Source: a virus. From it: a stretch of 36,169 bases of DNA. Under the pieces are notes generated by a model. It saw only the letters and a list, made by a program, of their open reading frames with translations. It was not told the origin of the DNA and did no database searches. Each line of letters begins with the position of its first letter. Position 1 is the stretch's first letter. The stretch is from IMG/VR virus record IMGVR_UViG_3300042380_000362, positions 1 through 36,169 of that record. One strand, given 5' to 3'. Of this stretch, positions 1-36,169 are shown piece by piece. The translations under genes were made by a program, and so were the position numbers.

Positions 1-648
1 TGCGATGCCGCTCCCGTCCGATTGCGTCTGACATGGCCGAACGGCGACTTGGTTTCCTGCATCGATCTCGATTCGATTGCAGCACGGTTGCCACGCCCCC
101 AAAGAGAACGGCGCGTTAGAGACGCGAAACGGCAGAGTCGTGGGGTATGTCGGCGTGAGAAGAGTTGCGTTCTGAAGATCTACATAGGCCCCGGTGAAAG
201 TCCATTCGATCATCGCAATCTTGCCGGTCTCGGCGACGATCTTAAACGTGCCGGCGCAGCCACGCATCAGGATCCGGTATCCGTCAACGTAATGCGCCAT
301 CGTCAGCGTTTTAACTGCAGCTCCCGGGCTCTCAGTTTTCGGCGTAAAAACAAGCGCCGCAGCGGTCCAGCCGCAAGCCGGGAGAAACGTTGACGCCCAC
401 GCCGGGACAGTCCCCGTTCCCGTGCCGTAAATTTCGGTTTTGAAGGAGACGGTCGCTTGCCGAAGATCGCCAATTGATGGGAGCATGGAAAAACTACCGC
501 TTCCCATTCGCTCTTGCATCGAGATGTTGGCTTGCATTTGGAGATCGAACACGTTGAACGCGCCGTCTGCCGCCGCCAAGGTTTCGGCTGTCCCTGAGGT
601 GACTTCGGTTTTCGCCGCGAGCAGCGATCGCTGTTTAATTACTGGCAC
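1..648 (-). CDS. Tail tube (major tail) protein, 3' end off the window
   Basis: This open frame runs from a GTG at 648 to the left edge, giving 216 codons without a stop. It begins MPVIKQRSLLAAKTEV, followed by an S/T/A-rich region, which is the usual opening of siphovirus tail-tube proteins. Motifs such as TVSFKTEIYGTG and MIEWTFTGAYVD resemble the beta-rich tail-tube fold. GGAG lies about eight bases before the GTG. The gene follows the tail-completion and terminator genes, which is the normal order head, connector, terminator, tail tube. Family and context say it polymerises into the hollow tube that carries DNA. The C-terminus is not seen, so a C-terminal Ig-like domain cannot be excluded. 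The tail-tube call is an inference from pattern and order. Confidence 0.7.
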   Translation of the reverse strand, partial: MPVIKQRSLLAAKTEVTSGTAETLAAADGAFNVFDLQMQANISMQERMGSGSFSMLPSIGDLRQATVSFKTEIYGTGTGTVPAWASTFLPACGWTAAALVFTPKTESPGAAVKTLTMAHYVDGYRILMRGCAGTFKIVAETGKIAMIEWTFTGAYVDLQNATLLTPTYPTTLPFRVSNAPFSLGAWQPCCNRIEIDAGNQVAVRPCQTQSDGSGIA

Positions 649-659
649 TTGTTGGACTC

Positions 660-1295
660 CTAAAAATCGTGACCACCGCGCACAACGATGCCATCGCGAG
701 TGCGGCGCTTGATTGTTTCGTCGATGACTCCGATATGAAACTTCAGCTCATGCGTCATGTTCTTGCGAAATCGCACTTCAGCCGAAGCGTGTGCGGTTTT
801 CCAAGCCTCTGCTTTATTAAACATGCCCCACGGACTCAGGCCCTTGGGGAAAGCGAGCGGAAGCCTCTTCTTCGTTGGGCGGATCGCGACCCACTTGATC
901 TTGCCTGTGCGGTTTGGCCCACCGAACGCTTTCGGAAGCATCTGACGGCCTTTCTTGCCGTCGATGATGTACGTGATCCCGTCCTTGTATCGCTCGGGCT
1001 GGAAGTTGCGCAGACTTAGCCGGTTGCTTTTGCTAAAGCTGATCCGCCCTTCGTTCTCGCGCGAGGTGGCTTTCTTTATGACGAACCAAGGCGCGAGGTC
1101 TTTTTTCTTGACTGGGAACCGCGAAAGGATCGGCCCATCGCTCTTGAGGATGTCGGTTTTGATACCTTGCAGAGTAAGGTTGATCGTCTTGGTAAAAACT
1201 TGAAGCAGTCGCTTCGGCCCTGCGTCTCGCAGGACTTTCGCGATCATGTCAACGTGTTCTGTGTCTACTTTTATTCTTGCAACGCCCGCTATCAC
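660..1295 (-). CDS. Minor tail protein Z-like tail completion protein
   Basis: This 211-residue basic protein starts at GTG 1295, in a GTGA overlap with the stop of the upstream gene; GAGG lies about seven bases before it. The stretch from about residue 30 to 170 (KTINLTLQGIKTDILKS, then many K/R, then KRLPLAFPKGLS and MFNKAEAWKTA) resembles the lambda gpZ / HK97 gp10-like tail completion family. Members of that family cap the tail end that joins the head. Its place between the terminator-like gene and the tail-tube gene fits. No signal peptide or membrane segment is visible. The family is inferred from composition and order, and a plain tail-assembly protein is the alternative. Confidence 0.6.
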   Translation of the reverse strand: MIAGVARIKVDTEHVDMIAKVLRDAGPKRLLQVFTKTINLTLQGIKTDILKSDGPILSRFPVKKKDLAPWFVIKKATSRENEGRISFSKSNRLSLRNFQPERYKDGITYIIDGKKGRQMLPKAFGGPNRTGKIKWVAIRPTKKRLPLAFPKGLSPWGMFNKAEAWKTAHASAEVRFRKNMTHELKFHIGVIDETIKRRTRDGIVVRGGHDF

Positions 1296-1780
1296 GCCCG
1301 AACCTCGTAGGGGTTTGTTTCAGATACGCGAGTCATGACCATTAGGCCCATGCGAAACCCGGCGACTCCCCCATCGCTTTCGGTGTAGTTCTTGATCTCA
1401 AGGAACTCGCTGTTGATCGCGAATCCGCCGAACTGATGCCAGTTCCCCGGCGCGGTGATCGCCTTGATGACTTCGGCGGCGAACGTGTTCCTGAGTTCGT
1501 CGAGAGAAACAATGTCTTCCTCGCTCGGACGAAGTTCGCCGTTAATCGTAAACGGCAAATTCCACGCTTTTCCGATCGGGTTGCCGATGCAAGTGAGCGC
1601 GTCGTTTGGCGATAGGTCGCCTTGAGTCAAGAGAATATGGTAGCTGACTGGCTCGAAGTCATTCAGCCGAATCGGCCGAGTAACTCCATCGACTGTTAAA
1701 AGATACCCGTTCGCCGTGTCGATCGATTCGAGTCGGATTTTCAAAGCTGTCGCGATACTCTCGAACACGGGAACGGGCAT
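1292..1780 (-). CDS. Tail terminator / head-tail connector (gpU-like)
   Basis: This 162-residue protein starts at ATG 1780, overlapping the stop of the upstream gene in a TAATG, so translation is probably coupled. The N-terminus (MPVPVFESIATALKIRLESI) and the mixed alpha/beta pattern resemble tail terminator proteins, which form the ring that ends tail-tube growth and docks the tail on the head. The C-terminal half contains acidic turns and short beta strands. Its neighbours are a head-tail joining protein upstream and a tail completion protein downstream, which is the expected slot for this function. Sequence identity in this family is low, so the call leans mostly on size and order. Confidence 0.55.
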   Translation of the reverse strand: MPVPVFESIATALKIRLESIDTANGYLLTVDGVTRPIRLNDFEPVSYHILLTQGDLSPNDALTCIGNPIGKAWNLPFTINGELRPSEEDIVSLDELRNTFAAEVIKAITAPGNWHQFGGFAINSEFLEIKNYTESDGGVAGFRMGLMVMTRVSETNPYEVRA

Positions 1781-2130
1781 TATTTTAGCGCTAGCTGCAT
1801 CATCGCGAGATCCTGATTCATGACTTGCCAGATCACTCGCTGATTCAGATTGACTGCGCCCTCCCTCCGAGCAACTGCTACTCGATCTCCGCCTGTGTCG
1901 ATCTCCGTTCCCGCGATCCCGGTCGTCGAGTCGTTGGCAACGTAGATCATAAAACTGACCGCCACGACAGCGCCCGTGCTATCGTAAAAGCTCGGGGGAT
2001 CCCGGTTTACAATTGCACGGATTTGCCGAGCGCCGCCGCCGCGCGGGTAATACACAACAATTTCGGCGAAATCATTCAGATTCAGAAAGACGCTCATCGC
2101 GTCTTCCTGCATCTGGGACTTAAGTGTCAT
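1780..2130 (-). CDS. Head-tail joining protein
   Basis: This 116-residue protein begins MTLKSQMQEDAMSVFLNLNDFAEIVVYYPRGGG. The pattern 'xxVFLNxxDFAExVxYxP' is typical of small head-tail attachment proteins (gpFII / Phage_attach-like), which bind the connector so the tail can join. I keep the ATG at 2130, two bases after the preceding stop, because related proteins as I recall them open with this MTL segment. No clear Shine-Dalgarno precedes it. An internal ATG at residue 12 (MSVFLN) has AGGAAG about seven bases ahead and could be the real start. The rest is beta-rich and hydrophobic (VVAVSFMIYVA), without a true membrane segment. Confidence 0.65.
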   Translation of the reverse strand: MTLKSQMQEDAMSVFLNLNDFAEIVVYYPRGGGARQIRAIVNRDPPSFYDSTGAVVAVSFMIYVANDSTTGIAGTEIDTGGDRVAVARREGAVNLNQRVIWQVMNQDLAMMQLALK

Positions 2131-2132
2131 TG

Positions 2133-2801
2133 CTATACGCGACGAGCGCGAACGCTGATCAGGTCGACGGTAACGCTGTTGACGTTTGTGTCGGCTGTCT
2201 TTTGGATTTGCACGAACGGCTGAAAATTGGTGGTAAAGCTGCCCATGTTAAACAGCGTGTTCGCGCCGACTCGAACGTTGTCGATATAGAAGCGAACGTC
2301 TCGCTTTCCGTAGGCAAAGCTGATCACAAACTTTTTGTAAGCTGCGCCGAGCGTTTGGCCGGTTGCGATGTCGCTGATGTCCAAAACGTTGTCGTCGGTT
2401 TCCACAAGAACCGCATTGCTTCCCGAAAGCTGAAACTGCGCGTGTGCGGTGGTGCTGTCTGGGTTGTCGTTGCGAGCCGTGTTGAGCCCAAAGGTCAGAG
2501 TCGTAGAAGCGGCCAAAGTGGCGACCGCTTTGATCCTAAACTCGATGTCGATCATCTGGTCGATGTCGTACTGCAGAACATCGCCGCAGTCCAAGCAAAG
2601 ATTTTGAATTTCGCTTGTATTGCTGAAGGTCATCGCGAACGCGCCGCCATGCTCGTTGACCTTGGCATACGTGGGCGTACCGGCCGCACTTGTGTCGGTG
2701 ATTTTCCACTTGCCTTCGCCAACAGTGGTCGAGATGGTTGCGCCGCCGAGAAAGTCCTCGGCTTCAAGAATGTAATCTTGGATCGGATAGTTAAAGCTCA
2801 T
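2133..2801 (-). CDS. Putative virion protein, beta-sandwich type
   Basis: This 222-residue protein starts at ATG 2801 with GAGGAAACC just ahead. It sits between the capsid gene and the head-tail joining gene, a position often used for decoration or head-fibre proteins. The sequence is rich in alternating beta strands with T, S, N and D. It contains IDIEFRIKAVATLAASTTLTFGL and KKFVISFAYGKRDVRFYIDNVRVG, a pattern like concanavalin/LamG-type jelly rolls, where a 'RFYIDN..VG' strand is common. I do not recognise a specific family. A capsid decoration protein is the best guess from position and fold; a tail or fibre accessory protein is possible. Confidence 0.55.
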   Translation of the reverse strand: MSFNYPIQDYILEAEDFLGGATISTTVGEGKWKITDTSAAGTPTYAKVNEHGGAFAMTFSNTSEIQNLCLDCGDVLQYDIDQMIDIEFRIKAVATLAASTTLTFGLNTARNDNPDSTTAHAQFQLSGSNAVLVETDDNVLDISDIATGQTLGAAYKKFVISFAYGKRDVRFYIDNVRVGANTLFNMGSFTTNFQPFVQIQKTADTNVNSVTVDLISVRARRV

Positions 2802-2852
2802 GGTTTCCTCTGTTTGTTTGTTGTGTTTGGTGAGGTGTCAGGGGCGTAGCGG

Positions 2853-5375
2853 TTAGCTAGTTGCGTACTTGTAAACGCCGCGCCAGTCGATTGCAGCAAC
2901 GCCAAACGTCTGACGGATCTTGTAGCGGTAGCAGTCGGTTTGAAAGTCCCACTCGTTTTCGAGAACGGGCGACTCTTCACCTTGCAGGAAACTGATTTCA
3001 AGGGTATCGATCGAGCGGTTGTCGGCGACCAGATACCACGCCGTTGTGGAGTTTGCATCGAGCAGGGGCTCAACGATCAGCTCCAGATTTCGGTTCCCGT
3101 TGGGGCCGTAAATGTTGGCGGTGTTGCTGTTGCCCGTGGTACTCGAACCGCCAGCCAGAGGGTCGGCAGTCGATTGCAAGAGCTGGCTTGCGGTTCCCGA
3201 AAGTGCAGCGGGGACGATCATGTATCTCGGGGTCACGTTGATGATGACATCCGAGTTGATGCCCTTCTGAACCATCATCGCTTGGTAAGCGGTGTTGAGG
3301 TTTGCCACGGTTGGATTTCCCGAAGCGCCCGAGATAGTCGAGCCGCTCGCGTGAGCGCCGAACAGAGCAACGCCGTCATTCTGCACGGGGTTGCTGAAAA
3401 ACACGTTGTACGCGACTTGGTTCTGTCTGCGCTTTGCGGCATTGCCGTGCATCGCCGGAACCCGAGAGATAGCGTCAAGATCGTCGTTGACAACGGTTTC
3501 CCACGACACCGAGAAGATCGCACCGTACTTGTCCACGGTGTAGCTTGTCCGGTTGTCGCTGTATTGCTGCTCCTTGTAGGGGCGCAGCTCAGGGACGATC
3601 TCAAGGTTTGGCGATTCAGAAAAACGGATCCGGTTGATCGCCTTGAAGTCTTGAACAGCCGGGGCCTTGCGGACCCACTTCTCGTAAGTGAAAGGGATTT
3701 CTTCGTAGGCCGCGAGAAGCGTCTTGTTTGCGGCGTCAAGCAGCAAGTTCGAAAACGATCCGCTGGAGTGGTAAGCGGCTCGCTCGATGTTGTAGCGCTG
3801 CATGTGGCTGGGCGCTCCGAGCGCGGCCATTGCGATGTCCCGATCGGTCATACGGTCAGTGTTGACTTGATGACGCTGCAGCCATCGCTCGGCCATGCGC
3901 TTCATCGAAAGGTTGGTAAAGTCGTTTGTTTCGCGTGGCTTGCCTTTCTGCGGACATGCTCGGCTGATCAGGCTCTCTCGCATTGCTGCCGAGAAGCGAT
4001 CGTCTCCCGAACTGGTAACGCTGATCCGCTCGCGTCCGGCGCTGCTGCCGAGTGGCTTGTTCATGATCTTCCTCAAAATTTGTTCCCGGGCTTGCTTCAG
4101 GGACACGCCGCGATCGCAAAGCGAATCGGCGAACTCCCGCTTGATGTTCGCGCCCTGACAGAGCGCTTGGATTTCCTTGCGCCGCTTGACATCGGAGCGA
4201 AGAGCGCGAAGGACTGCCTCTTCTTCTTTCTTCTCTTTCATGTCGCCGCGCTTGGTTTTGTCTTCCTCGGGCATGTCTTCGCCCTCGGCCTTTTCGATTT
4301 CGGTTTCGTCTTCGTCGTCTTCCTCTTCGCCCGTCATCGGATCCTCTGCTCGCTCCGATGCTCCGCCCATGGCGCCCATCGCCCAAGCCAGCGCGTCTTC
4401 AGCGGTGGCGATGTCCTCTGGCATACCCATGCCGACAAGTTGCGCCTTGAGTTCTTCGTTCATTCGTTTCATCCCTTTTGGTGAGGTGTAAGATCGTTTC
4501 AGTTCGCGAACTGTACTTGTTTCGTCAGCGCCAGCCGCGACTAAACTTGCATCGGTTGGGACCCACTCGGTAACGATGTCCGCTGGTCCTTCGATGTCGC
4601 TTTCGTCTTGCCGGTACACTTCGCCGCGCTTCACTCGGTGAACGTTGCGAGGGGTTGCCGTGATACTAAAGTCTGTGATGTGACCGTCGATCAGCTTTTG
4701 ATAGGCGTCTTGCGATCGCTGGTCGCCAGCGAAGACTGCATCGCCGACTAGCTTGCCGCGATCGATTCTTAGGTTTCTAACCGAGCCCAAGACATTTGCA
4801 ACGCTCGATCGGTCGTGAGAATCCACGATCGGCAATTGTTTTTTGTCCCCTCGGAATTTCACGCCTGACATCTTGAGGATCTCGGGGATCGCTTGCCCGG
4901 TGTTTTCGTCGTACCGCTCGACGGGGTTCTCGGTTGCAATTACAACCTCGACCGATTTTTTCTTTGGGTCTGCGGTGGCCTCTCGAATCGAGACCATCCG
5001 TAAGATTTGCTTGTGCGTCATGCTTTGCCGCTCGGTTTTGTCGGCGGCTTCCATCTGTTTGCTAAGTTTCGCGGCCCATGCTTTCCCGGGGTCTCCGCCC
5101 CAGAGAGCCCAAGCGATCCGCCCGGCGCTAGGAAAGCCTTTCTGGCTTGGACTCCAGCCCTCTCCCTTCTTGTCTACTTCATGCCGCGCGAAGTAGCTAG
5201 ACATTCTCCCGACAGTTTCCGGCGATATTTTTGCGCCGTTTGAAAGATCTCTCGCTCTTGCAACTCCAACGGCCGTCCCGCCCCGGTTGTGCTCGTCTCG
5301 CCACTCAAGCCCGCGCTTTGCTTCGGCGCGGACCCCTTCGGGAGGTGTGAAGTCGATATGGTCGTATTTAGCCAT
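2853..5375 (-). CDS. Prohead protease / major capsid protein fusion
   Basis: This 840-residue polyprotein has at least four parts. Residues 1-110 (HIDFTPPEGVRAEAKRGLEW, then GWSPSQKGFPSAGRIAWALW) form a domain I recall from phage protease genes. Residues 125-300 look like an HK97-type (S78) prohead protease: His187 in LPIVDSHDRSS and Ser237 in HITDFSIT are the probable catalytic pair. Residues 305-440 are very acidic then helical, like a scaffold or delta domain. Residues 535-840 are the capsid shell, with the GAHASGSTISG loop, VTPRYMIVPAALSGTASQLL and a C-terminal RQTFGVAAIDWRGVYKYATS. The protease should cleave the scaffold from the shell during head maturation. AAGAAAG precedes the ATG. 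An internal start at 4463 could make scaffold plus capsid alone. Confidence 0.88.
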   Translation of the reverse strand: MAKYDHIDFTPPEGVRAEAKRGLEWRDEHNRGGTAVGVARARDLSNGAKISPETVGRMSSYFARHEVDKKGEGWSPSQKGFPSAGRIAWALWGGDPGKAWAAKLSKQMEAADKTERQSMTHKQILRMVSIREATADPKKKSVEVVIATENPVERYDENTGQAIPEILKMSGVKFRGDKKQLPIVDSHDRSSVANVLGSVRNLRIDRGKLVGDAVFAGDQRSQDAYQKLIDGHITDFSITATPRNVHRVKRGEVYRQDESDIEGPADIVTEWVPTDASLVAAGADETSTVRELKRSYTSPKGMKRMNEELKAQLVGMGMPEDIATAEDALAWAMGAMGGASERAEDPMTGEEEDDEDETEIEKAEGEDMPEEDKTKRGDMKEKKEEEAVLRALRSDVKRRKEIQALCQGANIKREFADSLCDRGVSLKQAREQILRKIMNKPLGSSAGRERISVTSSGDDRFSAAMRESLISRACPQKGKPRETNDFTNLSMKRMAERWLQRHQVNTDRMTDRDIAMAALGAPSHMQRYNIERAAYHSSGSFSNLLLDAANKTLLAAYEEIPFTYEKWVRKAPAVQDFKAINRIRFSESPNLEIVPELRPYKEQQYSDNRTSYTVDKYGAIFSVSWETVVNDDLDAISRVPAMHGNAAKRRQNQVAYNVFFSNPVQNDGVALFGAHASGSTISGASGNPTVANLNTAYQAMMVQKGINSDVIINVTPRYMIVPAALSGTASQLLQSTADPLAGGSSTTGNSNTANIYGPNGNRNLELIVEPLLDANSTTAWYLVADNRSIDTLEISFLQGEESPVLENEWDFQTDCYRYKIRQTFGVAAIDWRGVYKYATS
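4461..4479 (-). promoter_or_regulatory. Internal ribosome binding site and start within the protease-capsid gene
   Basis: On the minus strand the bases AAAAGGGATGAAACGAATG are followed in frame by MNEELKAQLVGMG. This closely matches the leader placed before several stand-alone genes of this phage (AAAGGGAAACGAATG before the gene starting at 27187). AAAGGG lies nine bases before the ATG at 4463. Initiation here would yield a 536-residue scaffold-plus-capsid product lacking the protease, analogous to nested head genes such as lambda C/Nu3. The motif is seen directly; its use is inference. Confidence 0.5.
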
Positions 5376-5529
5376 TTTTTTCTTTCTTGATTCTGTGCTT
5401 GTCTTTCAACGCGCGCAGTCGCTCTTTCCGTTTTTCGGAAAATTGTTTGGCTCGCTCTTTTTGTTTTTGCTCGCGAACTTTTGTCAGCCAGTGCTTGCCG
5501 TCATCGTCGAGATCGATTTCGATTGTCAT
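5368..5529 (-). CDS. Small basic coiled-coil protein, 53 residues
   Basis: This frame starts at ATG 5529, in an ATGA overlap with the stop of the ADP-ribosyltransferase-like gene, and ends TAA at 5368, eight bases inside the capsid gene. It reads MTIEIDLDDDGKHWLTKVRE and then a long K/E/R/Q-rich helix ending KKEKNG. The strongly charged helix suggests a coiled coil. Start and stop overlaps on both sides, plus a protein-like composition, support it as a real coupled gene. I do not recognise a family. Its place between the effector-like gene and the head polyprotein suggests a head-assembly or packaging helper, or an antidote or chaperone for the upstream toxin-like protein. Both ideas are speculation. 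Confidence 0.6.
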   Translation of the reverse strand: MTIEIDLDDDGKHWLTKVREQKQKERAKQFSEKRKERLRALKDKHRIKKEKNG

Positions 5530-7454
5530 AAGTGTTTGCCTATTTCGTGTTCTTCGTGATACGGCGCGCGGTCAAGGAAAGCGTCCCACTTGTATTTCAT
5601 TCCGGCGATCACCGCCTCTTGCTCGGCGTGGATGTTTTGCCCAAACGCCGGGATGCTGACCACCGCTTCCCGGGGCGCTTCAATTCGCAGGACAACCCGC
5701 GCGTATTGGTCGCGCGGCTTTTTAAGATCAACTCCATTCCAGTTGTTAGCGACCCCGAGACCCTCTCGCCCCATCGCTGTCGATGCCAAGCCGTTTCGCT
5801 TGAGCTTGAGTTCTGGCAATGTCTTGAATTCTTCTTTTCTCGTCTTGAGGTCTACGTCAATCGTTATCCCTTGTCCTTTGACCAGATCCTTGTCGATCAA
5901 GACTGCGCGATAGAGATAGACCTTATCGCTCCCCGATTGTTTCAGCGCGTACTGAGTTGCGGCCCACGTGCCGCGAATGTGCGCTTTCATGATCTCGCGG
6001 CCGAACTTGATTCCACCCTCTCTGCCCATTGCGTTAAGTTCTTCTTTGGTCTGACCCCCATACTCGGTCGTAAACCGCAACGCAGCTTGGTCGATGAGTT
6101 TTTTTTGTTCGTCGCTCCAGTCTTGCTTTCTCCCTCCTAGCTCTTCGGCTGTGCAGTCTTGCATAAGCAACCCCGCCGAGCTGGTGCTGCTCTGTTTCCA
6201 TGAGACCCAGCTGCTCGCGATCGCCTCTTCGTGGTTGATCGAGTCGGGCAAGCCGCGAGCTTCGAGCGTTTCCCTCATGACTCTTTTTTGAACATACCGA
6301 ACAACGTTGCGGGTTTTTTTGTAGTCTTCGCCGTTCTTCGCGATCTTCCACTCGCCGGGCAGCTCGATGTCTTTCAGTTCGGTGGCTGAATAGCCTGACG
6401 CCTCCAGCTTCTCGTCGTCGCTCATGTTGTACCATTCGCTGGACAAGTCTTCGTAGACATTTTGCGAGAGGTTGTCGCTGATGTTGTCGCTTTCGCTTTC
6501 CCAGTCGCTTTCAGCGGTTTCTTTTGCTTGTTCGATGTAAGACTGCTTGAATTCCCTTTTTGCTTCTTGCTGCTCGGCAACCATCAAGCTCGTAAAGATT
6601 TCAAAATGCTCGTCGCTAATGCCCGCCTCTTTCGCTGCGTCTTCGTCGAAAGAGTAGTCTCCGCCGTCGATCTCTGGGGTCATCGCTTCAATCGCTGAAT
6701 CGCTGACAAGGTAATTTTTTTGGAACTGGGCTTTTTTGTCTTCCCAGATCTCCATCAGTTTGTCTTCGGCGTTTCCATCGGTCCATGCATCTTCCCAATC
6801 GTCTTCGGCCGCGTTCTCCTTGTCCATCAAGAAATCGTCTTTTGCTTGATCCATCAGCTCGCTGTACTTCTCGGAAAAATTATCTTGTTCCCAAGAGGAC
6901 TGGGCTTCTTGCTGTTCATCCTCGTCGATGTCGTTCCATGAGACCATGACCTCTTCGCCCTCTGGCAGTCCCTCTTCGATTTGAGAGATGATCGTCTCGA
7001 CCATTTTGTTGCTAACCGCTGCGGCTTGCTCCAGCTTGTAGTTTTTCTGATCGTCTGGTGTGATAAACGGCAACCACGCTTGCCCGGGCATTGGGACCGG
7101 CCGAGAGAGATCGCCGCCGAGACTGTCACTAGGATCGCCTGACCCCGTTACGCTTTCCATGCTCGCGCCTTTGTTGGCTGGCGAGCAGGAGTTATCTAGC
7201 CCGCCGTCTTTACCTGTCCCGCAAAAGGCTCGCTTACGCTCTTTTTTTTTACGATCCCTCGCGGGCTTTTGCTCGTCTTCTTCTTCTTCGACCTCAATCA
7301 GCAGATCGATGATTGCGCCCTCTTTTAGTTTTTGATCAATATCCGGCTTGGCTCGCTTGCGGATCTCGTTTGCCTCTCTTCCGAACACTGTTCGCTTCGC
7401 ACCGAAAGCCAGCTCTTTGATGATCGCGTTTAATTCTTTGACCGTTAAGCTCAT
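5526..7454 (-). CDS. Virion-associated ADP-ribosyltransferase-like effector
   Basis: I place the start at ATG 7454, which overlaps the portal stop as TAATG; the product has 642 residues. Residues 1-60 are helical and acidic. Residues 75-104 hold the motif RAFCGTGKDGGLDNSC that also occurs twice in the portal fusion. Residues about 150-400 are very acidic, with repeated W/D/E helices. The C-terminal 200 residues look like an arginine-type ADP-ribosyltransferase: Arg516 in VYLYRAV, Ser558-Thr559 in GLASTAMG (a weak STS) and E611-x-E613 in NIHAEQEAVI, the ExE loop. Family knowledge: such phage enzymes transfer ADP-ribose from NAD to host proteins, and some are injected with the DNA. The target is unknown. 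The shared motif and coupling to the portal suggest head cargo. Confidence 0.7.
   Translation of the reverse strand: MSLTVKELNAIIKELAFGAKRTVFGREANEIRKRAKPDIDQKLKEGAIIDLLIEVEEEEDEQKPARDRKKKERKRAFCGTGKDGGLDNSCSPANKGASMESVTGSGDPSDSLGGDLSRPVPMPGQAWLPFITPDDQKNYKLEQAAAVSNKMVETIISQIEEGLPEGEEVMVSWNDIDEDEQQEAQSSWEQDNFSEKYSELMDQAKDDFLMDKENAAEDDWEDAWTDGNAEDKLMEIWEDKKAQFQKNYLVSDSAIEAMTPEIDGGDYSFDEDAAKEAGISDEHFEIFTSLMVAEQQEAKREFKQSYIEQAKETAESDWESESDNISDNLSQNVYEDLSSEWYNMSDDEKLEASGYSATELKDIELPGEWKIAKNGEDYKKTRNVVRYVQKRVMRETLEARGLPDSINHEEAIASSWVSWKQSSTSSAGLLMQDCTAEELGGRKQDWSDEQKKLIDQAALRFTTEYGGQTKEELNAMGREGGIKFGREIMKAHIRGTWAATQYALKQSGSDKVYLYRAVLIDKDLVKGQGITIDVDLKTRKEEFKTLPELKLKRNGLASTAMGREGLGVANNWNGVDLKKPRDQYARVVLRIEAPREAVVSIPAFGQNIHAEQEAVIAGMKYKWDAFLDRAPYHEEHEIGKHL
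7143..7232 (-). repeat. Copy 3 of the RAFCGTGKDGG motif (coding)
   Basis: These bases encode residues 75-104 of the ADP-ribosyltransferase-like protein (RAFCGTGKDGGLDNSC, then SPANKGASMESVTG). The peptide is nearly the same as the two copies in the portal fusion, while the DNA differs at many positions, so the conservation is at protein level. Confidence 0.75.
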
Positions 7455-10400
7455 TACTCTTTCGCCTTGCCTAAGAAACGATTCCACGCTTTTTCGTCTT
7501 CGATTACCAAGCTGCCTTTGTCTAGGTAAGCGATTCGCTTGCTTGTGTCGTTCGTGTCCCACAACGTGAACTCGTCGAACGCTTTTCTTTTGATAAGCTC
7601 AGGGACAATCTCGCTAACGTTTTTATGCGCCCACCTCAGCATTTCCTCGGGAACATACCGGCCGGTTTTTTTATACCGCTCGCGGTTTCGCTGCATCGCT
7701 GTCTCGGTGTCAACTGTGACATAGTGCGCGACCACCTTCGCCCCATGCTCTCGCATCTTTTCGACCTTCTTCATAACGCTATTTATGCCGCTGTCCCCTG
7801 TCCCATCCAGAACAACGTTAAATTTTCCCTTTCCAGCGCGATCATGCAATTGCTTGGCGAGATAGCTCGACTCCTCATGAGCCACCGCTGCCGCCGTATT
7901 GTCTTTGTTTTTGAGCATCTCCTGATATTCGGGCAGATCGCCTTTAATTGCGTCCGAGTCGATCATTACAAAATTAGAAAGATCGCCGAGCGCTCCACTG
8001 TGTGCAATTGTAGATTTGCCAGCGCCGCCGCCGCCGCCGAATAAAATTGCTACGGGTTGATCGACTGGCGTTTTTCCTTCCATTCGATCCGTCTGGATTT
8101 TTTCGTGAAGCACTTTTCGCTCTGGCGTCCACTCTTTTTGATCCGAGTCATAGTGGATCGCTTGCGTATCGATCAGTCTGCCGCCGCTGTCTTGTTTTCC
8201 AAGATCTGCTTTTGCTTGGGGCGGCTTTACGGTCTTGCCTGATGAAGCAGCTTTGCCCGCGACCTCTGCCATTGACTTACCGGCATTTGCAGGACTGCAT
8301 GAGTTGTCGATTCCGCCGTCTTTGCCTGTGCCGCAGAAAGCGCGCTCAAGCCAGCGCTTTGCTTCCTCTTTTTCTCGCCGAGTCCACTTGATCGGAACCT
8401 TGCGCGGCCCGAGCAGAACTGCTACGCCCTGATTTCCAAAACCTGACTCGACGTAGTAACCATCGTAACCGGCATCGAGAATAAGGCTCTCAGCTTTGTT
8501 CGCGTCCCCTCCAGCCTTGCGCCAAAGCGTAGGATCTTTTTTCACGTGGTAAAGGTTGTCCATCTGGACTTGCTTGCGATGCGGCCCAACGCCCGCTTCA
8601 GGGAAAACGCCCTCGCCTTCGTCTACATAAAAATAGATCCGTTGCCCGATCCGCTTGTCGTCTGCCTGTGCGATCCGGCTCTTCTCTGCGCCCTTCAGGC
8701 CCTTGCCGTAGGCGGCTGAATTAAGAACGACTCCCTCAGAGAATCCGTAGTGAACGCCGACAACGCTCACGGCGTCTTTCGGCGCGCCCTTTTTGTTGCC
8801 GTTGTATCGCGGCGTCCCTTTGTAATCTTCTGGAGTTGTTGATCCAATAACTCCTGAAGGAGTTGATAGTTTTCCCCCTTCATCAGATCCAGAATCCGCC
8901 GCTTTGCTTTTTCCTGATCTTGCTTGGAGTTCTTTTTCGAGTTCGTCGCTGGCTTCGCCTTGGATGGATCGAATCCCGGCGCGATCAAGGCTCCCCCGTT
9001 TTCCAACCAAGTCGGAAGTCCCGGTTTCACTGGCATAGTTGTAATCTTCTTTCTGCGGCCAAGCGTAGTACCCTTCGGCGTGTTTCATCTCGTAAGCGCC
9101 GTTCAGCGCTTTGTCGATCTCGTCTGCAAACTCGCGGCTGTTCGGCTGTGTGTCAACGATCAGCATTTGCCCGTCAACGGTTGTATGACCGCCAACCCGG
9201 TCGCCGAGTTTGCTTCGCAGCGCCTGATAGACTCCGTGAATTGTATCCTGATCGGCGCCCTCGGGAAGTTCGATCGTAATGAAACCGCCCTTCTCCCCGC
9301 CTTCAAACGGCTGAGAGCTTGTGACCATCATCGACTTCTGTGAAAGTGCAAAGCCGGTAGCTTTAGTCAGGGACATGATCTGCGGAATGTCTGCCGGGTC
9401 GTGAACGACAGCCGCGAAACTCGGCGAGCTGAGATCTTCAAAGCCGCCGATCTGATCTTGGATCGTGACGTTTTCGAGCCCGAGCGCCGCGAGGACCTTG
9501 GGCATTACCTTGCGGCTGACGTTCTGACTTGCTTCGATCTGATCGTCGGGACTCATCGAGCTAAACCGCTCGGCAAGTTCTTTGTTGTCGGGGTCTGGTG
9601 CGACTTCAAACAGTACCCGCGACGATCCCGGCGTCCCTGATTTCCCGCTCTTGCCGCTATCGCCCGTTACCTCGGACATCGACTTACCGGCGTTGGCCGG
9701 TGTGCAGCTATTGTCTAAGCCGCCGTCTTTGCCGGTTCCACAAAACGCGCGGGATTGTTTATCCCTGCAGATCTTGCAATTGCAATCGTCGCCCGTTCCT
9801 GTGCAGCGTGGCAATGACGCCATATCTGATGACGCTTCGTCTTTTTTTTTTGGTTCTTCGCCCTCGGGCGCGGCCGGTGAGTCGGGCTTGATGACTTGGA
9901 TCGGCGCAACGATCTGTTCAATCAGCGATTTGTCTAACGTTGGAAACGCTGCGGCAATGACTGCCTTGGCTGTATCCTGCGGCAAAACGCCAGCCGCGAC
10001 CTGTTCGAGGACTCCGACTAGGCTCGAGACCTGAGCGCCATTCAGCGCGGTGTCTTGGACTTGCACCTCGGCCGGGGCCTCTGCGGGGCTTCCTGCGGGG
10101 CTTTCGGCTCCCGGCGATGTTTGAGCCGGGGGAGGGGCTGATCCCTCGCCCCCGGGGCTTGGAGGGGCTCCCGGGGCTCCCGATTCGTCTCCCGGGGCGA
10201 GCTTGAGCTTTTTCAGGAGCTCCTGCTCCTTTGCCCGCTGGTAGAAAACGTGCCGGTAGTTCAGGCCCTTCGCGCCTAGTTCTTCGGCGTAGGTCGTTTG
10301 AAAAGCGTTGATCGATGCTTCGGAGCTGGATTGTTCGACACCGGGATCGACCCATTCCCAAGCCGGGGGCATATGCTCGCACGGCGCGGCCTTCTCGGGG

Positions 10401-11686
10401 TTGGCGAGTAGCTCGCTCGCTGTTGGGAACGACTGCAGATCCGCCTGTGCCGCCGCCATGCAAAGACGATTCCAGATCGGCTTGTTGAAGTGATCGATCA
10501 AATACCGCTGCCACCGGCGAAACCTTCGACGGTCTTCGAGTTGGCTCGCGCGGTTGCTGCTGTAGTTTGTCTGCGAGTAATCCCGTGCAACTGTTTCGTA
10601 ACTCAATCCCGTGCCGACAGCGATCCCGCGAAGCATGAGCCTGATCCACGGATCCGCGCCGCTGTTGGGTCTGCCCGGGTTAGCGCTTTCGATGCTCTCG
10701 TTGGTTCGGAGTCGCATGATCATGCCGGGCTCTAGGTAGTCGTACCGGTTCCCGTTTTCGTCGTTTGTTTCCTGCGAGATCGTTGTCGGCGGAAGAAGTC
10801 CAGTCGTCGGCGAGTCGCTGCGGATCGCAACCGTGAAACAGCTCGCGACCGCGCTGGCCTGTAGCTCGTTCTCAACGTACAAACCCAGATCCCGCATCCA
10901 GCTTACAACCGGCGCGAAGATTGTGATCCCGCGAGTCTGCCCGACTCGCTCGCGGTTGTAAAGATGGATGATTTCGCTCGCGTCAATCCGTACTGGAGTC
11001 GGCGCGACCTTGCGGATGTCGTTAGGGTGTGTCGGGTAGATCCAGTAGGCGATCGGCTTGCCCTCTTCGTCAAGTTCCACGCCGCGCACGATTTCAGATC
11101 CGTTTGCGGCGCGATGTCCAGCGAGCCGGTCGCGATCTTCGGCGAGCCTGTCGGCTTCGATCAGTTCAATTGCAAACGGGACCGGGCGAAAGATGCCTTT
11201 GTACTTTTGCGGGACCGTGATCATTCGGATCAGGACCTCGCCAGCTTCGACGATCTCCCGCATGATCATCTGCTGGATTTCGCTGAAAGTGTATTGCCCG
11301 TTGACTTCGCAGACTTCGCACCACTGTGACCAGACGCGATCCCGCTCGTCGTTTACGTTTTCAACGTCTTCGCCCTCTGGCGTTTCAAAGGCGCTTTGGA
11401 CGTTGATCCCTTTGCCGATGACGTTGTTGACATAAGTATCGACGACACCCCACGCCCAAGCGTTGTCGCGAACCAGCATCCTCGCCCACGCCCGCATGGT
11501 ATTCGCGCCAAACGGACCAGACAATTCTTGATCGGCGCTTTGATTCTTCGGCCGCTTGTTCGCGTTGAGTCGGCTCGGCTCGGCGGCGGAGTATCCTCTC
11601 TGAAGCAGCTTTCTCGCGTGCGCCCGCTTGAGCGCCGACTCGGGAGAGAACGCGCCGATAAAACCGTCAAGTAATCGCGTAAACAT
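7454..11686 (-). CDS. Lambda-type portal fused to effector modules ending in a zeta-toxin-like kinase
   Basis: This 1410-residue protein starts at ATG 11686, directly after the gpW-like stop (TAAATG). Residues 1-500 are a lambda gpB-type portal (ANTMRAWARMLVRDNAWAWG, IEADRLAEDRDR, SQTNYSSNRASQLEDRR), the dodecameric DNA gate of the head. A Pro/Ala/Gly-rich linker follows (500-545), then helices, then a Cys knuckle (CTGTGDDCNCKIC, 628-640). Copy 1 of the RAFCGTG motif (646-675) precedes a domain at 688-885. Residues 970-1100 (GVHYGFSEG, AAYGKGLKGAE, AESLILDAGYDGYYV) resemble an ADP-ribosyltransferase-like domain of phage polyvalent proteins. Copy 2 (1115-1144) precedes a zeta-toxin-like kinase (1185-1395): Walker A GGGGGAGKST (1217-1226), DSDAIKGDLPEY and RNRERYKKTGR. 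Zeta toxins phosphorylate UDP-N-acetylglucosamine. Portals usually end near residue 500, so about 900 residues are extra. Confidence 0.85.
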   Translation of the reverse strand: MFTRLLDGFIGAFSPESALKRAHARKLLQRGYSAAEPSRLNANKRPKNQSADQELSGPFGANTMRAWARMLVRDNAWAWGVVDTYVNNVIGKGINVQSAFETPEGEDVENVNDERDRVWSQWCEVCEVNGQYTFSEIQQMIMREIVEAGEVLIRMITVPQKYKGIFRPVPFAIELIEADRLAEDRDRLAGHRAANGSEIVRGVELDEEGKPIAYWIYPTHPNDIRKVAPTPVRIDASEIIHLYNRERVGQTRGITIFAPVVSWMRDLGLYVENELQASAVASCFTVAIRSDSPTTGLLPPTTISQETNDENGNRYDYLEPGMIMRLRTNESIESANPGRPNSGADPWIRLMLRGIAVGTGLSYETVARDYSQTNYSSNRASQLEDRRRFRRWQRYLIDHFNKPIWNRLCMAAAQADLQSFPTASELLANPEKAAPCEHMPPAWEWVDPGVEQSSSEASINAFQTTYAEELGAKGLNYRHVFYQRAKEQELLKKLKLAPGDESGAPGAPPSPGGEGSAPPPAQTSPGAESPAGSPAEAPAEVQVQDTALNGAQVSSLVGVLEQVAAGVLPQDTAKAVIAAAFPTLDKSLIEQIVAPIQVIKPDSPAAPEGEEPKKKDEASSDMASLPRCTGTGDDCNCKICRDKQSRAFCGTGKDGGLDNSCTPANAGKSMSEVTGDSGKSGKSGTPGSSRVLFEVAPDPDNKELAERFSSMSPDDQIEASQNVSRKVMPKVLAALGLENVTIQDQIGGFEDLSSPSFAAVVHDPADIPQIMSLTKATGFALSQKSMMVTSSQPFEGGEKGGFITIELPEGADQDTIHGVYQALRSKLGDRVGGHTTVDGQMLIVDTQPNSREFADEIDKALNGAYEMKHAEGYYAWPQKEDYNYASETGTSDLVGKRGSLDRAGIRSIQGEASDELEKELQARSGKSKAADSGSDEGGKLSTPSGVIGSTTPEDYKGTPRYNGNKKGAPKDAVSVVGVHYGFSEGVVLNSAAYGKGLKGAEKSRIAQADDKRIGQRIYFYVDEGEGVFPEAGVGPHRKQVQMDNLYHVKKDPTLWRKAGGDANKAESLILDAGYDGYYVESGFGNQGVAVLLGPRKVPIKWTRREKEEAKRWLERAFCGTGKDGGIDNSCSPANAGKSMAEVAGKAASSGKTVKPPQAKADLGKQDSGGRLIDTQAIHYDSDQKEWTPERKVLHEKIQTDRMEGKTPVDQPVAILFGGGGGAGKSTIAHSGALGDLSNFVMIDSDAIKGDLPEYQEMLKNKDNTAAAVAHEESSYLAKQLHDRAGKGKFNVVLDGTGDSGINSVMKKVEKMREHGAKVVAHYVTVDTETAMQRNRERYKKTGRYVPEEMLRWAHKNVSEIVPELIKRKAFDEFTLWDTNDTSKRIAYLDKGSLVIEDEKAWNRFLGKAKE
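8255..8344 (-). repeat. Copy 2 of the RAFCGTGKDGG motif (coding)
   Basis: These bases encode portal-fusion residues 1115-1144 (RAFCGTGKDGGIDNSC, then SPANAGKSMAEVAG), immediately before the zeta-kinase module. The peptide is almost identical to copy 1 while many third codon positions differ. Confidence 0.75.
9662..9751 (-). repeat. Copy 1 of the RAFCGTGKDGG motif (coding)
   Basis: These bases encode portal-fusion residues 646-675 (RAFCGTGKDGGLDNSC, then TPANAGKSMSEVTG). It follows a CxCxxC-type cysteine cluster and marks the boundary between the portal with its linker and the first effector-like module. Confidence 0.75.
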
Positions 11687-11899
11687 TTAGCGGCTTGTTG
11701 GGTTGAATTTTGCAAGAGTAAAAATGCCCGCGCCGTTTTGCCGTTCGAGTTCGCGCGTTAGCCGGTCTCTCGCGTCAAGCAGGGCGGCGAGGTCTAGCTT
11801 CGTGACAGTTCGCCCTTGGATCGAGTAGCTCGAAGCGCCGCCTGTAATCAGCGCGAACAGTGCGGCGTTGATCTCGTCAAGTAGTTGCTGGGTGGTCAT
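11687..11899 (-). CDS. gpW-like head-tail connector, 70 residues
   Basis: This small protein reads MTTQQLLDEINAALFALITGGASSYSIQGRTVTKLDLAALLDAR and then a second charged helix. The helix, 'GGASSYSIQGRTVT' hairpin and 'LxxLxxxRDxLxxEL' helix match the gpW family, which in lambda binds the portal after packaging so that the tail can attach. It starts at ATG 11899 in an ATGA overlap with the zinc-protein stop and ends one base before the portal start. The order terminase, gpW, portal is the lambda order. Its C-terminal tail (GAGIFTLAKFNPTSR) is longer than strictly needed. Confidence 0.78.
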   Translation of the reverse strand: MTTQQLLDEINAALFALITGGASSYSIQGRTVTKLDLAALLDARDRLTRELERQNGAGIFTLAKFNPTSR

Positions 11900-12201
11900 G
11901 GCTTTACTTTATCTGCTGGCGGGGTAGGTGTTTCAAGTTGTACCTCAGTTTCCGCTTTTGTTTGCGGCTGGTTTTCTATCCCGCTGGACAATGGTTCGGA
12001 GTGAACCCAGCTTTGTTGACAGAAGTGGCAGCGAATGTAGCGGATCATCAGCCCGGCTTTTTTTAGCGTTGCATATACCCGGCTGTAGTTGGAGTGCTCG
12101 GGCCTGAGCCCCTTACAGAATCCGCAAGGAGGCGCTGAGAAAAGTCTCGGCTTGGGTTTCTCTTCGATGTCGGCGGGGCGCCCTCTGTGTTTGTTTTTCA
12201 T
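11896..12201 (-). CDS. Small zinc-ribbon-like protein between terminase and gpW
   Basis: This 101-residue protein starts at ATG 12201, in an ATGA overlap with the TerL stop. It carries two cysteine pairs, PPCGFCKG (about 25-30) and IRCHFCQQSW (about 57-63), spaced like a zinc ribbon, with a basic N-terminus (MKNKHRGRPADIEEKPKPR) and a low-complexity T/P/E tail. It could bind DNA, resembling small HTH/zinc proteins that recognise bare templates; the spacer segment (YSRVYATLKKAGLMIRYIRC) looks like a short winged or HTH-like helix. No named family is recognised. A terminase accessory or transcription factor is possible. Confidence 0.65.
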   Translation of the reverse strand: MKNKHRGRPADIEEKPKPRLFSAPPCGFCKGLRPEHSNYSRVYATLKKAGLMIRYIRCHFCQQSWVHSEPLSSGIENQPQTKAETEVQLETPTPPADKVKP

Positions 12202-14417
12202 CGTCGATTAACCCAGCCTTTCCCGTTTCCTCGGTTTAGGTTCCCTGATCGCTGTTGCATTTCCTGCGGTGTCGATGACTTGGCAGGCGCGTGAATTACT
12301 GGCGGCGCACTGCTGACAACTCGAACGCCGATGATCCCGGCCGCGCAGCAAGCCAAAGCAGTCGCGTCGAGATAGTGATTGTTCTTGTTGATCTTCACCC
12401 ACTTGCGCTGCAGCCCCTTGCCCGGGACAAAGATCTCTTGCCGTTCTTCGGCCACGATGTGATGACTGTAGCTAAGATGCCGCTTGGGATCTTCGCTCGC
12501 GTAAAGGCTGATCGCCCCATCGTTTCGCTGGTGCTGGTCGTCAAAGGTTGGCGTGTTGAATCGCTCATGTACCCACTGTTTCCAGAACTCGGAGTTGTGA
12601 TGATAAAGCCAGATCCGTTCGCTCGGCATTGCCCCAGCCCAGCACTCCAGAAACGTGCGACGAGTGACGCTGTTCTGTCCAAGCTGAAACTGGCTTTCAG
12701 CGTAACCCTTGGCGGAGGCAAACGGAGAGCCCGCTTCTCGGCAGAACTCATAGATCGCAACGCCCCACTCTCCGCCTGAGTCGATCAAGCAAAACTCGGG
12801 AGGGTTTTCGGCAAGGATGTCGGTTCGCCATTGCAAAAGGCCAGTGAAGATCGCCCGCTCGATTGCTTGCTGGCTGGTCGTGGTTCGAGTGCCGGGGACC
12901 TCGGCGATCCCGTAGTCGAGCACCGAGCCGATCGCGTTTCCGTAAAATGCGATCTTGACCCAGTGACAAAAGTATTTTCCGACATCGCAGCCGACGACGA
13001 TCCTGAGAGGTCCGGCCGGGGGAAGCTCATTCTGCCTTAGCCCGCTGATTCGCCCGGCAACCCTGCCCGCCGTGAGTCCGATCGATTCGATTGCTTCCTC
13101 TTCGTCGGGCTGGTTTTGAAGTTCGGCGTTGACTCGCGACATTCCGAGATCGGCGACCTTGTTGAAAAAACTTTGCAGCCCATCGACTTCGATCGGCTCT
13201 CCGTTGGGCTTGAGCTTGCTGATGTAGCGGTAAGGGTTGGCGAGCTTCGCGCCTGTCTGCATTTCCTCCCGCTTGGAAAGATAAAACGCAGTAGCCTCTT
13301 CGCCGTCTTTGTCGCCAGCTTCTTGGTTCTTCTGGCGGATCGCTATGTACTCTCTCCAGAGGTCAAGGTTTTCCGGCCACGACAAGAGACTGCCGTAGCG
13401 GTCGCCCGCGAAAGCTGGCTTGCTTGTTCGATCCGTAACCCGGTACGAATAACAGCGGCGGTTTTGGATCGTCGTCAAAACTACGCGAGTCATCTGTTTA
13501 TCAGGACCGCATAGCAGCGCGATGTCACCGTCGATCATCTCTTCGACGTTATGGTGCTGCGTGTCTGAAAAAGCAACCTCGCGAGTCTCGGGGTCGTCTA
13601 TGAGCGCAAAGTCGGGGCGAACGCCGCTGAAGCTGATGCCACGGATCGCGCTGTCGAGTCCGCAGTAGCTTACAAACCGATTGCCGTAGGGGCTCCCGAT
13701 GACATCAGGGAAACCGATCTCGTCTTGGGTCCAGATGATGCGAGTAGGTCTCCCGGCAACGTGTTGCTTGCTGGCTCTTTGCGGGGCGCCCTCCAACGCA
13801 AGAACACAATCGCAGATCTCGGGGAAGTCGGCAACGATCAGGGGGTTGATCGCAAACGTTTTTTGAACTTGCTTGAAAATTTTCTGCGCGAGCTTGCGGG
13901 TTGCCGCGACGATCATCGGGAACCGGACAAGACACGCCAGAAGAATGTAGACCAGCATCCAAGTCGCGACTTGTGTCTTGCCGTCACCGCGAGGCGCTGC
14001 AACTGCTTTGTCCCCGCCTGTGAGCGCTCTTTCGTGAATCGCTCGGATCATCGCTCGATGATGTTCCGAAAAGGGATGGTAAAACGTTTGCGCCCCGTAA
14101 GTTCGGAGGAACCGCTCGGGGTCTTGCAGGCAGTCGGTTCTCCGCTGGAGGTCTGCGATCGGTCTGAGGCTAACCTCGGCCGCTTTGCTGCGAGTCTCCC
14201 GCCGTCTCGTAATGTCAGCGCTCCGCTCGTCATAAGGGATTGGGGGAATCTGCCCCGGGGAGACTAGCTGGTTTCTGTTTTGGGATTGCGATTGCATCCA
14301 GCCCACTACTTGCTCCCGGTCGCTCGGCGGCAGCATCGCAAGTAGGCTGATCAGTTCGGATTCTTTCAATGACAGCAGCGAATCGATTTCGGCTTTCGTC
14401 AGAGATAAGCTGGTCAT
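12198..14417 (-). CDS. terL: Terminase large subunit (GpA-like)
   Basis: This 739-residue protein drives DNA packaging by ATP hydrolysis and cuts concatemers with a C-terminal nuclease. Walker A is APRGDGKT (141-148) and Walker B is ALIDDPE (271-277). A coupling-type TTIQNRR segment lies near 315-321. The RNase H-like nuclease starts near LRIVVGCDVGKYFC (Asp478), with further acidic residues in PPEFCLIDSGGEW and NHYLDATALACC. Residues 1-60 form a helical N-terminal domain (LTKAEIDSLLSLKESELISLL) that may bind the small subunit. The start at ATG 14417 has GGGAG ahead but lies 188 bases inside the upstream small-terminase-like gene in another frame. Size and motifs fit the GpA-type family. Confidence 0.9.
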   Translation of the reverse strand: MTSLSLTKAEIDSLLSLKESELISLLAMLPPSDREQVVGWMQSQSQNRNQLVSPGQIPPIPYDERSADITRRRETRSKAAEVSLRPIADLQRRTDCLQDPERFLRTYGAQTFYHPFSEHHRAMIRAIHERALTGGDKAVAAPRGDGKTQVATWMLVYILLACLVRFPMIVAATRKLAQKIFKQVQKTFAINPLIVADFPEICDCVLALEGAPQRASKQHVAGRPTRIIWTQDEIGFPDVIGSPYGNRFVSYCGLDSAIRGISFSGVRPDFALIDDPETREVAFSDTQHHNVEEMIDGDIALLCGPDKQMTRVVLTTIQNRRCYSYRVTDRTSKPAFAGDRYGSLLSWPENLDLWREYIAIRQKNQEAGDKDGEEATAFYLSKREEMQTGAKLANPYRYISKLKPNGEPIEVDGLQSFFNKVADLGMSRVNAELQNQPDEEEAIESIGLTAGRVAGRISGLRQNELPPAGPLRIVVGCDVGKYFCHWVKIAFYGNAIGSVLDYGIAEVPGTRTTTSQQAIERAIFTGLLQWRTDILAENPPEFCLIDSGGEWGVAIYEFCREAGSPFASAKGYAESQFQLGQNSVTRRTFLECWAGAMPSERIWLYHHNSEFWKQWVHERFNTPTFDDQHQRNDGAISLYASEDPKRHLSYSHHIVAEERQEIFVPGKGLQRKWVKINKNNHYLDATALACCAAGIIGVRVVSSAPPVIHAPAKSSTPQEMQQRSGNLNRGNGKGWVNRR

Positions 14418-14619
14418 CGAAATCCGCTCCCGCCCGAGTGTTTAACAGATCCGCCGCAAGCAGCGCCTTGAAAGCCGCGATCACTTCGCGATTGCGACTT
14501 TGCGGCGATGAGATTATCAGCATGATTTTTTGGACTGCAAGCTCGCGAAATTTTTCGGGGATGTCCCATCGATCGCGAAATGCCCTTGCATACTGGTTAA
14601 GCTCGGCGACTGTTCCCAT
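14230..14619 (-). CDS. Putative terminase small subunit
   Basis: This 129-residue protein starts at ATG 14619 with AAGGAAAC ahead. The first 90 residues are helical (MGTVAELNQYARAFRDRWDI, ELAVQKIMLII, EVIAAFKALLAADLLN) and resemble small-terminase-like proteins that open with a short HTH-like bundle and then an 'EVIAAFKALLAAD' helix. The last 45 residues are disordered, Pro/Ala-rich, and overlap the TerL start by 188 bases. The C-terminal third may therefore be shaped by the overlap. Small terminases bind the packaging site and pass DNA to the large subunit. The call rests on position directly before TerL plus helical content, not on a clear family match. Confidence 0.55.
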   Translation of the reverse strand: MGTVAELNQYARAFRDRWDIPEKFRELAVQKIMLIISSPQSRNREVIAAFKALLAADLLNTRAGADFDDQLISDESRNRFAAVIERIRTDQPTCDAAAERPGASSGLDAIAIPKQKPASLPGADSPNPL

Positions 14620-15194
14620 GTAGTTTCCTTCGGTCTAAACCGCACCGCTAAATACCTTGCCGCGCCGCTGTGCTCCGCTTCGCTTGCTGATTCGATTGTT
14701 CCGTAGCGTTGTGCAAAGTCGAGCGCGAAAACGACATCGAGACGAAACGGGATCGCTCCCCGCAGCGATGCCGGGGTATGATCAGGAAAATTGAAAAAAG
14801 TATGGTTTCCGCCAGCCATAGCCGCCCAGTTCGGCTTGCCTATCGTAAGGAATACTGTAACCGGATGCCGCGCGTTTTCGAGAATCGAAACAAAATGTTT
14901 CCACGGCGATCCGTAGGTGTCTACGTCTATGACGTTCCAGTCCCAGCCACGTTGAGCCAAAACTCTCGCGCTGTCTACCTTGATCCGCCCTTTTTGTTTT
15001 TTGACATCGACACCGAAATAGGTTCTGAGCGAAAACTCTTTTTGAAGCGTCCCCCAGATTAGTTTGCTGCCTTGACAGCAGTCGAAAACGTCGAGAGGGC
15101 CGGGTGTCCGGTTCTTAAGGTACTCCCGCCGAAGCTCGAGCTTGGCGTGGATCCCAGCGTTGTCTCTAACTGAGCGCACTTGGGAGTTCTCCAT
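14517..15194 (-). CDS. SAM-dependent methyltransferase-like protein
   Basis: This frame of up to 225 residues has a Rossmann-like pattern: PLDVFDCCQGSKLIWGTL resembles the SAM-binding first strand, YFGVDVKKQ the second, and NVIDVDTYGSPW an acidic catalytic-site strand like those of small nucleic-acid methyltransferases. A helix-strand alternation follows (HPVTVFLTIG, FRLDVVFALDFAQRYG). The ATG at 15194 has no clear ribosome site; a GTG at 15179 has GGAG nine bases ahead and may be the true start. Its C-terminus overlaps the small-terminase-like gene by 103 bases, which may explain the poorly conserved-looking tail. Adjacent to a ParB-like gene, a common pairing in phages. The substrate is unknown. 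Confidence 0.55.
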   Translation of the reverse strand: MENSQVRSVRDNAGIHAKLELRREYLKNRTPGPLDVFDCCQGSKLIWGTLQKEFSLRTYFGVDVKKQKGRIKVDSARVLAQRGWDWNVIDVDTYGSPWKHFVSILENARHPVTVFLTIGKPNWAAMAGGNHTFFNFPDHTPASLRGAIPFRLDVVFALDFAQRYGTIESASEAEHSGAARYLAVRFRPKETTWEQSPSLTSMQGHFAIDGTSPKNFASLQSKKSC

Positions 15195-15801
15195 CGTTCA
15201 CGCAAAGCTCGACAAACGTATCCGGTAACTCGGTGATCTTCTCTACCATCGAAGCAATTTCGCCATAGCGGATCGTTGGGATGCCGACGAGCACCCAAGT
15301 CAGGTTGGGCAGAGGCTTGACTTCAAGCTCCCTGATCTTGGTCTGGTGATCTAGCTCGTTAAGCCCATGCTGGGCTCGAATGTCAGCGATCAGACTGTCA
15401 AATTCCGCGCTGTTTGTGTCTAGGTTTTCTGTAAGCGATGCGAGAAGGTCTCGGTTTGTGTCTGCCATTGCGCCGATCGGATCGTAGGTTGCAAGCAGCT
15501 TGTCCGTTTCCGAGTCGTTGAGGTCAAGGATTAAAACCGGGACCACGCTTTCACCGGCGACTCGAGCCCTTGCGTGTCCGTCAATAATCTGGATCTGCCC
15601 GCTTGGTAACTCCCGGCCGAGCTCCGCCCCGGCAAAGCCGATCTCGGAGAGGGTCGCCTTGATTGCATCGAGCTGCGTCCCCGAGTGTAGCCGGTAGTTT
15701 TTTGGATGCGCCTGCAGTTCGTTCGCCGGGACTCTGACCAGCTTTACAATGCGATCGCGGATCACTTGTTTTCCCCGTGTTTCTGGGCCATTTTCAGACA
15801 C
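15166..15801 (-). CDS. ParB-like nuclease/CTPase-domain protein
   Basis: The 211-residue protein has a ParB/Srx-type N-terminal domain: VRVPANELQAHPKNYRLHSGTQ, LSEIGFAGAELGRELPSGQIQIIDGHARARVAGESVVPVLILDL. The 'IIDGHARAR' element matches the ParB 'IDGHRR' box. Phages often carry this domain next to methyltransferases, either as a sequence-specific regulator or a modification enzyme partner. The GTG at 15801 follows a G tract; an alternative GTG at 15765 has GGGG seven bases ahead (GGGGAAAACAAGTG) and may be the genuine start. The C-terminal half (LLASLTENLD, LPNLTWVLVGIPTIRYGEIASMVEKI) is helical and unassigned. It is the first gene after the 15802-16205 non-coding region. Confidence 0.75.
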   Translation of the reverse strand: MSENGPETRGKQVIRDRIVKLVRVPANELQAHPKNYRLHSGTQLDAIKATLSEIGFAGAELGRELPSGQIQIIDGHARARVAGESVVPVLILDLNDSETDKLLATYDPIGAMADTNRDLLASLTENLDTNSAEFDSLIADIRAQHGLNELDHQTKIRELEVKPLPNLTWVLVGIPTIRYGEIASMVEKITELPDTFVELCVNDGELPSALS

Positions 15802-16205
15802 CCCCTGATAGGACTATACACCCCTCGGTTAGGGCGGGGGGTATGGGAATATCCCCCCTCCCCCTGAATCGTTCAAAATCACGCGGACTGTGTATTGAAA
15901 TTTTGGGCCTTTTGCTCCCCTCTGGTTGAGCCCCCCCCTTAGGAAGGACCCACGATGGGGGGGGTAATGGGGGCCGGGGGATGTTCGGTTGTTCACTACC
16001 CATGAGAGGGGGTGATCGGTTGATCACTATAACAATCATGGGCTTTCTATGTTTTGCGGTTCTAAAAGCGGCTTTTGTTTTGCGGCTTTGATCAGTTGGT
16101 TCCCATAGGGCAATGCTTTGCTTGGTTGCTTACCTCGCATACTAAGCTGCTCGCATGGGCTTTGCAATTGCATCAGGCAGGGGGCAGGGCTAACCGCAAA
16201 TTTTT
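15802..16205. other. Non-coding region before the packaging genes: candidate promoter, operator or packaging site
   Basis: About 400 bases without a convincing gene. It contains many G/C runs (stretches of five to nine C or G between 15802 and 15980), one GTGATC-GGTT-GATCAC palindrome at 16012-16027 next to a -10-like TATAGT (16026-16031, minus strand), and repeated CCGCAAAACA blocks near 16045-16080. A GCAATTGC palindrome sits at 16164-16171. Position just before ParB-like, methyltransferase-like and terminase genes makes it a good candidate for the late promoter and/or a cos/pac site. No canonical cos is recognisable by eye. Confidence 0.45.
16012..16031 (-). promoter_or_regulatory. Operator-like palindrome beside a -10-like hexamer
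   Basis: The bases GTGATC, spacer GGTT, GATCAC (16012-16027) form a perfect six-base inverted repeat. On the minus strand the hexamer TATAGT (5 of 6 to TATAAT, 16026-16031) overlaps its right edge. I see no good -35 at 17 bases (AAACAT), so an activator or extended -10 would be needed. Binding by the ParB-like protein or the small HTH proteins is inference. Confidence 0.35.
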
Positions 16206-17264
16206 TTATGGCTGGTCATAGCAGTAGAGAGGGCCAGTTGCGATCGTTTCGATGGAGTCCCCGATCGTCGCTGTGAGGCTGTACCTCGCTGAGAAAATCG
16301 GCGGGTCTCCAGTGAACGAGAATACCCCACCCACCCCGGCTGTAAACGCATCGACTTTGATCAAGGCGGAACTGATCACAGTAGCCGTTGAGGTTTGGTA
16401 GGTTCCCATTGTCTCAGGGTTCCAGATCTTAAACTGAAACGTAAACCCAGAGTAATCCTTGACCACCGAGAAGTTGATCCGGTCATGGCCGATGTCGTCA
16501 TAGGTTCTGCCACGGTACAAAACGATCGTCCCGTCATCGGCTTGCGTTGCTCGAACTCCAACGCCGAGAGCCCTCACTGATTGGGCTGTCTCGATTAGGC
16601 TGTGAACATGGCTCGGCAAAACAACAATTTCATCGTCGACGACTGGTGTAGCGGGAAGCGGTTCTTGAAAATAAAGTCTTGAATTGTTGTGTGCAATTCT
16701 GACATAGCGATCGATCGGACAACACACGCCAGCAAGATCGCCGCTCACAAATAAAGCGACTTGACTGTCAAACGTACCTGTTGGTTGGTCGAGCGCGATC
16801 GGAACGACTAACGCGCTCACCGGTTCGCCGTCCAAAACAAATGTATCCGTTGCCGTATTTGATTTGCGAATAAGGTCTATGGTTTTCCCAAACGTATGTG
16901 CGATCGAGTGAGGGCCAGTGTTTTCGTCCCAAACTGCATCGGCTCCCGCATACCATTTGGCGGTGTTGTGTAAGTACAAAGGCATTACAAGCGGGACTGC
17001 GTTGGCGTTTGTAACCGTCAGCTTGTAGATCACGCAATGATTAAGGGCGGTCTCGATGCTGGTGAGTTCGATGTATCCAACGCCGCTTGTCCCAATCTCG
17101 ATCGCTTCGTTTGTACAGTCAACAAAGGCGCCGCCGTCTCGGCTGATTTCGCTGTCGGGGGAAGTCCAACCTGTGATCAGACCTCCGGTTGTGGACCGCA
17201 TCGCAAAATAATGCCGCTGTAAAGCGCCTTGCGGTGGAAACGGCCAAGCGTCACTTGCTGCCAT
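16206..17264 (-). CDS. Putative virion (tail/baseplate) protein, 352 residues
   Basis: Starts at ATG 17264 in a TAATG overlap with the upstream 678-residue gene. The first 100 residues read MAASDAWPFPPQGALQRHYFAMRSTTGGLITGWTSPDSEISRDGGAFVDCTNEAIEIG. This matches the opening of upper-baseplate or tail-fibre-associated proteins, with 'GLITGWTSPDSEISxDGGxFxD' and 'IELTSIE' strands, that I recall from phage virion modules. The rest is beta-rich, including VVDDEIVVLPSHVHSLIETAQSV near 210 and a C-terminal Ig-like strand set. It is paired with a large virion protein upstream, so a receptor-recognition or baseplate role is likely. I cannot name the family precisely. Confidence 0.6.
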   Translation of the reverse strand: MAASDAWPFPPQGALQRHYFAMRSTTGGLITGWTSPDSEISRDGGAFVDCTNEAIEIGTSGVGYIELTSIETALNHCVIYKLTVTNANAVPLVMPLYLHNTAKWYAGADAVWDENTGPHSIAHTFGKTIDLIRKSNTATDTFVLDGEPVSALVVPIALDQPTGTFDSQVALFVSGDLAGVCCPIDRYVRIAHNNSRLYFQEPLPATPVVDDEIVVLPSHVHSLIETAQSVRALGVGVRATQADDGTIVLYRGRTYDDIGHDRINFSVVKDYSGFTFQFKIWNPETMGTYQTSTATVISSALIKVDAFTAGVGGVFSFTGDPPIFSARYSLTATIGDSIETIATGPLYCYDQP

Positions 17265-19300
17265 TAGCTCATCGCCTCTTGTCCGATGATTTGGATGCTC
17301 ACGTTCGCCGTGCTTGCAGAAGTGTTGGTCACTAGAACCGTCAAGATGTCGGTTGCGTTTCCACGAACAGAGTTTACAAGCGGAAAGAGGTTGTCAATCT
17401 GCTGGTCAACTGGCTGATTCGCCGGGACAAAGATTGAGTAAACCACTTCGCCCGAAGCTGTGTATGCCGTTGCACTGGAGTCAATCAGCGCAAACGAGTT
17501 TGGGCTGGCAGCGTTCGCAACGAAATTCGCTCCAGTCAAGTTCACGGCTGAGGTCGGCGTGCTTGTGACGATCTCGACAAAGATCGGCTGGTCGCTGGTG
17601 ATTTGCAATCGCCGGGGTAAAAGCTGACCGCGATTGATCTGCCCGATAGTGTAGCTTTGCCCGGCGACTGGTGCAGTTACAAACGGGGCTCCCCCTGTGG
17701 GATCTATAAGCGAAAGCACTGTAGCTGTGTTCGAAGTGATCCTCGCCATGTTCGGAAGCATACCGGCGGCAGGTGTTCCGTAGTTTACGCACCGTCCTGC
17801 CCACTGATTTACAGCCCAAGCGGCGGACCCCGCTGTCAGTGTTGAAGTTGAACCAGCAGTGATTGCCGCTGTTGCTTGCGTGTATTCCTGAGTCCCCATC
17901 GTCCGGCCGCGAATACTCACAACCGGAATTCGGTTTGCGCTTCCAGCAACCGCGCGGCGACCAGCATTGGCTGATGTTGCGCTCCACGGAGAGCCGTAGG
18001 CGTACGTGAAACCTCGCTGATCATCGACTTCGCCCTCGACCAGAACCGAAACGCCATAGTGGATCATTTCGTTCGCAAGAGCGGGACTACCGACATTGCG
18101 CTGCTCGTAGCGTACCGGCAGGTTTCCAGTTCGAGACCAAGGGCGACCCGCACCGGGCAGCGTAAGAATCTGCCAGTTGTGTCCCACGGTTGGAGCAGTT
18201 GCCAAAGCACTACCGCTAGCAAGGTCCACGATCGCAAGGGTGTTTGAAGTGTTGCCAGTTATTCTGGCAACGCTAGGATTTTCGCTCACGACTGTATCGC
18301 CCGGCACGACAACAGCATTTCCTCCCGTGCAGCCGGTCAAAGTGGTTGCAGTCACGCCCGTGTATCTGATCGTTTGCCCCTTGATTGTCACTCGGCTACC
18401 GGACGCGGTTGGGAAACCAGTTGTAGAGGCTACGTTAATCGTTGCTGCTGGCAGCTGAAATGTACTGCCTGTGATCACCGTGCTCGCGTTAATCTGTAGC
18501 AGTCTTGAAGCATACTCGCCTTGCCGCCACGAAGCGGTATCAACCGTAAACGTGGTTGTGGATGTTGCCGTTGATCGCCCGCCAAGCGGCGCTGGGCTTG
18601 ATTGAGTTGCTACCGGCGCGTTGTTGCCGCTGCCGATTTCATGAAGGATATACGGCTCGCCGTCGAGCAGAACTCCCCAGCGCAGCGAACCCGCGCCATA
18701 CCAAGCATATTCAAGCCAAAGCATTTGGATCCGAGTCCAGTCGATTCTCGATAGGACTTTCGACTGATCAGTCCACTGAGAGGCGGGAATTCTTGTGTCG
18801 ATCGGTCGGCCGGTACTCAACGTGCTTGAGACATCAGATCTAACAACGGCAAACATCCCAGACGGGTTAAGCGGATCGAGCGGGTTGGCGCCTTGCTCAA
18901 AGAAAATCCCGTTGGCGTCATCGAAATAACCGACTCGCTGGACTTGGTTGGCGTTGTTCACGCCAAAATTGATCGCGGTTGCCATAAACATCGACTTACC
19001 CGGCTGGTAACGATGATAGGGGCGCGACTGCCGAATGTTGTAATCGCCGGGGGTGATTGAAATCGACATGCGAATCCCGCCTTCGCCGGGAATGTGCGTA
19101 ATCGAGCCAGATCCAATGTTCACCGAGTCCCATCGCAGCGGCTGGGGACCGTACTCGAAGTCAGCTTCGTAGATGTTTTGGCCGCGAGTAACTTTAAGTC
19201 GCCCCATGACATCGCGGACCCGCTTGAGCGAAAGCGTTTGGATCTCGGCGCTGTTTGTGAGGTCATAGGGGCCAACGTTTCCAAAGTTACCCGTGCTCAT
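17264..19300 (-). CDS. Large virion protein, probable tail fibre or receptor-binding component
   Basis: This 678-residue protein starts at ATG 19300 (TAATG overlap) with AAGAAAG ahead. Residues 1-230 include GRLKVTRGQNIYEADFEYGPQPLRWDSVNIGSGS, a pattern I recall from phage structural proteins, followed by RQSRPYHRYQPGKSMFMATAINFG. The middle (260-400) is Ser/Thr/Gly-rich repetitive beta sequence with two similar NxxTxTLxxxDxxxG-like segments (SVARITGNTSNTLAIVDLASGSALATAPTVGHNWQI and NMARITSNTATVLSLIDPTGGAPFVTAPVAGQSYTI), an internal duplication of about 35 residues that may be tail-fibre repeats. The C-terminus (SASTANVSIQIIGQEAMS) is a beta strand set. It follows the small membrane and secreted genes and pairs with the 352-residue protein. 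Confidence 0.65.
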   Translation of the reverse strand: MSTGNFGNVGPYDLTNSAEIQTLSLKRVRDVMGRLKVTRGQNIYEADFEYGPQPLRWDSVNIGSGSITHIPGEGGIRMSISITPGDYNIRQSRPYHRYQPGKSMFMATAINFGVNNANQVQRVGYFDDANGIFFEQGANPLDPLNPSGMFAVVRSDVSSTLSTGRPIDTRIPASQWTDQSKVLSRIDWTRIQMLWLEYAWYGAGSLRWGVLLDGEPYILHEIGSGNNAPVATQSSPAPLGGRSTATSTTTFTVDTASWRQGEYASRLLQINASTVITGSTFQLPAATINVASTTGFPTASGSRVTIKGQTIRYTGVTATTLTGCTGGNAVVVPGDTVVSENPSVARITGNTSNTLAIVDLASGSALATAPTVGHNWQILTLPGAGRPWSRTGNLPVRYEQRNVGSPALANEMIHYGVSVLVEGEVDDQRGFTYAYGSPWSATSANAGRRAVAGSANRIPVVSIRGRTMGTQEYTQATAAITAGSTSTLTAGSAAWAVNQWAGRCVNYGTPAAGMLPNMARITSNTATVLSLIDPTGGAPFVTAPVAGQSYTIGQINRGQLLPRRLQITSDQPIFVEIVTSTPTSAVNLTGANFVANAASPNSFALIDSSATAYTASGEVVYSIFVPANQPVDQQIDNLFPLVNSVRGNATDILTVLVTNTSASTANVSIQIIGQEAMS

Positions 19301-19716
19301 TAGTTTTCTTTCTTGTTCAATGTTGTTTCGATTGCTTGCAGTCGCTCGCCGTTGCGCTCTGTCTGCGAGTTCAGCGACCGGATCCCGGCGTTGATGCCCT
19401 CTAGTTGCTGCGCGATCAGAACGTTGTTTTTTTGATGCTCTTCGACAACGGTTGCGACCCGCTGGACTGACTTGTCAACTTGGTCGATGAATTCCAATTG
19501 CCGATCTGTTAGCGGGATCATGACCTTGGCGCCAAACCAAGTTGCGCTTTGGTAAATGCCGTAGATCATGATCAGAAGCAGAGCGGTCGGAAGTCCTAGC
19601 TGTTTGACCAGCGAGAGCCCCCAGTGCTCCCGCTGAAGAAAAACCTTGTTCGAGATTTCTTCGTCGGGCGGGTGTTCAAAGTACAAGGGCCGATCCTCCG
19701 GTTTGGCTATCGACAT
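19300..19716 (-). CDS. Single-pass membrane protein with coiled-coil tail
   Basis: I place the start at ATG 19716 (MSIAKPEDRPLYFEHPP), giving 138 residues; a GGAT lies about nine bases before it. One strongly hydrophobic segment (QLGLPTALLLIMIYGIYQSATWF, about 37-58) is followed by a long heptad-like helix (QLEFIDQVDKSVQRVATVVEEHQKNN, then IRSLNSQTERNGERLQAIETTLN). This topology is common in phage lysis or assembly membrane proteins such as spanin-like or XhlA-type proteins. It overlaps the upstream secreted gene by ten bases and is coupled to the virion gene downstream. A holin or lysis role is possible but not proven; a membrane tether for tail assembly is the alternative. Confidence 0.6.
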   Translation of the reverse strand: MSIAKPEDRPLYFEHPPDEEISNKVFLQREHWGLSLVKQLGLPTALLLIMIYGIYQSATWFGAKVMIPLTDRQLEFIDQVDKSVQRVATVVEEHQKNNVLIAQQLEGINAGIRSLNSQTERNGERLQAIETTLNKKEN

Positions 19717-20021
19717 CGGCGGATCCGCAATCCTGCGGCGACTCGGTTGGTTGCGCATTTGACTCGGGAAAAAGTTCGCTGAACTGGTCGAGAGGTTGCG
19801 ACTTTGCAAGTTGCGCAAGCCGCTGCGTTGATTGTGTTTTCTGCGGCGACAACTGCGCCAGATACCACCGTGCTCGCAAGGTTGATCACCGGTCTGCGGT
19901 CTTGATTGACTGCTGGACTGCATTGACCATTCTCGCAGACAGTGCTTTCTTGGGCGTGAGATGCAATTGCAAAAAGGGACAAGACGAGAACGATGCAAAG
20001 TTTAAGAGCTGAAGGTTGCAT
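19707..20021 (-). CDS. Secreted Cys-containing small protein, 104 residues
   Basis: Starts at ATG 20021 with AAAGGCAACC ahead. The first 23 residues (MQPSALKLCIVLVLSLFAIASHA) form a classical signal peptide with cleavage probably after SHA. The mature part (QESTVCENGQCSPAVNQDRRPVINLASTVVSGAVVAAENTINAAACATCKVATSRPV) carries several cysteines (C-x5-C and CxxC) and an alanine-rich region, then a very basic tail ending RRCR. I recall similar small secreted Cys proteins from planctomycete genomes and their phages, but no function. With the papain-like peptidase and two further secreted proteins nearby, it may act in the envelope, perhaps in lysis or superinfection control. Confidence 0.6.
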   Translation of the reverse strand: MQPSALKLCIVLVLSLFAIASHAQESTVCENGQCSPAVNQDRRPVINLASTVVSGAVVAAENTINAAACATCKVATSRPVQRTFSRVKCATNRVAAGLRIRRCR

Positions 20022-20030
20022 GGTTGCCTT

Positions 20031-21053
20031 TCATTCCGGCCAAGCCGGGGGAGTCGGATTCAGATTGATGTCGCCAACGGTTTGACACTCGGAGTCACCC
20101 AGCCACTTGCGATCGGTATCCTCGTCGATGACGAACCAAGATCGGCTGTCGTGGAAGTCTCCCCAAGTGTTTTTGATGATTGCATATCGTGCTCCGCTTA
20201 CCACAACGTAGCCCATCCGGCTTAGGTTGTGCGCCCACTCGTCGCGAGTGTCTCGAATCCAAATGTAAACCGGCGATCCATCGGCGAGTTTCCAAGTCGG
20301 ATGTTTCGGCCCTCGCTTGAAAGCCCAGCTCGAGCAGATATTTGCCGGTTTGAAATGCTCGGTATGCAGTGTAAACAATTCGCCGGGGTCTTTGACCGCT
20401 TCGCTTTCTAGCAGCGTAAACTGTTTAGCGGTCTCTACGTGCTTGAGCATTAACTGATCGTTTGATCCCCAGATCCGATAGTCGGTTGTAAACTGAGGCT
20501 CGGGGAAAGCATCGCTTTTGAGCCCAGCCGCATTGCAAGGCAGGTGGCCGAACTGCATCTTGCCGCGAATATGAGGCAGACAAAGCGATCCGTCACTCAT
20601 GCCCGAGATCCCCGCCAGCTTTCGCCCGGCTCGGTAACTGAACGGCGCGAAGAACGAAAGGTTATTCGGGCCGGTGATCGCTGTCCCCGGCAAGTCTTGA
20701 GCTTGTCCGAGCAGGAAAGTCTCGCATAGCATACGTGCTGCAGTGGTCTCTTTGTCGCCTGATGCAACGCATGAGCCGATCAGCTGCGGTTTCCAAGTTG
20801 GCTTGACTCCATAAACGGCTTGATGCAAATGCAGAAACGAAAAGCCTGACTCGATGCCGTCAGCTTGCTGAAGTTTCTGGACCGCTTCGACAAGCTCGCT
20901 ATTGATCGGTTGCTTGGCTGGTCGCCTCATGAGCCTTTCGGGCGCTATCTTGCCGATCTCGTCACGTGCTCGGGATTCTTCGTCGAGTTTCTGCTGGGTC
21001 GTTTGGTTGGCGAGTCCCCAGCCCATCGGCTTGCGTTCAGAGGCGCTGCTCAT
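20031..21053 (-). CDS. Papain-like cysteine peptidase
   Basis: The 340-residue protein starts at ATG 21053, overlapping the previous stop as ATGA, with GGGAG ahead. A papain-type triad is visible: Cys95 in QLIGSCVASG, His275 in EWAHNLSRMGYVVV and Asn295 in YAIIKNTWGDFH, which aligns with papain-family 'NHAVxxVGY' and 'WIIKNSWG'. The N-terminus (1-60) is charged and helical, without a signal peptide; residues 100-270 include the structural core. The gene lies between secreted-protein genes, so a role in peptidoglycan or cell-envelope breakdown, in virion maturation, or at the tail tip is possible. Cysteine peptidases of the papain fold are used as phage endolysins and tail enzymes, but no lysin-type binding module is visible. 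Confidence 0.65.
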   Translation of the reverse strand: MSSASERKPMGWGLANQTTQQKLDEESRARDEIGKIAPERLMRRPAKQPINSELVEAVQKLQQADGIESGFSFLHLHQAVYGVKPTWKPQLIGSCVASGDKETTAARMLCETFLLGQAQDLPGTAITGPNNLSFFAPFSYRAGRKLAGISGMSDGSLCLPHIRGKMQFGHLPCNAAGLKSDAFPEPQFTTDYRIWGSNDQLMLKHVETAKQFTLLESEAVKDPGELFTLHTEHFKPANICSSWAFKRGPKHPTWKLADGSPVYIWIRDTRDEWAHNLSRMGYVVVSGARYAIIKNTWGDFHDSRSWFVIDEDTDRKWLGDSECQTVGDINLNPTPPAWPE

Positions 21054-21763
21054 CGGACTCCCTTTTCGATTTCGGTGTAGTAGAGAACCGCCTGATCAAA
21101 GCTAAGTTGCCGCTTTGCTGCGTCTGCCGAGAGCATTTGATTGAGCGCTGCGCCGGGTAGCTTTTTGGCTTTGATGATTGCCCGAGACTCTTCGATGCTC
21201 TTGATCTCGTAGGCTTTCATCTTGCGAACGACTTCTTGCATCGTGCTCGACCACTGCCCGCGATCCTGCGGCGTCAGTTGCTTGGCTTGTTCGGCGACTC
21301 GCTGCGCCAAGTTGTCGAAAACCCCCGGCGCCGGTGGCGGTGATGGTGGCGGCTCTGGACCGGGCGCCGGGGGAGTTGGCGATAATGGTTTGATCTCGAA
21401 CGAAAGTTCTGAGTCGTCGATGCCCTTCTCTGGGTCGAAGCAAACGATCTCGATTTCGTAAACGCCGGGCTCGACAAACAAAAGGCGCCCGTCTGTGAGT
21501 TCGTTTAGTTCGATCTTTTTGTTATCGCATCGTGCTCGCACCCGAGTAAACTTGTAAGGGCTGTCGATTGTGACCAACACGCCAGCCACGACTTTCAGGT
21601 CGCCGCTCGACGAAAACAAAATCTGATCGCCGACGACTTCGGCGCCCGCCGCGCCGGTGATGACTCGCTTCTCGATCGCAGAGGTCTTGATCTCTTGCGA
21701 CAAACAATCTGAAACAAGCAAGCCGAGACAAAAGACAAGTCCGAGAAGTCTGATCGGTTTCAT
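21050..21763 (-). CDS. Secreted protein with beta domain, Pro-rich linker and helical C-terminus
   Basis: I use ATG 21763 (MKPIRLLGLVFCLGLLVSDCLSQEIKT), preceded by AGGGAAGAAC, rather than an upstream in-frame start that would bury the signal peptide. The first about 22 residues are a signal peptide; a cysteine sits near the cleavage site but the lipobox is not canonical. Residues 25-125 are Ig-like beta strands (ILFSSSGDLKVVAGVLVTIDS, ELTDGRLLFVEPGVYEIEIVCF). A proline-rich linker (PTPPAPGPEPPPSPPPAPG) follows, then a helical domain (VFDNLAQRVAEQAKQLTPQDRGQWSSTM). I recall this layout in planctomycete secreted proteins. A terminator lies 16 bases upstream, so the gene may begin its own unit. 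Confidence 0.6.
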   Translation of the reverse strand: MKPIRLLGLVFCLGLLVSDCLSQEIKTSAIEKRVITGAAGAEVVGDQILFSSSGDLKVVAGVLVTIDSPYKFTRVRARCDNKKIELNELTDGRLLFVEPGVYEIEIVCFDPEKGIDDSELSFEIKPLSPTPPAPGPEPPPSPPPAPGVFDNLAQRVAEQAKQLTPQDRGQWSSTMQEVVRKMKAYEIKSIEESRAIIKAKKLPGAALNQMLSADAAKRQLSFDQAVLYYTEIEKGVR

Positions 21764-21778
21764 GTTCTTCCCTGAAAG

Positions 21779-21815
21779 AGAAAAACTCGCGCCGCTGGTA
21801 GCGCAGCGGCGCGAG
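21779..21815 (-). terminator. Rho-independent terminator
   Basis: A perfect 12-base inverted repeat CTCGCGCCGCTG (21786-21797) / CAGCGGCGCGAG (21804-21815) has a six-base loop. On the minus strand it is followed by TTTTTCTC. It lies 22 bases after the stop of the 105-residue gene and 16 bases before the start of the secreted-protein gene, separating two transcription units. Confidence 0.8.
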
Positions 21816-21836
21816 TCGCAAAGGGAAAGCGCCGTG

Positions 21837-22154
21837 CTATCTGCCAAGCGCTTTCAAAAGATCTTGAATGATTGTAGCGAGCTGCTTGAGGGTGTCCAAG
21901 TTTTCGATCAGAAGCTCAACGAATTCTTTCCAGCTCGATCCACTTTCTGCAATTGCAGACGACAGCGAGGGGTAAGCCTGCGCGGCGCTTTCGGTGTTCA
22001 CCGCCGGGTGAGCCATGATCAGCCCCGAGCCGATTAAGTGCTGGTTGGCGATCAGGGTTTCAATCAGGGAAGCAAGCTCGCTGAGAAACTCGACGATCTC
22101 GGCTCGGTGGTCGAAAAGGAATTTCATTACCGCCATGATCTTGACTAGGTTCAT
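21837..22154 (-). CDS. Small helical protein of unknown function
   Basis: Starts at ATG 22154 (MNLVKIMAVMKFLFDHRAEIVEFL) with AAAGGGTGAGCACG ahead; 105 residues. It is mostly amphipathic helix: FLFDHRAEIVEFLSELASLIETLIANQ and a second helix SWKEFVELLIENLDTLKQLATIIQDLLKALGR. No clear membrane segment is present, although the helices are strongly hydrophobic on one face. The gene follows a DUF1064 nuclease gene by five bases and ends before a strong terminator, so it is the last gene of its operon. I recognise no family; a holin-like or membrane-associated protein is one possibility. Confidence 0.6.
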   Translation of the reverse strand: MNLVKIMAVMKFLFDHRAEIVEFLSELASLIETLIANQHLIGSGLIMAHPAVNTESAAQAYPSLSSAIAESGSSWKEFVELLIENLDTLKQLATIIQDLLKALGR

Positions 22155-22159
22155 CGTGC

Positions 22160-22525
22160 TCACCCTTTCGATATGTTCTCGATCGTGAAGTGCCAGCCGC
22201 CGCCGTTCTTTTTCGCGACTGGCTTGACGCAAATGGCGACGAATTTAATCCACGGATAAAGATCCGCCGCCACTTTGATCTTTACCCGGCTGTCATCCTG
22301 CCCCGGCGCAAGCCAACTCCCTTTGACTTCATGCGCCTCGATGGTTTGATCCTCCGCCAGCATAATGTAATCCGGCGTGTAATAGGTTCGATCAGCCAGC
22401 CGAAACTTGATCGGCTCGTAGAAAATTCCACCCTGCCGGATGTTTTTTTCCACGTGCTCGCGCCAAGCGGCTTCGTATTTGTTCTCGACGCCGGGCTCGC
22501 GGCGTTTCCACTTGGCAAACTTCAT
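22160..22525 (-). CDS. PD-(D/E)XK endonuclease of the DUF1064 type
   Basis: I place the start at ATG 22525 (MKFAKWKRREPGVENKYEAAW), in an ATGA overlap with the preceding stop, giving 121 residues. The pattern YTPDYIMLAED, then IEAHEVKGSWLAPGQDDSRVKIKVAADLYPWIKFVAI, is a PD-(D/E)XK nuclease: Asp in PDYI, Glu and Lys in EVKG. This matches the phage DUF1064 family, often described as Holliday-junction-like or nicking endonucleases used in recombination or in processing replication intermediates. Its neighbours are replication and early genes. The size is normal for the family. Confidence 0.8.
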   Translation of the reverse strand: MKFAKWKRREPGVENKYEAAWREHVEKNIRQGGIFYEPIKFRLADRTYYTPDYIMLAEDQTIEAHEVKGSWLAPGQDDSRVKIKVAADLYPWIKFVAICVKPVAKKNGGGWHFTIENISKG

Positions 22526-22773
22526 GGCTGGCGATCCCATTCTTTCTGGCACTCGATGCTCTGATCGACAAAGTGAATAACGTAACACTTTAGACCAATC
22601 GGCGCGCCATTGCGATCCATCTTCGAGACAAGTTTCTTGACTTGCCTTTCGTTTGCTTTCTCCGTGCTCAACCTGAGTTTGTCCCAGTAGCGCAGGCCCT
22701 CGGGCTCGAATCCCCAGCGGATCTCTATTGTCCGCTCTGACATCGCGTGAACAACCGAAACAAAGCTCGCCAT
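22522..22773 (-). CDS. Conserved-looking small protein, 83 residues, unknown
   Basis: The gene starts at ATG 22773, overlapping the stop of the upstream gene as TAATG, and stops in an ATGA overlap with the DUF1064 gene, so all three are coupled. The protein reads MASFVSVVHAMSERTIEIRWGFEPEGLRYWDKLRLSTEKANERQVKKLVSKMDRNG, then a short beta region IGLKCYVIHFVDQSIE. It is highly charged and soluble, with no membrane segment. A second ATG at residue 11 has no ribosome site of its own, which favours the first start. I do not recognise a family or function. Confidence 0.6.
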   Translation of the reverse strand: MASFVSVVHAMSERTIEIRWGFEPEGLRYWDKLRLSTEKANERQVKKLVSKMDRNGAPIGLKCYVIHFVDQSIECQKEWDRQP

Positions 22774-23225
22774 TACTTCAGCTTCCTAAGTGCTTTGACC
22801 AGATCATCGATCTCGTCGCCAGTGATCGGCGGGACATACAGGCCGCTGATCATATTCGATCGCGTTTTGAACATTGCCTGACTAGCAAGATCTTGCTGCG
22901 AAAAGCTGCCGATCAAAAAGCCGTTCAGAAGTAGTTCGAACGGGCAGAGAACGATCGTGCTCACGCCCTCGCGGTCAAGCTCGGAAAGCTGCTGGACGTT
23001 TTCAGGATCGGTTTGCATGACGATCTCAAACTCATAAAAAATCTCGCCCTTTGGACACCAGCACTCCCGGTACATCGAGATCCGCCAGCCCTCTAGCTTG
23101 GCACTCTGCGGGACTCCTCGCCACCGCTCGCCATGCTCTTCAGTAGTGATCAGTAACGCGCTGCCAAACGGTCGCGGCCAGAGCCAGAGCTTGCCGGAAT
23201 ATGCGCCCCTAGCGACACTTGCCAT
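22773..23225 (-). CDS. Unknown soluble protein, 150 residues
   Basis: The true start is the ATG at 23225 (MASVARGAYSGKLWLWP), six bases after AGGGGG. Visible elements are ARGAYSGKLWLWPRPFGSALLITTEEHGERWRGVPQSA, a central ECWCPKGEIFYEFEIVMQ, and a helix-rich C-terminus ending ITGDEIDDLVKALRKLK. The middle (STIVLCPFELLLNGFLIGSFSQQDL) is hydrophobic but too short and irregular for a membrane segment. It is preceded by a 21-base direct-repeat pair that may be an operator. No family is recognised. It is followed by the DUF1064 nuclease operon. Confidence 0.55.
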   Translation of the reverse strand: MASVARGAYSGKLWLWPRPFGSALLITTEEHGERWRGVPQSAKLEGWRISMYRECWCPKGEIFYEFEIVMQTDPENVQQLSELDREGVSTIVLCPFELLLNGFLIGSFSQQDLASQAMFKTRSNMISGLYVPPITGDEIDDLVKALRKLK

Positions 23226-23247
23226 AAACAACCCCCTAAACTAACTA

Positions 23248-23281
23248 CCCCTAGAATCGAATGAAATGCCCTTAGAATCGA
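23248..23281 (-). repeat. Two 13-base direct repeats, 21-base period, upstream of 23225 gene
   Basis: On the minus strand TCGATTCTARGGG occurs twice (23248-23260 and 23269-23281), with starts 21 bases apart, about two helix turns. Only one base differs. The repeats lie directly before the ribosome site of the gene starting at 23225, so a regulator binding site is the natural reading. Confidence 0.5.
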
Positions 23282-23317
23282 CGATCGGCGATCGGAGTGG
23301 TAACGGTCGCCCCCTGA

Positions 23318-23992
23318 CTAAAAATCGCCGGTAAAGGGAACCCCGGGGCCTTGCCGTTGATTTTGGCGATTTTGAAGCGCTTCGGATTGCAAACCGGCCG
23401 CTTCGACTCGCCGGACATGATCCCAGAGCCCTTCGCGGGCTGGGTCCCAGTCTTCGGGGTCTCCCGGCTTGGGGATCGCCCACGCCCAAGACTCGGCAGT
23501 CTCGTCGGGCGGATCTTCACCGTGCTCAATCGCAAGAGCAGAGCGGCGCCGGAAGTCGTTGACGGATCGAACCAGTTCCGCGACCTCGCGGCGAATTTCA
23601 TTCATGCTCTTGCGCCAGATTCCGGTCTGATGACTGATCGCTCGGTCAACGAGATCGATCAAGTCGTCTCGCTGCGGCTGGGTCCAGCCAGCGGCGATCG
23701 CTTGCTTTACAAAGCCGTTGACTAGGTTTGTGTGCTCGGTGATGTTCTCTTGCCTCTGCGCCGAGAGTCCTCGCTGTAAGTCGCGAATGATCTTGATCAG
23801 CGCCGGGAGAGTTGGGAATTTTTCCGAGCCGGTAACGACAAGTTCGCGAATCGCTTTTTGAACTAGCTCGATCGGCTCGTACCTCAGGCCAGCAACGTAA
23901 ACCCGAATCGCCTCTTCCGTTGGTTGGCGCCCCCAGCTTGTGAACATTCCGCTTACGATTTCCGGTAGGTCGAAAATGCTTTCGTTAGTCAT
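23318..23992 (-). CDS. Putative helicase loader / replication protein (G39P-like)
   Basis: I use ATG 23992 (MTNESIFDLPEIVSGMFTSWG), with AAAGGG ten bases ahead. The N-terminal 70 residues (EEAIRVYVAGLRYEPIELVQKAIRELVVTGSEKFPTLPALIKIIR) match the pattern of the SPP1 G39P-type helicase loader/inhibitor, 'LPxxxxMFxxWxxxPxxxxVxxYxxxLxxYPxxLVxxAI'. The rest is helical and charged (RQENITEHTNLVNGFVKQAIAAGW; DDLIDLVDRAISHQ; EIRREVAELVRSVN). It is 19 bases downstream of the DUF1376 initiator-like gene, as expected for a loader paired with an initiator. No ATP-binding site is visible, so it is not DnaC-like. The loader call is an inference. Confidence 0.6.
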   Translation of the reverse strand: MTNESIFDLPEIVSGMFTSWGRQPTEEAIRVYVAGLRYEPIELVQKAIRELVVTGSEKFPTLPALIKIIRDLQRGLSAQRQENITEHTNLVNGFVKQAIAAGWTQPQRDDLIDLVDRAISHQTGIWRKSMNEIRREVAELVRSVNDFRRRSALAIEHGEDPPDETAESWAWAIPKPGDPEDWDPAREGLWDHVRRVEAAGLQSEALQNRQNQRQGPGVPFTGDF

Positions 23993-24010
23993 GGTCAAGT
24001 TTCCCTTTGC

Positions 24011-24952
24011 TTAGTTGCTTGCTTCAAAGTCGATCAACGGAACGGCGCTACTCAAAATCTTTCTTGCTTCGGCGATCGCATCGTGCTCGCTCAAGTTTAT
24101 CAGCCCTTCGATCTGCTTTGGACTCAGCCCGAGCATTTCGAGCTTGACTTTCAGGACCGCTTCGCGCTGGCGGCGCTCGTCGCGCTCGCGATAGGTTTCA
24201 ATTTTCACTTTTGCAGTTGCAACGGCTCCCGGCTTGCTGCTGTCTCGTTCCCAAGTTCTGACCGCTGCCCTCCAGTCTTTCATCGGGTTGCGGCCGACTC
24301 GCCAGCCGTTGGCGGTGTAGTAGTTCCAGAACCCATCGGCGTTGACGGTGTTGCCCCGCTCGTCGCAGTAGGCTTTAACCTCTTCGACTGTCGGCTTGCG
24401 AAATGGTTCCCGTGGCGCCCGTGTTTTGCGCGGCGGCTTTACCTCTGGGGGTGATGCCCCGAGCATCGCCGTTTGTGTCCCTGTATTATCTAAGAAAGAT
24501 CCTTGATGTTTATGATCTACTGAGACTGAGACTGAAGGCATGGCTGGAGCATATGCCCCGGCGATGCTCGGCGGATGCTCCGAGCAACGCGACTCGGGAG
24601 GCTTTGAGTCGTGCCGCGAATCATTCCAACGCCCCTTTGCCGCTGCTTTTGCTTTAGTCGATCGTGCTCGCTGCTTGTCGCGCTCCTCTTCGAGCCGCGA
24701 GTTGAAATAGAGATCGCCGTGGCGCTCAAACTTCGTTGCTGCAATGCCCGAGCATATGCTTGAGACATGCTCGGCGGATGCTCCGAGCATACCACCGCAA
24801 GCGTGAACATAAGCCGAGAGCGGGGAGGGGCCAGCCGCCCATTGGTAGCAGAGCATGCGCAAGTAAACGCCCTGCTGTTCAAACGTCAGGCCGATTGTTC
24901 CGAGCACCCACGCATCGGGGTAAAAGCTAAACGCCGGTGATTTCCTCGCCAC
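24011..24952 (-). CDS. DUF1376 replication-initiator-like protein
   Basis: Starts at GTG 24952 with AAAGGG seven bases ahead (313 residues). Residues 1-110 are a DUF1376 domain: SPAFSFYPDAWVLGTIGLTFEQQGVYLRMLCYQW, GPSPLSAYVHACGGMLG and FERHGDLYFNSRLEEERD, a winged-helix-like fold of phage replication initiators. Residues 110-185 form a variable linker. Residues 190-250 (TVEEVKAYCDERGNTVNADGFWNYYTANGWRVGRNPMKDWRAAVRTWE) are a second domain common in phage primosomal proteins. The C-terminus is a long charged helix region. It probably binds the phage origin. The gene itself contains two copies of a composite DNA repeat (see 24547-24586 and 24750-24790), a likely origin inside the initiator gene as in lambda O. 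Confidence 0.72.
   Translation of the reverse strand: MARKSPAFSFYPDAWVLGTIGLTFEQQGVYLRMLCYQWAAGPSPLSAYVHACGGMLGASAEHVSSICSGIAATKFERHGDLYFNSRLEEERDKQRARSTKAKAAAKGRWNDSRHDSKPPESRCSEHPPSIAGAYAPAMPSVSVSVDHKHQGSFLDNTGTQTAMLGASPPEVKPPRKTRAPREPFRKPTVEEVKAYCDERGNTVNADGFWNYYTANGWRVGRNPMKDWRAAVRTWERDSSKPGAVATAKVKIETYRERDERRQREAVLKVKLEMLGLSPKQIEGLINLSEHDAIAEARKILSSAVPLIDFEASN
24547..24586 (-). repeat. Copy 1 of a 40-base iteron-like composite repeat (candidate origin)
   Basis: GAGCATATGC (24547-24556), seven variable bases, then a 23-base block (24564-24586) starting ATGCTCGGCGG and ending CCGAGCA. The block is itself near-palindromic (TGCTCGG ... CCGAGCA). The same unit with the same seven-base gap recurs at 24750-24789. 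A related shorter element (GATGCCCCGAGCATC) is at 24453-24467. Confidence 0.55.
24750..24790 (-). repeat. Copy 2 of the iteron-like composite repeat
   Basis: GAGCATATGC (24750-24759), seven variable bases, then the 23-base block at 24767-24789 identical to copy 1. The two copies are read in different codon frames of the DUF1376 gene, giving different peptides (MLGASAEH versus SEHPPSIAG). DNA identity therefore cannot come from protein constraint, which supports a DNA-binding role. Confidence 0.55.
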
Positions 24953-24966
24953 CTGTCTGCCCTTTG

Positions 24967-24997
24967 CAAAAAAAGCCCCGGGCTGAAACCCGGGGCT
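24967..24997 (-). terminator. Rho-independent terminator
   Basis: The nine-base stem AGCCCCGGG (24974-24982) / CCCGGGGCT (24989-24997), loop CTGAAA, is followed on the minus strand by a run of seven T. It lies between the Dam-like gene (ending 25043) and the DUF1376 gene (starting 24952), ending the upstream early transcription unit. Confidence 0.85.
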
Positions 24998-25042
24998 AAC
25001 CGTTAAAAAAAGTCACAAACATATCAAGCCAGTCTTTTGCAA

Positions 25043-25498
25043 TTACAAAAGGGACAGCCCAGACTGGTTGGGGCTGGCTCCCCGATAGAACTCGATCAGC
25101 ATGCTCGGGAAAGGCGCCGCGCTTTGTGCGCCGACGAACGTGAGGCGTCCGCGCAAAAAAGTGATACGTCCTCGAACAGCCCAGTCGTGAAACCAAGCCG
25201 TGCAAGTCCGAGCCGGGACCAAGCAGACAACCAGATCAGCGTTGCTCTGGCTTTCCTCGTAGGCTTTCTGAATCCATCGTCCGATCCCGCGACCGTAAGG
25301 CGGATTCAGCCACACGCGACCGAACCAAGGCACAGCCAGAGCATCGTCGTCAATGCTGATAAAGTTCTCGCACTTACAATTTGACTTGCTTGCAGCGGCG
25401 TCCAGAGTGAACTGAAACCGACTGTTGAGCAGATCGAAAATCTCGCGGGGAGTTTCCCAGTCTCCCCGCTCGCTGGAGTAGAGAGCCCGGTTGATCAT
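25043..25498 (-). CDS. Dam-like DNA N6-adenine methyltransferase
   Basis: I place the start at ATG 25498 (MINRALYSSERGDWETPREI), in an ATGA overlap with the secreted-protein stop and with GAGG ahead; 151 residues. The pattern RGDWETPREIFDLLNSRFQFTLDAAASKSNCKCENFISIDDDALAVPW, then VWLNPPYGRGIGRWIQKA, is the phage DNA_N-6-adenine-methyltransferase (Dam) type, with NPPYG as the catalytic-site motif. These enzymes methylate adenine in short sites, often GATC. The window is very rich in GATC, which fits self-protection. Family size is normal. The stop codon is just before the terminator, and the gene closes the early operon on that side. Confidence 0.85.
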   Translation of the reverse strand: MINRALYSSERGDWETPREIFDLLNSRFQFTLDAAASKSNCKCENFISIDDDALAVPWFGRVWLNPPYGRGIGRWIQKAYEESQSNADLVVCLVPARTCTAWFHDWAVRGRITFLRGRLTFVGAQSAAPFPSMLIEFYRGASPNQSGLSLL

Positions 25499-25797
25499 CG
25501 CCACGACCTCACGCGACACCAAGAACCATCTGGATACTGCGCCCTCGCGTCTCCGGTCAAAGCCATGCCGCGCCGGGGTGTGCAAGTCGAGCAGTTGTAG
25601 CCGCCGAACCCCACGCCCTCAAAGCGACCGATCACCGGTCCAACGTGTCCGCGAATGTTCCGCGCGACCATGTATCTCGCTTCGGATTCGCATCGCTGTT
25701 GATCGGTTGTCGCGCCCTGCCAAACATCTTGCCCACTTACGCAATTGCAAAGGGACAAGTGTAGGCCAACCAAAAACAAAAACATAAACCTTTTCAT
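25495..25797 (-). CDS. Small secreted protein, 'FEGVGFG' type
   Basis: I place the start at ATG 25797 (MKRFMFLFLVGLHLSLCNCVSG), about ten bases after GGAG; 100 residues. The first about 22 residues are a signal peptide, with cleavage likely after VSG; two cysteines near the end make a lipoprotein possible but the lipobox is not canonical. The mature part, RCESEARYMVARNIRGHVGPVIGRFEGVGFGGYNCSTCTPRRGMALTG, resembles small secreted proteins I recall from planctomycetes ('...RYMAxxxIRGHxG..FEGVG(W/F)...'). That is the best clue to the host. The function is unknown. Presence in a phage early operon suggests an envelope-acting host-interaction protein. Confidence 0.65.
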   Translation of the reverse strand: MKRFMFLFLVGLHLSLCNCVSGQDVWQGATTDQQRCESEARYMVARNIRGHVGPVIGRFEGVGFGGYNCSTCTPRRGMALTGDARAQYPDGSWCRVRSWR

Positions 25798-25810
25798 CGT
25801 GCTCGCGCTC

Positions 25811-25948
25811 CTATGCTTCTTCGTCGATGTCGTTTCGATTGTCCGCCTTGCCGATGTTTCGATCGCGTAGGGTGTCTTCGACCCACGCGATCCAAACAAC
25901 GCATCCGCCGACAATCACGCCTGAAAAAAATACAAGATACAGATCCAT
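25811..25948 (-). CDS. Single-pass membrane microprotein, 45 residues
   Basis: I start at ATG 25948 (MDLYLVFFSGVIVGGCVVWIAW), one base after the preceding stop and with AAAGGGAATGAG ahead. Residues 3-24 form a clear membrane segment, and the tail (VEDTLRDRNIGKADNRNDIDEEA) is charged and probably cytoplasmic. An upstream in-frame extension is unlikely because the ribosome site sits just before this ATG. It lies between the HTH gene and a secreted protein, in an operon of host-interaction genes. No family is recognised. A small inner-membrane regulator or exclusion protein is possible. Confidence 0.55.
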   Translation of the reverse strand: MDLYLVFFSGVIVGGCVVWIAWVEDTLRDRNIGKADNRNDIDEEA

Positions 25949-25949
25949 C

Positions 25950-26165
25950 TCATTCCCTTTCGATAGAAACACTTCGCCAACTGTGACCCACCGCAATCGA
26001 CCTAATCGCCGTTCGGCTGACGCCGTACTCCTTCGCCAGCCGCTCATGCGTCCGAACGTTATCGCCATGCGCCGCGATCGCTTTCTTGATCTCGCGAACT
26101 TGCTCGGCGTCGAGCTTTCGAGTTCGCGATTTCATTCCGGCTGTGTCGCTAAAGATGATCGGCAT
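25950..26165 (-). CDS. Small helix-turn-helix DNA-binding protein, 71 residues
   Basis: Starts at ATG 26165 (MPIIFSDTAGMKSRTRKLDAEQ) with AAGGAGAGACA ahead. A helix-turn-helix of the homeodomain-like type is visible: LDAEQVREIKKAIAAHGDNVRTHERLAKEYGVSRTAIRSIAVGHSW, with the typical 'VSRTAIRSI' recognition helix. This architecture is common in phage HNH-neighbour or regulatory small proteins that bind repeats. Upstream overlap of 17 bases with the 62-residue gene suggests tight coupling. It may regulate the early operon or bind the candidate origin. Confidence 0.7.
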   Translation of the reverse strand: MPIIFSDTAGMKSRTRKLDAEQVREIKKAIAAHGDNVRTHERLAKEYGVSRTAIRSIAVGHSWRSVSIERE

Positions 26166-26337
26166 TGTCTCTCCTTTCTTGGGTCTCCGTTTTCGCTGCG
26201 GCAAGTTCTGGGCGCAGCCGCTCGATCTCGGCGACCAACACGTCAACTATATGTCGCTGATAGTCTTCCCAGCCAAGCCTTCGCAAGCCGTTCCAGCTTG
26301 CTAAAAACTTGGCAAGTCGAAAGTCTTTATCGTCCAT
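26149..26337 (-). CDS. Small helical protein, 62 residues
   Basis: I place the start at ATG 26337 (MDDKDFRLAKFLASWNGLRRLGWEDYQRHIVDVL) with AAAGGGAAAGACG ahead. It is a compact helical protein, including HIVDVLVAEIERLRPELAAAKTETQE, and likely soluble. Its start lies 11 bases inside the upstream gene and its end 17 bases inside the HTH gene, the compact arrangement seen throughout this operon. No family is recognised. Confidence 0.55.
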   Translation of the reverse strand: MDDKDFRLAKFLASWNGLRRLGWEDYQRHIVDVLVAEIERLRPELAAAKTETQERRDNADHL

Positions 26338-27187
26338 CGTCTTTCCCTTTCTTGCTTGGATACGGAACTTCGATCGGTGCGCCGCCGAGAGCCGCCGCGA
26401 CATCCGCCGATCCGCTTGTCGCTTGGACCGGCGAGCCGAACGCTTCGGCCACCGTGGTTTCGCCGTCTCGGATCGCCGTGTAAATGCCCTGAAGGGTGAC
26501 GCGATCATCCACCGTCCAGCCAGCCTTGATCGGCTTGCCTAGAAGGTTTTCGAGTTGCGCGAGGGCGACCCCGAGCTGGCCGAAACTCTGCACAATCTTT
26601 TCCACTGTCTCGTTGGTCAAGAGTGCCGCAACTCGCCTCTCTGCAATTGCCTGAAGCTCCGAGCGTACTCCCGGGGGAACGCATCGAATGATCGCCTCTC
26701 GCACTCGCTTCGATAGCTCCGCTTTCACGACCACGTTATAAAAACGATCGTCAGCGTGTCTTGCGACTCCGCCGCCTGAGCGTTTGTAGAACTTAGAGAC
26801 AATTCCCGAGTCGGTCCAGACTCGCCCGCTTTGGATGTCCGTAAAGCTCGCGGTAACTTTCACGTGATCATCGTCGATCGGATCAACCGACTGCGCGATC
26901 CGGCAGTAGCCCCAAGCCGCCGCGATCGCTTCGGCCGCGCGAATCGAGAGACCGCGAGCGTATTGCATGCGCCCGTTTTTGTCTTTCCCGATCGGCTTGG
27001 CGTAAACAACCGACTCGGCAAAAGTCGGATAGGCTTCAATCTGATCGACAAGCTCGGCAAGGACCTTGCGATTGTCTCGCGGCGCGGCCTGAGCCATTGC
27101 CGCGATCTGTTCGTTCTCGATCTTGATTAGTTGATAGTCGGCGCCCGATACTGGGCGCTCTGCGATTAGTTCCTGATCGTTACTCAT
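26327..27187 (-). CDS. Putative recombination partner of the PD-(D/E)XK nuclease
   Basis: I place the start at ATG 27187 (MSNDQELIAERPVSG), preceded by AGCAAAGGGAAACGA, giving 286 residues. The region ARGLSIRAAEAIAAAWGYCRIAQSVDPIDDDHVKVTASFTDIQSGRVWTDSGIVSKF, then NVVVKAELSKRVREAIIRCVPPGVRSELQA, matches a phage family I recall next to exonuclease genes, with a 'GLSIRxAEAIAxxWG' helix. Pairing with an Fe-S exonuclease is how lambda-type Red systems are arranged, so a single-strand annealing role is my inference. The C-terminus is Ala/Gly-rich and disordered. The overlap with the nuclease gene is eight bases. Confidence 0.55.
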   Translation of the reverse strand: MSNDQELIAERPVSGADYQLIKIENEQIAAMAQAAPRDNRKVLAELVDQIEAYPTFAESVVYAKPIGKDKNGRMQYARGLSIRAAEAIAAAWGYCRIAQSVDPIDDDHVKVTASFTDIQSGRVWTDSGIVSKFYKRSGGGVARHADDRFYNVVVKAELSKRVREAIIRCVPPGVRSELQAIAERRVAALLTNETVEKIVQSFGQLGVALAQLENLLGKPIKAGWTVDDRVTLQGIYTAIRDGETTVAEAFGSPVQATSGSADVAAALGGAPIEVPYPSKKGKDDGR

Positions 27188-28067
27188 TCGTTTCCCTTTG
27201 CTTGGATAAAATTTGGACCAAATCATTCACCTCGCGAGTCTTGTCGATTCGCGCTTTGTTGACGTACTTGCATGTTGCATAGTAGCCGCACCAGTCCGCC
27301 GAGCACCACCATGACCCGGGAGCGGCTGGCGGAAAAAGCCCGGCCGCGATCGTGCGAGAGACGACCTCAACCCGGTTCGCTAGGATCGGCAAGTCGCTGC
27401 GGTCTCGATGCGAGTGGATCACGACGCGCTTTGGAGCGCTGCGCGACCCGGGCTCGGTGATCATGTCGAGCGTGACGTTGACCGCATCGACGCCGGGGTT
27501 GTCTCTCTGGACCGATGCAGCATAGATCGAAAGCTGGGTGCTTTCGTCTGCATCGGACTGCGACAAGCTCCGCTTGCCGGTTTTGAAATCGACGACCTCG
27601 CGCTGATCGGTGATCAAGTCGGCAACGCCGACAAGATCGTGATCGAGCATCGGGAGCGAAATCGTAAACCGCTGCTCGACGGCGACCGGCTGGTAATCCG
27701 GCGCTTGCCGCTCGGCGTGAACCTGCGCCATTGATGCCACCGTGCTTTTCATCTCGGCCGCATCGTTTAGCGTTTCGTTTTCGCCGAGCGTGTAGCTGTC
27801 TCGCTTGAGCTTGTCCTCGTAGGCGCTGACCGCGAAGTCTGTGATCTCCTTTACCGGAAGATCCGCATAGCTCTCGATCTTTTGCCTCATGTTATGCTCG
27901 GCGGCTGAATGGATCGCCGAGCCCTTGAGCATCGCCAGCCGTGGGGGGATGATCTCCCCTTCAAGATAGCGCCGCCGCCAAGACTCGGGACACTTTGCGA
28001 ACATGTCGAGCTGGCTCGCGCTGAGGTGTTTTCGATCAGTCATCGGGGGGAGTCCTTGCTCGCTCAT
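27180..28067 (-). CDS. Fe-S cluster PD-(D/E)XK exonuclease (Cas4/RecB-like)
   Basis: I use ATG 28067 (MSEQGLPPMTDRKHLSASQLDMFAKCPESW), with GGAGG seven bases ahead, giving 295 residues. The N-terminal CPESWRRRYLEG is the RecB/Cas4 box with one Fe-S cysteine. The catalytic motif is the Asp of LVGVADLITD and DFK in VVDFKTGK. The C-terminus WWCSADWCGYYATCKYVN supplies the other three cysteines expected for a 4Fe-4S cluster. Such nucleases resect DNA 5' ends for recombination and replication. Paired with the putative annealing partner downstream. Phage origin of such systems is common. Confidence 0.82.
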   Translation of the reverse strand: MSEQGLPPMTDRKHLSASQLDMFAKCPESWRRRYLEGEIIPPRLAMLKGSAIHSAAEHNMRQKIESYADLPVKEITDFAVSAYEDKLKRDSYTLGENETLNDAAEMKSTVASMAQVHAERQAPDYQPVAVEQRFTISLPMLDHDLVGVADLITDQREVVDFKTGKRSLSQSDADESTQLSIYAASVQRDNPGVDAVNVTLDMITEPGSRSAPKRVVIHSHRDRSDLPILANRVEVVSRTIAAGLFPPAAPGSWWCSADWCGYYATCKYVNKARIDKTREVNDLVQILSKQRETNE

Positions 28068-28264
28068 TCGCTTACCTCCTCTCCTTGTGCCTCTCGCCAG
28101 TCGGCGTAACGTACAAGCCACGCCGCAAATTCTCGCGCTTCATTCGGGTCTAGTAATGTTTTTTCTTCGTATGTTTCCATCAACCAAAACGGCCCGCTTT
28201 CGTAAGTTGAAATAGATTTCCCGCTAAACCATTCCGGCTTGGCCGGGATTTTGTCATCGCTCAT
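28064..28264 (-). CDS. Small acidic protein, 66 residues
   Basis: Starts at ATG 28264 (MSDDKIPAKPEWFSGKSISTYESGPFWLMETY) with GGAGACAGCAA ahead, and stops in an ATGA overlap with the nuclease gene. It is acidic and soluble: NEAREFAAWLVRYADWREAQGEE. The WxF/YxG aromatic features are not diagnostic. No family is recognised. It is probably a soluble early-operon protein. Confidence 0.55.
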   Translation of the reverse strand: MSDDKIPAKPEWFSGKSISTYESGPFWLMETYEEKTLLDPNEAREFAAWLVRYADWREAQGEEVSE

Positions 28265-28605
28265 TTGCTGTCTCCTTCCATTTGGTCAAGCAGTGTGCGA
28301 ACGTCTCCATCGCCGTAAGCGACAAACGTGTCCAAGAGACCAAGGTAGGCAAGTTTTGCAAGGACGCGAAAGATCTGATCCTGAAGCTCGTCCCCGGTTT
28401 TCGCTCTCGCCATTTCCTTGAGCGCGCCCGTAACAAAATCCATGCCCCTGATCGGGAGGACTTCGATACCAGCGTCTTCTAGCTCTACCTTGATAGTCGT
28501 CTCTTGTAAGTACATTTCCCGAAGACATGCAACGCAGTCAGCTTTGTGCTGGTCATACGTTGCGATCAATCGGGCGATCATTTCATCGACGTTGTTTTCT
28601 TTCAT
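28261..28605 (-). CDS. Helical protein of unknown function, 114 residues
   Basis: I place the start at ATG 28605 (MKENNVDEMIARLIATYDQHKADC), preceded by AGCAAAGGGAAAACG. The leader overlaps the C-terminus of the upstream gene. The protein is helical with a CVAC motif near 24-27. No membrane segment or catalytic motif is visible, and the end (TFVAYGDGDVRTLLDQMEGDSK) is acidic. No family recognised. Confidence 0.55.
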   Translation of the reverse strand: MKENNVDEMIARLIATYDQHKADCVACLREMYLQETTIKVELEDAGIEVLPIRGMDFVTGALKEMARAKTGDELQDQIFRVLAKLAYLGLLDTFVAYGDGDVRTLLDQMEGDSK

Positions 28606-28826
28606 CGTTTTCCCTTTGCTGTAGATGGACGACCCCGCCCGGGCTTTGCTACTTCGCGAAGCTGCGCGAGGTCCTGCGCATTGAACATAAAGAAAAATCG
28701 GTTGCCGACTTTGACTCGCCAACCGATGTCGTGCTTGACTGCGAGCCGCTGAATCGCTCGCGGCGTGATCCCAATACGTGCGGCGACTTGCGAGGTCGTT
28801 TCCCAACCCTTTAACGATAGCGCCAT
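28602..28826 (-). CDS. Excisionase/MerR-type helix-turn-helix protein
   Basis: This 74-residue protein starts at ATG 28826 with a strong AGGAGG seven bases ahead. A helix-turn-helix is visible at WETTSQVAARIGITPRAIQRLAVKHDIGWRVKVGNRFFFMFNAQDLAQLRE, the typical order of excisionase-type and phage HTH_17 regulators ('xxxxxAxxLGITxxxIxxxxxxxxLxxxxxGxxxxFxxxDLxxL'). It could be a transcription regulator of the early operon or an excisionase; no integrase is in view. The C-terminus (GRGRPSTAKGKR) is basic and is read from the leader of the next gene. Confidence 0.7.
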   Translation of the reverse strand: MALSLKGWETTSQVAARIGITPRAIQRLAVKHDIGWRVKVGNRFFFMFNAQDLAQLREVAKPGRGRPSTAKGKR

Positions 28827-28846
28827 GGCGCCACCTCCTTTCTAAA

Positions 28847-29029
28847 TTAGGCGATCGTGTTGCGGTAGGTCTCAGCGGCCAGCATCGCAAACGATGCCGC
28901 CCGCTTCGCGTCCTCAAGCGTTGGCTCGTCGTCGTACCATGTACCATCGACCCACCAGCCCCAATCGCCGTCGAGCGTTTTCTTGAACTCTACACGACCG
29001 ACTCGAACATAATTAAACTCGCTGCTCAC
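28847..29029 (-). CDS. Small acidic protein, 60 residues
   Basis: Starts at GTG 29029 (MSSEFNYVRVGRVEFKKTLDGDWG) with AGCAAAGGG ahead. It has a W-rich beta-like segment WGWWVDGTWYDDEPTLEDAKRAA, then a helix. It is the first gene after the terminator that ends the VWA-containing unit, so it may begin the next early transcription unit. No family is recognised. Confidence 0.55.
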   Translation of the reverse strand: MSSEFNYVRVGRVEFKKTLDGDWGWWVDGTWYDDEPTLEDAKRAASFAMLAAETYRNTIA

Positions 29030-29059
29030 TTTGCTACCCTTTGCTAGATATGTAATTGC

Positions 29060-29089
29060 AAAAAATGTCAGGGCTTTAAGTACCCTGAC
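29060..29089 (-). terminator. Rho-independent terminator
   Basis: GTCAGGG (29067-29073) and CCCTGAC (29083-29089) form a seven-base stem with a nine-base loop; on the minus strand it is followed by a T-rich run (ATTTTTT). It follows the VWA/HExxH gene and precedes the 60-residue gene. Confidence 0.8.
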
Positions 29090-29134
29090 TGAGGCTCTCG
29101 GACTGGGAGAGCAACAACTGGGGGTTCCCCCGTG

Positions 29135-30496
29135 TTATCTCGTCGCGACTGTTTTTCCAAACGGCGCGACTTCGGTTTCGCCCGGCGGCAGAACCGTAAC
29201 CACCGGCACGGCCGGGGCCTTGCTTGGGTAAGGCCCACAGCAATCGGTAAACATGATGATCCCGTCAACGTCGAGCCCTTCGACTTCCGCGAGCGCGGGG
29301 CGGAAGTCAGTACCCCCGCCGCCACGGCTTGCAATCGTCGGCTCGTCGCCGCTCGCTCGTTGCCACGTGTCTTGACTTTTGATCTTCGTGTCGTGGTAGA
29401 TGATCTCAAGCTCAGTCAGCGAGCCGATCTCTTCGACTAGCTCGCGGGCAAACGATGACCACCGGCTGAAGTGCTGAACGCATGACCCGCTGACATCGAC
29501 GACCAGCGCCAGCTTGTAGCCGTTGCGGCGTCGAGAGCCGGGGACATACACCTCGCCAAACGAACGACGACCTCGCCGAGTCCAGTCGGTTTCGCGTGTC
29601 CCTCCACGCCGCTCGCCGAGCATGTCGATCACGACATCCTGCCAGCGAGTCCCGGCCTCTGGCGTGACAAGCTCGCCGGTGTGCTCGAGTTCGACTTCGG
29701 CCGTCTCGGTCCCGATCCCCTTACCGCTCCCTGCGTTGGCCTGCGCTTCGGCGATCCGTTCGGCGACATCTTCGACGATTTTTTGAATCGCTTCCCGCAC
29801 CTCTTCGGCCGTCATCTCTTCGACCAGTTCGGGAGCGTACTCTTCGACCAAGCTGCCCGCCCCGTGGACCCCGTTAGCAGTCCCTCCGCCCGAGCCCGAG
29901 CCCGAGCCAGAGCCCGAGCCCTCGCCCTCGCCCTCGCCCGAGCCCTCGCCCTCGCCGGTGTCCCCGCCCTCGCCCTCGCCGGTGTCCTCGCCGGTGTCCC
30001 CGCCCTCGCCCTCGCCCTCCGACTCGTCGTCGCCGTCCGACTCGTCGTCGCCGTCTTCGGGTTCGGATTCGTCGAGGGCTTTGGCTTCGTGATGATAGTA
30101 CCCTTCCCAAGGCAACCCTTCGGGGAGACCGAGTTCGCTAGGCCAGCACCCATCGGCCGGTAGCTTGTAGCCAGCGTCTCGAACTATCGGATTGATCTCG
30201 CGGTCCATCGCTTTGTTGGCGGCTCTCGCGTCGAGATACTCGCCCGAAAGCATCCGTTCCGTGTGCCGAAATCGAACGTGCAAAACCTCGTGAACCAAGA
30301 GACCGATAACCTCTTCGACCGAGAGAGACTCGACGAACGCCGGGTTATACAAAATGACGACCCCATCCGTTGCCGCTGTCGAGACGCGAGAAGTCTCGAC
30401 GAGCTTGAGGCACTGGATAGCCGCCGCATCGGCAACCATGTCCGCATCGTTGCTAAAGAGCATTTTTGTGATTGCTGCCGTGACTTTGTTGTTCAT
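29135..30496 (-). CDS. HExxH metallopeptidase-like / VWA domain protein
   Basis: Starts at ATG 30496 with AAAGGGGTTTCAC ahead; 453 residues. Residues 60-80 hold HEVLH (69-73), the zinc-peptidase HExxH box within a helix (IGLLVHEVLHVRFRHTERML). A 60-residue E/G/S repeat linker (145-205) follows. The C-terminal domain is VWA-like: MIDAS Asp334-x-Ser336-x-Ser338 (LVVDVSGSC), Thr396 in GGGGTDF and Asp418 in MFTDCCG. This order (metallopeptidase-like plus VWA) is the DUF2201 type. Family knowledge links it with MoxR ATPases, and a MoxR gene lies in the same operon. The role may be protein remodelling; a conflict-system role is possible. Confidence 0.8.
   Translation of the reverse strand: MNNKVTAAITKMLFSNDADMVADAAAIQCLKLVETSRVSTAATDGVVILYNPAFVESLSVEEVIGLLVHEVLHVRFRHTERMLSGEYLDARAANKAMDREINPIVRDAGYKLPADGCWPSELGLPEGLPWEGYYHHEAKALDESEPEDGDDESDGDDESEGEGEGGDTGEDTGEGEGGDTGEGEGSGEGEGEGSGSGSGSGSGGGTANGVHGAGSLVEEYAPELVEEMTAEEVREAIQKIVEDVAERIAEAQANAGSGKGIGTETAEVELEHTGELVTPEAGTRWQDVVIDMLGERRGGTRETDWTRRGRRSFGEVYVPGSRRRNGYKLALVVDVSGSCVQHFSRWSSFARELVEEIGSLTELEIIYHDTKIKSQDTWQRASGDEPTIASRGGGGTDFRPALAEVEGLDVDGIIMFTDCCGPYPSKAPAVPVVTVLPPGETEVAPFGKTVATR
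29882..30064 (-). repeat. Low-complexity coding repeat (E/G/S linker)
   Basis: Hexamer-like GCCCTC / GCCCGAG repeats encode residues about 145-205 of the VWA protein (EGEGEGGDTGEG, SGSGSGSGSGG). The run is a flexible hinge. Repeated hexamers make it a hotspot for length variation. Confidence 0.75.
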
Positions 30497-30511
30497 GTGA
30501 AACCCCTTTGC

Positions 30512-31384
30512 TTAGAGTGAAGTCGAAAGAATTGCTAAGGCCAGAGCCGAGTCGATTTCGTTACCGATCTCCCCGGCGATATTGCAGAGCCCACGAAAAC
30601 CGGCGTCGATTTTCGCGGCTTGCATTTTGATGTCGTCGAGTTTGGCGATGAGCTTCGCTCGACGTTCGGCGAGCTTTCCGCCGTTGTCCGCGAGAGCCGC
30701 CGCTGCGTCTACTGTTTCCAGATCCGCGATGATAGTCTCGAACTCGGCTCTCATACGCTCAGTCGCGTTGTCGGCGATCCCCGCCGCCGTGTCCGAGTCG
30801 ATAGGGCAGTTCGTTTTGAGGAACGAGACCGGGAGCAACTGCTCTTCGAACACTCTCGCCAGTTCCAAGTATCGCGGCATGTTCGCGGCTGGCACGAAGT
30901 AGATTTTCGCGCCGTCCCGAAGCTGGGTTGCCCCGATCTCTTCGAGCACGTGACCGAGCCCCGTTCCAACCTCGCGACCCATGACTTTGCCGCGAAGTCT
31001 TTCGACCTCGCTTTGAACCTTGGAAAGCCGAACGTGGTCAGCCCCATCGCTTGTGACAAACCAGTCCGTTTCGTTGAGCTCGAACCGAGTCGTAGACTCG
31101 TACTTGTTGCCGCCCGGGCCGCGCTCTTCCCGAACGACGACCACCGCGACCGATCCGTTTGGCGCGTCGGCCTTGCGGATAAGCTGCCCTTTGTGGTGGC
31201 TCGGGTGCGAGTAGTAAACCGAAGTCACCGCTTGAATAAGCGCGACCTCTGGCTTGACCTCGCGAAACGTAACCCGCATCCCGAGCACGCCCATCGCGCT
31301 TTGCAGAGCCAGCTTGTCGGCCAAACTGGCTTTCCACCAGACCAAAGATCCGGCGTACATTTCAACCGATACATCTTGAACCAT
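30512..31384 (-). CDS. Partner protein of the MoxR/VWA unit, 290 residues
   Basis: Starts at ATG 31384 (MVQDVSVEMYAGSLVWWKASLADKLAL) with GCAAAGGGGTTTCAA ahead. It lies between the MoxR ATPase and the VWA gene with short gaps, so one three-gene unit is likely. Residues 1-140 are mixed alpha/beta (GMRVTFREVKPEVALIQAV, AVVVVREERGPGGNKYESTTRFEL). Residues 140-210 are mixed, including KIYFVPAANMPRYLELARVFEEQL. The C-terminal 80 are helical (ERMRAEFETIIADLETVDAAA, KLAERRAKLIAKLDDIKMQAAK). I do not recognise a family. It may be the adaptor or substrate-recognition part of a MoxR-VWA system. Confidence 0.65.
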   Translation of the reverse strand: MVQDVSVEMYAGSLVWWKASLADKLALQSAMGVLGMRVTFREVKPEVALIQAVTSVYYSHPSHHKGQLIRKADAPNGSVAVVVVREERGPGGNKYESTTRFELNETDWFVTSDGADHVRLSKVQSEVERLRGKVMGREVGTGLGHVLEEIGATQLRDGAKIYFVPAANMPRYLELARVFEEQLLPVSFLKTNCPIDSDTAAGIADNATERMRAEFETIIADLETVDAAAALADNGGKLAERRAKLIAKLDDIKMQAAKIDAGFRGLCNIAGEIGNEIDSALALAILSTSL

Positions 31385-31405
31385 TTGAAACCCCTTTGCG
31401 TTGAG

Positions 31406-32401
31406 TTACTTCGAAACCGCTTCGCGAATCGCTGCGGCGTGAACCGCGAGCATCTTCCCTAGCGCACCCGAACGAAGGGCTTTCGGGTTGCGCTTCGCTA
31501 CTATCTTGAGAAACGAAACTTGATACGTCCCCGGCAACGCGCTAACCATTGCCGCGATTGCATCCACGTCTTCGGCGTCATGCTGACCGCTTGCGACCTC
31601 TTCGCCCGCTGTCTCGATGATGGTTTGAACCATCGCTGGAGACTTGGGCAACGAGACCGATCCGCGAGCGTACTCGAGCACGTTCGCCACTGGCTTAACC
31701 GTTCTAGCGTAGCTCATAAATGTCTGAGCGTACTCTGGTCCGATGATGCCCGCGACCGTTTCGACAACTGGATCCAGCGGCAGCAAGTTGCCAACTCGAA
31801 CCCAGTTGCGAGGGTTCGGCTGGTTATGGTCGAGCCTCCCGTCCCACTTGTGCAGCAAGGAAGGATTCGACGCGATGAAGCTCGCCACCGTCGAGTTGTA
31901 TGTCTCGTCGGTTGCGTACCACTCAAGCCAGTCGGTTGCGTTTGCTTCGACCGTGATAACAACGCAGCGCTCTCGCAGAGCCGAAGTGACTCGCGAGCAC
32001 CCTGCTTTGTCCGTTACCAAGTTGCCCGTTGCGATCAGTACGGTCCCTTCTGGCAGCTTGTAGTCGCCGATCTCGCCGCCAAGAAAAATCTTGAGCAGCG
32101 GGCTCGTCAACTCGGGCGCCGCTTGCGTGATCTCGTCGAAGTTCAAAACGCACGCCTCAGTCGGCCAGAAGTCCGGCGTGAGCCACCGAGTCTTGCCGGT
32201 TGCGAGGTCTGGAACGCAGACGCCGCGAAAGTCCACCGACTCGAATTCGGCGCAGCGAAGTTCGCGATACGGCAAACCAAGCTCGCGAGCGAGATACCGA
32301 GCGATTGTTGTCTTCGACACGCCCGGCGAGCCGAGCAGAAGGACCGGCATACGAGCCCGAGCACACTTGAGAACTTCTCGAATTGCTTGCTTTACAAACA
32401 T
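31406..32401 (-). CDS. MoxR-type AAA+ ATPase
   Basis: Starts at ATG 32401 with AGCAAAGGGGTTTATC ahead; 331 residues. Walker A GSPGVSKTT (24-32), Walker B VLNFDEITQA (85-94), a sensor-type TVLIATGN segment and an SALRERCVVI box fit the MoxR family ('PGVxKTxxA', 'NFDEI', 'RFD/RC'). MoxR ATPases act as chaperones with VWA proteins to load metal or to remodel complexes. Here it is followed by an unknown protein and a metallopeptidase-VWA protein in one unit. In conflict systems (vMAP-like) similar trios exist. Its job in a phage genome is unclear. Confidence 0.85.
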   Translation of the reverse strand: MFVKQAIREVLKCARARMPVLLLGSPGVSKTTIARYLARELGLPYRELRCAEFESVDFRGVCVPDLATGKTRWLTPDFWPTEACVLNFDEITQAAPELTSPLLKIFLGGEIGDYKLPEGTVLIATGNLVTDKAGCSRVTSALRERCVVITVEANATDWLEWYATDETYNSTVASFIASNPSLLHKWDGRLDHNQPNPRNWVRVGNLLPLDPVVETVAGIIGPEYAQTFMSYARTVKPVANVLEYARGSVSLPKSPAMVQTIIETAGEEVASGQHDAEDVDAIAAMVSALPGTYQVSFLKIVAKRNPKALRSGALGKMLAVHAAAIREAVSK

Positions 32402-32416
32402 GATAAACCCCTTTGC

Positions 32417-32518
32417 TTAGTGAACCCTTCGGCCGTCAAGAACCAGAAGCGCACCCACGTGGACCGTGGTTGCAAGAACCATGAGAACAAAACCCAAAAC
32501 CATAAGTTCGCTTAACAT
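32417..32518 (-). CDS. Single-pass membrane microprotein, 33 residues
   Basis: Frame ATG 32518 to TAA 32417 gives MLSELMVLGFVLMVLATTVH plus VGALLVLDGRRVH. Almost all residues from 4 to 27 are hydrophobic, a single membrane segment with a positively charged tail (DGRRVH). It lies 15 bases upstream of the MoxR start and would be first in that unit. The ribosome site is weak (GGGG seven bases ahead). Real coding is plausible because its composition is clearly membrane-type. Confidence 0.4.
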   Translation of the reverse strand: MLSELMVLGFVLMVLATTVHVGALLVLDGRRVH

Positions 32519-33193
32519 CGCGAAGCCCCGGTAAGGATGATGAAAGAAAACTGCTTTCTCGTCAGGTCACAGCCGCTACGCCATGACGACAAGCAACCCA
32601 GCATTTCCAACTGCCGAGCCGCTTGTTTCGATTGTTTTCAATCAAGTCGGTTCACTGTGGCAACTGCCCAGCCACCGGCAAAGCGTTTAACGTTCGAGTG
32701 ATGTCGCTGTTTCCCGAAAGGTACTTCGTTGATTGATCTCGGCTTTGTTGTCCGGCCCCCGTCATCCCGGGGTTGGTTTGGAGCTTACAGTCGCAAACCG
32801 ACTTTCGTGTTTCTCTGCCACGTTGCAGCCAAGGAGCTATTCCTTGAATTTCCCGCTTATGGGCTCGGGCTCCCCTGATAGATTGTCGAAACATTACTGA
32901 CCGTGGGCCTCACGGTTGGCGGTCAGTTTTAGGTTTCAAAGAGCAGTCGTCAGGAGCATCGCTCCCGACAGAGGTATATTCGCATCTGCGACCATACTAT
33001 TCAAGCCTATTTGACGCTGCCCCGACATTTTCCTGAAAATAGGGGGATCGTTTTTGTCCAAAGCCCTAGCGGCCAGAGGGTTTATGGAAACAGAAAAAAG
33101 TTTCCAAACAGCCCGAAAACCGGCTCAAAACAATGAGCTGGGACGGGTGGTCTTCCCCCTATGCGAGGGGGCTGCGATGAGTTTGACGGCCGT
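32519..33193. other. Gene-poor region with several inverted repeats: candidate early promoter or ncRNA region
   Basis: About 675 bases with no convincing gene. Visible elements: GATTG-TTTT-CAATC (32630-32643), an eight-base stem ACTGACCG / CGGTCAGT around 32900-32930, a GGGAGC-type hairpin near 32953-32975, TGGAAAC-N8-GTTTCCA (33085-33106) and CCCCCT-N5-AGGGGG (33155-33171). The region separates the right virion module from the early genes and would be expected to hold promoters for the leftward early unit, but no strong -35/-10 pair is seen by eye. A structured ncRNA or control region is possible. Confidence 0.45.
33155..33171 (-). terminator. GC hairpin after the Cys-rich gene, weak terminator candidate
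   Basis: CCCCCT-ATGCG-AGGGGG lies 23 bases after the stop of the 91-residue gene on the minus strand. No T-run follows, so it may only be an RNA-stabilising hairpin or a rho-dependent signal. Confidence 0.3.
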
Positions 33194-33469
33194 TCAGGCT
33201 GTTTTGCAATTGCATCCGCTGCCAGTCGTCGGATCAGTCGTCGGATCTTCGTCGGATCTCGTCGGAATGATCGGCGGCTCGGCGTTGCTGTTCAAGTGTT
33301 CACAGCGTAGGCAAACCGTCTCGGTCTGACAGTGGCGAAACGGCCGGTACGTGCAGACACCGAAGAGGGCGCAGCGAAAGATCGGCTCTTGCTGTTTGCG
33401 CCAACCGCAAAGCATGTTCTCGGCATAGGTAAAGATCGCGCCGCGATGCTGGCAGGGTTCGATGATCAT
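33194..33469 (-). CDS. Small Cys-rich (zinc-binding-like) protein, 91 residues
   Basis: I place the start at ATG 33469 (MIIEPCQHRGAIFTYAENMLCGW), four bases after the preceding stop. It contains CQHRG, LCGW, FRCALFGVC, HCQTETVCLRCEH and NCK: about ten cysteines, many paired as CxxC or C-x5-C. The 'PCxHRG' opening and 'RCxLFGxCTYRP' pattern resemble small Cys-rich proteins I recall from planctomycete genomes, often near surface-polysaccharide genes. Probably zinc-binding or disulfide-linked. It is the last gene of the right-hand virion unit. Confidence 0.65.
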   Translation of the reverse strand: MIIEPCQHRGAIFTYAENMLCGWRKQQEPIFRCALFGVCTYRPFRHCQTETVCLRCEHLNSNAEPPIIPTRSDEDPTTDPTTGSGCNCKTA

Positions 33470-33473
33470 GCGC

Positions 33474-34310
33474 TCACTCGGTGATCGAAACAAAGATGTC
33501 ACCGCACTGCGTGCCGTAGAAAAACGCGCTTGCAGAAAACGGACTGCAGACGACTTCGGGGATCGTCGCGTCGAAGTCTACTTGTAGATACCAAACTCCA
33601 GACACGCATGAGAGATCGATCGAAAGCGGCGCTGCGCCACCCGATCGCCACGCGCCTCCATCCCATGTCATTGTGCCAGTGCTTGGACACGCCCCGCCGA
33701 TCACTCTGATCGTCAGCGTTGTCGGGATGTACTTACCCGGGCAGCACGTTGTAAGAACGCCGCACTTCGCGCTGGTCCACGTTGCCGAAAGAAAAACAAC
33801 GGCATACGTCTGCAGACCAAATTGCCACGTACCGCAATTTGCAAACGTTGGCGGGGTCGATGTCCCCGTGATCGTGACTCGCGTTCCGCCCGGGTAGCCA
33901 AAGCCCCCGCCGAAATTCGGCGGCGGGTTGTGCGATGTAACCGCTGCGTTTGCTCCGCCCTGTGAATAGACTGCTCCGCTCGAGAATCCGCCCGGCGCAA
34001 TTGTGCGAGCCTGAAGGGTCCAGTTCCCAGTCGCGCGGTCGTAACTTCGGGAAAGTATTTCCCACCAAGCCGAGATCACCCCAAGGGCGGGCAAAAACAC
34101 TTCGCAACCGTCTCGGCATCCGCCGCCGCCGCCGCCGCCAGAGCAATCGACTTCTTCGCACGGCTGGTCATACCACGTACCACCGGCAAGCAGACAATCC
34201 TCGCGAGTCGTTTTTTTTGGATCGTTGACGCCGTTGATGCAACAGCACCCGCTCGTTGGCGGATCCGTTGTCTGATCACAACAGCAAGTAAACCCGATGC
34301 TAACTGGCAT
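33474..34310 (-). CDS. Cys-rich virion-surface protein
   Basis: I use ATG 34310 (MPVSIGFTCCCDQTTDPPTSGCCC), which lies 11 bases inside the upstream gene, giving 278 residues. The N-terminus is Cys-rich: GFTCCCDQTTDP, GCCCINGVNDPKKTTREDCLLAGGTWYDQPCEEVDC, like the 'C-x(n)-CLAxGGTWYxGPC' repeat of planctomycete surface proteins. Residues 90-278 are beta-rich (WTLQARTIAPGGFSSG, VRVIGGACPSTGTMTWDGGAWRSGG), perhaps a fibre or receptor-binding tip. It follows two virion proteins and precedes the small Cys-rich protein. The Cys motifs may stabilise an extracellular fibre. Confidence 0.6.
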   Translation of the reverse strand: MPVSIGFTCCCDQTTDPPTSGCCCINGVNDPKKTTREDCLLAGGTWYDQPCEEVDCSGGGGGGGCRDGCEVFLPALGVISAWWEILSRSYDRATGNWTLQARTIAPGGFSSGAVYSQGGANAAVTSHNPPPNFGGGFGYPGGTRVTITGTSTPPTFANCGTWQFGLQTYAVVFLSATWTSAKCGVLTTCCPGKYIPTTLTIRVIGGACPSTGTMTWDGGAWRSGGAAPLSIDLSCVSGVWYLQVDFDATIPEVVCSPFSASAFFYGTQCGDIFVSITE

Positions 34311-34728
34311 AATAAAAGCCGGACACTTGGTCAAAGTCTACGGTGAACGTCTGCCCGCTCGCTACCGTGATCGAGTAGCCGTAATCAATCCAGAACATCA
34401 GCGGATCGGCGGGGCTCGTCGGGCTATCATTGAATATGACACAGTAGCGGAAGGGTCCGATCGATCCGCCGCTAGCTGTCCAAGTAACGTCTGAGGCGAT
34501 CAGCGTGTAAAGCCCTGAGCTTTGCGCACTGCTGGTAATGGTGATCGTTTGTCCACCGGCTGTATATCCGTTAGCCGTAGAGAGTTCGCCTACAACGTCT
34601 GCCTTGACTGTGTGTGTGAGAGTCGGCGCTGTGTTGGTCAGCATCGCCTTGAGGGTGTCCGAGCCCAAGTTGTGGACCTTTTCGTGAACATGCTCGACAA
34701 ATGTATAGTATTTGTAGACAGTAGCCAT
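34300..34728 (-). CDS. Virion protein, common phage beta-type family
   Basis: Starts at ATG 34728 (MATVYKYYTFVEHVHEKVHNLGSDTLKAMLTNTAPTLTHTVKADVVGELSTANGYTAGGQ) with GAGGAAAAA ahead; 142 residues. This 'YxxFVExVxxKVHxLxxDTLKxMLTNTAPxxxxxVKADVxEL...GYTAGG' pattern is a frequent virion-associated protein of siphovirus-like phages, which I recall near tail-tip and fibre genes. It is beta-rich. It likely decorates the tail or the head. Downstream overlap with the Cys-rich gene is 11 bases. Confidence 0.7.
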   Translation of the reverse strand: MATVYKYYTFVEHVHEKVHNLGSDTLKAMLTNTAPTLTHTVKADVVGELSTANGYTAGGQTITITSSAQSSGLYTLIASDVTWTASGGSIGPFRYCVIFNDSPTSPADPLMFWIDYGYSITVASGQTFTVDFDQVSGFYYAS

Positions 34729-34742
34729 TTTTTCCTCTTATG

Positions 34743-35612
34743 CTAGGAGAATCCGCCGCCAACCCCGGCGCCACTATAGCGGACTTCGTGGAAGGTTCCG
34801 AAACTTGTGATTGACTGGATACCGTAACCGATCGGATCGCCCGCTGGTCTGAGCACGCTCCCGCCGCCCTTTGGTGGCAGAACCGATCCCTTGTCTGTGC
34901 AATCCTCCGCGACAATGACCCATCGCCCGTGAATGTTCGCCGCGACTCCATGCCGATCGCCCTTTGTGCAGACGGCAGAGCTTGACCAGTTGTAGACCGT
35001 GATCGAGACCGTTGACTGACTCATCATCGCGGTTGTCGTCGATAGCACTTGGACAGTACAGCTAGCGCTGCCAAGAAGCGATCCTCGTCGCCCCGCGATG
35101 CCGCCCGATGGCGCTTTGATGATCAGTTGCCTCATCGGCTCGATGATCGCGTAGGCTGTATTAAGGCTGGACCTCGCAACCGCAAGCATGGAAAACCACG
35201 CGATAGGTTTGCCGGTTGGGAACGATGCAATTTCAAAACCGTTGACGCCCCAGCCCTGACCAGCCGTGATCGCGGTTGTCCCATCGTAAAGGACCTCAAC
35301 AACTGGACCAACGAAAACGTAGCCAGTGAGACCGGCCGCGATCGGGCTCGGCCCATTTACTGCAACGGGATAAACTGTACTGGCGGGCTTGATCGCTGTC
35401 GTAAAAACCACCCCGGTATCCACGACCGCGCCGCTGAGCGCGACTACGCCAAAGGCTGGGATTGTTTCTCCGCTGTCGTTGCGTACCAAGATCAGCTTGG
35501 GCTCTATCGGCCGAAAAAGATCCTCTCGTTGATCCTGCCCTTTTCCGGCTTGCTGTCTAGCTCGTTCAGAAACCCAGTTGGCTTGATCAAGAGTGAGAGC
35601 GTAGGCGTCCAT
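34743..35612 (-). CDS. Virion-associated protein, 289 residues
   Basis: Starts at ATG 35612 (MDAYALTLDQANWVSERARQQAGKG), nine bases after the preceding stop; the ribosome site is weak. After a charged helical start, it has a beta-rich part: ILVRNDSGETIPAFGVVALSGAVV, TVYPVAVNGPSPIAAGLTGYVFVGPV, then VSITVYNWSSSAVCTKGDRHGVAANIHGRWVIVAEDCTDKG. The 'RNDSGExIPxxGVVxLxG' stretch is common in phage virion proteins of tail-adjacent modules. Likely structural. No enzymatic motif is visible. Confidence 0.62.
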   Translation of the reverse strand: MDAYALTLDQANWVSERARQQAGKGQDQREDLFRPIEPKLILVRNDSGETIPAFGVVALSGAVVDTGVVFTTAIKPASTVYPVAVNGPSPIAAGLTGYVFVGPVVEVLYDGTTAITAGQGWGVNGFEIASFPTGKPIAWFSMLAVARSSLNTAYAIIEPMRQLIIKAPSGGIAGRRGSLLGSASCTVQVLSTTTAMMSQSTVSITVYNWSSSAVCTKGDRHGVAANIHGRWVIVAEDCTDKGSVLPPKGGGSVLRPAGDPIGYGIQSITSFGTFHEVRYSGAGVGGGFS

Positions 35613-35621
35613 TGTTGAATT

Positions 35622-36155
35622 TTAGCCCTTCGTCGAGCAGACAAAATACAATTTCATGATCCGGCCGATTACAGCGGTTGCTGTGCCGACATCCGTGATC
35701 GCGATTGTGACTCGGCAATCAAGCTCGTCGCCGTGGGCGATGCCAGTCGGTGTAATTACAAAAGATTGCGCGGTTGCCGTCAAGCTGTTGATTGTCGTCG
35801 CTGCGGTCGTAACGAGGTCAGCACCAGCCCCGCCAGTCGCATCGTTTTTTTTGTAGACCTCAAAGTCAATCGTCGCGGCGCTGCTGGCGACTGTTGTTCT
35901 CATGCCAGCCCATGAGACGATCGAGATCGCTTGTCCTGCGACATAGTTTTCGGGGACTCGAAAGAGGAACCTCGCACGCTGCGTGACGGTTGTATTCTTG
36001 CTGTCCGATGTCTGAATCGTAATCGCGTCCGTTCCCCACGTGCCGGGAATCATCGCGAGATCGTCGGCCGCTGCGGTTGTCGGCAGGGATGTCTGGAACG
36101 CATCCCAGACCCGAACGTTTTCGATGTTGATGTTAAACTTAAGCTGTTCGGTCAA
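35622..36155 (-). CDS. Virion protein, 177 residues or more (5' end uncertain)
   Basis: Read from TTG 36155 it gives 177 residues, but the frame stays open to the right edge at 36169, so the true start may lie outside the window. No ribosome site precedes the TTG, whereas a TTGA overlap with an upstream stop in another frame is possible. The pattern VRVWDAFQTSLPTTAAADDLAMIPGTWGTDAITIQTSD, then RVPENYVAGQAISIVSWAGMRTTVASSAATIDFEVYK, is a beta-sandwich virion protein I recall from many phages of planctomycete-like origin, probably a fibre or surface protein. The end (IGRIMKLYFVCSTKG) is a closing strand. Confidence 0.65.
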   Translation of the reverse strand: MTEQLKFNINIENVRVWDAFQTSLPTTAAADDLAMIPGTWGTDAITIQTSDSKNTTVTQRARFLFRVPENYVAGQAISIVSWAGMRTTVASSAATIDFEVYKKNDATGGAGADLVTTAATTINSLTATAQSFVITPTGIAHGDELDCRVTIAITDVGTATAVIGRIMKLYFVCSTKG

Positions 36156-36169
36156 GAGCTTGCTGCGCT

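What the first reader, a model, noticed from the sequence alone, without database searches (positions are those of the whole stretch)
24453..24790. Candidate replication origin: a duplicated 40-base element inside the initiator-like gene, read in two different frames
GAGCATATGC, a seven-base gap and an identical 23-base near-palindromic block occur at 24547-24586 and 24750-24789; a shorter relative is at 24453-24467. The two copies are translated in different frames (MLGASAEH and SEHPPSIAG), so conservation must be at DNA level. The host gene has a DUF1376 domain and sits next to a loader-like gene, as lambda ori sits within O.
Basis: partly seen in the sequence, partly recalled or inferred. 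Interest (0 to 1): 0.75.

Follow-up and report, generated by a model that had tools for sequence, protein, structure and literature searches.

The report
Phage replication origin inside initiator gene
The repeated DNA blocks are very probably the virus's own start point for DNA copying, hidden inside the gene for the protein that recognises it; the same hidden layout recurs, with a different short DNA word in each phage group, across many unrelated phages.

Summary
The repeat is real and far beyond chance. Both 40-bp blocks are built from GAGCAT half-sites in alternating orientation with identical spacing (17, 11, 7 bp), in all three codon frames. GAGCAT occurs 9 times in the first 600 nt of the gene, against 2.7 expected under synonymous codon shuffling (1 of 5000 shuffles reaches 9). 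Beside the second block lies the least stable 30-70 bp stretch of the 36-kb window (within 24472-24541); its codons are chosen for instability (0 of 5000 shuffles as weak).

Relatives repeat the plan. In 28 diverse DUF1376 genes, 12 share one hexamer between gene nt 131-230 and 291-460 (shuffle mean 1.4); in a later set 19 of 23 do (mean 1.9). Codon choice for a weak linker is seen in 23 of 32 DUF1376-like genes and in 30 of 43 genes sharing only the C-terminal module; other gene regions give 1-2. Lambda O and P22 gene 18, run as controls, show origin and weak tract at nearly the same gene positions.

Best reading: a lambda/SPP1-type in-gene origin with an extra iteron cluster. Binding and origin activity are inferred; the neighbour gene as helicase loader is unproven. 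New variant of a known kind.

The parts
24011..24952 (-). Initiator gene (P0001, 313 aa, GTG start): DUF1376-like winged-helix domain, long linker, C-terminal module NGWRVGRNPMKDWRAAVRTW
24683..24928 (-). Codons of the DUF1376-like winged-helix domain (residues 9-90), presumed DNA-binding part
   Evidence: Pfam PF07120 E = 8e-5, below the curated cut-off; AlphaFold model pLDDT 91, helices, beta hairpin 76-83 and a long helix 85-115
24750..24790 (.). Iteron cluster A: four GAGCAT half-sites (+,-,-,+; spacings 17, 11, 7), with perfect palindrome ATGCTCCGAGCAT at 24778-24790; gene nt 163-203
24547..24587 (.). Iteron cluster B: the same half-sites and spacing (last one GAGCAA); gene nt 366-406, in the linker
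24454..24466 (.). Single palindrome ATGCCCCGAGCAT beyond the unstable tract (one mismatch to the core palindrome)
24851..24856 (+). Isolated further GAGCAT half-site upstream of cluster A; role uncertain
24478..24537 (.). Candidate DNA unwinding element: least stable 60 bp of the whole window, gene nt 416-475
   Evidence: weaker than all of 5000 synonymous shuffles
24520..24535 (+). Short 6-bp tandem repeat (CTGAGA) at the edge of the unstable tract, like the 6-7 bp tandem tracts at this place in relatives
   Evidence: relatives. On its own not significant in this gene (p = 0.22)
24203..24439 (-). Codons of the C-terminal module (residues 172-250), shared with phage proteins of many different N-terminal domains; presumed helicase/loader-contacting part
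   Evidence: phrog_15768 E = 3e-24
23318..23998 (-). Downstream neighbour gene P0002; candidate helicase loader, unproven
   Evidence: sub-threshold Inhibitor_G39P match E = 0.26; AlphaFold pLDDT 46, uninformative

Best explanation
The region 24454-24790 is the phage's replication origin, embedded in its own initiator gene. The initiator's N-terminal winged-helix domain (DUF1376-like) binds GAGCAT half-sites in clusters A and B, and probably the single palindrome at 24454. The assembled complex strains and melts the adjacent weakest tract of the genome (24478-24537), and the C-terminal module brings in the replicative helicase, directly or through a loader. Shown here: the repeats, their DNA-level selection, the unstable tract and its DNA-level selection, and recurrence of the layout in relatives and in lambda O and P22 gene 18. 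Inferred: protein binding, melting, helicase loading and actual origin use.
For: GAGCAT excess at fixed protein and codon usage. Least stable 30-70 bp of 36 kb adjoins cluster B and is weaker than all 5000 synonymous shuffles. Two-cluster hexamer sharing in 12 of 28 DUF1376 genes against 1.4 expected, lost when zones are slid by 80 nt or more, and in 19 of 23 genes of a set fetched afterwards against 1.9. Codon selection for a weak linker in 23 of 32 and 30 of 43 genes, 1-2 in other regions. Of 23 loci found by the DNA pattern alone, 15 have it in or at the end of initiator-type genes and 2 in a DnaC-like loader. Predicted winged-helix fold. Lambda O iterons at gene nt 349-433 and weakest 60 bp at 438-497; P22 origin 353-497 and weakest 417-476; here cluster B 366-406 and weakest 416-475. 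Literature model: iterons plus A+T-rich tract within O (PMC6022878, PMC7466680) and within SPP1 gene 38 (PMC6316719).
Against: No binding or replication data. 16 of 28 DUF1376 genes fail the strict two-cluster test. The zones were chosen after seeing part of the first set, and most of the second set belongs to one subfamily. Cluster A overlaps a coding stretch (MLGAS) shared with L085, so part of its likeness between phages may be protein homology. No GC-skew reversal at the site. The hexamer test does not flag lambda O itself (p = 0.29), so it is blunt. The adjacent loader gene is unproven.
Confidence: 0.85

Rival explanations
1. The GAGCAT clusters are operators: the gene product or another phage regulator binds them to control transcription of the replication operon, and no origin lies here.
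For: Palindromic half-sites with helical spacing are typical of operators; many initiators also regulate themselves (general knowledge).
Against: The sites lie 160-500 nt inside the gene, with no promoter match upstream of them; the one sigma-70-like match in 22-28 kb (24512-24485) lies downstream of both clusters and is below shuffle expectation. It does not explain the adjoining unstable tract under codon selection, in this gene and in relatives.
Confidence: 0.07
2. Only a low-complexity coding linker: repeats and A+T-richness follow from a disordered protein tether and drift, with no DNA function.
For: Such linkers are often repetitive at protein level (SVSVSV, TDTDTD); 6-bp periodicity alone can follow from dipeptide repeats, and in this gene it is not significant (p = 0.22).
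Against: Synonymous shuffles keep the protein fixed and still do not reproduce the hexamers or the weakness. Cluster A lies in the folded domain. Half-sites are read in three frames, and several relatives have 7-bp tandem tracts, which dipeptide repeats cannot make.
Confidence: 0.05
3. A mobile palindromic element or an RNA hairpin regulator that was duplicated within the gene.
For: The block is near-palindromic and present twice; cluster B sits in a tolerant linker.
Against: The core palindrome occurs nowhere else in the record. Relatives keep the two positions with other words, several of them direct and not palindromic (CGTTGA, TGCTTG), which neither a mobile element nor hairpins would do.
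Confidence: 0.03

Closest known systems
Phage lambda ori within gene O (also P22 gene 18 and Stx phage O genes)
   Same: Binding repeats with inverted symmetry in the middle of the initiator gene, followed at once by the weakest tract, at nearly the same gene coordinates (PMC6022878, PMC7466680).
   Different: Different initiator domain (DUF1376-like, no O-like PHROG match), different repeat word, an extra cluster A about 200 bp upstream inside the DNA-binding-domain codons, and a site beyond the unstable tract.
Phage SPP1 oriL within gene 38 (gp38 initiator, gp39 loader, gp40 helicase)
   Same: Direct repeats plus an A+T-rich unwinding element inside the initiator gene (PMC6316719).
YdaU/YdaV replication genes of the E. 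coli Rac prophage
   Same: DUF1376 protein beside a replication gene; unstable linker at gene nt 417-476 under codon selection (p = 0.025); the word TGTTCA appears in both zones.
   Different: Different iteron word; fails the strict two-cluster test; no paper on its origin was found.

Membership tests
Origin embedded in a phage initiator gene (lambda/SPP1 type) | Several copies of a binding word inside the initiator gene, beyond coding expectation | tested here: met
   9 GAGCAT in 600 nt, 1 of 5000 synonymous shuffles
Origin embedded in a phage initiator gene (lambda/SPP1 type) | Adjacent easily melted tract | tested here: met
   Global stability minimum of the window at 24478-24537, codon-selected
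Origin embedded in a phage initiator gene (lambda/SPP1 type) | Initiator with an N-terminal DNA-binding domain | tested here: met
   Predicted winged helix with pLDDT 91; PDB fold matches weak (best E 0.17), so the fold is met but DNA contact is not shown
Origin embedded in a phage initiator gene (lambda/SPP1 type) | Adjacent helicase-loader or helicase gene | tested here: inconclusive
   P0002: sub-threshold G39P match; no informative fold
Origin embedded in a phage initiator gene (lambda/SPP1 type) | Initiator binds the repeats and the fragment replicates | not testable with these tools
   needs EMSA, footprint and a plasmid test
Lambda O protein family | Sequence match to O-like initiator families | tested here: not met
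   no O-like PHROG among matches of P0001 at E <= 1e-3
DUF1376 (PF07120) | Score above the Pfam gathering cut-off of 30.1 bits | tested here: not met
   23.4 bits, E = 8e-5, residues 9-90 over profile 4-84; so it is called DUF1376-like here, although it aligns along its length with relatives that do pass

The most novel reading that the evidence does not exclude
A very large class of phage initiator genes (DUF1376 proteins, and proteins with unrelated N-terminal domains sharing the NGWKVGRNPMKDW module) carries the origin inside the gene on one plan: iteron cluster A in the DNA-binding-domain codons, cluster B in the linker, then a codon-selected unwinding tract often made of 6-7 bp tandem repeats. 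The iteron word changes with the initiator. Origins and binding words of very many phages could then be read from sequence alone, and swapping the N-terminal domain would mean swapping origin specificity together with the protein.
Probability: 0.6. Interest if true: 0.68.

Novelty: new variant of a known kind. Interest (0 to 1): 0.58.

Why it matters
Origins of most phages outside a few models are unknown, and DUF1376 is still filed as a domain of unknown function. The data give it a concrete, testable role (origin binding), name the likely binding word for this phage and for several relatives, and show that synonymous sites in phage initiator genes are under selection both for repeated words and for duplex weakness. 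This gives a simple way to predict in-gene origins, and it explains the odd low-complexity linkers of annotated primosomal proteins.

Tried and rejected
P0002 as a proven loader: relative, family, PDB and structure searches gave nothing usable. Close DNA relatives of the region in the phage collection: none. A solved-structure relative of P0001 by sequence: none. Foldseek against PDB: only weak winged-helix and DnaD-N resemblances, best E 0.17. GC skew as an origin marker: no reversal at the site. The hexamer-count test alone is weak (12 of 35 genes at p < 0.05) and misses lambda O, so the conclusion rests on several tests together. GAGCAT pattern hits in a capsid gene and in unknown genes (L090, L092, L095) were treated as chance. 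Literature: no held paper pairs DUF1376 with an origin and YdaU is only mentioned in passing. The library is open-access only; Weigel and Seitz 2006 (Bacteriophage replication modules), which from memory surveys phage origins, could not be read.

Full report
Observation. The duplicated element is exactly as described and lies in the minus-strand ORF 24011-24952. It is not a plain direct repeat but an ordered set of GAGCAT half-sites (+,-,-,+) with spacings 17, 11 and 7 bp, present twice 203 bp apart, plus one palindrome at 24454-24466. Half-sites fall in all three codon frames. With the protein and its codon usage held fixed, nine copies in 600 nt arise once in 5000 shuffles (mean 2.7). No hexamer exceeded six copies per 400 bp in eight dinucleotide shuffles of the window.

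Surroundings. The least stable stretch of the whole 36,169-bp record, for every window size from 30 to 70 bp, abuts the second block (within 24472-24541). The amino acids do not explain it: none of 5000 synonymous shuffles gives so weak a linker. So two features expected of an origin, iterons and an unwinding element, sit side by side in this gene, and both show selection at DNA level.

The protein. P0001 has a DUF1376-like N-terminus (23.4 bits, below the Pfam cut-off), matches phage primosomal proteins (phrog_9327, 3e-10), and residues 1-116 are predicted with high confidence (pLDDT 91) as helices with a beta hairpin followed by a long helix, read here as a winged helix. Fold matches are weak but include the DnaD N-terminal domain and ORC winged helices. 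The C-terminal module NGWRVGRNPMKDWRAAVRTW occurs in dozens of phage proteins with different N-terminal domains, as expected of a modular initiator. The next gene (P0002) cannot be called a loader on present evidence.

Relatives, first test. In 28 diverse DUF1376 genes I asked whether one hexamer, in either orientation, occurs at least twice in gene nt 131-230 and at least twice in 291-460. Twelve genes pass; synonymous shuffles give 1.4 on average and at most 5 in 300 rounds. Sliding both zones by 80 nt or more leaves 0-2; shifts of 40 nt still overlap the clusters and give 10 and 4. The zones were chosen after seeing some of these genes, so the test was repeated on 23 non-redundant genes fetched afterwards: 19 pass against 1.9 expected, maximum 6. 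These are mostly one subfamily and count as fewer independent cases. The words differ between phages: GAGCAT here and in L085, TTCGCA in Vibrio phage 1.052.A, CGTTGA in Pseudomonas phage PfDIW6, TGTTGA in Bordetella phage IFTN2, TGCTTG in an Acidobacteriota genome locus (L150).

Relatives, second test. Scanning IMG/VR for GAGCAT palindrome arrays by DNA pattern alone gave 23 loci. Fifteen arrays lie in, or directly at the end of, an initiator-type gene (13 by PHROG match or close similarity; L091 and L104 only by the shared AA.ARW/AA.GRW signature before the array), two in a DnaC-like loader, two in an HNH nuclease gene, four elsewhere. An initiator gene is a few percent of a phage genome, so this placement is not chance. 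The arrays are again read in several frames (APSM, SEH, MLGA, ARSI).

Relatives, third test. The linker is weaker than synonymous expectation in 23 of 32 DUF1376-like genes, against 1, 1 and 2 in other parts of the same genes. In 43 genes sharing only the C-terminal module, 30 show it just before the module, against 2 and 1 in flanking regions. In 39 of 46 such genes the weakest 60 bp of the gene falls within 150 nt upstream of the module (9.4 expected). The tract is often a 6- or 7-bp tandem repeat; the 7-bp ones cannot come from dipeptide repeats.

Known systems as controls. Lambda O (annotated iterons at gene nt 349-433) has its weakest 60 bp at 438-497; P22 gene 18 (annotated origin 353-497) at 417-476; the window gene has cluster B at 366-406 and its weakest 60 bp at 416-475. 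The layouts coincide. Published accounts describe iterons plus an A+T-rich tract in the middle of O (PMC6022878; PMC7466680) and repeats plus an unwinding element in SPP1 gene 38 (PMC6316719). One lambdoid Pseudomonas phage paper already notes repeats within its O-like gene (PMC8508860). What this gene adds is the second cluster A inside the DNA-binding-domain codons and a site beyond the unstable tract.

Mechanism. Most likely the initiator binds A and B, bends or wraps the DNA between them, melts 24478-24537 and hands the opened strand to the replicative helicase through its C-terminal module. Binding, melting and loading are inferred from the lambda and SPP1 models, not shown. The rivals (operator sites, mere low complexity, mobile or RNA element) each fail on at least one of the results above.

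Limits. The hexamer test is blunt and misses lambda's own degenerate iterons (p = 0.29); lambda's weak tract is likewise not significant against synonymous shuffles (p = 0.10). Not every DUF1376 gene passes the two-cluster test. Cluster A overlaps a coding stretch (MLGAS) also seen in L085. Related sequences inflate the counts. No experiment was possible. Host and completeness of this phage are unknown.

Noticed in passing
window 24974-24997 (-): A strong intrinsic terminator (AGCCCCGGGTTTCAGCCCGGGGCT then TTTTTT) sits just upstream of the initiator gene start at 24952, after the Dam-like methylase gene. Transcription into the initiator gene would need read-through or antitermination.
   Followed up: no
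L093:7328-7359 and L101:3421-3452: GAGCAT palindrome arrays lie inside an HNH nuclease gene (phrog_14314) in two phages, in the same coding style (HARSNAPSICSEHM); is this gene the origin or initiator locus there?
   Followed up: no
L094:6607-6643 and L097:4005-4041: GAGCAT array in the first codons of a DnaC-like loader gene instead of the initiator gene.
   Followed up: no
L099:10962-11007 and L103:3407-3442: Array lies just beyond the stop codon of a 122-aa protein that ends right after the AA.ARW signature: an initiator N-terminal domain without the usual linker and C-terminal module.
   Followed up: no
window 25038-25058 and 25742-25760: Two similar stretches (gcaattacaaaagggaca and gcaattgcaaagggaca) about 700 bp apart near gene ends; role unknown.
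   Followed up: no
window 29681-30300: The densest hexamer repeat of the window is a Gly/Glu-rich low-complexity segment in a DUF2201 (putative metallopeptidase/VWA) protein, next to an AAA ATPase gene.
   Followed up: no
L004-L083: The module NGWKVGRNPMKDWKAAVRTW is attached to many different N-terminal domains, with a short tandem-repeat linker just before it in most; it has no Pfam family match in P0001 and looks like a shared helicase-recruiting module.
   Followed up: partly
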